Shown here piece after piece: positions 1 to 43,814 of a DNA stretch of 43,814 nt. The stretch's first letter is position 1; each line of letters starts with the position of its first letter. The stretch is taken from NCBI RefSeq assembly GCF_900113545.1, contig NZ_FOPS01000014.1:1-43814 (forward strand). Reading direction: 5' to 3'. Under the pieces are notes generated by a model. That model searched no databases, was not told the DNA's origin, and was given only the letters and a program-made list of their open reading frames with translations. Source of the stretch: Neisseria elongata subsp. elongata (lineage in GTDB: Bacteria > Pseudomonadota > Gammaproteobacteria > Burkholderiales > Neisseriaceae). Position numbers and translations under genes: made by a program.

Positions 1-359
1 AATTCGGACAGGGTGTCGTCTTGCGCCAGCCAGTTGCGATAGCGGCATAAGGTGCTGTAATCGGGGATGCTCAACTCGTCGAAACGGCAAAACAGGTTGA
101 AATCGATGCGGGTGATGAGGCTGTGTTCGAGTTCGGGATCGGAGAGGCTGTGCCATTGGCCGAGCAGGACGGCTTTGAACATAGACAACAGGGAATAGGC
201 GGGACGGCCGCGGTGGTCTCTAAGGTAACGGGTTCTTTGACGATTCAGGTATTGCTCGATCGGTTGCCAATCAATCACCTGATCCAACTTCAATAGTGGG
301 AAGCGGTCGATGTGTTTGGCAATCATGGCTTGTGCGGTTTGCTGGAAGAAGGTGCTCAT
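1..359 (-). CDS. IS5-family transposase, N-terminal part
   Basis: The frame is open from ATG at 359 to the window edge (119 codons). It begins MSTFFQQTAQAMIAKHIDR and continues through FPLLKLDQVIDWQPIEQYL, a DHRGRP segment, LLSMFKAVLLGQWHSLSDPE, and FNLFCRFDELSIPDYSTLCR. This order matches the N-terminal DUF772-type domain of IS5/IS1106 transposases, which precedes the DDE catalytic domain. The catalytic residues are outside the window, so it cannot be said whether the enzyme is intact. No frameshift is seen in the visible part. Confidence 0.85.
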   Translation of the reverse strand, partial: MSTFFQQTAQAMIAKHIDRFPLLKLDQVIDWQPIEQYLNRQRTRYLRDHRGRPAYSLLSMFKAVLLGQWHSLSDPELEHSLITRIDFNLFCRFDELSIPDYSTLCRYRNWLAQDDTLSE

Positions 360-362
360 GAG

Positions 363-400
363 AAATCCCCTAAATGTCTTGATGGGAATTTAGGGGATTT
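363..400. repeat. 13-bp stem-loop in the IS leader
   Basis: AAATCCCCTAAAT (363-375) and ATTTAGGGGATTT (388-400) form a perfect 13-bp stem with a 12-base loop. It lies just upstream of the transposase start and inside the terminal repeat. Hairpins placed like this in insertion sequences often limit read-through expression of the transposase from outside; that role is inferred here. Confidence 0.7.
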
Positions 401-466
401 TGGGGGGATTTTGCAAAGGTCTCTATCCGTTATACGGCGGGTCGTAGACAAATCATGTAGCCGCGT

Positions 467-479
467 GTAGCATTGCTAC
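467..479. promoter_or_regulatory. Short palindrome in the zwf leader
   Basis: GTAGCATTGCTAC is a perfect 13-bp palindrome about 60 bases before the zwf start and just beyond the IS end. It could be a regulatory site or a small hairpin. It does not obviously match a known HexR box. A minus-oriented DUS (TTTTCAGACGGCCTTTT, 499-515) follows it. No convincing sigma-70 promoter was found in this short leader. Confidence 0.25.
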
Positions 480-537
480 GTTTTTACCGTGCGGCACGTT
501 TTCAGACGGCCTTTTCCGCATCAATATAAGGAAAAAA

Positions 538-1971
538 ATGAAACCGCAGACAAATTTCGATTTGGTCTTATTCGGAGCAACCGGCGATTTGGCCATGCGC
601 AAACTGCTGCCCGCCCTGTATCAGGCGCATGCGGCCGGACTGCTGCATCCGCAGGGGCGCATCTTGGGTGTGAGCCGCAGCAAATTCAGCCGCGAAGAAT
701 TTTTGGCCAAAGTGGGGCGCGACAGCAAAATCCACATCAAAAACATCGAAGATGCGGCATGGGCGCAGTTTGAACAACACATAGACTACCTGTCGCTGGA
801 CGTGGCCGAAGCGGCCGATTTTTCTGCGCTGGCCGACAAAGTGAACCAACGCCCCGACACCGACGCCGTAGTCGTCTACCTTTCCACCGCGCCCAAATTT
901 TTCGCCCCCGCCTGCGAAAAACTGGCCGCCGCAGGCCTGAATTCGTCCAAAGTCCGCATCGTGCTGGAAAAACCGCTTGGCACGGATTTGGCTTCCTGCC
1001 GCAAAATCAACGAAGACGTGGCGGCCTATTTCCAAGAAAACCAAATCTACCGCATCGACCACTACTTAGGCAAAGAAGGCCTGCAAAACCTGTTGCCGCT
1101 GCGCTTCGGCAACAGCCTGTTCGAATCCTTGTGGAATAAGGATTACATCCAATCCGTGCAGATTACCATTGCCGAAACGCTGGGCGTGGAAGGGCGCGGC
1201 GAGTTTTACGACATCACCGGCGCGTTGCGCGACATGGTGCAGAACCACATCGTGCAAATGCTGTGCTTTACCGCCATGGAACGCCCCAAATCACTGGCGG
1301 CCGACGACGTGCGCGACGAAAAACTCAAAGTCATCCAATCGCTCAAACCGCTGAACGACATCGACAAGCAGGCCATACGCGGCCAATACGCCCCGTCGGC
1401 CGGCTTGAACGGCTACACGCAGGAACACAAAGTCCCCGCCGGCAGCCGCACCGAAACCTATGTCGCCATCAAAGCCGAAATCGACAATCCGCGCTGGGCG
1501 GGCGTGCCGTTTTACCTGCGTACCGGCAAACGGCTGGCAGGCAGGACGGCCGAAATCGTGCTGAATTTCAAACCGCAGCCCGACGACGGCAAACTCTATG
1601 CCGCCGTACCGAACCGCATCGTCATCAGCCTGCAGCCGCAGGAAACCGTGCGCGTGCGGCTGGCCGTCAAGGCTGTCGGCAGCGACCGTACCGTACCCGC
1701 CGAAATGGTGTTGGATTTGGCGCAGGCCGCGGCAGGCCGCCGTGCCGAAGCCTACGAACTCCTGTTGCGCGAAGTGATAGACGGCCGTCTGAACCTGTTC
1801 AACCGCCGCGACGAACTCGAAGCCGCCTGGGCATGGCTGACCCCTGTGTTGGAACATTGGGCGGCATCGCCCGTGCCGCCGCACCTTTATCCCGCCGGCA
1901 GCCACGGGGTGGAAGCCGCCCGCGCCATGCTGGCCGAAAACGGCGATTTGTGGCTGGAAGAGCAGGACTGA
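538..1971 (+). CDS. zwf: Glucose-6-phosphate 1-dehydrogenase
   Basis: Oxidises glucose-6-phosphate to 6-phosphogluconolactone with NAD(P)+, the entry step of the Entner-Doudoroff and oxidative pentose phosphate routes; cytosolic. The 477-residue length is usual for the family. The N-terminal dinucleotide-binding motif GATGDLA is near residue 14, EKPLGTD near residue 144, and the substrate-binding signature RIDHYLGKE near residue 174. The start is preceded by AAGGAAAAAA, a good ribosome site. It opens a plus-strand cluster of glucose genes. In N. meningitidis (from memory) edd and eda adjoin zwf; here an IS end lies upstream, and edd/eda are not in the window. A DUS inverted repeat follows the stop codon. 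Confidence 0.97.
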   Translation: MKPQTNFDLVLFGATGDLAMRKLLPALYQAHAAGLLHPQGRILGVSRSKFSREEFLAKVGRDSKIHIKNIEDAAWAQFEQHIDYLSLDVAEAADFSALADKVNQRPDTDAVVVYLSTAPKFFAPACEKLAAAGLNSSKVRIVLEKPLGTDLASCRKINEDVAAYFQENQIYRIDHYLGKEGLQNLLPLRFGNSLFESLWNKDYIQSVQITIAETLGVEGRGEFYDITGALRDMVQNHIVQMLCFTAMERPKSLAADDVRDEKLKVIQSLKPLNDIDKQAIRGQYAPSAGLNGYTQEHKVPAGSRTETYVAIKAEIDNPRWAGVPFYLRTGKRLAGRTAEIVLNFKPQPDDGKLYAAVPNRIVISLQPQETVRVRLAVKAVGSDRTVPAEMVLDLAQAAAGRRAEAYELLLREVIDGRLNLFNRRDELEAAWAWLTPVLEHWAASPVPPHLYPAGSHGVEAARAMLAENGDLWLEEQD

Positions 1972-1972
1972 A

Positions 1973-2013
1973 GTTTCAGACGGCCTGTTTCAATCATCAG
2001 GCCGTCTGAAAAC
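1973..2013. terminator. DUS inverted-repeat hairpin after zwf
   Basis: Two DUS in opposite orientation (GTTTCAGACGGCCTG and CAGGCCGTCTGAAAAC) form a stem of about 15 bp with a 10-base loop. There is no strong T-run, so it may act as a weak terminator or attenuator within the operon as well as an uptake signal. Confidence 0.6.
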
Positions 2014-2029
2014 AGATGCAGAGAACCGT

Positions 2030-2485
2030 ATGGATCAAATCAAAATTTCGTCATATTGGAAACCTGCCGTCATGCTGCCGTTAATAGTTGGCGCGGTTGC
2101 GGCGGGATTTGGCCTGGTTATCGGTTATTTGGATGCAAAAAGCGGCTTCGGCATGAAAATGCTGTCATTCGCTTTCGAACTGTGTATGCAGTCTATGGCT
2201 TTTACATTGCCGACCGCCTTGCTGTATGCCGCGGCAGCCAAACTCTTCAAGCTTCGGTACACTGCGGCCGGGATATTGTTGTCGGTGATATTGGCTGCGG
2301 CGGCAGCACTGATTGTGATCATCATGTGGCTTGTCGTTGTGAATGCCGCGGCGTTGGCAGTCGATCAGCCGTGGTCTGTCATACTCGTGATAACAACCAT
2401 TCCTCCTTTGTCGGCGGTGGCAGGGGTGGCGGCGGCTTTGCTGCTCCCGAGGCCGTCTGAAAACGGTGTGCATGGAATAAAATAA
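2030..2485 (+). CDS. Small four-helix membrane protein, unknown function
   Basis: No family is recognised. The 151 residues hold four hydrophobic segments, roughly residues 13-33, 44-66, 80-107 and 116-137, so it should be an integral inner-membrane protein. The C-terminus reads RPSENGVHGIK, encoded by a DUS lying inside the frame (2450-2463). Its stop codon overlaps the kptA start by one base (TAATG), so the two are probably translationally coupled. The ribosome site before ATG 2030 is weak (GAGA). The gene separates zwf from kptA and pgl and may be a commensal-specific insertion in the glucose cluster; this is an inference. Confidence 0.7.
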   Translation: MDQIKISSYWKPAVMLPLIVGAVAAGFGLVIGYLDAKSGFGMKMLSFAFELCMQSMAFTLPTALLYAAAAKLFKLRYTAAGILLSVILAAAAALIVIIMWLVVVNAAALAVDQPWSVILVITTIPPLSAVAGVAAALLLPRPSENGVHGIK

Positions 2486-3066
2486 TGCAAAACAACGAAT
2501 TAAACGAACAGCAGCGTAAATCGGTCAGCAAATTCTTCAGCCTGATTTTGCGCCACCGTCCCGAGCAAATCGGCCTGACACTCGATAAAAACGGTTGGGC
2601 GGACATAGACGAGCTGTTGGCAAAAGCCAATCTCCACAACCGCACCGGCCTTTGCATCACGCGCGAAGTGCTGATGGAAGTTGTGGAAACCAACGACAAA
2701 AAACGGTTCACCGTTTCCGAAGACGGCAGCCGCATCCGTGCCGCGCAGGGACATTCCATGCAACAGGTGCAAATAGAACACCAAGCTGCCGAACCGCCCG
2801 CCGTGCTGTACCACGGCACGGCGGAAAAATCGCTTTCGTCCATACGCGGGCAGGGGCTGCACGGTGCGAGCCGCCACTACGTCCACCTTTCTGCCGATGA
2901 GGAGACTGCGGTCAAAGTCGGCGCGCGCCACGGCAAACCCGTTGTTTTGCGCATCGACACCGCCGCCATGACGGCCGCTGGCCACAAATTCTATCTGGCC
3001 GACAACGGCGTATGGCTGACCGAAAGCGTGCCGCCGCAATATATTGTTTTCCCTCAGGCCGTCTGA
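2485..3066 (+). CDS. kptA: RNA 2'-phosphotransferase (Tpt1/KptA family)
   Basis: KptA/Tpt1 proteins transfer an internal RNA 2'-phosphate to NAD+, giving ADP-ribose 1'',2''-cyclic phosphate. In eukaryotes this completes tRNA splicing; the bacterial substrate is not well established. The 193-residue length fits. Family motifs visible are FFSLILRHRPE near residue 17, LYHGT near residue 111, and HYVHLS near residue 131, followed by the GARHGKPVVL strand. The start overlaps the stop of the upstream membrane protein. The C-terminal residues FPQAV and the stop codon come from a DUS (CAGGCCGTCTGA). Its place in a glucose operon is unusual. Confidence 0.9.
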   Translation: MQNNELNEQQRKSVSKFFSLILRHRPEQIGLTLDKNGWADIDELLAKANLHNRTGLCITREVLMEVVETNDKKRFTVSEDGSRIRAAQGHSMQQVQIEHQAAEPPAVLYHGTAEKSLSSIRGQGLHGASRHYVHLSADEETAVKVGARHGKPVVLRIDTAAMTAAGHKFYLADNGVWLTESVPPQYIVFPQAV

Positions 3067-3139
3067 AAGGCACGGCCGGATCCGGGGTTTTAATCATAAT
3101 GCTTCTGCTTTGCAGGAAAACCAGTTTTCAGACGGCCTG
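3056..3139. repeat. Widely spaced inverted DUS pair between kptA and pgl
   Basis: A plus-oriented DUS covers the kptA stop codon, and a minus-oriented DUS lies at 3125-3139. The intervening stretch of about 50 bases makes a long loop, so terminator activity is doubtful. The pgl ribosome site AAGGA follows. Confidence 0.5.
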
Positions 3140-3161
3140 AGCCGTCGCACAAGGAACACCC

Positions 3162-3848
3162 ATGACCATACGATTCCATTCCTTCCCTTCCGCGCAGCAG
3201 GCCGCCCTGGCCTTGGCAGAAGCGGTGGCGCAGGATTTGCGCCGAACGCTCGAACAACGCGGCGAAGCAGTATTGGCTGTGTCGGGCGGACGTTCGCCCG
3301 TTGCCTTTTTCCACGCCCTGTCGCAATCGGATTTGGACTGGGGTAAGGTGGGCGTTACACTGGCGGACGAGCGCGTCGTCCCGACCGATCATGCCGACAG
3401 CAATACCGCGCTGGTGCGGCAAAACCTGCTGCAAAACCGCGCCGCCGCCGCACGGTGGATTCCCCTGATTGAAGACGATGCGGCCGATTTGCAGCCCGAA
3501 CGCACAGTGCGCGCGGCATCCGCGCATTACTGCCGCCCCGACGTGCTGGTGTTGGGCATGGGTGCGGACGGCCATACCGCCTCGCTGTTTCCGCAGTCGC
3601 CGCAGTTGGCCGCGGCCATGTCGCCCGACTGCGCGCAGCCTTTGATGTACACCGAGCCTGTTACCGCGCCTCACGGCCGCATCAGCTTGACGGCGGCGGA
3701 AATCGCCCGCGTGCCGCACCTCTACCTGGCCATAGGCGGGGCGGAGAAAAAAGCGGTTTACGAACGCGCAATCGGCGAACCCGAAACCTATCCCGTCGGC
3801 AAAGTGCTGCAGATGGCCGGAGAATGCGGAGTGTATTATGCGGACTGA
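3162..3848 (+). CDS. pgl: 6-phosphogluconolactonase
   Basis: Hydrolyses 6-phosphogluconolactone, the Zwf product, to 6-phosphogluconate in the cytosol. The 228-residue protein has the DevB/SOL-type layout: LAVSGGRSP near residue 39, LADERVVP near residue 67 with the following [10 protein letters not shown] segment, and [15 protein letters not shown] near residue 130. The start has AAGGA at good spacing. The end overlaps glk by 11 bases, indicating tight coupling in the operon. No anomaly is seen. Confidence 0.95.
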
Positions 3849-4815
3849 TTTTTCAGACGGCCTCTGGCCGCGCCTGATTGCCGACATCGGTGGCACGAAC
3901 GCGCGTTTCGCACTGGAAACCGCGCCGCAGCATTTCGAGCAGGTGCAAGTGCTGGCATGTAAAGATTATGCGGGCATCGTCGATGCGGTGGCGGAGTACC
4001 TTGTCCGCATGGGCAAACCCGAGGTGAAGCACGCGGCGGTGGCGATTGCCAACCCCGTTACCGGCGACCATGTGCAGATGACCAACCACCATTGGAATTT
4101 TTCCATCCGCGACACCCGCCGCGCCTTGGGCTTGGATACCCTGCTGCTGATGAACGACTTCACCGCGCAGGCTTTGGCCGTTACCCTGTTGTCCGACGAC
4201 CAGCTGATACAGGTCGGCGGCGGCGAGGCGGCAAAAGATGCGCCCAAAGCGGTTTTGGGCGCGGGCACGGGGCTGGGTGTCAGCGGGCTGATTCCTGACG
4301 GGCGCGGCGGCTATATCCCGCTGGCGGGGGAGGGCGGCCACGTCAGCTTTGCGCCGGGTAACGAGGAAGAAGCCGAAGTGTGGCGTTATGCGCGGAAAAA
4401 ATTCGGCCATGTGTCGGCAGAACGCCTGATCAGCGGCATGGGTTTGGAACTGATACACGAAGCCCTGAGGCAGGAAACGGGCGGCAGGCCGCAAACCGCC
4501 GCCGAAATCACCGCCTCCGCCTTGCGCGGCGATTCGCCGCTGTGCGGCCGCGCGTTGGATATTTTCTGTGCCGCGCTGGGTACGGCTGCGGCCGACTTGG
4601 CCCTGACTCTGGGCGCGCGCGGCGGCGTGTACCTGTGCGGCGGCATCGTTCCGCGTTTCATCCCGTATTTCAAAACCTCGCCCTTCCGCCGCCGGTTTGA
4701 AGACAAAGGCCGTTTTTCCGCCTATTTGGCCGAAATCCCCGTGTACATCGTGCAGGCCGAATTCCCCGGCATCACCGGCGCGGCGGCGGCTTTGGCGGGC
4801 AAACTCGGGTCGTAA
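3838..4815 (+). CDS. glk: Glucokinase
   Basis: ATP-dependent phosphorylation of glucose to glucose-6-phosphate, feeding both Zwf and Pgi. At 325 residues it matches the proteobacterial Glk family: phosphate-1 motif [11 protein letters not shown] near residue 17, catalytic Asp in [10 protein letters not shown] near residue 105, [12 protein letters not shown] near residue 140, and EGGHVSF near residue 160. The N-terminal FSDGL is encoded by a minus-oriented DUS inside the reading frame (3850-3863), directly before the first strand, so the leader peptide is likely a lineage-specific extension. GGAG lies about 8 bases before the start. Confidence 0.96.
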
Positions 4816-4832
4816 GGAAACGGCAAACTGTG

Positions 4833-4874
4833 TTTTCAGACGGCCTCACCGTATGACGGGAGGCCGTCTGAAAA
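4833..4874. terminator. DUS inverted-repeat hairpin between glk and hexR
   Basis: TTTTCAGACGGCCT and AGGCCGTCTGAAAA pair perfectly over 14 bp with a 14-base loop. It may attenuate transcription into hexR. No T-run follows on the plus strand. Confidence 0.55.
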
Positions 4875-4900
4875 TCAAAAAGCAAAATAAGGAGAAAAAT

Positions 4901-5752
4901 ATGTTGGATAAAATCAGCCAAGCCTTGAACGACTTGTCGGGTGCGGAACGCAAAGTGGCCGAATGCGCCCTGGCCGAGCCGAAATGGTTCGTCCATGCCG
5001 CCGTGGCCGAAATTGCCGAACGCGCCACCGTCAGCCAGCCCACCGTTATCCGTTTCTGCCGCACGCTGGGCTATAAAGGCCTGCCGGAATTCAAACTCGC
5101 CCTGTCGGCCGGATTGGGCAGCGAAGGGATGCCGTTTGTACACGAAGAACTGAATGCCGACGACGACATGGGCGGCGTGATGGAAAAAGTGTTGGGCAAC
5201 ACCGCCGCCGCCTTGCTGGGCGCGCGCCGCTTCCTGCACGAAGCCGAACTGGAAAACGCCATCGCCATGCTGACCCATGCCCGCCGCATCGAGTTTTACG
5301 GCGTGGGCAATTCGGGCATTGTGGCGCAGGACGCGCAGCACAAATTCTTTCGCTTCGGCATGTCCACCGTGGCCTATTCCGACCCGCACATCCAACTGAT
5401 GGCGGCATCCGTGCTGAGCGATCAGGACGTGGTGGTGGTGGTGTCCAATTCCGGCGCGTCCATCGAGTTGCTCGACGCGGTCAGCACGGCCAAGGAAAAC
5501 GGTGCCGCCGTCATCGCCATCACGCGCATGGGCTCGCCGCTGGCGCATCTGGCCGACTGCGTGTTAAACGTGTTTTCGCACGAAGACAGCGGCCAATACA
5601 CCCCCATGGTTTCACGCCTGCTGCAACTGGCCGTCATCGACATTTTAGCCATCGGCCTCGCACTGCGGCTGGGCGAAACCGCCAGCCTGCAACTGGAAAA
5701 AGGCAAACGCAGCCTGCGCAGGCGGCATGTCGAAACCAAAACCAAAGAATAA
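4901..5752 (+). CDS. hexR: HexR/RpiR-family transcriptional regulator
   Basis: Expected to repress central sugar metabolism genes and to sense 2-keto-3-deoxy-6-phosphogluconate, as described for HexR in other proteobacteria. The 283-residue protein has an N-terminal HTH_6 domain (residues 1-77, with IAERATVSQPTVIRFCRTLG as the recognition region) and a C-terminal SIS domain (about 125-265; YGVGNSG and VVSNSGASIEL are phosphosugar-binding loops). ATG 4901 was chosen because AAGGAG precedes it; an upstream in-frame extension would run through glk and the DUS hairpin. Location between glk and pgi matches the meningococcal cluster as remembered. Confidence 0.92.
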   Translation: MLDKISQALNDLSGAERKVAECALAEPKWFVHAAVAEIAERATVSQPTVIRFCRTLGYKGLPEFKLALSAGLGSEGMPFVHEELNADDDMGGVMEKVLGNTAAALLGARRFLHEAELENAIAMLTHARRIEFYGVGNSGIVAQDAQHKFFRFGMSTVAYSDPHIQLMAASVLSDQDVVVVVSNSGASIELLDAVSTAKENGAAVIAITRMGSPLAHLADCVLNVFSHEDSGQYTPMVSRLLQLAVIDILAIGLALRLGETASLQLEKGKRSLRRRHVETKTKE

Positions 5753-5759
5753 ACGGCGC

Positions 5760-5773
5760 AGGCCGTCTGAAAA
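5760..5773 (+). repeat. Single DUS in the pgi leader
   Basis: AGGCCGTCTGAAAA lies between hexR and pgi. It has no close inverted partner. Confidence 0.8.
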
Positions 5774-5803
5774 CACCCGAACCGCCCACACTCAAGGAAC
5801 ATC

Positions 5804-7471
5804 ATGAAACACCTGTCCGAACTGCCCGCATGGCGGCAACTGTGGCCGCATTATGAAGAAATGAAAAGCGTGCACATGCGCGACCTTTTCGCCCAAGACC
5901 CCGACCGCGCCCGCCGCTACTGGCTCGAAGTCGGCGGCCTGACGCTCGACTACGCCAAAAACCGCATCACCGGCCAAACTTTGAACGGCCTGTTCGAGTT
6001 GGCACGCGAAAGCGGTTTGCCGGAAAAAATGCGCGCCATGTTTGCCGGAGAGAAAATCAACAACACCGAAAACCGCGCCGCCCTGCACATCGCCCTGCGC
6101 AACCGCGCCGACACGCCGATTTATGTGGACGGCGAAAACGTCATGCCCAAAGTCAATTCCGTACTCCGGCATATGGGGCAGTTTTCCCATGCCGTCCGCA
6201 ACGGCGATTGGACGGGCTATACCGGGCAAGCCATCACCGACATCGTCAATATCGGCATCGGTGGTTCCGACCAAGGTCCGCTGATGATGTGCACCGCCCT
6301 GCAAACCTACGGCCACCCGCGTCTGAACATGCACTTCGTTTCCAACGTGGACGGCACGCAACTGCGCGACGTTTTGGAACAAGTCCGCCCCGAAACTACC
6401 CTGTTCATCATCGCATCCAAAACCTTCACCACGCAGGAAACCCTGACCAACGCCCACACCGCCCGCGACTGGTTTTTGCGAGCCGGACGCGAAGAAGATA
6501 TCGCCAAACACTTCGTTGCCGTTTCCACCAACAAAGAAGCCGTATCCGCCTTCGGCATAGACACGGTCAATATGTTTGAGTTTTGGAATTGGGTGGGCGG
6601 CCGCTACAGCCTGTGGTCGGCCATCGGCCTGCCCATCATGATTTACCTGGGCGAAGAAAACTTCATCGAAATGCTCGAAGGCGCACACCTGATGGATCAG
6701 CACTTCATCAACGCCCCCTTCGAACAAAATATGCCCGTCTTGCTCGGCATGATAGGCATTTGGTACATCAACTATCTCGGCGGCGGCAGCCACGTCATCG
6801 CCCCTTACGACCAACACCTGCACCACCTGCCCCGATTCATCCAGCAGCTCGACATGGAAAGCAACGGCAAACAGACGGCCTGCGACGGCACACCCGTCGG
6901 TACGGATACCGGGCCCATCATCTGGGGCGAAACCGGCATCAACGGCCAGCACGCCTTCTTCCAACTGCTGCACCAAGGCACCCACATTACCCCCATAGAC
7001 CTGATTGCCAGCCTGGAAAAACGCAGCAACCTGCCCGGCCATCACGAAATCCTGTTGTCCAACGTTTTCGCCCAGGCCGAAGCCTTTATGCGCGGCAAAA
7101 CGGCGGAAGAAGTGCGCATGGAATTGCAAGCGCAGGGTATGGACGGCGAAAAAATCGAAAAACTCGTACCGCACAAAACATTCAGCGGCAACCGCCCGAC
7201 CAATATCCTGCTGCTCGACAAAATCGACCCGCGCAACATGGGCAGCCTGATTGCCTTATACGAACACAAAGTTTTCGTGCAGGGCGTGGTATGGGGCATC
7301 AACAGCTTCGATCAATGGGGCGTGGAGCTGGGCAAACAGTTGGCCAAAACCATTCTGGCCGAACTGACGGGCGAAATCCCGCCGCAGCCGCACGACGCGT
7401 CCACCGAACGCCTTATCCGCCTCTACCGCCGCGCCAACTGCGAAGTGGACGGCACCTGCGATATTTTGTAG
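5804..7471 (+). CDS. pgi: Glucose-6-phosphate isomerase
   Basis: Interconverts glucose-6-phosphate and fructose-6-phosphate, linking the Entner-Doudoroff cluster to gluconeogenesis and cell-wall precursors. The 555-residue length is typical of the long proteobacterial form. Signatures visible are [13 protein letters not shown] near residue 149, [12 protein letters not shown] near residue 203, [15 protein letters not shown] near residue 265, and [18 protein letters not shown] near residue 498, with the catalytic Glu and Lys in the expected places. The ribosome site is AAGGAA before ATG 5804. It is the last gene of the glucose operon and is followed by DUS hairpins. Confidence 0.97.
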
Positions 7472-7536
7472 GCGAAAGGCCGTCTGAAACCGCCAAACAT
7501 AGAACGGCAGGCCTTATCGACTGCACATGTGCCATT

Positions 7537-7570
7537 CAGGCCGTCTGAAAACAAATTTTCAGACGGCCTG
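7537..7570. terminator. DUS inverted-repeat terminator after pgi
   Basis: AGGCCGTCTGAAAA and TTTTCAGACGGCCT pair over 14 bp around a 5-base loop, the classic Neisseria DUS terminator. A further DUS overlaps the end of pgi (7477-7490). Confidence 0.85.
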
Positions 7571-7821
7571 AACTGATTACGGCAAGGTGAGGTAATTTAA
7601 AGTCAGACACGCTTCATGCAGGCTTGGAACACGCCGAACAAATTCAGTGTTCATCACCCGAATGGCGCACGGTAATCAACCGTTGGTCAGGCCTGTGGTG
7701 CAAAGTGCTGCGCGAAAGACGGGATGGTTGCGCGAGCAGTAGGCGCGCAGGACGGGCAATTCGTCAGACTCATGACTTACATTGCCGTGCTATTCGAAAT
7801 AGCATGGTTTTTCGGTTGGAT

Positions 7822-7864
7822 AGGCCGTCTGAAAGTCGGAAAATTGTTTCAGATGACCTTTTTT
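7822..7864. terminator. Degenerate DUS hairpin
   Basis: AGGCCGTCTGAAA pairs imperfectly with TTTCAGATGACCT, followed by a T-rich run. One arm is a standard AG-DUS and the other is decayed toward the AGGTCGTCTGAA dialect. Confidence 0.55.
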
Positions 7865-7870
7865 ATTAAA

Positions 7871-7937
7871 CTCAAGCTCGCGTGCGTGCGTACCGCGCAC
7901 ACTCTGCCTGCAGATTTCATGCAGGCTACGGCTTGCT
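7871..7937 (+). repeat. Dispersed repeat, copy A
   Basis: About 67 bases with the core CGCGTGCGTGCG, CCGCGCACACTCTGCCTGCA and GCAGGCTACGGCTTGCT. It is closely similar to copy B at 11313-11376 and shares both ends with inverted copy C at 11997-12052. It lies just downstream of a degenerate DUS arm. Confidence 0.75.
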
Positions 7938-7969
7938 GAAGATAAAAGTTATTAAGGAATTTGGCAAAT

Positions 7970-8596
7970 ATGGAAAAGATTGAGAAATTTAAATCTGAAT
8001 TATTAGATAACATCTTTGAGTACATTCAGTGTATATCTATTTTTGTCCATAAGAAAAAGATATATTATTTGATTGATTATAAGGAAAATTTTGAATTAAA
8101 CGCAAAAATATCTTTTGATATTTACCTAAGAGAAGGAATTATAACTAAAGAACAATATAATTATGATTATAAAAATTACCGTAATGGTATCTGGCAGTTA
8201 ACTAAGGACAATTTTGAAAGCTATCTTCAATCAGATTCAGTCATTGAATTAAAAAAGGATGAATTGAAGGAACTGATGTTTCAGGGGTTTACTTCTGATG
8301 AAGCGGTAAGGTTATATTCCGTTGTCGAGAACAAGCTGTCGTACAATGATCCTATCTCAGACTCTGGCCAGCAAAGTGATTTCTTAAAAATCAATCAGAT
8401 TTCCTCGAGGCTGCCTTTATTCTATGTCAATTTTGACACTGAAGTGTACTTACATATGGATTGGGACAGATGTCATGAAGATTATATTTATGACGGTTGG
8501 TTTTCAAAGGCGATGGATTTTGGGTATTTAATACCAGATGAATTTTGTTATTGGAAAATTGAAGGACGGGATTATTGGAAATTTTGGCAATTATAA
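7970..8596 (+). CDS. Hypothetical protein, possible orphan immunity protein
   Basis: 208 residues from ATG 7970; a TTG three codons upstream is also possible, but AAGGA at 7954-7958 fits the ATG better. No family is recognised with certainty. The protein is soluble, rich in Lys, Asp, Tyr and Phe, and strongly AT-biased compared with the surrounding genome. The C-terminal part (YVNFDTEVYLHMDW, then DGWF, GYLIPDEFCYW) resembles a pattern I associate with small immunity proteins of polymorphic toxin systems; this is weak inference. No toxin gene is adjacent, so it would be an orphan. A degenerate DUS hairpin follows. Confidence 0.7.
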   Translation: MEKIEKFKSELLDNIFEYIQCISIFVHKKKIYYLIDYKENFELNAKISFDIYLREGIITKEQYNYDYKNYRNGIWQLTKDNFESYLQSDSVIELKKDELKELMFQGFTSDEAVRLYSVVENKLSYNDPISDSGQQSDFLKINQISSRLPLFYVNFDTEVYLHMDWDRCHEDYIYDGWFSKAMDFGYLIPDEFCYWKIEGRDYWKFWQL

Positions 8597-8694
8597 AAAT
8601 CAACAAACGATACAAGTCGTAGTCTGCCCAAAACTTGATGAGGTAGGTACGAGGTTAGAAGGTTAGATAAGTGATATTCCGCATCATTTGATAA

Positions 8695-8734
8695 AAGGTC
8701 GTCTAAAAGCCGGAAAAACGTTTCAGACGGCCTT
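8695..8734. terminator. Degenerate DUS hairpin between convergent genes
   Basis: AAGGTCGTCTAAAA and TTTCAGACGGCCTT form an imperfect stem. It lies between the ends of the plus-strand 7970 gene and the minus-strand 8733 gene and could serve both. Confidence 0.55.
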
Positions 8735-9461
8735 AATATTCAGGCAGTTTTTTGGGCAGGCCGGATTGCAGGAAATCGGCCATTTCCCGATAAAACGCCA
8801 TAACGGTTTGTATTTTTTGCCGCTCCGGTTCGCTTGTTTGAGGCTGAATGTTTATTTCATCTATCAATTTGCGCAATGGGCGGCGTTTGACGGGGGCGGT
8901 TTCGTCTAACGTAAAATACAGAATTCCCCCTTCTTGTATCAACCTGCGGCGCGCATCCATTATATGGCTGTTAAAAAACAAATTTTGAATCAAATCGGTG
9001 CGCTGTTCATCGTCTTGTGGAGGATTGGCGGCCTCAGGCAGCAGCACGGTTTTGTTGCATACGCAGGACTGAGACTGCTTGAGCGCAAATACGGGTAGAT
9101 AAAACATCATCAACATTGCCTTGAGAATGTCGCAGAAATGCTCTTCAGCCTCCCCATCTCCCTCTTGCAGGCAAGCGGGCAGTTGGCAGGTTTGAAGCGT
9201 AAAGCCCCATTCTCTTTGGCCTGCGGGTAAATCCAGACCCAAATCCAAGTAAAAATGACCGTCCAGTTCGATAAAATGCCATGGCGTACGGTTGGCGTGT
9301 ACGCGCGGCAGATGCAGATAGGGATTGCGGCAAATCCGTAGGTACAGACGGATCAGGTGGGCGACATTGCCGCAATAAGCGGGGCTGAGTGGAAGCACGC
9401 GTTTGATGCGGACTGTTTCTTCTTTCAGACGGGGGAAACGGGGATATTTTTTGCTTTTCAT
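8733..9461 (-). CDS. Hypothetical protein, 242 residues
   Basis: No recognised family. A soluble protein with a basic N-terminus (MKSKKYPRFPRLKEETVRIK), a central HFIELDGHFYLDLGLDLP segment and a CVCNKT motif near residue 133; no signal peptide or clear membrane segment. Base composition is intermediate between the core genome and the AT-rich neighbours, and the frame is long and uninterrupted, which supports a real gene. There is no strong ribosome site before ATG 9461. It lies alone, convergent with the 7970 gene. Function cannot be inferred from context. Confidence 0.65.
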   Translation of the reverse strand: MKSKKYPRFPRLKEETVRIKRVLPLSPAYCGNVAHLIRLYLRICRNPYLHLPRVHANRTPWHFIELDGHFYLDLGLDLPAGQREWGFTLQTCQLPACLQEGDGEAEEHFCDILKAMLMMFYLPVFALKQSQSCVCNKTVLLPEAANPPQDDEQRTDLIQNLFFNSHIMDARRRLIQEGGILYFTLDETAPVKRRPLRKLIDEINIQPQTSEPERQKIQTVMAFYREMADFLQSGLPKKLPEY

Positions 9462-9796
9462 TCAAATGATTCGGTTGTTTTGTCGTAGCCGGAAGTGTTT
9501 AAGTTAAATTTATGGCTGTTTCCTACATTTTTCAGACGGCCTGAAATATTAGCTTCTAATCATGTTGAATCGGAGCGATAGAATGGCAATTTTAGTTATG
9601 GCGCATAATTTCTAGGCCAGGTAGGAATTTGTATCGTTTTTTAGTGTGGTTTTAATATAACAATTTGATAAAATAATTTATTTTTTAAAGCCCAACCACG
9701 ATACTTGCCGAAGAGAATTTAATTACCGCCGATAATAGATTTAAATGATCCGCATCCTAATTATATATTTAATAATATGAGGTTTTAAGCTTAAAG
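9462..9796. other. AT-rich intergenic stretch
   Basis: No gene is supported. It holds one minus-oriented DUS (TTTTCAGACGGCCT, about 9529-9542) and long A/T runs between 9640 and 9780 that could house promoters for the following small gene. A ten-codon frame beginning MAILVMAHN near 9582 may be a gene remnant but is too short to call. Confidence 0.5.
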
Positions 9797-10075
9797 ATGA
9801 ATACATCAGAATTATTAATTTTATTACTTACCCTATCGTGGGTTGCTGCATATTGGTATTTCGCTTACAAAATATGTAAAAAATACCAAAAAATAAACTC
9901 TATCTGGGAAATGCTTATTACTAAAAACTTAGAAAGTAATAAATTGATTTGGGCTATTATATTGGGTAAATCATCAATAAATCATATTCCTAAAGATTTT
10001 AATTTTTATTTTGTAAAATATGGTGCTTTTGCTACAATACCAATAATTATTGAATTAAAAATAATTATCAACTAA
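9797..10075 (+). CDS. Small hypothetical membrane protein
   Basis: 92 residues with an N-terminal hydrophobic helix (residues 5-25, LLILLLTLSWVAAYWYFAYK) followed by a basic KICKKYQK stretch, which predicts an N-out, C-in anchor. A second hydrophobic stretch closes the protein (AFATIPIIIELKIII). Very AT-rich, unlike the core genome. AAGATG at the start gives only a modest ribosome site. A hairpin follows about 20 bases after the stop. No family recognised. Confidence 0.5.
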   Translation: MNTSELLILLLTLSWVAAYWYFAYKICKKYQKINSIWEMLITKNLESNKLIWAIILGKSSINHIPKDFNFYFVKYGAFATIPIIIELKIIIN

Positions 10076-10097
10076 TTTGTAAGGTTTATTTAAAGAT

Positions 10098-10117
10098 GGG
10101 TTAGTGTGCATTAACCC
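10098..10117 (+). terminator. Possible terminator after the 92-residue gene
   Basis: GGGTTA and TAACCC form a short stem with an 8-base loop, followed by TAAAAATCT. It is a weak non-DUS hairpin positioned after the preceding stop codon. Confidence 0.35.
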
Positions 10118-10338
10118 TAAAAATCTAAGTACCATGGCAACACCGTAAGACATACTTGCTACCATAGGTATGTATAATGCGGGAGGCAGTCTAAAAATTT
10201 TGCCAGACTATGTTGTAGGGTATCGCATTCAGGTGTGACACCCCGTTATGCTTGTCTGTGCTCAGTATAAATGACTCGGTATCTAGATATTCATTCCTCC
10301 AATATCCAAATTTCGCTGTTTATTAAGGGTGCAATATA

Positions 10339-11160
10339 ATGCCTTATATTCTTTTTCTATTTTGCCTATTATTATCAGTATGGTTAACTTATATCTGTGT
10401 GAAAAAATATTGTAAAAGCAGGCTGGCAAAATTTTTGGGCGTACCTATTTTATTCTTTCTGTTTCTTGGCTTGAATCCTGTTTACCATTTTGCAAGCAAA
10501 ACTCTGCGTCCGACGCATACAGCGGAGGAATTGATGATGGAAGATTCGGGAAATCAAATAATCTTCTTAATTTTCAAAGATAAGTTTCCACAGGATTATG
10601 CCCAAATTGTGGCGCAAACTGAAAAATTTATGAAGTCAAATAATTCTAAACAAGACTTAGATTTTTTTCTTTCAAATATAATTGATATTGCATTGAAAAA
10701 ACTGCCGTATGCGGATGATGACAGCTTAATTGCTGTGTTTCGGGAAGATATGCAGTTGCGCACCCAACTTCTTCACGAAAAGGATACGACAAATTGCTTT
10801 TATTTGGATTACCCGCATTTAGCTCCTGATGTTTTGCTTTTTTCAAAACAGATAAAGCCGTATCTTGTCCCTATTAAACAAGCCAGAGTACGTGCTTTGC
10901 AATCTGCCGATATTCATCGAAAAATGCCGGACGAAACTGAAATAGCGCAAACACAAGATAAAGTACATCAGATTTTACGGACGAAATATAGTGAACAGGA
11001 GTTGGCGTTAATCAATAACGACAATGAGGATGAAATAAAGCAATATACGGCTGAAGAGCAGGCTTTAATGTGCCGTTTTACAATCGATGCAATGCAGGCG
11101 ATGTTGGAACAGCCTAAGCATGAAGCTGCAGAACTGCTTCGTTTTAATTTGAGTCATTGA
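10339..11160 (+). CDS. Hypothetical membrane-anchored protein, 273 residues
   Basis: Two N-terminal hydrophobic helices (about residues 3-20 and 32-52, separated by the basic KKYCKSRLAK) anchor a soluble C-terminal domain of about 215 residues. That domain is helical and acidic, with TEKFMKSNNSKQDLDFFLSN and a closing AMLEQPKHEAAELLRFNLS. No family is recognised. AT-rich. GGGTGCAAT before ATG 10339 gives a weak ribosome site. It stands alone in the island between a region without genes and dispersed-repeat copy B. Confidence 0.7.
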   Translation: MPYILFLFCLLLSVWLTYICVKKYCKSRLAKFLGVPILFFLFLGLNPVYHFASKTLRPTHTAEELMMEDSGNQIIFLIFKDKFPQDYAQIVAQTEKFMKSNNSKQDLDFFLSNIIDIALKKLPYADDDSLIAVFREDMQLRTQLLHEKDTTNCFYLDYPHLAPDVLLFSKQIKPYLVPIKQARVRALQSADIHRKMPDETEIAQTQDKVHQILRTKYSEQELALINNDNEDEIKQYTAEEQALMCRFTIDAMQAMLEQPKHEAAELLRFNLSH

Positions 11161-11423
11161 GGAACGATCTGTTGGATATTTTCCCCAATAAATCTCTTAG
11201 GCTTAAAACAGATTACATTGATAGGTACATTAAAGCAGCCGTAGATTCGGTACTCGAATCTGACATTTTTGGTATTTTCAGACGACCTTTTTATACTGCT
11301 TCTGTATTTACACTTAAAGCCCGCGTGCGTGCCGCGCACACCCTGCCTGCAGGTTTAATGCGGGCTACGGCTTGCTATCGTGTGCCACTTGAAATAAACA
11401 ACGTAAATATGAGCGTGTGTTGT
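11161..11423. other. Intergenic stretch with hairpin, DUS variant and repeat
   Basis: Contains a perfect 6-bp stem-loop (GATTCG, loop GTACT, CGAATC; about 11245-11261), a minus-oriented DUS of the alternative dialect (TTCAGACGACCT, 11277-11288) and dispersed-repeat copy B. A TTG-initiated open frame crosses it but runs through the repeat, so it is not called. Confidence 0.5.
11313..11376 (+). repeat. Dispersed repeat, copy B
   Basis: Matches copy A closely across its length: CCGCGTGCGTGCCGCGCACA, CCCTGCCTGCAGG and GGGCTACGGCTTGCT. It again lies just downstream of a DUS-like TTCAGACGACCTTTTT. Confidence 0.75.
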
Positions 11424-11887
11424 TTAATGTGGATTGTTAGGGACTAATCTGATTCCTGCTGCTTCCAATCTAATTTCAGGCCTTCCTGTCATAAAATCCC
11501 AATCTTTGGGCATGGTGGATTTGAGTTTTAAATTGAAGTCCATAAACTTTGCTTCTTCTTTCGTAATATGTGCTACCTTCCAATTTTTCTGTAATGCATG
11601 CGCCAATTCTTCTTGTGTATATTTTTGTTCTTAATTAACTCTTCAAGCTTTTCAACTATATACGCACAAGGGACAACGTGCTCAATACGACCCTGAACAC
11701 CATCTAATAGTTTTTCTGATTTCCCTAAAGAAATAAAATACTCTTGTGGGTGTAATAAAGAATCGAATATTCGGCTATGATAACCTATTCGTATTCCTGT
11801 ACTCTTTTCATGTTCAACTAAATTTATAATATGACGAACCAGCAATAAACAAGTTTGAAAAATTAGCTTATTTTTTTCATCTAGCAT
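11424..11887 (-). pseudogene. Frameshifted gene of unknown function
   Basis: Reading leftward from ATG 11887, the first frame gives MLDEKNKLIFQTCLLLVRHI through GRIEHVVPCAYIVEKLEELIK and then turns to poor sequence. One base shift near 11630 restores a clearly coding-like frame: EQKYTQEELAHALQKNWKVA, then MDFNLKLKSTMPKDWDFMTG and RPEIRLEAAGIRLVPNNPH, ending at 11424. The intact product would be about 154 residues. The likely lesion is loss of one G where AAGGAACAAAAA would be expected. EHVVP faintly recalls His-metal nucleases, but this is not firm. Either a pseudogene or a sequencing error. Confidence 0.65.
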
Positions 11888-11996
11888 TTTATTGTCTCCA
11901 AATAATTGTTTGTCTAAATAAATTTAATCTAAATGTTAAATTATAACCCGATATTATCGGTGAAATAACAATAAATTGCGATGACGGGAGCGTTTA

Positions 11997-12052
11997 AGCA
12001 AGCCATAGCCTACATGAAGTCTATTTATAGTGAACGTTTGGGACGCACGCGG
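11997..12052 (-). repeat. Dispersed repeat, inverted diverged copy C
   Basis: On the minus strand it reads CCGCGTGCGTCCC, a diverged middle, then CTTCATGTAGGCTATGGCTTGCT; both ends match copies A and B. It lies downstream, in its own orientation, of a DUS hairpin arm, repeating the DUS-then-repeat order seen at A and B. Confidence 0.6.
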
Positions 12053-12102
12053 TTAGAAAATTTGACAAGATTAATTGCGTTTATATTCCATATCGTCTTT
12101 AT

Positions 12103-12148
12103 AAAGGGTCGTCTGAAAGCTGAAAAATCGTTTCAGACGGCCTTTTTT
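12103..12148. terminator. Mixed-dialect DUS terminator after mfd
   Basis: AAAGGGTCGTCTGAAA and TTTCAGACGGCCTTTTTT form a stem containing one G-T wobble. A T-run lies on the plus side, and TTTATA follows the hairpin on the minus side where mfd ends. One arm carries the GGTCGTCTGAA dialect and the other the AG-DUS. Confidence 0.75.
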
Positions 12149-12157
12149 CACTATCCT

Positions 12158-15100
12158 CTACTTTGCTATCACTCTTTCTTTCAAAGTCTTTACGACACTT
12201 TTCACCGTCTTAATCCGCGTCTCCACATCCTCCATCTGAGCCGTAAACTTCAGCTTATCCGCCCCAGCCAGCCGGTATTTTTTATCTGTTTGAATCAGCA
12301 GGATGATTTCTGTCGGGTCGATTTGGTGGTGTTTGCCGAAGGTAACGGTGACGGCTTCGCTGGTCGCGTCGATGGCGTCTATGCCCAATTCTTTTGCGGC
12401 GAGCCGCAGGTGGTGGCTTTCGATGAGGGTTTTGACGGGTTGTTCTGGCAGGCCGAAGCGGTCGACGAGTTCTTCGTGTATCGCGTTGATTTGCTGCACG
12501 GTTTCGCAGACGGCGAGGCGTTTGTAGAGGACGAGCCGTTCGTGGATGTCGGGGCAGTAGCTTTCGGGCAGCAGGGCGGGGCTGTGCAGTTTGATTTCGG
12601 TGGTGATGCCCAACGGTGCGTCGAGGTCGGGCTGGCGGCCTTTTTTGAGGTCGCGCACGGCTTGTTTGAGCATTTCGGTGTAGAGCGTGAAGCCGACCTG
12701 TATCATTTCGCCGGATTGCCCTTCGCCGAGGATTTCGCCTGCGCCGCGGATTTCCAAATCCTGCATGGCGAGGGTGAAACCTGCGCCGAGTTCGTCTGCT
12801 GCCGCAATGGCGTCGAGGCGTTTTTCTGCGTCTTTGGTGATGTATTCGGGCGTGAGCAGGTAGGCGTAGGCTTGGTGGTGGCTGCGGCCGACGCGCCCGC
12901 GAAGCTGGTGCAGTTGCGCCAGCCCGAATTTGTCGGCGCGGTTGATGATGATGGTGTTGGCGTTGGGGATGTCGATGCCGGTTTCGATGATGGTGGAACA
13001 GAGCAACACGTTGAATCGTTGCTGCAAAAAGTCGCGCATGACTTGTTCCAGCTCGCGCTCGCGCAGTTGTCCGTGCGCCACGCCGATGCGGGCTTCGGGC
13101 AGGAGGGTTTCCAGCCGCTCGCGCATGTTTTCGATGGTATCCACTTCATTGTGCAGGAAAAATACCTGCCCGCCGCGTTTGAGTTCGCGCAACACGGCTT
13201 CGCGCACGCTGCCTTCGCTGAAGGGTTTGACAAAAGTTTTGACGGCAAGGCGGCGGCTGGGCGCGGTGGTAATCAGCGAGAAGTCGCGCAGGCCTTCGAG
13301 CGCCATGCTGAGGGTGCGCGGAATCGGTGTGGCGGTCATGGTGAGGATATCGACATTGGCGCGCAGGCGTTTGAGCTGCTCTTTCTGGCGCACGCCGAAG
13401 CGGTGTTCTTCATCGATAATCACTAAACCTAAGTTTTTGAATTTGATGTCATCCTGCACCAATTTGTGCGTGCCGATAACGATATCGACCGTGCCGTCCG
13501 CCATGCCTTCCAGCGCGGCTTTGGTGGCTTTGCTGTTGTTGAAACGCGAAAGGCTGGCGACTTTCACAGGGAAATCGGCGAAGCGGTCGGCGAAGTTTTG
13601 CGCGTGCTGCTCGACCAAAAGCGTGGTCGGGGCGAGTACGGCGACCTGTTTGCCGCCCATCACCGCCACAAACGCGGCGCGCAGGGCGACTTCGGTTTTG
13701 CCGAAGCCGACATCGCCGCAAACAAGGCGGTCCATCGGCTTCGCCTGCGTTAGGTCTTTAATCACGGCGGCGATGGCGGCGGCCTGGTCTTCGGTTTCTT
13801 CATAGCCGAAGCCATCGGCAAACGCCTGATAGTCCAACTCGTTGATTTCAAACTTGTGTCCCGATTGGGCGGCGCGCTGGGCGTAGAGGTTGAGCAACTC
13901 TGCGGCGGTGTCGCGTGCTTTTTCGGCGGCTTTGCGTTTCGCCTTGTTCCACGCACCGCTGCCGAGCTTGTGCAGGGCGACGTTTTCATGCGCCTGGCCG
14001 GAGTAGCGGCTGATTAAATGCAGTTGCGAAACAGGTACATAAAGCTGCGCTTCGCCCGCGTATTCGAGCAACATCATTTCGTTGGTTTCGCCGCCCAAAT
14101 CCATCGTTACCAAGCCCATATACCGCCCGATGCCGTGTTCTTCGTGAACGACGGGGTCGCCGATGTTGATTTCGGCAAGGTCGCGTAACAGGCCGTCTGA
14201 AACGGCGGCGTGTTTCTTGCGGCGGTTGTGGACGCGCGAACGGGCGACGTATTGGTAGAGCTCGGATTCGGTGATGACGGCGATGGCACTTTGGTCGGCA
14301 ACCGCTTTGCCCTCTCCCCAACCCTCCCCCACGGGGGAGGGGGCAGGTTGCTGTCGGGTTTGCCCGTACAGACTACTTTCGACGGGGTACAGGCTGCTTT
14401 TGGTTTTTAGGTCGTCTGAAATGGCGGCTGCATTCTGTTCCCTCTCCTGTGGGAGAGGGTTTGTTGTGGCTGCGGAAAATTTGGTTTGGGTGGCAACCGC
14501 TTTGCCTTCTCCCCAACCCTCCCCCACGGGGGAGGGAGCAGGTTGCTGTCGGATTTGCCCATGCAGACTATTTTCGATGGGGGGTAGGCTGCTTTCAGTT
14601 TTCAGGTCGTCTGAAATGGCAGCGACATTCTGTTCCCTCTCCTGCGGGAGAGGGCTAGGGAGAGGGTTTGTTGCGGCTGCGGAAAATTTGGTTTGGTCGG
14701 TAACCGTTTTGCCTTCTCCCCAACCTTCTCCCTCGGAGTCGGGAGTAGGTTGCTGTTGGTTCGGAGATTGCAGCCCGCCCAGTTTGAATCCGTATGCCAA
14801 CGGCGCGACCGTAATCATCAGCGGCTCGTGTGCCGATAAAAAGCCCTGCCAGTCGGACACAGGTTTGGCCTTCAAACCGTTTTGCTGCAAGAAGCCGAGC
14901 ATGGTTTCGCGCCGTCCCAAACTTTCGGCGCACAGCAAAATCCGCCCGTCAAAGGTCGTCTGAAAATCCTTCAATGCCTGCAAAGGTTCGTCGGATTGGC
15001 GGTTGACGGCAAGGTCGGGCAGGATGTGTTCCTTGCCGGAAACATCGGGCAGCACTTGTCCGTAGTTTTTCAGACGACCTGCGAACACATCGGCAGAGAG

Positions 15101-16048
15101 ATACAAATGCTGTGGAAGCAAAGGCGGATAGGTTTCATCGCCCTGCGCCATGGCGTAACGCGATTTGACGTCGCTCCAAAAGCGGTTTGCCTCGGCGTGA
15201 ACGTCGCCCAATGAAACAAACAGCGCATCGTCACCGATATAGTCAAACAGCGTTTCCAGCTCGTTTTCAAAAAACAGCGGCAGGTAATATTCCACGCCCG
15301 CGCCGAAGTGGCCGTTGCTGACGGCTTTGTACACGGCGGCATCGTTCGGATTGCCATCGACTTCCTCGCGGAAGCGGCTGCGGAAGATTTTTTGTGCCTC
15401 GCTGTCGGTGGGGAACTCGTGCGCCGGCAGCAGGCGGATTTCGGAAACGGGGGAGATGGTGCGCTGTGTGTCGGTGTCAAAGGTTTTGATGCTGTCGATT
15501 TCATCGTCGAACAAATCGATGCGGTACGGCATTTCGCTGCCCATCGGGAATAAATCCACAATGCCGCCGCGCACGGCAAACTCGCCTGCCGCGACAACAT
15601 GGGAAACATGGTTGTAGCCCGCATCCACCAAATCGCTTTTCAGACGACCTATATCCAGAGTCTGCCCCGTTTTCAGCCAAAACGTGCGCCCCGCCAGAAA
15701 CGGCACGGGCGGCAGCTTCTGCATTGCCGTGGCAACCGGCACGAACAACACGTCCGCCGTGCCGCTTTTAATCTGCCACAACGCCGAGAGCCGCTCCGAC
15801 ACCAAATCCTGATGCGGCGAAAAACGCTCGTAAGGCAGCGTTTCCCAGTCCGGCAGGAACACCGCCGTATCGTGCGGGCGGAAAAAACGCCATGCAGTCT
15901 GAAGGCGCAATGCCTGTTCCGCATCTTGGGTCAGCACGACTTTGAGCCGCTTATGCGGCAGATAACGCGCCAAAGCCAGCGGCAGCGAGCCTTGCGAAAG
16001 ATTGAGCCAACGGGATTTTTCACGGGGTTTTGGGATAGGGTAGGTCAT
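12158..16048 (-). CDS. mfd: Transcription-repair coupling factor Mfd, with repeat insertion
   Basis: Mfd removes RNA polymerase stalled at DNA damage and recruits UvrA. Domain order is normal: UvrB-like N-terminal module (residues 1-340), D3, the RNA polymerase interaction domain (VVHEEHGIGRYMGLV), a RecG-like translocase (GDVGFGKTEVAL near 776, IIDEEHRFG near 877, TATPIPRTL) and the C-terminal TRCF domain. At 1296 residues it is well over the roughly 1150 of E. coli Mfd. The excess is residues of about 428-587, a Pro/Gly/Gln/Ser-rich tandem repeat placed in D3 between AYGFKLGGLQ and AIAVITESELYQY. Six DUS lie inside the gene, five of them AGGTCGTCTGAA. No frameshift is seen. A DUS hairpin ends the transcript. 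Confidence 0.96.
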   Translation of the reverse strand: MTYPIPKPREKSRWLNLSQGSLPLALARYLPHKRLKVVLTQDAEQALRLQTAWRFFRPHDTAVFLPDWETLPYERFSPHQDLVSERLSALWQIKSGTADVLFVPVATAMQKLPPVPFLAGRTFWLKTGQTLDIGRLKSDLVDAGYNHVSHVVAAGEFAVRGGIVDLFPMGSEMPYRIDLFDDEIDSIKTFDTDTQRTISPVSEIRLLPAHEFPTDSEAQKIFRSRFREEVDGNPNDAAVYKAVSNGHFGAGVEYYLPLFFENELETLFDYIGDDALFVSLGDVHAEANRFWSDVKSRYAMAQGDETYPPLLPQHLYLSADVFAGRLKNYGQVLPDVSGKEHILPDLAVNRQSDEPLQALKDFQTTFDGRILLCAESLGRRETMLGFLQQNGLKAKPVSDWQGFLSAHEPLMITVAPLAYGFKLGGLQSPNQQQPTPDSEGEGWGEGKTVTDQTKFSAAATNPLPSPLPQEREQNVAAISDDLKTESSLPPIENSLHGQIRQQPAPSPVGEGWGEGKAVATQTKFSAATTNPLPQEREQNAAAISDDLKTKSSLYPVESSLYGQTRQQPAPSPVGEGWGEGKAVADQSAIAVITESELYQYVARSRVHNRRKKHAAVSDGLLRDLAEINIGDPVVHEEHGIGRYMGLVTMDLGGETNEMMLLEYAGEAQLYVPVSQLHLISRYSGQAHENVALHKLGSGAWNKAKRKAAEKARDTAAELLNLYAQRAAQSGHKFEINELDYQAFADGFGYEETEDQAAAIAAVIKDLTQAKPMDRLVCGDVGFGKTEVALRAAFVAVMGGKQVAVLAPTTLLVEQHAQNFADRFADFPVKVASLSRFNNSKATKAALEGMADGTVDIVIGTHKLVQDDIKFKNLGLVIIDEEHRFGVRQKEQLKRLRANVDILTMTATPIPRTLSMALEGLRDFSLITTAPSRRLAVKTFVKPFSEGSVREAVLRELKRGGQVFFLHNEVDTIENMRERLETLLPEARIGVAHGQLRERELEQVMRDFLQQRFNVLLCSTIIETGIDIPNANTIIINRADKFGLAQLHQLRGRVGRSHHQAYAYLLTPEYITKDAEKRLDAIAAADELGAGFTLAMQDLEIRGAGEILGEGQSGEMIQVGFTLYTEMLKQAVRDLKKGRQPDLDAPLGITTEIKLHSPALLPESYCPDIHERLVLYKRLAVCETVQQINAIHEELVDRFGLPEQPVKTLIESHHLRLAAKELGIDAIDATSEAVTVTFGKHHQIDPTEIILLIQTDKKYRLAGADKLKFTAQMEDVETRIKTVKSVVKTLKERVIAK
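14291..14766. repeat. Tandem palindromic repeat array inside mfd
   Basis: Two full units (14291-14480 and 14481-14687) and a decayed third (14688-14766). Each full unit holds two GC-rich palindromes: CCCTCCCCCACGGGGGAGGG (14322-14341 and 14517-14536) and CCCTCTCCTGTGGGAGAGGG (14440-14459, with CCCTCTCCTGCGGGAGAGGG at 14635-14654). A DUS variant, AGGTCGTCTGAA, lies between the two palindromes of each unit. Unit 2 is longer partly through an extra 12 bases, four codons. The frame of mfd is kept throughout. Confidence 0.9.
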
Positions 16049-16117
16049 GGCGTAGGGACAATGGCTTGCGGCAGCCGGAAAATTTTTCGGGCTGCCGTGG
16101 TGGGTTGTAAAAGCGGG

Positions 16118-16145
16118 ATTTTAGCAGATTAAAAGCGGGTGTAAG
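16118..16145 (-). promoter_or_regulatory. Possible mfd promoter
   Basis: On the minus strand CTTACA, a 16-base spacer, then TAAAAT, about 70 bases upstream of the mfd start. It is a moderate sigma-70 match. Confidence 0.35.
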
Positions 16146-16166
16146 GGGGATAGGATGGATCGGGTG

Positions 16167-16243
16167 ATTTTCAGACGGCCTCTGATGATTTGTGATAAAG
16201 TATAACCATTCCTATTTATAGGCTGAAGAGGCCGTCTGAAAAG
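16167..16243. repeat. Inverted DUS pair in the clpS leader
   Basis: TTTTCAGACGGCCTC (from 16168) and GAGGCCGTCTGAAAA (to 16243) are inverted over about 15 bp with a loop near 47 bases. The loop contains TATAAC and TATTTATA, candidate -10 elements for clpS. The pair may isolate clpS from mfd. Confidence 0.5.
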
Positions 16244-16308
16244 ATTGAAAAACGCCTAAGCAGACAAAATATAGGCGGCTTCCGAATCGCGACAGAAAAA
16301 AGAACATC

Positions 16309-16614
16309 ATGGGAACACAACACCAACAGGCCGAAGGCGGCAGCGCGCTGCAACTTCGCCCGCCGCGCAAATACGGCGTTTTCCTACTCAACGACGACTA
16401 CACCACCATGGATTTTGTGGTGGAGGTTTTAACCGAAGTATTCCGGCTGCCCGAAGACAGGGCGGTGGCGGTGATGCTGCTGGTGCATCATGAAGGCAAG
16501 GGCTTGTGCGGCGTCTATACCCGCGATATCGCGCAGACCAAGCAGATGCAGGTACACCACCGCGCCGAAGACACCGGATTTCCGTTGAAATGTATTTTGG
16601 AGGAGGTTTCATGA
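16309..16614 (+). CDS. clpS: ClpS adaptor protein
   Basis: ClpS binds the ClpA N-domain and delivers proteins with destabilising N-terminal residues to ClpAP; cytosolic. At 101 residues it has the expected flexible N-terminal tail and core motifs: YGVFLLNDDYTTMDFVV near residue 22 (the NDDxT substrate pocket), VMLLVHHEGKG near residue 56, and ILEEV at the C-terminus. The stop overlaps the clpA start as ATGA, the usual clpS-clpA arrangement. The ribosome site before ATG 16309 is weak. Confidence 0.95.
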   Translation: MGTQHQQAEGGSALQLRPPRKYGVFLLNDDYTTMDFVVEVLTEVFRLPEDRAVAVMLLVHHEGKGLCGVYTRDIAQTKQMQVHHRAEDTGFPLKCILEEVS

Positions 16615-18875
16615 TTTCGGATGCGATGGAACGGATTTTGCAAGAACTTTATGCCGATGCCCGCGCGCGCAGTTTCGAGCTGATTACTTTGGAACAGCTC
16701 CTGCTGGCATTGATGGAGCAGTCGGACGACGTGCAGCAGGTGCTGGAAGCCTTGCATGTGGACTTGGATGTCCTGTCCGGCCAGCTGGTCAGCAGCATTC
16801 AGGACAACACGCCCACGCTGCCGCCCAATCTGATGGATAAGGTGGAAACCCAGCCCACACTCGGTTTCCAACGTGTGATGCAGCGGGCGATTGTTCACGC
16901 GCAGTCGGTGGAAAAACGCGAAGTGCGGCCGGTGGACGTGCTGGTGGCGCTGATGAGCGAGAAAGACTGTCCGGCCGTTTATTTCCTCCAACTGCAATCT
17001 GTCAGCCGCGTCGAAATCCTGCGTTATCTGGCGCATGGCGACGCGGGAGACGACGGCGCGGAGAGGCCGTCTGAAAGCGGAGAGGAAGAAAATGCCGCAG
17101 CCGGAGGCGATGCATTGACGAAATATACCGTCAACCTCAATGCCGAGGCGCAGGCCGGACGCATCGATCCGTTAATCGGCCGAAAAAACGAAATGGAGAG
17201 GCTGGTACAGGTATTGTGCCGCCGCCGCAAAAACAATCCGCTTTTGGTGGGCGAGGCGGGCGTGGGCAAAACCGCGCTGGCTGAAGGCCTGGCATACCAA
17301 ATCGTCCGCGGCGACGTGCCCGAAGTGCTGGCCGGGCACACCGTCTTCCTGCTCGATATGGGCGCGCTGCTGGCGGGGACAAAATACCGCGGTGACTTCG
17401 AAGCGCGTGTGAAGGCCGTGGTCAAAGCCTTGGAAAAAGTGGACGGCGCGATACTCTTTATCGACGAAATCCACACCATTATCGGCGCGGGCAGCACCAG
17501 CGGCGGCACGATGGACGCGTCCAACCTGCTCAAACCCGCGCTGGCCAAAGGTGCGCTGCGCTGTATCGGCGCGACCACTTACGACGAACACCGCACCATC
17601 TTCGCCAAAGACCATGCCCTGAGCCGCCGTTTTCAAAAAATCGACATCGCCGAACCCAGCGTGGCCGAAACCGTCGAAATCCTGCGCGGCCTGAAGCCCG
17701 TGTTTGAAAACTTCCACGACGTGCGCTACACCAACGGCGCACTCGAAGCGGCGGCCGAGCTCTCCGCCCGCTACATAAACGAACGCTTCCTGCCCGACAA
17801 AGCCATAGACATCGTTGATGAAGCAGGTGCGGCGCAGAAAATCCTGCCCAAATCCAAACAGAAAAAAGTCATCGGTAAAGCCCAAATCGAAGCCGTTATC
17901 GCCAAAGTTGCCCGTATTCCGGAAAAAACCGTTTCCCACGACGACAAACAAGTGCTGAAATATCTGGCGCGCGACCTGAAAAACATGGTGTTCGGCCAAG
18001 ATGCCGCCATAGACGCGCTCGCATCGGCGGTAAAAATGTCCCGTTCGGGCTTGGGTTCGCCAGATCGGCCGATAGGCAGCTTCTTGTTCTCCGGCCCCAC
18101 CGGCGTGGGTAAAACCGAAGTCGCCCGACAACTGGCCTTCTCGCTGGGCGTGCCGCTGCAACGTTTCGACATGTCCGAATACATGGAACGCCACGCCGTT
18201 TCCCGCCTCATCGGCGCACCGCCGGGCTACGTCGGCTTCGAACAGGGCGGCCTGTTGACCGAAGCGGTCAATAAGCAGCCGCACTGCGTTTTACTTTTGG
18301 ACGAAATCGAAAAAGCCCACCCCGACATCTTCAACATCCTGCTGCAGGTCATGGACGCGGGCAGGCTGACCGACAACAACGGCAAAAGCGCGGATTTCCG
18401 CAACGTGGTGCTGATTATGACCACCAATGCCGGTGCGGAAAGCCTGAGCCGCCCGAGCTTCGGCTTTACCGGGCGGCATGAGCGCGGCGACGAGATGCAG
18501 GCGGTAAACAAAACCTTCACGCCCGAATTCCGCAACCGCCTGGACGCAATCATCCCCTTCGCACCGCTGGACGGCACAGTCATCACCCGCATCGTCGATA
18601 AATTCCTGCTGCAACTCGAACAGCAGCTTTTGGCGAAAAAGGTGGAGGCCGAGTTCACCCCCGCCCTGCGCGCCTATCTGGCCGAAAAAGGCTTCGACCC
18701 GCAAATGGGCGCGCGCCCGATGCGCCGCCTGATTCAGGATAAACTGCGCCGCGCGCTGGCCGACGAATTGCTGTTCGGACGGCTGGCCGAGGGCGGTTTC
18801 GTGCGGCTGGATTGGGATGCGGAGAAGGAAGAAGCCGTGTTGGATTTTGAGCACAACACGGCGGCAGCCGTATAA
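16611..18875 (+). CDS. clpA: ATP-dependent Clp protease ATP-binding subunit ClpA
   Basis: Hexameric AAA+ unfoldase that feeds ClpP. 754 residues from ATG 16611, chosen because GGAGG precedes it and it overlaps the clpS stop; an open frame upstream runs inside clpS. The N-domain covers about residues 1-145, followed by D1 with GEAGVGKT near 213 and FIDEIHTI, and D2 with GPTGVGKT near 494 and LLLDEIEKAH. The linker between N-domain and D1 contains ERPSESGEEE, encoded by a DUS (17064-17077). An inverted DUS pair follows the stop. Confidence 0.96.
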   Translation: MISDAMERILQELYADARARSFELITLEQLLLALMEQSDDVQQVLEALHVDLDVLSGQLVSSIQDNTPTLPPNLMDKVETQPTLGFQRVMQRAIVHAQSVEKREVRPVDVLVALMSEKDCPAVYFLQLQSVSRVEILRYLAHGDAGDDGAERPSESGEEENAAAGGDALTKYTVNLNAEAQAGRIDPLIGRKNEMERLVQVLCRRRKNNPLLVGEAGVGKTALAEGLAYQIVRGDVPEVLAGHTVFLLDMGALLAGTKYRGDFEARVKAVVKALEKVDGAILFIDEIHTIIGAGSTSGGTMDASNLLKPALAKGALRCIGATTYDEHRTIFAKDHALSRRFQKIDIAEPSVAETVEILRGLKPVFENFHDVRYTNGALEAAAELSARYINERFLPDKAIDIVDEAGAAQKILPKSKQKKVIGKAQIEAVIAKVARIPEKTVSHDDKQVLKYLARDLKNMVFGQDAAIDALASAVKMSRSGLGSPDRPIGSFLFSGPTGVGKTEVARQLAFSLGVPLQRFDMSEYMERHAVSRLIGAPPGYVGFEQGGLLTEAVNKQPHCVLLLDEIEKAHPDIFNILLQVMDAGRLTDNNGKSADFRNVVLIMTTNAGAESLSRPSFGFTGRHERGDEMQAVNKTFTPEFRNRLDAIIPFAPLDGTVITRIVDKFLLQLEQQLLAKKVEAEFTPALRAYLAEKGFDPQMGARPMRRLIQDKLRRALADELLFGRLAEGGFVRLDWDAEKEEAVLDFEHNTAAAV

Positions 18876-18879
18876 TCAA

Positions 18880-18921
18880 AAGGCCGTCTGAAAAACCGTT
18901 TTGGTGTTTTCAGACGGCCTC
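18880..18921. terminator. DUS inverted-repeat terminator after clpA
   Basis: AGGCCGTCTGAAAA and TTTTCAGACGGCCT pair over 14 bp with a 12-base loop, directly after the clpA stop. Confidence 0.8.
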
Positions 18922-18991
18922 AACCGTATCGGACGGGCGGCCTTGCCGCGCCGTCTTTTTTTGTTTCATGCTTGTTGTCCGTGCTTGAGGG

Positions 18992-19132
18992 ATGCAGGCC
19001 GTGAAAGCCGCAAAAATCTTGGACTGCACCGATAGGTTCAATGAAGCGGGCGATGAGTTTTCAGGAAAATTGAGGGTGAATCAACAGGTAAAGCGTATAG
19101 TATTCATCAGATATAGATTAAAGGCCGTCTGA
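18992..19132 (+). CDS. Possible small protein or gene remnant
   Basis: 46 codons from ATG 18992 to a stop formed by a DUS, with GAGG a few bases upstream. The product reads MQAVKAAKILDCTDRFNEAG then DEFSGKLRVNQQVKRIVFIR and ends KAV. It is basic and soluble and has no recognised domain. It might be the tail of a decayed gene. It occupies most of the 295-base gap between clpA and the next gene. Confidence 0.3.
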   Translation: MQAVKAAKILDCTDRFNEAGDEFSGKLRVNQQVKRIVFIRYRLKAV

Positions 19133-19163
19133 AAACCGAAAATCAGTTTTCAGACGGCCTTTG
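19120..19163. terminator. DUS inverted-repeat terminator after the rnfB-like gene
   Basis: AAAGGCCGTCTGAAAAC and GTTTTCAGACGGCCTTT form a long stem between 18992-19132 and the end of the minus-strand ferredoxin gene. A T-run in the leftward direction supports termination of that gene. Confidence 0.75.
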
Positions 19164-19170
19164 GACGTAT

Positions 19171-20034
19171 TCAGATTTCGTCTGCCTGCTCCTGCGCCGC
19201 TTTGTATTGCCGCAGCCACTCGATGGCGGCGGCTTTTTCCGTTTCGTTGCCGTATTGCGCGTCGCGCTGGTAGCGGCGGAAGGTTGCCTTTTCCTGAGCC
19301 GCCTTGATTTGCGCCTGTTTGAAATGTTCGCGGTTGGACGGTACGCTGCGTTGGGTTTGCTGGGCGTTGGCGCGCGCCATGGCCTGCGCAATCAGGTCGG
19401 CGGGGTTGAAGGCGGGTTTGGCCGACGGCTGCACGGCGGACGGCGCGGTCGGAACAGCCGCTGCGGCGGCGCGGCGGGTGGCAGCTTCCCGTTCGGCATA
19501 GTAGGCTTTTCTCTCCGCGTCTTCACGCGCTTTGCGGCTTTCGTGCCGTTCGAAACGCGCTTGCGCATGGGCGGCGGCGGCAAAGCGCGGCGCGGTTTCC
19601 CCGCCCGACAGGCTGCGTGATTGCGGCAAATAGTCGGCACCGTTCGGCAGCATGTGGATGCAATCGACGGGGCAGGGGGCGACACACAGGCCGCAGCCGG
19701 TACATTCTTCGGCAATCACCGTGTGCATCAGCTTCGACGCGCCCATAATCGCATCAACCGGGCAGGCGCGGATGCAGGCGGTGCAGCCTATGCAGGCCGA
19801 TTCGTCTATCCATGCCAGTGCTTTGGCTTGGGTTTTGGCGGGCGCAACCGGCGGTTTGCCCAACAGGCCGGCGATGTCCAGCATCACGGCTTCCCCGCCG
19901 GGGGCGCACAAATTGACTGCCGCTTCTCCTGCCGCCAACGCGCGCGCATAGGGCAGGCAGCCGTCGTAACCGCATTCGCGGCATTGGGTTTGCGGCAGCA
20001 GGCGGTTGATTTGTTCGACGGCGGCAACAGGCAT
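19171..20034 (-). CDS. RnfB-like electron transport ferredoxin, stand-alone
   Basis: Iron-sulfur electron carrier of the RnfB/RsxB type. 287 residues: an N-terminal Fe-S domain ([14 protein letters not shown] near residue 17 plus a later Cys in NLCAPGG), then two 4Fe-4S ferredoxin motifs, [14 protein letters not shown] near 82 and [14 protein letters not shown] near 112. The C-terminal half is an Ala/Arg/Glu/Gln-rich, probably helical tail. Canonical RnfB begins with a membrane helix; this protein starts directly at the Fe-S domain, so it should be soluble. No other rnf/rsx genes are nearby, and it is divergent from leuA. The physiological partner is unknown. Confidence 0.85.
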
Positions 20035-20131
20035 GGTGGTACTCGTAACTCGTAAATAAAAGGGGTATATTTTAACAGATTGATTTGAAAAAATGTTTGC
20101 GTTTTTTCCCTGAAAACTACTGCCTAAAATT

Positions 20132-20144
20132 AGACAAAAAGTCT
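20132..20144. promoter_or_regulatory. Possible operator upstream of leuA
   Basis: AGAC, five A, GTCT: a short inverted repeat about 50 bases upstream of the leuA promoter -35 box. GTCTAAA recurs between the -35 and -10 boxes (from 20204). Binding of a regulator here is only a suggestion. Confidence 0.25.
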
Positions 20145-20193
20145 TAAATTTTAATTTTGAAATGGGATTTTTGGCATGTTTTTAAAAAATTCA

Positions 20194-20221
20194 TTGCTAA
20201 AATGTCTAAAAAAAGTATAAT
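20194..20221 (+). promoter_or_regulatory. Promoter for the HTH-leuA transcript
   Basis: TTGCTA, a 16-base spacer and a perfect TATAAT. It precedes the HTH start codons (20248 or 20266) by about 30-45 bases, so the transcript includes the HTH segment. Confidence 0.7.
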
Positions 20222-20247
20222 CGCCGCTTCTTTGAAGAAAATGCCCG

Positions 20248-20505
20248 ATGACGATTGGACAAAATATGCAACTGAATATCGACCGCTTAATTGCCTATTT
20301 CGGCGGTGTAAACGCTCTGGCCGAAGCCTTGAAGCAGCAAGACCCGCAAAATGCCGCCAGCACGGCTGCCATCTATAAATGGCGCACGCGCGGTTCGCTG
20401 CCTTTGGCGCAACTGCAAAAGCTGACCGCGCTGGCCGAAGCGCAGGGGCGGCCGTTGGATTTGAACGCCTTTATGCAGCAGCAAACCACCTTGGAGAAAA
20501 ACACC
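20248..20505 (+). CDS. Cro/YdaS-like helix-turn-helix segment in frame with leuA
   Basis: From ATG 20248 (or ATG 20266) the frame encodes a compact HTH domain: [20 protein letters not shown], then [20 protein letters not shown], typical of Cro/YdaS-type phage-like regulators (YFGG...ALAEAL, then xxVYxWRxRGxxP). There is no stop codon before leuA: the segment passes through [12 protein letters not shown] directly into the LeuA start MTTSQNN. Translation from here would give a 603-residue HTH-LeuA fusion. Ribosome sites are weak for both ATGs. Either a real fusion, a two-start gene, or an HTH leader that regulates leuA. Confidence 0.65.
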
Positions 20506-22059
20506 ATGACCACCAGCCAAAACAACCGTGTCATTATATTCGACACCACCATGCGCGACGGCGAACAGTCGCCTGGCGCATCCATGACTAAAGAAGAGAA
20601 AATCCGTATTGCCCGCCAGTTGGAAAAAATGGGCGTGGACGTGATTGAAGCGGGTTTTGCCGCCGCCAGCCCGGGAGATTTCGAATCGGTGAACGCGATT
20701 GCCAAAATCATCACCAACGCCACCGTCTGCTCGTTGGCGCGTGCCGTTGAAAACGATGTCCGCAAGGCGGGCGAAGCCGTTTCCCCCGCGCCGAAAAAAC
20801 GCATCCACACCTTTATCGCCACCAGCCCCATCCATATGGAGTACAAGCTGAAAATGAAGCCGCAGCAGGTAATTGATGCGGCGGTGAAAGCGGTGAAAAT
20901 CGCCAAAGAATATACGGATGATGTAGAGTTTTCCGCCGAAGACGCGGTGCGTTCCGATTTGGACTTTTTGGCTAAAATTTTTACGGCGGTGATTGAGGCG
21001 GGCGCAACCACCATCAATATTCCCGATACCGTCGGCTACTCCATCCCTTCCGTTTGGTACGAGCGTATCAGCAATATCATCAAAAGCGTGCCCAACAGCG
21101 ATAAGGTCATCTGGTCCACACACTGCCACAACGATTTGGGCATGGCGGTTGCCAACTCGCTGGCTGCCGTTCAGGCAGGCGTGCGCCAGGTGGAATGCAC
21201 CATCAACGGTTTGGGCGAACGCGCGGGCAATGCCAGCTTGGAAGAAATTGTGATGGCGTTGAAAGTACGCCACGATTTGTTTGGCTTGGAAACGGGCATC
21301 GACACCACGCAAATCGTGCCGGCATCGAAACTGGTGTCCACCATTACCGGCTATCCCGTGCAGCCCAACAAGGCGGTGGTCGGCGCAAACGCCTTCGCGC
21401 ACGAATCGGGCATCCATCAGGACGGCGTGCTGAAACACCCCGAAACTTATGAAATCATGACTGCCGAATCGGTCGGCTGGGCCACCAACCGCCTGACCTT
21501 GGGCAAGTTATCCGGCCGCAGCGCGTTCCGCAGCAAATTGGCCGAATTGGGCATCGAATTGGAAAGCGAAGAAGCATTGAATGCCGCGTTTGCCCGCTTC
21601 AAAGAACTTGCCGACAAAAAACGGGAAATCTTCGATGAAGACCTGCACGCGCTGGTGTCCGACGAAATGGGCAGCCTGAACGCCGAGAGCTACAAATTCA
21701 TCTCCCAAAAAATCAGCACCGAAACCGGCGAAGAGCCACGCGCCGACATTGTGTTCAGCATCAAGGGCGAAGAAAAACGCGCATCCGCCACCGGTTCCGG
21801 CCCCGTCGATGCGATTTTCAAAGCGATTGAAAGCGTGGCGCAAAGCGGTGCGACCTTGCAGATTTATTCTGTGAACGCGGTAACGCAGGGCACGGAAAGT
21901 CAAGGCGAAACCAGCGTGCGTCTGGCGCGCGGCAACCGCGTCGTCAACGGGCAGGGCGCGGATACCGACGTTTTGGCCGCCACGGCCAAAGCCTATCTGG
22001 CCGCTTTGAGCAAGCTGGAGTTCGGCGAAGAAAAAATGAAGGCGCAAGGCACGGTTTGA
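20506..22059 (+). CDS. leuA: 2-isopropylmalate synthase
   Basis: Condenses acetyl-CoA and 2-ketoisovalerate, the first step of leucine biosynthesis. From ATG 20506, with TTGGAGAAAA before it, the protein has 517 residues, the usual length for Neisseria LeuA as remembered. [16 protein letters not shown] near residue 11 and the metal-binding [13 protein letters not shown] near residue 206 mark the HMGL-like catalytic domain; [11 protein letters not shown] is typical. The C-terminal part from about 390 ([20 protein letters not shown]) is the leucine-sensing dimer domain. The frame continues upstream into an HTH segment without interruption. A DUS hairpin follows. Confidence 0.96.
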
Positions 22060-22077
22060 CGGGTTGACGCAAGATGG

Positions 22078-22116
22078 AGGCCGTCTGAAAGCCGATGTTT
22101 TCAGACGGCCTTTTTG
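22078..22116 (+). terminator. DUS inverted-repeat terminator after leuA
   Basis: AGGCCGTCTGAAA and TTTTCAGACGGCCT with a short loop, followed by TTTTT: a good rho-independent terminator. Confidence 0.85.
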
Positions 22117-22129
22117 GTGGATTGGAAAA

Positions 22130-22465
22130 ATGGAAACCGAATATGTTTATCACGATGCCGTGCTGTTGAAAGCGGCATTGGCGGGCAGGGTGTTCAGCTT
22201 GGATGTGTTGCTGTATCCGGTGTATTACCCGGGCGGAAAAGAAGTGCGGCTTGAATTTGAGGGTTGTACCGATGTTTCCGTGTTCGAACACTGGTTGCGG
22301 CAATATGCCGCCGTTTGTGCCGAGGACGGCGATGACGAATGCGGTTTGAGGGTGGAGAGTTTGGCTATTACCAGTAGGGAGGACGGCCTTTTTACTGCCC
22401 GGTTTGCCTGCGATTACCTTCCTGTTTTGCGTTTCAATTTTTCCGTGTTGCGGGAGGCCGTCTGA
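22130..22465 (+). CDS. Hypothetical protein, 111 residues
   Basis: From ATG 22130 the product reads METEYVYHDAVLLKAALAGR, then VLLYPVYYPGGKEVRLEFEG, with CDYLPVLRFNFSVLREAV at the C-terminus. It is acidic and soluble, with no signal peptide and no recognised domain. The final REAV and the stop are formed by a DUS. GGAAAA before ATG is a weak ribosome site. It lies just after the leuA terminator, so it probably has its own promoter. The even codon use and lack of stops support a real gene. Confidence 0.6.
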   Translation: METEYVYHDAVLLKAALAGRVFSLDVLLYPVYYPGGKEVRLEFEGCTDVSVFEHWLRQYAAVCAEDGDDECGLRVESLAITSREDGLFTARFACDYLPVLRFNFSVLREAV

Positions 22466-22619
22466 AAGGTTGGGAGTCAAGGTTGAAGATCGGACGGGCA
22501 ATATGCGGCAAAGATTGCCTGCCTATTGTGGGTTGCTTTTCCTATGATGCCGGAAAGGCTGACGAGCGGCTACAGCCGTTTTGCGGATGAACTTTAAGTT
22601 GTCCTATTGTGGTAATCGA

Positions 22620-22666
22620 AAAGGCCGTCTGAAAACTCCTTTGCAGGGTTTCAGACGGCCTTTTGC
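22620..22666. terminator. DUS inverted-repeat terminator after lldP
   Basis: AAAGGCCGTCTGAAAAC and GTTTCAGACGGCCTTTT lie just downstream of the lldP stop and serve the leftward transcript. The 22466-22620 stretch holds no supported gene. Confidence 0.75.
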
Positions 22667-22683
22667 CTTATCTGCTTATGGTA

Positions 22684-24279
22684 TTACAACGGCAGCAGCG
22701 GGATAATCAATACGGCCATCAGTGCGGCGATAATGCCGTAGAGGAACATCGGAACCACGGTTTTCTTGATAATCGCGCCTTCCGAATTTTTGACGTCCAA
22801 TACCGAGCACACGGCGATGATGTTGTTGATGCAGACCATGTTGCCCATGGCGCCGCCAACCGATTGCAAGGCCAGAATCAGTGTAACCGACAGACCTGTG
22901 TCGAGAGCAATCTGTTGCTGAATCGAGCCGAAGGTCAGGTTAGATACGGTGTTGGAACCTGAGAAGAATGCGCCGATCGCACCCAGATAGGATGAGAAGT
23001 ACACCCAGTGTTGTCCGGCAACGGAAGCAAATTCGCGGCCGATGATTTTCACCATCGAGTTGTCGCCGCCGACCAGCATCAGTTTCACCATAATCAGCGC
23101 ACCCATCAGGGCCAACAGCGGTTTTTTGGTTTGGTTAAAAGTGGCGACGTAGAAAGTCCAGGCATCTTTAAATTTGGTTTTGTACAGCACGATACAGATC
23201 CAGACGGTAATCACGAACGGAATCCACGCGGGAACGTACAAGGTTTGGTATTTTTCCGCCACGCCGGAGCCGAAGATGTTGCCGAAGATGATGGTCAGCG
23301 ATTCGGTAACCGTAATCTCGGACAAGCCGGGCAGTGAGAAGGAGAACCAAGGCTCGGTGCTGGTCATCAATCCTTTCAGGCCGATTTGTTTGATGCGCGT
23401 TACCACCAGCATGCCGATCAGCATACCCAGCGGTGCCAGTGCTTTGGCCACTGCGCCGAAGGACGGTTTTTCCGCATTCGGGTCTTTCGGGTATTCTTTG
23501 CTCAGGCCGATGCCGTGGTTGGCGGCGAATACGGAAATCAACAGGCCGATGGCACCCGCCACCAGCGATGGGAATTCCTCGTTTACCTGTGCCAAGATGA
23601 CATAAGGGATGGTGCATGAGAGGATGGCGATGTAGATGAAGCCGATGTTTTTACGGATTTCCTGCCATGATGTGATGAAGCTCAGGCCGATCAGCGGAAT
23701 AATGAAGCCGGCGACAAAGTGGATAATGCCGGTTTGTTTGCCGATGGCCATGATTTCGTCGTGGCTCAAATTCAGTTGGCCGAAGCCGAACCATGTCGGT
23801 GTGCCGACCGCGCCGAACGATACCGGTACGGAGTTCATCACCAAGGTAAAGATGGCGACGCGCAAGGGGTTGAAACCCAGGCTCATCAGGATGGGGGCGG
23901 CAATGGCGGCGGGTGTGCCGAAGCCTGATGCGCCTTCAATCATGAAGGCAAACGACCAGCCGATAATCATCAGCTGGGCAACGGGGTTGGGGCTGATATT
24001 GGCCAGCCATTTGCGGATAGTGTCGATACAGCCGGTGGTTTCCATCATGCGGTTGAACATGATGGCGCCGAAAATCACGGTGATCGGTGTGAGGGTGGCG
24101 ACAAGGCCGGCGGCAACGTTGGCGTTGAGTGCCAATGTCGGACTGTTGAAATAAAACATCTGAATGATGTAAATCAGTACCGCCGTAACGGGTAGTGCGA
24201 TATAGGATGGAACGCTGTTTTTCTTCACCATCAGCCAAATCAGCAGCACGATGGGGAAGATGCTTAAAAATAAAGGCAT
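22684..24279 (-). CDS. lldP: L-lactate permease
   Basis: Proton-coupled lactate importer of the LldP/GlcA (LctP) family in the inner membrane. 531 residues from ATG 24279, chosen because AAAGGA lies 7 bases upstream; an in-frame extension upstream is unlikely. The protein is almost wholly hydrophobic, with about 12 membrane helices; recognisable family stretches are GFGTPAAIAAPILMSLGFNP and GNMVCINNIIAVCSVLD near the C-terminus. It follows lutB on the same strand but is separated by two DUS hairpins, so it may have its own promoter. It supplies substrate to LutABC. Confidence 0.93.
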   Translation of the reverse strand: MPLFLSIFPIVLLIWLMVKKNSVPSYIALPVTAVLIYIIQMFYFNSPTLALNANVAAGLVATLTPITVIFGAIMFNRMMETTGCIDTIRKWLANISPNPVAQLMIIGWSFAFMIEGASGFGTPAAIAAPILMSLGFNPLRVAIFTLVMNSVPVSFGAVGTPTWFGFGQLNLSHDEIMAIGKQTGIIHFVAGFIIPLIGLSFITSWQEIRKNIGFIYIAILSCTIPYVILAQVNEEFPSLVAGAIGLLISVFAANHGIGLSKEYPKDPNAEKPSFGAVAKALAPLGMLIGMLVVTRIKQIGLKGLMTSTEPWFSFSLPGLSEITVTESLTIIFGNIFGSGVAEKYQTLYVPAWIPFVITVWICIVLYKTKFKDAWTFYVATFNQTKKPLLALMGALIMVKLMLVGGDNSMVKIIGREFASVAGQHWVYFSSYLGAIGAFFSGSNTVSNLTFGSIQQQIALDTGLSVTLILALQSVGGAMGNMVCINNIIAVCSVLDVKNSEGAIIKKTVVPMFLYGIIAALMAVLIIPLLPL

Positions 24280-24427
24280 AAAAATATCCTTTGCGGACAA
24301 GTTGTTGTTAATTTCATATCGCAGTCGATATGCGCTGTGCGGCCTCTGACCGGTGTCGTGCGGCTGCTTTTCGGACGGCGGATACGGCACGGCGCAGCCT
24401 TATCGTATTTGTCTGCCCTCTTCGGAC

Positions 24428-24476
24428 AGGCCGTCTGAAACCCAAACGGTTCGTATGAACCGTTTTCAGACGGCCT
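24428..24476. terminator. Extended DUS hairpin upstream of lldP
   Basis: The DUS arms flank a second inverted repeat, AAACGGTTC and GAACCGTTT, giving a stem of more than 20 bp with a small bulge and a 4-base loop (GTAT). It lies between lutB and lldP and could separate their transcripts. Confidence 0.7.
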
Positions 24477-24550
24477 ATTGCGGATAACAGGCCGTTTGAA
24501 AAATATGGCAAATTAAATTTAATGTATGAATGAAGCAAAGGGACTTTCTA

Positions 24551-24586
24551 AACAGGCCGTCTGAAAGTGTTTTCAGACGGCCTGTT
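24551..24586. terminator. DUS inverted-repeat terminator after lutB
   Basis: AACAGGCCGTCTGAAA and TTTCAGACGGCCTGTT pair perfectly over 16 bp with a 4-base loop, just past the lutB stop on the leftward strand. Confidence 0.8.
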
Positions 24587-24597
24587 GCCCTATTTGC

Positions 24598-26040
24598 TTA
24601 ACGTTGCTGCTTTTCCTTAATCAGTTCGTGCAGCGTTTTCGCGGCGGGCTTCATCGGTTTGCGGTGATCTGTCCAGCCCAATTGTTTGCCCGGTGTCAGC
24701 ATACGGAATGTGGTGGCCGCCCAGCCGAAGGCACGATAGGCCTTTTTGCCGCTGAAAATGCCGTTATACGTACGCCAAGCCAGCGTTTCGGCCAAAGTAT
24801 GCGATGCGCCTTGCCCGCGTATCGGGTGTGCCACTTTTTCGTCGGGCGAGCGTTGGGCTTCTTCGCGCAGGCGGCGCATTTGAGCGGTAATCGGAATTCT
24901 TACCGGACAAACTTCGTCACACGCGCCGCACATGGTGCAGGCGGTCGGTAAGTCACGAGTGGCGTCCAAGCCCAACAGGTGCGGAGAGATAATTTCGCCG
25001 ATGGGGCCGGGGTAGGTCGTGCCGTAGGCCGCGCCGCCGATGCGGGTGTAAACCGGGCAGTGGTTCATGCACGCGCCGCAACGGATACATTGCAGGGTAC
25101 GGCGCATTTGCTCTTCGGCATAGGCCTGACTGCGGCCGTTGTCCAGCAGCACCAAGTGCATTTCCTGCGGGCCGTCGAGTTCGCCGCTGCGGCGCGGGCC
25201 GGTAATCATGTTGAAATAGGTCGTAATGTTCTGACCGATGGCCGAACGCGGCAGCAGGCTGTACAAAGGCGGAACGTCCGACAGCTTGGCCACGACTTTT
25301 TCAATGCCGGTAATCGCGATATGCACGGGCGGCACGGTGGTGCTCAGGCGGCCGTTGCCCTCGTTTTCGACCAGGCACAGCGTTCCCGTTTCGGCGACGG
25401 CGAAATTTACGCCGCTCAGGCCGACATCTGCCGTGCGGTATACGTCGCGCAGGGCTTGGCGGGCGAAGCCGGTCAGTTGATCTACGTCGTCGGTCAGCGG
25501 TGTACCGAGGTTTTGGTGGAACAGTTCGCTGACTTGCTCTTTGGTTTTGTGAATCGCGGGCATCACGATGTGGGTGGGTTTTTCACCCGCCATTTGAACG
25601 ATGAATTCGCCCAAATCGCTTTCCACCGCTTTCACGCCGTTGTCGGCCAAATAATGGTTCAGCTCGATTTCCTCGCTGACCATAGATTTGCCTTTGACCA
25701 TCAGTTTGCCGTTGTGGGCGCTGACGATGCCGTGAATGATTTCGCAGGCTTCCGTAGGCGTTTCCGCCCAGTGCACTTTCACGCCCAAACGGGTCAGGTT
25801 TTCTTCCAGCTGCTCCAATAAGTCGGGCAGGCGGGACAGGGAACGTTGACGGATGTGTTCGCAAAGGGTACGCAATAATTGCAGTTCTTCTTCGTCCGAC
25901 AATACGGCCTTGCGTTTGGTCATCAGCATGTCCATGGCCGTGCGCAGGCTTTTGCGCAGGGGTTTGTCGGACAGGGCGTCTTTCGCGTTTTGTTTGAAGG
26001 TTTCCGGTTTCGGATGGAAATGTATGGTTTGCGTACTCAT
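24598..26040 (-). CDS. lutB: Lactate utilisation iron-sulfur protein LutB
   Basis: Core subunit of the LutABC (YkgEFG) L-lactate oxidation complex. 480 residues: an N-terminal DUF162/LUD domain (VKGKSMVSEEIELNHYL near residue 134; GVNFAVAETGTLCLVENEGN near 213) and two 4Fe-4S motifs, CIRCGACMNHCPVY near 311 and CTMCGACDEVCPVR near 361, followed by a DUF3390-like C-terminal part (GWTDHRKPMKPAAKTLHEL). The start overlaps the lutC stop by 4 bases (ATGA). It is third in the order lutA-lutC-lutB. No anomaly is seen. Confidence 0.95.
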   Translation of the reverse strand: MSTQTIHFHPKPETFKQNAKDALSDKPLRKSLRTAMDMLMTKRKAVLSDEEELQLLRTLCEHIRQRSLSRLPDLLEQLEENLTRLGVKVHWAETPTEACEIIHGIVSAHNGKLMVKGKSMVSEEIELNHYLADNGVKAVESDLGEFIVQMAGEKPTHIVMPAIHKTKEQVSELFHQNLGTPLTDDVDQLTGFARQALRDVYRTADVGLSGVNFAVAETGTLCLVENEGNGRLSTTVPPVHIAITGIEKVVAKLSDVPPLYSLLPRSAIGQNITTYFNMITGPRRSGELDGPQEMHLVLLDNGRSQAYAEEQMRRTLQCIRCGACMNHCPVYTRIGGAAYGTTYPGPIGEIISPHLLGLDATRDLPTACTMCGACDEVCPVRIPITAQMRRLREEAQRSPDEKVAHPIRGQGASHTLAETLAWRTYNGIFSGKKAYRAFGWAATTFRMLTPGKQLGWTDHRKPMKPAAKTLHELIKEKQQR

Positions 26041-26738
26041 GCCGCGTCCTCCAGGTCTGCCGGGTTGATGTGGGGCGGTACGAGTGCGAGTACCACCAAA
26101 TCGCGCGGGCCGTGCGCGCCGTAGGCCAGGGTCAGTTGGATGTCTGCGGTTTTTGACGGGCCGGATACCAATACGACGTTGGTCGGCATACCGTCGGCCA
26201 TTTTTTCCCCGCTCATGGCGTGGTGGAAGGTGTTGTACATTTTTGCCGCATCAAACAGGCAGAAGTGTACCGGCGGAACCAGGCTTTGGCTGCGCGGCTC
26301 TTCAACGTCCGGCCACAACACCAGCGTGCCGGTGAGGGCGATGCCGCAGCGGGCGGAGGTAAAGCCTGCGTCGATGTCGGCAAAGTAACTGTCTTTCCAA
26401 TCTTCAATCGGTTTGTCGAAGGATTTGACTTCGATATCCGAGGCCGTCTGAAAAGCACGTTCGGCGGTTTGGCCGTGCTCGGTCTTCAGGGGCAGCAGGA
26501 TGTTTTTCAATCCTTTTTCTCCGGCTACGCGCACCATGGTTTGCGGCCAGGTTTCGGGTGTTACCCAGTAGATTTCAGTTTTGACCGCCCGCATGGTTTT
26601 CGCCCAGTGTTTCAGGCGTTCGGTTTCGCTGTCCCATTCCTGCGAGGTTTCGCGGTAGTATTCGTCCACCTTTGGTTCGATCATCGGGTAGGCGTTGGCC
26701 TTTCTCAGTTTGGCCAGGATGTTGTCGCGTGCGCTCAT
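26037..26738 (-). CDS. lutC: Lactate utilisation protein LutC
   Basis: LUD-domain subunit of the LutABC complex, 233 residues. GIALTGTLVLWPDVEEPRSQ near residue 133 and VSGPSKTADIQLTLAYGAHG near residue 195 are the family's conserved stretches, ending GPRDLVVLALV. Overlaps lutA by 4 bases at its start and lutB by 4 bases at its end, so the three are translationally coupled. GGGAGG inside lutA is a good ribosome site. The FQTA stretch near residue 96 is encoded by a DUS (26441-26454). Confidence 0.94.
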   Translation of the reverse strand: MSARDNILAKLRKANAYPMIEPKVDEYYRETSQEWDSETERLKHWAKTMRAVKTEIYWVTPETWPQTMVRVAGEKGLKNILLPLKTEHGQTAERAFQTASDIEVKSFDKPIEDWKDSYFADIDAGFTSARCGIALTGTLVLWPDVEEPRSQSLVPPVHFCLFDAAKMYNTFHHAMSGEKMADGMPTNVVLVSGPSKTADIQLTLAYGAHGPRDLVVLALVPPHINPADLEDAA

Positions 26739-27505
26739 GCTTTGCCTCCCGTGCGTTCCAACAAGAAGGTGGCAATGTGTTTGGGTTTGGGCATGCAGGG
26801 TTCGTCTTTGGCGATTTTGCCGCCGATATTCATCATGCAGCCCGCATCGGCACTGACGATTTCTACCGCTTCGGTTGCTTTTAAGGAGGCTACTTTGTCG
26901 GCCACCATCGCGCCCGAAATGTCAGGCTGCTTGACGGAGAATGTGCCGCCGAAGCCGCAGCATTCGCTTTCATGGTCGTGTACCACGCGTTCGACGTTTT
27001 TCAGGCTGTCTATCAGTTTCCAACCTGTGATGTGCACGCCCATTTCGCGCCGTGCGCCGCAGGAGGTGTGAACGGCCACTTTGATGTTGTCGCCTTTGTC
27101 TTCGGGCGTATAGCCGATATCCAGCAGGAAGTGGGTGAATTCGACCACGCGGTCGGCCACTTTTTGCGCTTGCGATTCATACCGGCTGCCTTTGAATACG
27201 TCCGGCCAGTGGTGTTTCATCATGCCGCCGCAGGAACCGGAAGGCACGACTATCGGCCAGTTTTCGGGGAACAGGTCCAGTTGGGCTTTGGCGATTTCAA
27301 AGGCTTCTTTCGGATGCCCCGATGTGAAGGCGGGTTGGCCGCAGCAGCTTTGCGCCATCGGGAAATGCACGCGGATGCCTTGCTGCTCGATCAGCGTAAT
27401 CGCATCCATACCCGCTTCGGGCATGAAAATGTCCAGCAGGCATGTGCCGAAAAAATACACATCGGCAGGTTTGCTGCCGACAGTGGGTTCGGTATTTGTG
27501 TTCAT
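26735..27505 (-). CDS. lutA: Lactate utilisation protein LutA
   Basis: CCG-domain subunit of LutABC, resembling heterodisulfide reductase and glycolate oxidase GlcF subunits. 256 residues with two CCG-type cysteine clusters: CCGQPAF and GSCGGMM (residues 54-95), then TSCGARREMG, ECCGFGGTFSV and ADAGCMMN. First gene of the lut operon. No clear Shine-Dalgarno precedes ATG 27505, where the leader is A-rich on the coding strand. A perfect palindromic operator lies 28 bases upstream of the start, within or just beyond the expected promoter. Confidence 0.94.
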   Translation of the reverse strand: MNTNTEPTVGSKPADVYFFGTCLLDIFMPEAGMDAITLIEQQGIRVHFPMAQSCCGQPAFTSGHPKEAFEIAKAQLDLFPENWPIVVPSGSCGGMMKHHWPDVFKGSRYESQAQKVADRVVEFTHFLLDIGYTPEDKGDNIKVAVHTSCGARREMGVHITGWKLIDSLKNVERVVHDHESECCGFGGTFSVKQPDISGAMVADKVASLKATEAVEIVSADAGCMMNIGGKIAKDEPCMPKPKHIATFLLERTGGKA

Positions 27506-27532
27506 GGTTTGGCTTTTGGTTTGTGTTTTGGT

Positions 27533-27551
27533 AAATTGGTCAGACCAATTT
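27533..27551. promoter_or_regulatory. Palindromic operator for a PdhR/LldR-type regulator
   Basis: AAATTGGTCAGACCAATTT is a perfect 19-bp palindrome. The core ATTGGTnnnACCAAT is the site type known for E. coli PdhR and LldR. It lies between lutA and the divergent GntR-family gene, where it can control both. A second short palindrome, TTACTTTAAGTAA, is at 27565-27577. Confidence 0.85.
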
Positions 27552-27673
27552 TATTGGAGTAGGGTTACTTTAAGTAATCTTATGTAAGCGGTCAAGTGGC
27601 ATGTGGTTTTTTATATTTTTAACCTGATAAAAAATAAGGTTTTGCGGTGAATTAAGTAAAATTGACGACAATT

Positions 27674-27687
27674 AGGCCGTCTGAAAA
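27674..27687 (+). repeat. Single DUS in the regulator leader
   Basis: AGGCCGTCTGAAAA about 35 bases before the start of the GntR-family gene. No close inverted partner. Confidence 0.8.
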
Positions 27688-27721
27688 ATCTGTCGGGCGG
27701 CCATAAGCGGAGGAGGGTGTG

Positions 27722-28519
27722 ATGCAGAAAGAAAAAACGGTCGGCAGACAGTGTGTCGGTACACAGATTGCCGATATTCTTGAGGAACGGATTTTGCAGA
27801 ATATTTATCCGGTGGGCCGGAAGCTGCCTCCTGAACGGCAGTTGGCTGAAGAGTTCGGTGTGTCGCGCCAGTCGGTGAGGGCGGCTTTGCGGATTTTGTC
27901 GGCGCGCGGGATGCTTTATGCGCGGCAGGGGGACGGACATTATGTTTCCGCGCGGGTGAGTCAGGCTTTGCAACTCGGTTGGGAGGAGGTGGCCGGCAGG
28001 CACGATATGGCCGACGAGGTATTGGATTTCCGCCGCAGTGTGGAGGGTTTGCTTGCAGGTTTGGCGGCGCAGCGGCGGACGGAAGCGGATTTGCAGCGTC
28101 TGCGCTATTGGCTTGCGGAGCTGGAGTCGGCTTACGGGCAGCATGATTCGGAACGGCAGGCGGCGGCCGATGCGGCGTTTCATCAGGTTGTGGCGGAATC
28201 GGCACATAATGTGATGTTCACGCGCCTGTCGGAGAGTTTGTTGCGTTTGCTGAAGGGGCATACGCGGCGTAATTTGGCCAATATGTTTGCCGCCGACCGT
28301 TACGCGCAGTTGTCGGAACAGCATGAGGCGATTTTCCGCGCCATTGAGAGGCAGGATGCATCGGCGGCGCAACGGGCGGCAGAAGCCCATTTGGATTATG
28401 TTCGGCGTAGTTTGCACGATGATGCGGAACGGGCGGCGCGCGAGGCTGTGTCGGCGGCTTTGGCCGAGAATGACGTTCAGGGCGTGTTTGTCGAAACTGT
28501 TGCGGGCGGTGGGAAATGA
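27722..28519 (+). CDS. GntR/FadR-family regulator, PdhR/LldR-like
   Basis: 265 residues from ATG 27722; a GTG one codon earlier is possible, but GGAGG spacing favours the ATG. The N-terminal winged helix (ILEERILQNIYPVGRKLPPE near residue 20, then SRQSVRAALRIL) is GntR-type, and the C-terminal all-helical FCD domain (from about residue 98, FRRSVEGLLAGLAA; FHQVVAESAHN; EHEAIFRAIERQD with its ligand/metal-binding His) places it in the FadR subfamily. Position beside lut and the ATTGGTnnnACCAAT palindrome suggests lactate or pyruvate control. Related to gonococcal GdhR by role; orthology is not claimed. Confidence 0.9.
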   Translation: MQKEKTVGRQCVGTQIADILEERILQNIYPVGRKLPPERQLAEEFGVSRQSVRAALRILSARGMLYARQGDGHYVSARVSQALQLGWEEVAGRHDMADEVLDFRRSVEGLLAGLAAQRRTEADLQRLRYWLAELESAYGQHDSERQAAADAAFHQVVAESAHNVMFTRLSESLLRLLKGHTRRNLANMFAADRYAQLSEQHEAIFRAIERQDASAAQRAAEAHLDYVRRSLHDDAERAAREAVSAALAENDVQGVFVETVAGGGK

Positions 28520-28720
28520 TGGCGGCCGTGCGGCAATGTTGCGCCGGCGCAGGTTGGTCGGGCTGTTGGGTGGCGTTGTTTTATCCGAACCGAAAGGCAG
28601 TAATTTCTAAAATATCGGAAACGTCTGCCCAATCGGCTTTATTGGGTTTCAATGTTCTGCGGTTCGCCGTTTGGACGAATATTGGTTAATCCGTTGCCGC
28701 TGATTTGCCGGATAATGCGG

Positions 28721-28767
28721 AAAGGCCGTCTGAAAACTGCTTGGAACAGTTTTCAGACGGCCTTTTT
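28721..28767. terminator. DUS bidirectional terminator
   Basis: AAAGGCCGTCTGAAAACTG pairs with CAGTTTTCAGACGGCCTTT around a short loop, with T-rich ends on both strands. It lies between the convergent regulator and lipoprotein genes. The 28520-28720 stretch before it shows no gene. Confidence 0.85.
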
Positions 28768-28782
28768 GATAGTGGCACGGGG

Positions 28783-29322
28783 TTATTTCAAGCTGTTCTT
28801 CAAACCTTGTATCTTGTCCTGGAATAAGGTTTCGTCGAGGTTCAGGCCATGCGTTTTGGCCACTGTGGCGAATTCCTGCATGCCGGCTAAAATATCCTGG
28901 CCGCCCGCACGCATATCGTTTTGGGCGGACAGCATTGTACTTTGGCTGTTGAAGTCGGCATTGATTGCGGTTCTCAAGCCGTTGCCCATTTTTTCAAAAC
29001 CTCCGGCCAGTTTGTTTTGGATGGAGCGGCCTTCGTCGCTTTTCAGTTTGAGGGCTTTGAGTTTGGGGGCAACTTTTTCTGTAAGGGCGAGCTGATCGCG
29101 CAAAACGCCGCGGACATCTTCTTCATTCTTCGCTTGGCTGATGCGTTGCCGGTATTCGGCTTCCAGATTCGGGTGGAATCCGGCATCTTTCAATGCGCCG
29201 GCAATGGAGATTAAGTCGGATTGCTGCGGATTGCCGCAGGCGGCAAGTGCGGCGATGCTGCCGATAACCAGCAGGAAACGGCTGATTGTGCGGGTGATTT
29301 GGGAGAGGATTTTATTTTGCAT
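28783..29322 (-). CDS. Hypothetical lipoprotein, 179 residues
   Basis: The N-terminus carries a lipoprotein signal: charged start, hydrophobic core FLLVIGSIAALAAC, with the lipobox Cys at residue 29 followed by GNPQQSD. The +2 Gly does not favour inner-membrane retention, so outer-membrane sorting is likely. The mature part is helical and charged (NLEAEYRQRISQAKNEEDVR; DQLALTEKVAPKLKAL; FQDKIQGLKNSLK) with no recognised family. It is convergent with the GntR gene and lies just downstream of the amiC terminator. Weak ribosome site. Confidence 0.75.
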   Translation of the reverse strand: MQNKILSQITRTISRFLLVIGSIAALAACGNPQQSDLISIAGALKDAGFHPNLEAEYRQRISQAKNEEDVRGVLRDQLALTEKVAPKLKALKLKSDEGRSIQNKLAGGFEKMGNGLRTAINADFNSQSTMLSAQNDMRAGGQDILAGMQEFATVAKTHGLNLDETLFQDKIQGLKNSLK

Positions 29323-29385
29323 GATGATTTCTTTCTCAGTAAGGATAAGGCGGGGCGTTATTGTAACGGAAGGCTGGAAAAAATA

Positions 29386-29421
29386 CAGGCCGTCTGAAAG
29401 AGGATTTTCAGACGGCCTGTT
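29386..29421. terminator. DUS inverted-repeat terminator after amiC
   Basis: ACAGGCCGTCTGAAA and TTTTCAGACGGCCTGT with a loop of about 6 bases, just past the amiC stop on the leftward strand. Confidence 0.8.
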
Positions 29422-29433
29422 GTCCGTTGATGT

Positions 29434-30741
29434 TTAACGTCTGGCCAATACGGCTCCGGCGAGGTAGGAGCGTACGCCGGCGGTAATCGCGTCGGCGCAC
29501 TGGCGGCGGAAGACCATGCCGCTGAGTTTGCGCTCTTCTTCCGGATTGGAGAGGAAGGCGGTTTCCACGAGGATGGACGGGATGTCGGGCGCGCGCAGGA
29601 CGGCGAAGTTGGCCTGATCGATGTCGCCTTTGTGCAACTTGTTGTATTTGCCCAATTCGTTCAGCACTTTTTTGCCCAAAATCGCGCTGTCTTTGTTGGT
29701 AACGGTTTGGGTCATGTCGAGGATGGTGCTGTCGATGTCTTTGTTGCCGCCGGTTTTGACGCCGCCGATGGCATCGGCATTGTTTTGCGTTTGCGCGAGG
29801 AATTTGGCCGCAGCACTACTGGCGCCTTTGGTGCTGAGGGTATAAACGCCGGTGCCGCGCGCGCTGGGGCTGGTGAATGCGTCGGCGTGGATGGAGATGA
29901 AGAGGTCGGCGTTCAGTTTGCGCGCTTTGGCCACGCGTACGCCCAGCGGGATGAATACGTCTTCGTTGCGTGTCATATAGACTTTGTAGCCCATGCCTTC
30001 CATGCGTTTTTTGGTTTCGCGCGCAATGGAAAGGACGACGTCCTTCTCGCGCAGGCCGCTCTTGCCGATGGCACCGGGGTCTTCGCCGCCGTGGCCGGGG
30101 TCGAGCACGATAACCGGCTGGCGGCTATGTCTGCGGTCGGCCGGTGGGGGGGGCGGGGTATCGTCCGGCGTTTTGGTCGTTTTCGGCGGCTTCGGTACTT
30201 CGGGGGGCGGCTGTACCGGCGGGGTGCTGCTGCCTGTGCCTTGGTTGCTGATTTTGCCTTTCGAGTAGTCTTCCAACAGTGCCATCAGCGGGTCGTTGGC
30301 ATCTTGGGCGTGCATCGGGTAGAGGTCGGCCACTAGGCGGTGTTTGAAGGTGGCCACGGGCGCGAGGGTGAAAAGCTGCGGATTGACGTCGGTTTTCAGG
30401 TCGATGACGATGCGTACGGTGTCGGCGGTGTTTTGACCGACGCGGATGATGCCGATATAGGGGTCGCTGCGTTGGACTTTGCTGTTGATGCTCTGCAAAA
30501 CTTCATTAAGCTGCACGCCTTTGAGGTCGAGTACGAGGCGGCGCGGGTTGTCGAGGGTGAAGTAGTTGTATTGCAGCTTTTCCGTCGATTCCAGCGTGAT
30601 GCGGCTGTAGGCGTTGGCCGGCCAGATACGGACGGCGACAAACTGCGGGGCGGCTTTGGCAAAAGCGGCCGGTGTAACGGTAAACAGCAGGCCTGCGGCG
30701 GCGCTGCGGACTATTTGGCGACGGGTAAATTTTTTATCCAT
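29434..30741 (-). CDS. amiC: N-acetylmuramoyl-L-alanine amidase AmiC
   Basis: Periplasmic amidase that splits septal peptidoglycan so daughter cells separate. 435 residues from ATG 30741, chosen because the product then begins with a Tat signal peptide, KKFTRRQIVRSAAAGLLF. Next come an AMIN domain (about residues 33-145, septum targeting), a Pro-rich linker (PPPEVPKPPKTTKTPDD, PPPPP) and an Amidase_3 domain from about residue 205. That domain has VIVLDPGHGGEDPGA, the zinc ligand in ISIHADAF, and the catalytic Glu in VETAFLSN. It overlaps the end of tsaE by 31 bases. Confidence 0.95.
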   Translation of the reverse strand: MDKKFTRRQIVRSAAAGLLFTVTPAAFAKAAPQFVAVRIWPANAYSRITLESTEKLQYNYFTLDNPRRLVLDLKGVQLNEVLQSINSKVQRSDPYIGIIRVGQNTADTVRIVIDLKTDVNPQLFTLAPVATFKHRLVADLYPMHAQDANDPLMALLEDYSKGKISNQGTGSSTPPVQPPPEVPKPPKTTKTPDDTPPPPPADRRHSRQPVIVLDPGHGGEDPGAIGKSGLREKDVVLSIARETKKRMEGMGYKVYMTRNEDVFIPLGVRVAKARKLNADLFISIHADAFTSPSARGTGVYTLSTKGASSAAAKFLAQTQNNADAIGGVKTGGNKDIDSTILDMTQTVTNKDSAILGKKVLNELGKYNKLHKGDIDQANFAVLRAPDIPSILVETAFLSNPEEERKLSGMVFRRQCADAITAGVRSYLAGAVLARR

Positions 30742-31196
30742 GCTTCTAAACTTCTTTGGCCGTTTTCGGTTTGTGCGGATAGGGCGGCATTGCGGCCGTT
30801 GGCGCAATGCGTCAGGGTGAGTGTCAGGTCGGCGGGCGGGGTGAAGTTTCCGCCTTTTTGCGGCCACTCTATCAGGCAGACGGTGTTGCCGCCGGTCAAA
30901 TCGTCCAGCCCCGCGTCTTCCCATTCCTCCGGCGCGGAGAAGCGGTAGAGGTCGAAGTGGTGCAGGGTAAAGCGGGGCAGGGGGTAGGATTCGACGATGG
31001 CGTAGGTGGGGCTTTTGACCGCTCCTTCAAAACCGAGCGCGCGCAGCAGGCTGCGGGTAAAGGTGGTTTTGCCCGCGCCCAATCCGCCTTCGAGCCAAAC
31101 CGTCAGCGGTGCGGAGAGGCCGTCTGAAAACGCGGCCGCGAAAGCGGCGGTGGCGGTTTCATCCGGCAGGAAAACGGGCGTGTGGGAAACGGACAT
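30711..31196 (-). CDS. tsaE: tRNA threonylcarbamoyladenosine biosynthesis protein TsaE
   Basis: ATPase that supports TsaB/TsaD in forming t6A on ANN-decoding tRNAs. 161 residues from ATG 31196; a GTG eight codons earlier is possible. Walker A is LEGGLGAGKTTFTRSLL near residue 36; SPTYAIVESY and HHFDLYR near residue 75, and LIEWPQKG near residue 108, are family signatures. FSDGL, just before the Walker A strand, is encoded by a DUS (31117-31131). Its tail overlaps amiC, as is common for tsaE-amiC pairs. Confidence 0.93.
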   Translation of the reverse strand: MSVSHTPVFLPDETATAAFAAAFSDGLSAPLTVWLEGGLGAGKTTFTRSLLRALGFEGAVKSPTYAIVESYPLPRFTLHHFDLYRFSAPEEWEDAGLDDLTGGNTVCLIEWPQKGGNFTPPADLTLTLTHCANGRNAALSAQTENGQRSLEAWIKNLPVAK

Positions 31197-31343
31197 GTCG
31201 GCCTGACCTGAAAAAAGCACGGATTATGCGTCAAACCGCCGCCCTTGCAAACCTTTGAAACGGCAGAAACGGCAAAAATACCCGTATTTCCCGACAAGCG
31301 GCAGGCAAACGGCGTGAAAGGCGTTTAGGCGCGGAAGCGGTTT

Positions 31344-31380
31344 GGTATAGAATGCGCGTTTTCTTTTTTCAGACGGCCTC
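31344..31380 (+). promoter_or_regulatory. murI promoter with DUS in the leader
   Basis: TGGTATAGA (31343-31351) is an extended -10 element; no strong -35 box is seen. A minus-oriented DUS (TTTTTTCAGACGGCCTC) follows at about 31365-31380, so it would be transcribed in the murI leader. Confidence 0.45.
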
Positions 31381-31395
31381 TTTCGGCTGATTGTT

Positions 31396-32208
31396 ATGAA
31401 TACACCCAACCAACGCCCCATCGGCGTTTTTGATTCCGGTGTCGGCGGCCTGACCAACGTGCGCGCCCTGATGGAACGCCTGCCGCTGGAAAACATTGTT
31501 TATTTCGGCGACACCGCCCGCGTGCCCTACGGCGTGAAGTCGCGGGCGACCATCGAAACCTTTACCGCCCAAATCGTCGGCTTCATGCTCGAACACGACG
31601 TAAAGGCACTTGTCATCGCCTGTAACACCATCGCGGCCGTGGCCGGGCATAAAGTACGGCAGATGGCGGGCAATATGCCGGTTTTGGACGTAATCAGTGC
31701 TGGGGCGCAGGCGGCGTTGGCCACCACGCGCAACAACCACATCGGCGTGATTGCCACCAACACTACGGTAAACAGCAACGCCTACGCGCGCGAAATCCAC
31801 CGCCGTAATCCCGCCGCGCGCGTGCAATCGCAGGCCTGTCCGCTATTCGTGCCGTTGGTGGAGGAGGGTTGGCTGGATCACGAAGTTACCCGCCTGACCG
31901 CGCGGGAATATTTGAAGCCGCTGTTGGCCGAAGACGTGGACACGCTGGTGTTGGGCTGCACCCACTATCCGCTGCTCAAGCCGCTTTTGCAGCAGGAGGC
32001 GCCGCATTTGCAACTGGTCGATTCGGCACTGACCACTGCCGAAGCTGCCGCCCGGGCCTTGCAGGCCGAAGGGCTGCTTAACGACGGTACGGGGCAGACT
32101 GCCGACTACCGTTTCTACGTCAGCGATATCCCGCTGCGTTTCCAAACCATAGGCGAACGCTTTTTGGGGCGCAGTTTGCAGCAGATTGAAATGGTGTCGC
32201 TGGGATAG
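31396..32208 (+). CDS. murI: Glutamate racemase
   Basis: Makes D-glutamate for peptidoglycan. 270 residues with the family signatures: IGVFDSGVGGLTNVRAL near residue 8, YFGDTARVPYG near residue 36, the first catalytic Cys in VIACNTIAAVA near residue 74, and the second in LVLGCTHYPLLKPLL near residue 185. Divergent from tsaE. No good ribosome site precedes ATG 31396. A strong non-DUS hairpin terminator follows. Confidence 0.96.
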   Translation: MNTPNQRPIGVFDSGVGGLTNVRALMERLPLENIVYFGDTARVPYGVKSRATIETFTAQIVGFMLEHDVKALVIACNTIAAVAGHKVRQMAGNMPVLDVISAGAQAALATTRNNHIGVIATNTTVNSNAYAREIHRRNPAARVQSQACPLFVPLVEEGWLDHEVTRLTAREYLKPLLAEDVDTLVLGCTHYPLLKPLLQQEAPHLQLVDSALTTAEAAARALQAEGLLNDGTGQTADYRFYVSDIPLRFQTIGERFLGRSLQQIEMVSLG

Positions 32209-32253
32209 GGTTTGTGAGTTGGCCGCTGCGGTTTCCGCATCCGTTCACTAATA

Positions 32254-32315
32254 AAAGCGGCAAATTCGAGGTGTCCGACCTTACTGCGGTTTCCGCTTTG
32301 AATTTGCCGCTTTTT
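32254..32315 (+). terminator. Rho-independent terminator after murI
   Basis: AAAGCGGCAAATTC and GAATTTGCCGCTTTTT form a stem of about 14 bp with a loop of about 30 bases, ending in a T-run. It is one of the few terminators here not built from DUS. Confidence 0.7.
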
Positions 32316-32373
32316 AGCCAAAATCCGCTTGAAAACCGGCGGTCAATAAATCTTGGGCCGTCGGTTTGACAAA

Positions 32374-32416
32374 GAGGCCGTCTGAAAACCCGTATCGCAG
32401 GTTTTCAGACGGCCTC
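32374..32416. terminator. DUS inverted-repeat terminator after pglL
   Basis: GAGGCCGTCTGAAAACC and GGTTTTCAGACGGCCTC pair over 17 bp with a short loop between the convergent murI and pglL genes. Confidence 0.85.
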
Positions 32417-32431
32417 GATTTTGGATTGCGC

Positions 32432-34246
32432 CTACTGCGCTTCAGGCCTCGGGCAGCTTTCGGTGCGCGGTTTGAGTTTCTGATAGGCCTCGCAGGCTCG
32501 GTAGAGGTCGGGGTAGAGGTTTTTGAAATACGGCGAGGCGTGGATTTGCTTCGCGTAATAGTTCAGCGAAGAAGGGTAGTAGTGATAGAGTTTTTCCAGC
32601 CATTCGGCCGCTTTTTCGGTATTGCCCTCGCGGTATTCGTAGAGGGCGTATTGATAGGCGGTGGCGTAGGGGCGGTGCCGCAGAGCGCGTTTGGACGCTT
32701 CGGCCGCCCAGGGGCGGATTTCCGGGTCGAAGGGCGTGCCGCGTCGGGTCAGCGAGAGGTCGGCGTAGTAGGCCAGTAGTGGTTCGGTACGCGCGATGCG
32801 TTCCAATCCGGCAACTTTGCGGACAACTTCTTCGGCGGTGTCGGTTTTTACATGGTGGTCGAATTTCACCAAATCGTTGTAAACGAAGCCGAGTTTGACG
32901 ATGCCGCAGATGATGAGGAAGGCGGAGGCGGCGGGCAGCATGGCTTTGATGCCGTAGCCCGTCCGAATGCGGGTTTCAGACGGCGTGATGCTCATCATGA
33001 CGGCAAAGGCGGTTAGGAAATAGATGTACCACAGCGGGTATTCCAACATGCTGTGGCACAGGCTGACGGTCATCAGCGCGAGCGGCAGCATGCTTTCGGC
33101 GGAAGCAGGCCGTCTGAAATACGGCCATATCACCCACAGCGCGCCGCCGAATACCAGCAGCGTGCCGACCAGCCCCATTTCGGACAACAGCTGCAAAACG
33201 ATGTTGTGCGAATGGGTAAACAACACGCTGATGCCGTTGGGGCTGAAACCGTTGGGAAAACTGCCGGCAAGGAAGCCCTGAAGGGGATAGCTGTCCCAGC
33301 CGTGCCCCCACAGCGGCGCATCTCGGAACACGCGCCAGGCGTTGCGCCATTCGAGGTCGCGGGCGGACATGGCGAAAGAGCTGCCCTCTATCCGCTGCAA
33401 GGCGGTTTCCACCTGACTGATGCCCAGCCAGCCCAAGACGGCGTTCAGCGAAAACTGCACCGCCACCACCATGCCCAGCGCAAACAAAGTAATCAACAGC
33501 AGGCGGTTGCCTCCGCGCCCCTGCCGCCACCGCCAAAACAAGGCCAGCAGGCCGACGGCGGCCACATACAGCAAAATCGTGCGCGAATTGACCAGCCCCA
33601 TAGTACCCGACAGGAACAGCACCGCCGCCGCGCCGAGCAGGGCATGCAGGCGGCGTTGCGACCACAACCACGCCGCTGAAAGCAGGCCCCACATCAGGTA
33701 ATGCCCCAAATGATTGCGCTGGCCGAGCTGGCCGGTAATATTGTTTTTCGCCCCCAAGGCCAGATAACCCGTGAAATGGCTTGTCCAGCCCGCATACTGC
33801 ATCACCGCCACCGCCGCCTGCAGGCAGCCGCCGATCAGCAAAACCCAGGCCAGCGCGGCGGTAACCCGTTCCTGCCCCAGCGAGGCTACCCAACCCCGGC
33901 AGGCCCATGCCGCCAGCGACAGCACGACGAACGCCCAGGCCGCCATATCGCTCATGCCTAGATAATCCAGCCCCATCACCCGCGCCTGTACATGCCAAAA
34001 GGCCGCCAGCAAGAGGAAATACACCGTTCCGCGCGGCGGCAATACATTTAGACGGCCTGTGGCGAAAGTCAGCAGCACCAACAGCAGCGCGAACACCAGC
34101 GAACCGCTTTCCAAATAAAAACTGCTCAAAGGGCCGACGCGCAAAATCGATAAAAACGGCACCGCCGCAATCAGGAAAAAGGCGGACAACAGCCAAGCAA
34201 ACGCCCACGCGCCGCCCTTGTTGGTCAGGGAAAAATCATCACGCAT
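32432..34246 (-). CDS. pglL: O-oligosaccharyltransferase PglL
   Basis: Transfers lipid-linked glycans to Ser/Thr of periplasmic proteins such as pilin in Neisseria. 604 residues, the length remembered for meningococcal PglL. About 12 membrane helices, a Wzy_C domain with the large periplasmic loop (ALGAKNNITGQLGQRNHLGH; EWRNAWRVF; GWDSYPLQG) and the conserved HSHNIVLQLLSEMG at about residues 345-358, which holds the His essential in PglL. The C-terminal periplasmic part has a TPR-like run (YREGNTEKAAEWLEKLYHYY), as in DUF3366 proteins. A DUS lies in the coding region near 33107. Overlaps the upstream small membrane gene by 8 bases. Confidence 0.92.
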   Translation of the reverse strand: MRDDFSLTNKGGAWAFAWLLSAFFLIAAVPFLSILRVGPLSSFYLESGSLVFALLLVLLTFATGRLNVLPPRGTVYFLLLAAFWHVQARVMGLDYLGMSDMAAWAFVVLSLAAWACRGWVASLGQERVTAALAWVLLIGGCLQAAVAVMQYAGWTSHFTGYLALGAKNNITGQLGQRNHLGHYLMWGLLSAAWLWSQRRLHALLGAAAVLFLSGTMGLVNSRTILLYVAAVGLLALFWRWRQGRGGNRLLLITLFALGMVVAVQFSLNAVLGWLGISQVETALQRIEGSSFAMSARDLEWRNAWRVFRDAPLWGHGWDSYPLQGFLAGSFPNGFSPNGISVLFTHSHNIVLQLLSEMGLVGTLLVFGGALWVIWPYFRRPASAESMLPLALMTVSLCHSMLEYPLWYIYFLTAFAVMMSITPSETRIRTGYGIKAMLPAASAFLIICGIVKLGFVYNDLVKFDHHVKTDTAEEVVRKVAGLERIARTEPLLAYYADLSLTRRGTPFDPEIRPWAAEASKRALRHRPYATAYQYALYEYREGNTEKAAEWLEKLYHYYPSSLNYYAKQIHASPYFKNLYPDLYRACEAYQKLKPRTESCPRPEAQ

Positions 34247-34601
34247 GAGTACGCTCCCGAATCCGTTTCACATACAGCAGGCAGGAAACGAAATACAGCA
34301 AACTGAGCACCACCGCCCCCGCCGCACACCACCGTCCGGCGGGCGTATGGTCGAACAAACGCATCACCGCCTCGGCGAAATACAGCAGAATCATCATGCA
34401 CGACCACTGAAACGTATATACGCGGCCTTTCAACACCCCCGCCAGCGGCAGGCATAAGGGCAAAGCCTTCAAAGCCAGCCAGGAGCCGCCCTCGCGCAAC
34501 GGCGCGAACCACAATTCCCAGGCCAGGCACAGCGCAATCAAGGCCGACAGGCTGAACACCGCCAAACGCTGCGGCAGAAGGGCATGATTGGTTTTATCCA
34601 T
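34239..34601 (-). CDS. DUF2069-like small membrane protein
   Basis: 120 residues with four hydrophobic segments (about 13-30, 43-56, 65-83 and 91-110). LPLAGVLKGRVYTFQWSCMM and LLYFAEAVMRLFD resemble the DUF2069 family of proteobacterial membrane proteins of unknown function. It precedes pglL, overlapping by 8 bases, so the two are co-transcribed; whether it assists glycosylation is unknown. Confidence 0.75.
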   Translation of the reverse strand: MDKTNHALLPQRLAVFSLSALIALCLAWELWFAPLREGGSWLALKALPLCLPLAGVLKGRVYTFQWSCMMILLYFAEAVMRLFDHTPAGRWCAAGAVVLSLLYFVSCLLYVKRIRERTHA

Positions 34602-34899
34602 TTTTCAAATCTTTATATCCATAACGGTTGCGGACAGGCCGTCTGAAAACCCCGCCTGCTGCGTATGCCCAAACGGGGCTTCCGCAACAGGCGCGGTTGT
34701 CGCGAAAGTTAAAATGAAGCCGGCGGACGGCGGATTGCAGCCCTGCCGATGGCGGGAAAAGCATGAAACGCAGCGTCCGCAGCGAGGCGCGCATTATAGG
34801 CCAAGGCCGTCTGAAAACGAAGCATCCGCAGCGGGGCGCAGTTCGGGGTGGGCAAGGTTGCTGCGCCTTCTGCGCGGGCGCGGTTTTCAGACGGCCTGT

Positions 34900-34928
34900 T
34901 TCAATTCCCGTCATGCAGCAGGTATAAT
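34900..34928 (+). promoter_or_regulatory. Probable pcnB promoter
   Basis: TTCAAT, a 17-base spacer and a perfect TATAAT. It predicts a leader of about 215 bases before the pcnB start. Confidence 0.55.
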
Positions 34929-34959
34929 GCGGCCTATTTTCAACAAAGGCCGTCTGAAA

Positions 34960-34999
34960 CCTTTGCCGAACATTGTGTGCGCACAAGATTGGGCAAAGG
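34960..34999 (+). promoter_or_regulatory. Nested hairpin in the pcnB leader
   Basis: CCTTTGCC and GGCAAAGG form an outer 8-bp stem enclosing TTGTG, TGCG loop, CACAA as an inner stem. It lies downstream of the predicted promoter in the untranslated leader. A regulatory role is only a suggestion. Confidence 0.4.
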
Positions 35000-35150
35000 T
35001 TTTATTCGGAAAAACGACCGCGCCGCCCGTCGGCGTTCCGGCGTTTCCGGCGTATGGAAACCCCGCTTCCCGGCTTGAGCCGCGGTTTGGCCTTGCCGCC
35101 GCGTTTCCCGCCGAAGCAGTGTTTCAGACGGCCTGCTTCACGGAATCCCT

Positions 35151-36491
35151 ATGCTGAAAAAACTCTGGCGCAAAGTGGCGGGCAAACCCGCCGCCGAAGC
35201 CGTCAAAACCGTCCTGCCGTTAGAGCGGCACGGCTTTACCGCCGACCACATCAGCTTCGCCGCCGAAAAAGTCGTCTCACGCCTGCAACAGGCCGGCTAT
35301 GAAGCCTATGTGGTCGGCGGCGCAGTGCGCGACCTCCTGATCGGCGCGGAACCGAAAGACTTCGACGTCGCCACCAACGCCACGCCCGAAGAAGTCCGCG
35401 CCGTCTTCCGCCGCAGCCGCATCATCGGCCGCCGCTTCCGCATCGTCCACGTCATGGTGGGGCCCGAAACCATCGAAGTTACCACCTTCCGAGGCGGCGG
35501 CAAGGCAGTGCAGAACGAGCAGGGTCGGATTATGAAGGACAACACCTACGGCACGCTGGCCGAAGACGCGGGGCGGCGCGACTTTACCTGCAACGCCCTC
35601 TATTTCGACCCTGTGAAAGGCGAAATCATCGATTTCCACAACGGCGTCGAAGATGTCAAAGCCCGCAGGCTGGTGATGATAGGCGACCCGGCCGAACGCT
35701 ATCAGGAAGACCCCGTCCGCATCCTGCGCGCCGTTCGACTGGCGGGCAAACTCGGCTTTACGGTGGAAGAACGCACCGCCGCACCGATTGCCAAATACGC
35801 AGGCCGTCTGAAAGAAGAGCCGCCCGCCCGCCTGTTTGACGAAATCATGAAACTCCTCTTTTCAGGCTACGCCCGCCGCTGCCTCGACCAGTTTCACACA
35901 TTGGGCATAGACACCCCCATCCACCCGCTGCTCGACGCATTGCAGCAGGCATCGCGCGGCGGCAGGCCGAACATGGTAACCGCCTCCCTGAAAAGCACCG
36001 ACGAACGCCTGCGCGCCGACAAATCCGTTTCCGTCGGCTTCGTCCTCGCCGCCCTGATGTGGGAACCGCTCAACGGCTATTGGCAAAAACGCATGGAACG
36101 CGGCGAAAAAGCCGCCCCCGCCCTGACGGAAGCCATTGCCGAACTGCGCGAAACCATGGAAAAAGGCTGGGGCGTGCCGCAAAAATACGCCGCCACCATG
36201 CGCGAAATCTGGGTATTGCAGCCCCAGTTCGACAACCGCCGCGGCGCACGGCCGCACCGCCTACTGGCGCAGGCACGGTTCCGCGCCGCCTACGACTTCC
36301 TCATGCTGCGCGCCCAGCTCGGCCAAGCCGCCCGCGAACTGGCCGACTGGTGGACGACATTCCAACATGCCGACGAAACCGAACGCGCCGCCATGACCGC
36401 CGCCGCCCCGCAAAACCCGAACGAAGGCACGAAAAAACGCCGCCGCCCGCGCAAACGCAAAAAAAGCGGCAACGCCGCCGCCGAAGCCTGA
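35151..36491 (+). CDS. pcnB: Poly(A) polymerase I
   Basis: Adds 3' poly(A) tails that promote RNA decay. 446 residues. The nucleotidyltransferase domain has AYVVGGAVRDLLIGAEPKDF near residue 54, with DFDVATNA carrying the catalytic Asp pair, and RRSRIIGRRFRIVHVMVG, which distinguishes poly(A) polymerase from CCA-adding enzymes. The C-terminus is highly basic (KKRRRPRKRKK), typical of PcnB and probably RNA-binding. A DUS is read within the gene (35801-35813; GRLKEEP). The start lacks a strong ribosome site. An inverted DUS pair follows. Confidence 0.93.
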   Translation: MLKKLWRKVAGKPAAEAVKTVLPLERHGFTADHISFAAEKVVSRLQQAGYEAYVVGGAVRDLLIGAEPKDFDVATNATPEEVRAVFRRSRIIGRRFRIVHVMVGPETIEVTTFRGGGKAVQNEQGRIMKDNTYGTLAEDAGRRDFTCNALYFDPVKGEIIDFHNGVEDVKARRLVMIGDPAERYQEDPVRILRAVRLAGKLGFTVEERTAAPIAKYAGRLKEEPPARLFDEIMKLLFSGYARRCLDQFHTLGIDTPIHPLLDALQQASRGGRPNMVTASLKSTDERLRADKSVSVGFVLAALMWEPLNGYWQKRMERGEKAAPALTEAIAELRETMEKGWGVPQKYAATMREIWVLQPQFDNRRGARPHRLLAQARFRAAYDFLMLRAQLGQAARELADWWTTFQHADETERAAMTAAAPQNPNEGTKKRRRPRKRKKSGNAAAEA

Positions 36492-36507
36492 CTTCGGCCG
36501 ACAGACA

Positions 36508-36556
36508 AAGGCCGTCTGAAAACCGATTTTCCGCAAACTGTCTTTCAGACGGCCTC
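36508..36556 (+). terminator. DUS inverted-repeat terminator after pcnB
   Basis: AAAGGCCGTCTGAAAAC and TTTCAGACGGCCTC form a hairpin with a loop of about 19 bases between pcnB and fpr. Confidence 0.65.
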
Positions 36557-36600
36557 AAATACCCTTCCAACCGATTAACCTTATTTACAGGAAACCCAAA

Positions 36601-37377
36601 ATGGCAGCCTACAACATCCAAAAAGTCCTGTCCGTACACCACTGGACGGACGCCTATTTCACCTTCACCTGCACCCGCGACGAATCCCTGCGTTTTGAAA
36701 ACGGCCAGTTCGTCATGGTCGGCCTGATGGTGGACGGCAAACCGCTGATGCGCGCATACAGCGTCGCCAGCGCGAACTACGAAGAACACCTCGAATTTTT
36801 CAGCATCAAAGTGCAGGACGGCCCGCTGACCAGCCGCCTGCAACACCTCAAAGTCGGCGACGAAGTCCTCATCAGCAAAAAGCCCACCGGCACACTGGTG
36901 GCCGGCGACCTCAATCCCGGCAAACACCTCTACCTGCTTTCCACAGGTACAGGCATCGCCCCCTTCCTGGCTGTTACCAAAGACCCTGAAATCTACGACA
37001 TGTTTGAAAAAGTGATTTTGGTGCACGGCGTGCGGTACAAAAAAGATTTGGCCTATTACGACCGTTTCACCAAAGAATTGCCGAACGACGAATACCTGGG
37101 CGAAATGATCCGTGAAAAACTGATTTACTACCCCATCGTTTCCCGCGAAGACTACGAACACCACGGCCGCCTGACCGACCTGATGGAAAGCGGCAAGATG
37201 TTTGAAGACATCGGCCTGCCCAAAATCAACCCGCAGGACGACCGCGCCATGCTGTGCGGCAGTCCCGCCATGTTGAAAGACACACGCCGCGTATTGAACG
37301 ATTTCGGCCTGGTCGAATCGCCCAAAGTCGGCGTGCGCGGCGATTTCCTGATTGAACGCGCGTTCGTCGATCAATAA
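36601..37377 (+). CDS. fpr: Ferredoxin--NADP+ reductase
   Basis: FAD enzyme exchanging electrons between NADPH and ferredoxin or flavodoxin, used in iron-sulfur assembly and oxidative stress responses. 258 residues, the usual bacterial length. RAYSVASANYEEHLEF near residue 51 binds FAD, YLLSTGTGIAPFLAV near residue 117 binds NADP, and the sequence closes with GDFLIERAFVDQ, the typical C-terminal tail of subclass I bacterial enzymes. ACAGGAAACCC before ATG gives a ribosome site. Confidence 0.95.
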   Translation: MAAYNIQKVLSVHHWTDAYFTFTCTRDESLRFENGQFVMVGLMVDGKPLMRAYSVASANYEEHLEFFSIKVQDGPLTSRLQHLKVGDEVLISKKPTGTLVAGDLNPGKHLYLLSTGTGIAPFLAVTKDPEIYDMFEKVILVHGVRYKKDLAYYDRFTKELPNDEYLGEMIREKLIYYPIVSREDYEHHGRLTDLMESGKMFEDIGLPKINPQDDRAMLCGSPAMLKDTRRVLNDFGLVESPKVGVRGDFLIERAFVDQ

Positions 37378-37403
37378 GCCGCCCCAGCCTTATAGGCCGT
37401 CTG

Positions 37404-37447
37404 AAAAAAAAACACCGCCCCGAAACCGCATTCCGGCTTCGGGGCGT
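37404..37447 (-). terminator. GC-rich hairpin with U-run, leftward
   Basis: CGCCCCGAA(A)CCG and CGG(C)TTCGGGGCG form a strong stem; on the minus strand it is followed by TTTTTTTTT. It would stop leftward transcripts that pass the smc DUS terminator, and may also serve fpr from the other side. Confidence 0.7.
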
Positions 37448-37452
37448 TCGTA

Positions 37453-37554
37453 TTGCAAAAACAACGCAGACAATACTGTCAACACCACTATCATCGCAAA
37501 CACCGCGACTGGGACGATGATTACGATGATTGGGACGATTACGACGACGATTAA
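37453..37554 (+). CDS. Possible Asp/His/Trp-rich micro-ORF
   Basis: One frame after fpr reads LQKQRRQYCQHHYHRKHRDW then DDDYDDWDDYDDD to a stop. The composition is striking (a His/basic half followed by an acidic-aromatic half). The only start is TTG, without a ribosome site, so expression is doubtful; it could be a gene tail or a short tandem expansion. Confidence 0.2.
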   Translation: MQKQRRQYCQHHYHRKHRDWDDDYDDWDDYDDD

Positions 37555-37576
37555 ATCCGCAGTGTAAATATCTGAA

Positions 37577-37608
37577 AAAAGGCCGTCTGAAAGATTCAGA
37601 CGGCCTTT
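37577..37608. terminator. DUS inverted-repeat terminator after smc
   Basis: AAAAGGCCGTCTGAA and TTCAGACGGCCTTTT around a 2-3-base loop, just past the smc stop. T-runs on both strands make it bidirectional. Confidence 0.85.
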
Positions 37609-37627
37609 TGTGTGCCGGAAAACCCTG

Positions 37628-40600
37628 TCAGGCCGGTTCCGCCATTTCCAACGCCTGTTTGATGTCTACGGCGACGACGCGCGATACGCCTTTTTCCTGC
37701 ATGGTTACGCCGACGAGCTGCTCTGCCATTTCCATGGTCAGGCGGTTGTGGGAGATGTAGAGGAACTGGGTTTGCGCCGACATTTCTTTGACCAGGTTGC
37801 AGAAACGCGAGGTGTTGGCGTCGTCCAGCGGGGCGTCGACTTCGTCCAGAAGGCAGAAGGGGGCGGGATTGAGGCTGAACAGGGCGAACACGAGGCTCAT
37901 GGCGGTGAGGGCTTTTTCGCCGCCGGAGAGGAGGTGGATGGTGCTGTTTTTCTTGCCGGGCGGGCGCGCCATGATGGACACGCCGGCGGTCAGGAGGTCG
38001 TCGCCTATCATTTTGAGGGTGGCTTCGCCGCCGCCGAACAGGGTGGGGAAGAAGGTTTGGACTTTGCCGTTGACGGCATCGAAGGTTTCTTTGAAGCGCG
38101 CTTTGGTTTTGTCGTCGATTTGGGCGATGGCTTCTTCCAAAAGGGTAATGGCTGCCTGCACGTCTTCGCTCTGGCTGCGGTAGTAGCCGTCGCGTTCGCG
38201 CGCTTCTTCGAGTTCTTGCAGGGCGGCGAGGTTGACGGCGCCGAGGGCTTCGATTTGCTGGGTGAGGCTGCCGATGCTACTGTTCAATACTTTCGGCGAT
38301 TCTTTCGCCAACGCTTCGAGCGCGTCCAAATCGGCGGCGCGTTCGGTCAGGTTTTGATGGTAGCGTTTGGCGTTGATCAGGGCTTCCTGCTGCTGCAACA
38401 GGGCGGTTTGGGTGGCGGCCTGAAGCTGCGGCAGCTTGGTTTGCAGGGCTTGTACGCGGGCGTATTGCTCCCTGCCCTGCTCCTGAATCTGCGCGAGTTT
38501 TTCCTGCACGGCGATGTATTCTTCGTCCAGCGTGTGCACGGCTTCGGTCAGCTCGTCGAGCTTGATGTGCTGCTCGTCGTTTTGGAACTCGGTTTCATAG
38601 GCGAGGGCAAGCTCTTGCTGGCGTTCTTGCCAGTCCAGGGTTTGCTGTTCGAGCCGGACGATTTGCTGTTGGCAGTTTTGTTTTTGCTGGTTGAGTTTGT
38701 GGACGGCGACTTCGGCCAGCCCGTATTGGCGGTTGGCTTCCAGCAGGGCAAGCTGCGCCTGTTTCAGACGGCCTTGCTGCTCTTGGCGGCTGTGTGCGGT
38801 AGTTTGCTGCTGGTGTTCGAGTTCGGCGGCGGCTTCCTGCAAAGTAACAATGTCGTCTGAAAGCCCGTCGGACGTGTGTTGCAACACGGTCTGTTCTTCC
38901 GCCAACTGCGCCAGTTCGCGCTCGATGTGTTCGCGGCGGATTTGCCCTTGGTTGGTGCGCGCCAGAAGTTCGGCGGCGCGTTGCTGCGCTTGGCTGTATT
39001 GGCGCGTGTGCTGCTGTTGCTGCTGCATCAGGTTTTTGTGCTGCACTTCGGACGAGCGCACGGTAGCCTCCGCCTGTTTGAACGCGGCTTCGGCGGCGGA
39101 GAGTTCGGGAGCGAGGTTTTCCAGTTCGGACGCGATGCCGTCGAGGCGCGCTTTTTGGGCAATCAGGCTTTCCTGCGCGGGTTTGGCATAGAGCAGGACG
39201 CTGACTTTGTCGACCTGATGGCCTTCGGGCGTGAGCCAGATTTGGTGTGCGCCCAAATCGCTTTGATGAGCGAAGGCGTAGCTCAAATCGGGCGCGCACA
39301 ATACGCCGTCGAGCCAGTGGTGCAATGCCGTCTGAAACGGCGGCTGCGTTTGGATTTGGTTCAGCAATGCCTGTACGGGCAGGGATTTTTTGATGCCGCC
39401 GGAGAGGTCGTCTGAAAGCCATGCCGCCTGCCCTTGCGGCAACGGCGCGGGCGGGACAAAGCCGTGTGGCACGGCGCGGGCGTGCAGGCGTTCGGCCAGG
39501 ATGACGGACAAGGCGTGTTGCCACTCGGCGGGGGCGGTGATGTGTTGCCACAGTTGCGGCGCGGCGGCGTGGTCGGTTGCCTGCCAGAAGTCGGCGGTTT
39601 CCTGCTGTTGCGACAGGATTTGCGATAACGCCTGCTGCTGCGCCTGCAAGGTGATGTGTTGCTGCTTCAGGCTTTGGAAGCGGCTCGAGGCCGTCTGAAA
39701 TGCCTCGCGGGCGGCGTGTAAGGCTTCTTCGGCGGCGATGATTTGTTCTTCGTAATGCTCTTGCTGGCTTTGCAACAAGGCGGCGGCTTCCTGCGCGGCG
39801 GCGGTTTCCGCTTCGTCGGGCAGGTTCAGGGCTTGGTTTTCCTGTTTCAGACGACCTTTGCGCTCTTCGTGCTTGGCAACGGTTTGTTCGGCATGGGCAA
39901 GCTGCTGCTGTTTCAACGCCAGTTCGCGGCGGATGCGGTTTGCCTCGTCCTGCTGGGTTTGGAAGGCGGCGTTGAGCGTGGCTTGGGCTTCTTCCAATTC
40001 GGGCAGACGCTCTTCGTGTTCGGCAACCTGCATCGCCCATTCTGCCAACTCGGTTTGCTTTTCTTCGGCCTGCAACTCGTTTTCCTCAAGCTGCACGCGG
40101 ATTTGCTGCTGCTCCTGATGGATGCGCTGCATCTGCGCCTGCGCCGCCTGTTTGTCGCGTTCGATGCGTTGGTGCAGGTTTTGCTGATGGCGGATTTGTT
40201 CTTCCAAACGGGCAATCTGCTCGCGCAACACGCCGCGTTTGTTGCTCAATTCATGCACCGCCTGCTGCTGCGATTGTTCGGCGGTCTGCAAGGCGTGCAC
40301 TTCTTCATTTAACTCCTGAACCTGCGCGGCGGTTTCGTCCTGCTGCGCCTGCAAAGACTGATGCTGCGCGGTCGCCTTGTCGGCGGCGGCAAGCGATTGC
40401 TGCCATTGGGCGTAATCGAGCAAATCCTGTTGTTGGTTCAACTGCGCAGTCAGGGATTTGTAGCGTTCGGCGGTTTCCGCCTGTTTCTCCAGCTTTTCCA
40501 CCTGACGCGCCAACTCGTTCTGCAAATCGCCCAAACGCTGCAAATGCTCGCGCGTGTCTTTCAGACGACCTTCCGTCTCCTTGCGGCGTTCCTTATATTT

Positions 40601-41113
40601 GGACACACCCGCCGCCTCCTCGATATAGGCGCGCAACTCCTCCGGCCGCGCTTCGATGATGCGCGAAATCATTCCCTGCTCGATAACGGCATAACCGCGC
40701 GCGCCCACGCCCGTACCCAGAAACAAATCAGTAATGTCGCGGCGGCGCACAGTCTGATTGTTGATGAAATAAGTCGATTCACCCTGACGCGTCAACTGCC
40801 GCTTGATGCTCACCTCGGCATACTGTCCCCACGCCCCCTGCAAACTGTGGTCGCTGTTGTCAAACACCAGCTCCACCGAAGCCCTCGGCGCAGGACGGCG
40901 CGTCGCCGCACCGTTAAAAATCACGTCCTGCATACTCTCGCCGCGAAGCTGCTTAGCCGAAGCCTCGCCCAACACCCAGCGCACCGCGTCAATCACATTC
41001 GACTTGCCGCAGCCGTTCGGCCCGATAACCGCAACAAGCTGCCCCGGCACATGAATCGTGGTCGGGTCGGTAAAAGATTTGAAGCCGGAGAGTTTGATGT
41101 GGGTCAGGCGCAT
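37628..41113 (-). CDS. smc: Chromosome partition protein Smc
   Basis: Condensin-type ATPase that compacts and aligns the chromosome. 1161 residues from ATG 41113; the frame stays open farther upstream, but MRLTHIKLSGFKSFTDPTTI is the conserved N-terminus. Walker A is VIGPNGCGKSNVIDAV near residue 30, with VLGEASAKQLRGE after it. Long coiled coils rich in Gln, Glu and Ala (about 170-500 and 670-1000) flank the hinge (about 510-660). The ABC signature LSGGEKALTAMSL is near 1060 and Walker B FCLLDEVDAPLDD near 1085. Several DUS lie inside, in three dialects. No frameshift is seen. Confidence 0.96.
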   Translation of the reverse strand: MRLTHIKLSGFKSFTDPTTIHVPGQLVAVIGPNGCGKSNVIDAVRWVLGEASAKQLRGESMQDVIFNGAATRRPAPRASVELVFDNSDHSLQGAWGQYAEVSIKRQLTRQGESTYFINNQTVRRRDITDLFLGTGVGARGYAVIEQGMISRIIEARPEELRAYIEEAAGVSKYKERRKETEGRLKDTREHLQRLGDLQNELARQVEKLEKQAETAERYKSLTAQLNQQQDLLDYAQWQQSLAAADKATAQHQSLQAQQDETAAQVQELNEEVHALQTAEQSQQQAVHELSNKRGVLREQIARLEEQIRHQQNLHQRIERDKQAAQAQMQRIHQEQQQIRVQLEENELQAEEKQTELAEWAMQVAEHEERLPELEEAQATLNAAFQTQQDEANRIRRELALKQQQLAHAEQTVAKHEERKGRLKQENQALNLPDEAETAAAQEAAALLQSQQEHYEEQIIAAEEALHAAREAFQTASSRFQSLKQQHITLQAQQQALSQILSQQQETADFWQATDHAAAPQLWQHITAPAEWQHALSVILAERLHARAVPHGFVPPAPLPQGQAAWLSDDLSGGIKKSLPVQALLNQIQTQPPFQTALHHWLDGVLCAPDLSYAFAHQSDLGAHQIWLTPEGHQVDKVSVLLYAKPAQESLIAQKARLDGIASELENLAPELSAAEAAFKQAEATVRSSEVQHKNLMQQQQQHTRQYSQAQQRAAELLARTNQGQIRREHIERELAQLAEEQTVLQHTSDGLSDDIVTLQEAAAELEHQQQTTAHSRQEQQGRLKQAQLALLEANRQYGLAEVAVHKLNQQKQNCQQQIVRLEQQTLDWQERQQELALAYETEFQNDEQHIKLDELTEAVHTLDEEYIAVQEKLAQIQEQGREQYARVQALQTKLPQLQAATQTALLQQQEALINAKRYHQNLTERAADLDALEALAKESPKVLNSSIGSLTQQIEALGAVNLAALQELEEARERDGYYRSQSEDVQAAITLLEEAIAQIDDKTKARFKETFDAVNGKVQTFFPTLFGGGEATLKMIGDDLLTAGVSIMARPPGKKNSTIHLLSGGEKALTAMSLVFALFSLNPAPFCLLDEVDAPLDDANTSRFCNLVKEMSAQTQFLYISHNRLTMEMAEQLVGVTMQEKGVSRVVAVDIKQALEMAEPA

Positions 41114-41508
41114 GGGATAAGGACGGGGAGAAAAGCGGGGTATTCTAAATGAAAACAAAAAATCTGTCAGATAACAGGGATTTCGATTGTTGAGTCTGGA
41201 GGTTGAATAATATGGTAATAATATTACGAAGAATTTTGCGGAATAACCGTTTGTCTGTAATAAACTGCCGTTTAATTCCACCAAGGGTAAACGGAGTGTA
41301 AATTCGTATATCATGTAGGATAAAGTAAATCTAACTGCGCCTATTACTTTTGAGTTATGGTCAGTAGGTTGAATTTGATAATTTATTCCACTGGCGGTTG
41401 TTTTTTATTACTGCGCCATATTTGTATGGCATGATATTTTAAATTCTGTTGGTGGTTTGTCACTTAAATTTAGCAATTTAAATTGTATAAACTGGAGTTT
41501 ATGGGTGA
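41114..41508. other. AT-rich intergenic region between smc and the adhesin locus
   Basis: 395 bases with no supported gene. It contains a perfect 12-bp palindrome CAATTTAAATTG (41474-41485) followed at once by TATAAA, a candidate operator/-10 pair for the lipoprotein gene. There are no DUS in it. From here the base composition stays low in GC until about 43510. Confidence 0.55.
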
Positions 41509-42411
41509 ATGAAAACGTGTAATAAAATTAGCCTGCTGGTTTTATCTGTAATCTTGGCAGGTTGTTCTACCAGTGGTCAAAGGGAAAGATGGATTGATGT
41601 TGTAGATGGCGGATACAACACGGATGTGCCGGCAGATAGGGCATCGGTTGTATTTTATCGTCAGGCGGATGCACTTGATGGACCTACTGTAAATATATAT
41701 ACAAATAACCAATATATGGGTTCATTGCAGCCTAATGCCTACCGTCAAGAAATTGTATGCGCCAAAAATCAACGTTTTTTTGCTGAATTTACTAAGTGGG
41801 ATAAGGCTTATTTAGAGAAGGCGAGTAAAGGGAATTACTATAATCTTCCTGAAGGGGCTGTCTCATTTTTTAGGGTTGTTAAAAATGAGAATGGACACCC
41901 TGAGTTAGAAGCTGTTTCTCCAGAGCAGGCGGAAAGCGAAATGAAGGGAGTAAAGCGCCAGAATCATACTTTGTCTAGGGTATCTGCAAATCAAGATTGC
42001 TCCTCTTTTGTTATGAAGAAATATACGTTGGAGGCATCCGCGCTGTTTTATTTTAATAAGTCGTCGTATCAAGATATGTTGCAAAAAGGTAAGGAGGAGA
42101 TTGCCACCATTGCTCAAGAGATTCAGCAAAATGCAGGACAGATTGGTGGTATTTCTGTGATAGGTCATACAGATCCGGAAGGTCGGCATGATTATAACGA
42201 TAAATTATCTTATCAAAGGGCAGCTACGGTAAAACAAGTATTGGAGGAAAATGGTGTTTCTTCCCATTTGATATTACTTGAGGGTAAGGGGGCTCGGGAG
42301 TTGGTAATTTCTAACTGTCGTGTTAAGTACCCGAATAATGCAAAAGATCGGCAGGAATGTGATCAGCCAAATCGTCGTGTAGAAATTGTTGTGCATGGTT
42401 TGGGAAAATAA
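41509..42411 (+). CDS. OmpA-family outer-membrane lipoprotein
   Basis: 300 residues. The signal ISLLVLSVILAGC ends at lipobox Cys 19, followed by STSGQ, which favours outer-membrane sorting. A middle domain of about 145 residues (VVFYRQADALDGPTVNIYTN; YNLPEGAVSFFRVVKNENG) has no recognised family. The C-terminal OmpA-like peptidoglycan-binding domain runs from about residue 178 (ALFYFNKSSYQDM; ISVIGHTDPEGRHDYNDKLS; LSYQRAATVKQVLEENGV; PNRRVEIVVHG). GGAG lies 11 bases before ATG 41509. It is immediately followed on the same strand by a giant adhesin gene, so it probably helps anchor or export it. AT-rich compared with the core genome. Confidence 0.85.
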   Translation: MKTCNKISLLVLSVILAGCSTSGQRERWIDVVDGGYNTDVPADRASVVFYRQADALDGPTVNIYTNNQYMGSLQPNAYRQEIVCAKNQRFFAEFTKWDKAYLEKASKGNYYNLPEGAVSFFRVVKNENGHPELEAVSPEQAESEMKGVKRQNHTLSRVSANQDCSSFVMKKYTLEASALFYFNKSSYQDMLQKGKEEIATIAQEIQQNAGQIGGISVIGHTDPEGRHDYNDKLSYQRAATVKQVLEENGVSSHLILLEGKGARELVISNCRVKYPNNAKDRQECDQPNRRVEIVVHGLGK

Positions 42412-42450
42412 GTCAGTAGTAATAAAACATTTAATAAATAGGTGAAAATA

Positions 42451-43814
42451 ATGTCTAAAAATATTACATTAAATATCAATAATTCTAAATCAACTATTGA
42501 GACAATGCAGTTTAAGACGGCTGGTGGTCAAGCGCTCCGTATTCCGGCGCAAAATAAAGTTAATTATCAATTTATTGATGATGCGACAGGGTTTGGTCCT
42601 GAGAATATTATGACTAAACGCGTTGGCGATAATTTGGAAATCGCATTTGAAGGGACGGATATATCTAATCCGGATTTAATTATTGAGGGATATTATGCTG
42701 ATGCTGCTGCGGCGGAAAGTGGAAGTATATTGGTAGGGCAGCATGAAAATGGCAGTATGTACCCTTATGTTCCGGAAAGTACAATGCAAGAGGAAGCTGT
42801 GACAATGCTGGCCGAGGATGTTGCAGCAGGTCAGGCACTGGGTGGTGAGCTTATCGCAGCTGGAGCGTTGAGTCCTTTGTGGGGAGCTGCTGGTGCCGCA
42901 TCATTGGCAGCAATAGGGGGGGCTGCTTCTGCCTCCAAAGGAGGAGGGGATACTAATCAGGCACTTACTGTTAGTTTGAATGCTCCTGATTTAACAACTG
43001 ATAAATCTCCTGTTATCTCAGGTACAACGACGGCCGTGCCAGGTAGCATGGTAACTGTCACTGTTAAGGATGCCAATGGTGATGTCCAAGAAGTGACGAT
43101 ACCGGTTGATGAGGAAGGTAAATTTGCGGTTCGGATGCCTAATCCGTTGGCTGTGGGTGATTATACTGCTTCAGCTGTTGTTGTTAATTCTGACAACGGA
43201 CAACGTGCTGCTGTTAGTGATCCTGGTTCTGTCATTGAACCCCTTACAATTACGGTTGATGCTCCTGATAATACTACTGATAACACCCCCATTATTACAG
43301 GCACGACGAATGCGTCTCAAGGTTCTATAGTGACGCTTGTTGTAACTGATAGCAAAGGAAATCAGCAAACAATTCGTGTGCCAGTAGATGAGGAAGGCAA
43401 TTATTCAGTTGAGGTGCCGGCAGCATTACCAGATGGCAATTATACTGTTGATGCTGTGGTAATTGATCCTGCGCAAAATCAGGCAGTAGCACAAGATCCT
43501 GGTTCTGTTGACACAACTGCGCCGGTGATTACCGTAGACGCACCGGACGGCGTCAGCACAGACAACACTCCGCTGATCAAAGGCCACGTTGAAGGCGTAC
43601 CTGCGGGCAGCACCGTGACCCTGGTGGTGACCGATGCCCAAGGCGCAAGCCAGACCGTCACCGCCCAAACCGACGCCAACGGCGACTACCAAGTTGAAGT
43701 ACCGGGTGCCTTGGCAGACGGCGTGTACACCGTTGACGCGAGCGTGAGCGACGCAGCTGGCAACAGCAGCACCGCCCAAGACAAAGGCGAAATCGACGCG
43801 ACCGCGCCGGTGAT
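42451..43814 (+). CDS. Large repetitive adhesin (BapA/LapA-like), 5' part
   Basis: The frame is open from ATG 42451 (AGGTG six bases before) to the window edge, 454 codons. There is no Sec signal peptide. The N-terminal region (about residues 1-130; MSKNITLNINNSKSTIETMQ, LIIEGYYADAAAAESGSILV, YPYVPES) resembles the prefix of BapA-type adhesins secreted by type I systems; a Gly/Ala-rich hydrophobic stretch follows (about 140-165). Then come bacterial Ig-like repeats of 92, 92 and 95 residues, with VDAPDNTTDNTPIITGTT, GSIVTLVVTDSKGNQQT and ALPDGNYTVDAVV as the conserved core. The third repeat is GC-rich, unlike the first two. The C-terminal secretion signal and any exporter genes lie beyond the window. 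Confidence 0.85.
   Translation, partial: MSKNITLNINNSKSTIETMQFKTAGGQALRIPAQNKVNYQFIDDATGFGPENIMTKRVGDNLEIAFEGTDISNPDLIIEGYYADAAAAESGSILVGQHENGSMYPYVPESTMQEEAVTMLAEDVAAGQALGGELIAAGALSPLWGAAGAASLAAIGGAASASKGGGDTNQALTVSLNAPDLTTDKSPVISGTTTAVPGSMVTVTVKDANGDVQEVTIPVDEEGKFAVRMPNPLAVGDYTASAVVVNSDNGQRAAVSDPGSVIEPLTITVDAPDNTTDNTPIITGTTNASQGSIVTLVVTDSKGNQQTIRVPVDEEGNYSVEVPAALPDGNYTVDAVVIDPAQNQAVAQDPGSVDTTAPVITVDAPDGVSTDNTPLIKGHVEGVPAGSTVTLVVTDAQGASQTVTAQTDANGDYQVEVPGALADGVYTVDASVSDAAGNSSTAQDKGEIDATAPV
42958..43794 (+). repeat. Tandem Ig-like repeats in the adhesin
   Basis: Three units: 42958-43233, 43234-43509 and 43510-43794 (276, 276 and 285 bases). Units share APDxxTDxxPxIxG, GSxVTxxVxD and DGxYTVDAxV patterns. 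A fourth unit begins at 43795 (DATAPV). Confidence 0.85.

Follow-up and report, generated by a model that had tools for sequence, protein, structure and literature searches.

Repeats in reading frames have previously been described gene by gene. Rickettsia palindromic elements (RPEs), as presented in PMC3733652, are palindromic repeats that lie in frame inside unrelated genes, and the same paper describes different REPs near the same recB site in two Xanthomonas species as well as REPs in O. terrae RNA helicase genes, that is, a permissive coding site struck by different REPs, with helicase and repair genes as hosts. GTAG-REPs and REPINs are tied to RAYT transposases (PMC2817692, PMC3116915, PMC3733652). 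PARCELs (PMC2996958) are also tandem palindromic coding repeats; by their description as a 25-residue amphipathic motif, many copies of which lie in membrane-targeted ORFs, they stand apart from the repeats considered here. The best reading of the Mfd insert analysed in this study is that it is a variant of kinds already known, REPs in ORFs and RPEs. The likeness to RPEs meant here is one of mode and, in contrast to RPEs, one site in Neisseria takes several repeat families and whole domains, with a varying number of units. The main text of PMC3733652 contains neither 'mfd' nor 'hrpA', and its sections on REPs report no whole-domain capture. Within the open-licence literature, searched by title and the start of the abstract, no paper on Neisseria Mfd or HrpA inserts appeared, a result that speaks for that literature and not for everything in print. 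What distinguishes the present analysis is that one loop is compared across 41 genomes.

The window, the whole 43,814-nt stretch of Neisseria elongata subsp. elongata DNA analysed here, carries mfd on its minus strand (12158-16048), identified from its open reading frame and from Pfam and NCBIfam matches as the gene of the 1296-residue transcription-repair coupling factor. The protein matches seven Pfam families, including MFD_D3 at residues 362-423, and scores 1003.6 bits against TIGR00580 (cut-off 800) and 1328.9 bits against NF007966, 0.1 under the cut-off of 1329. An earlier note made from the sequence had proposed an in-frame array of GC-rich palindromes at 14291-14766, adding about 160 residues at a D3 loop that is short in E. 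coli Mfd. The insert, its frame and its position all stand; its extent has to be corrected to residues 424-588 (14285-14779, minus strand), 165 residues in frame between ...AYGFKL and IAVITES..., as judged from the site table of 41 Neisseria Mfds, the alignment to insert-free Mfds with their 4-residue loops, and an AlphaFold2 model. E. coli Mfd aligns with the window's protein up to query residue 385 and again from 588. In the model (residues 330-715, 36 sequences, mean pLDDT 68), whose best Foldseek matches are solved Mfd chains, strands at residues 421-423 and 588-593 flank the insert.

Tandem Repeats Finder reports an imperfect tandem array at 14290-14756 with a period of 195, 2.3 copies and a score of 636, in agreement with the 2.4 units first proposed. 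Four intact palindromes with an 8-bp stem and a 4-nt loop lie at 14322-14341, 14440-14459, 14517-14536 and 14635-14654, compared with a mean of 0.05 and a maximum of 2 when the array was shuffled 200 times with dinucleotides preserved; in the other 3.4 kb of the gene there is no 8-bp palindrome of the array type. Two copies of the DUS-like 12-mer AGGTCGTCTGAA, at 14409-14420 and 14604-14615 (plus strand), bear out the suggestion that each unit holds two strong palindromes with a DUS between them. From low to high coordinates, the motifs are a type-B-like triplex motif with a stem of 9 and one mismatch (14310-14341, minus strand, read as SPVGEGWGEG), a palindrome B without its third arm (14440-14459, plus strand, 12 nt shorter than the other copy and read as NPLPQERE), a second type-B-like motif (14505-14536, minus strand) whose palindrome at 14517-14536 is intact although it fails the strict triplex test, a type-A-like triplex motif with a stem of 9 and one mismatch (14635-14666, plus strand, read as NPLPSPLPQERE), and a decayed copy of motif A, PTPDSEGEGWGEGK (14700-14750, minus strand). 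In coding order the array reads decayed A, linker, B, DUS spacer, A, linker, the arm-less B that is 12 nt shorter, DUS spacer, A. The four-codon difference between units that had been noticed earlier arises because one motif has lost an arm (NPLPSPLP versus NPLP), and the decay ascribed to the third unit is that of its motif A copy. Motifs A and B paired in inverted orientation across a 57-nt linker describe the module better than a 195-nt tandem period. As in a BIME, the palindromes are regularly spaced, with a 195-nt period, and the A and B motifs alternate in orientation. Searched against Rfam at the gathering threshold, the window gave no match, and a plasmid collection gave two matches, both of them chromosome-sized N. 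gonorrhoeae records filed as plasmids, the one inspected being without annotation at the site.

A sequence search linked these palindromes to what Holder and colleagues (PMC4666352) describe as the G/C-rich intrastrand triplex motif (TM, previously PIT). They fit this motif, the formation of a triplex itself being a prediction. Our strict test for a three-arm class II intrastrand triplex required a pyrimidine arm, a purine arm and a mirrored purine arm with short loops and at most one mismatch, and arms of 7-10 nt were tried; the search rule of PMC4666352 allows arms of 6-15 nt and loops of 1-6 nt. Two array motifs passed (14310-14341, minus strand, and 14635-14666, plus strand), each with a stem of 9, loops of 2 and 3 and one mismatch; no further motif in the 43.8-kb window did, the other array copies having a lost or altered arm. 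The two lie on opposite strands as an inverted pair, with second loops CTA and TTG compared with TTA for type A and CCG for type B in PMC4666352, and we call them A-like and B-like by analogy. The array motifs and those in Table 1 of that paper have the core CCCTCTCCC...GGGAGAGGG in common. The likeness therefore covers three arms of 9 nt, inverted pairs and two loop types. The difference is that the inverted type A and type B pairs of E. coli are exclusively intergenic ('always located intergenically'), whereas those described here are translated within mfd and hrpA and form tandem modules with DUS. By the count of the same paper, N. meningitidis has about 50 copies of the motif and N. gonorrhoeae about 100; it also associates the motif with genome instability. 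In the window's own genome the triplex pattern has 9 matches, against 3 for a backward control that is unclean, the motif being nearly mirror-symmetric; no conclusion is drawn from these counts.

Palindromes of this strength could in principle act as nucleic acids. Mfd acts on stalled RNA polymerase. HrpA, whose gene carries the same repeats, acts on collided ribosomes (PMC13159725), and it could be imagined that a stalling element in the gene of each rescue motor sets that gene's own expression. When seven stretches were folded as RNA and compared with shuffles, two were far more stable (z -4.4 and -3.7), which speaks for a roadblock. However, one of the remainder was moderate (z -1.9) and four were hardly, if at all, more stable than shuffles (z -0.07 to -1.15), relatives without any insert exist for Mfd, and PMC4666352 cites earlier work in which the motif had no promoter or terminator activity. 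We regard self-regulation by roadblocks as very improbable.

The loop was compared across the genus. The set comprised 45 Neisseria genomes, of which 41 entered the Mfd table (G009, G014, G021 and G065 being partial, unmatched or split). The site ranges from 4 to 273 residues, and at least four kinds of insert are seen in it directly. The loop has 4-5 residues in 16 genomes and 8-20 in seven. The array repeat family is present in seven (96, 96, 100, 101, 161, 165 and 239 residues), with one, two or three complete modules and part of another. GTAG-tagged REPs occupy the loop in ten (VGRILESD-type in seven, VGRAFMPD-type in three), and an intein-like HINT domain in one, G028. One of the genomes with a VGRILESD-type Mfd, G012, has an additional 80-residue domain there. 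N. polysaccharea (G065) also carries the array family in mfd, with the gene split at the array, and matches to a 206-nt unit occur in 28 of the 45 genomes. Outside this set, 73 of the 80 loci fetched from genome_contigs by similarity to Mfd have a 4-residue loop; the others are three Neisseria loci (L152, L153, L155), one with 7 residues (L202) and three that were mis-anchored (L186, L211, L217). In the alignment of 38 Neisseria Mfds (G013, G019 and G066 left out), no other long insert was seen away from the protein ends. The HINT domain of G028 starts at a Cys and ends in HN-Cys as inteins do, and it matches PT-HINT with 45.3 bits and the intein C-terminal region TIGR01443 with 28.9 bits, both above the cut-offs; judging from these features, protein splicing is possible.

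The insert is therefore not a fixed property of Neisseria Mfd, which was one of two findings that would have spoken against the earlier proposal of a mobile palindromic mini-element captured and duplicated inside Mfd: it is missing from many genomes, and its unit number varies. The other, a lack of copies elsewhere, is equally wrong. Copies occur in hrpA in the same frame, and the A-linker-B-DUS layout recurs in a tandem array that has short open frames only. In the Mfd-core tree of the same 38 genomes, which carries no support values, the array carriers do not form one clean clade: G006 and G018 group with insert-free relatives. Each GTAG type is likewise divided between two parts of the tree, and several gains, losses or transfers are needed to account for this. 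Two gonococcal records are identical at the Mfd site and thus give no sign of fast change in gonococci. When empty and filled Mfd alleles were compared by eye, neither a clean target site nor a target duplication was readable because the alleles differ at both edges.

These distributions also bear on two trivial origins. The array is tandem and of low complexity, as would be expected if it had grown from ordinary Mfd codons by slippage, but the 4-residue Mfd alleles contain no seed of the repeat, its palindromes and linker are also found in hrpA, and its layout recurs in the tandem array mentioned above, which together largely refute slippage. An assembly or sequencing artefact might be suspected from G065, where two contigs end at the array, yet several species have the array, in frame, in genomes assembled as a single contig, and the two gonococcal records carry it in identical form; we consider an artefact refuted.

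Other repeats in the loop are tagged with GTAG. Translated from its GTA onwards, the GTAG-REP GTAGGTCGGATTCTCGAATCCGAC encodes V-G-R-I-L-E-S-D; the partner in inverted orientation encodes S-D-T-S-I-R-P-T. Among inserts other than those of the array type, GTAG tagging is present at the nucleotide level at 10 of the 41 Mfd sites and 16 of the 41 HrpA sites, and these VGRILESD- and VGRAFMPD-type inserts, mostly inverted pairs, are GTAG-tagged REPs of the sort treated in PMC2817692, PMC3116915 and PMC3733652. GTAG-REPs occur in 33 of 45 genomes, where a reversed control pattern gave none. With at most one mismatch the window's own genome has seven, three of them within the hrpA insert and two flanking its sole detected Y1-transposase gene (L130, contig C12). 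The window's palindromes are unlike this family in having no GTAG at their 5' foot and in not lying beside RAYT transposases. In the Mfd insert, GTAG occurs at 14584 in a spacer and at 14745 on the 3' side of the decayed copy, where intact copies have GCAG, and CTAC occurs at 14373 in a spacer. A triplex-type motif was found within about 1.5 kb of a Y1 transposase at only one of 30 loci examined, two others having a single arm-like string. Of the proposed mobile element, the variable unit number and the copies elsewhere hold up, movement of this palindrome family is putative, and the link to a Y1 transposase failed. As a separate observation, mfd in G004, G015 and G022 has a Y1-type (RAYT-like) transposase gene no more than about 1.4 kb away.

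Going beyond the earlier note, a loop of HrpA and the loop of Mfd are each a hotspot, taking whole domains as well as several repeat families that are unrelated to one another. The HrpA table likewise has 41 rows of the 45 genomes (without G009, G013, G017 and G019), and the site spans 13 to 643 residues with no clean empty state, 13-108 residues being present in many genomes without the array module. The Mfd module itself occurs in hrpA in the same frame and on the same strand in nine of the 41 (G006, G008, G012, G018, G024, G026, G030, G033 and G065; L104-L111 and L114). By reading, single motifs of the array kind are present in HrpA of G002, G011 and G059, while HrpA of G007, G010, G025 and G062 has the string RERE without the repeat. 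Among the loci compared, matches to the 57-nt linker were confined to mfd and hrpA, apart from three weak ones with the HrpA version, which makes recombination as likely as transposition for movement between the two genes. One or two GNAT domains lie in the HrpA linker of six of the 41 genomes: the window's own genome G000 (two), G001, G008, G012 (two), G026 and G030, those of G012 and G030 being confirmed by Pfam and NCBIfam matches. In G000 (L232, G000:C16:33500-37500), the in-frame site is 460 residues long and combines GTAG-REP peptides with two GNAT acetyltransferase domains that differ from each other. Outside HrpA, a search of the 45 genomes for a donor of the GNATs gave nothing close, the only match being 43% identical (G005). 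Five genomes have an 80-residue domain in the HrpA linker, searched for with an 87-residue query identical to the G065 copy (100%); the two examples examined, from G012 and G030, had no match in Pfam or NCBIfam at E up to 0.01, and the domain in G012 Mfd is a relative with 48% identity.

Two further loci with array-type repeats were observed. An ABC transporter ORF in G020 (L265/L089) has an in-frame pair between its ATPase-like and membrane parts, so that, together with Mfd and HrpA, in-frame copies in unrelated genes justify the comparison with RPEs made from the sequence at the outset. At G008:C1:1614500-1618000 (L266), tandem units of about 315 nt have the layout motif A, linker, motif B, DUS, with short open frames.

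Repeats and captured domains differ in how they evolve. For the last 70 codons of the Mfd insert in seven genomes, dN/dS is 0.60 (bootstrap 95% interval 0.34-1.17) and for the first 50 codons 0.66, compared with 0.041 and 0.031 for 300 Mfd codons on each side; the insert evolves nearly neutrally. In HrpA, dN/dS is 0.23-0.30 for GNAT-1, 0.16 for GNAT-2 (one pair) and 0.17 for the 80-residue domain. Drift in the repeats thus contrasts with apparent maintenance of the captured domains. None of the 44 inserts that exceed 60 residues (31 in HrpA, 13 in Mfd) has a stop in the coding frame, which is a consistency and not an independent test because the frame taken as coding was the one that joins both anchors; another stop-free frame is absent in 31 of the 44 and present in 13, all of these in HrpA. 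The AlphaFold2 model gives the Mfd insert low confidence and no secondary structure, which is weak evidence for disorder because low confidence is also expected where aligned sequence is missing.

The insert might instead be a functional part of Mfd, kept for a changed activity such as a tuned or mutator Mfd, in line with a speculation in PMC3733652. That paper reports REPs in numerous genes for replication and repair, its authors doubting a chance explanation, and the point estimate of dN/dS for the insert is below 1. Its interval, however, includes neutrality, close relatives have only 4 residues at the position, unrelated sequences fill the same loop in different species, and AlphaFold2 predicts no structure for it. 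A function of this kind seems to us unlikely.

The loop is also rich in uptake sequences, which have been placed in permissive regions of core genes by a genome study (PMC2397512). The DUS core CGTCTGAA occurs at 4.66 per kb at the Mfd site (30 in 6,435 nt; 40 genomes, G013 left out) compared with 1.28 per kb in the surrounding sequence (162 in 126,461 nt), a 3.6-fold difference. At the HrpA site, the density is 6.09 per kb (110 in 18,069 nt, 41 genomes) compared with 0.86 per kb in the flanks (16 in 18,630 nt, 10 genomes), a 7-fold difference. At least one core is present in 19 of 40 genomes at the Mfd site and in 39 of 41 at the HrpA site, and in G002 the four residues of the Mfd loop, PSEN, are themselves a DUS (CCGTCTGAAAAC).

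The window's own mfd appears to come from another species. Its neighbour clpA is at most 82% identical to that of any of the 44 other Neisseria genomes in near-full-length matches (partial matches in the fragmented G009 reach 93%, and G021 has no match). The best clpA match is G012, where mfd and clpA are adjacent as in the window. Outside the array and the gene ends, by contrast, 300-nt blocks of the window's mfd share 94-99% identity with mfd of G030, G024 and G008, and 69-91% with that of G012. The simplest reading of these identities is that mfd, repeats included, was probably replaced by DNA from another species. The duplication of the unit, which the earlier note had placed inside this Mfd, need not have occurred in the window's lineage because the allele with the repeats seems imported. 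The stretch 10900-11500 is 95-99% identical to the DNA beside mfd in G008, unlike clpA on the other side, and may mark the extent of the imported DNA.

Taken together, we think it likely that a permissive, DUS-rich turn in D3 of Mfd serves as a landing site for palindromic elements, of which the survivors are those in frame and free of stops, and that the resident repeats then recombine. Short palindromic elements would insert there, GTAG-REPs probably by means of RAYT transposases and triplex-motif pairs by some other route or by recombination, and only insertions that keep the frame and bring no in-frame stop would survive. The resident repeats and DUS copies could then provide homology by which units are gained or lost, mfd and hrpA exchange sequence, and longer DNA, for example GNAT genes, is captured. 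Transformation guided by DUS would spread whole alleles between species, and is the probable source of the window's mfd. A broader idea, which we put forward only tentatively, is that repeat- and DUS-rich linkers of housekeeping helicases in Neisseria are in-frame landing pads, where palindromes create a docking site that is translated, and genes (GNAT, the 80-residue domain, HINT) are then imported into HrpA and Mfd as the repeats recombine.

The site lengths in Mfd and HrpA mean that motors for repair and rescue, although conserved, vary strongly between Neisseria species. One Mfd loop displays different repeat families, change in unit number and near-neutral evolution, and in HrpA the array repeats adjoin captured domains whose dN/dS of 0.16-0.30 suggests maintenance. 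Because of this variation in the Mfd loop and the captured domains in HrpA, the path from an intergenic repeat to a protein domain becomes traceable. If the landing-pad idea is true, such linkers would be a natural route to new multidomain proteins.
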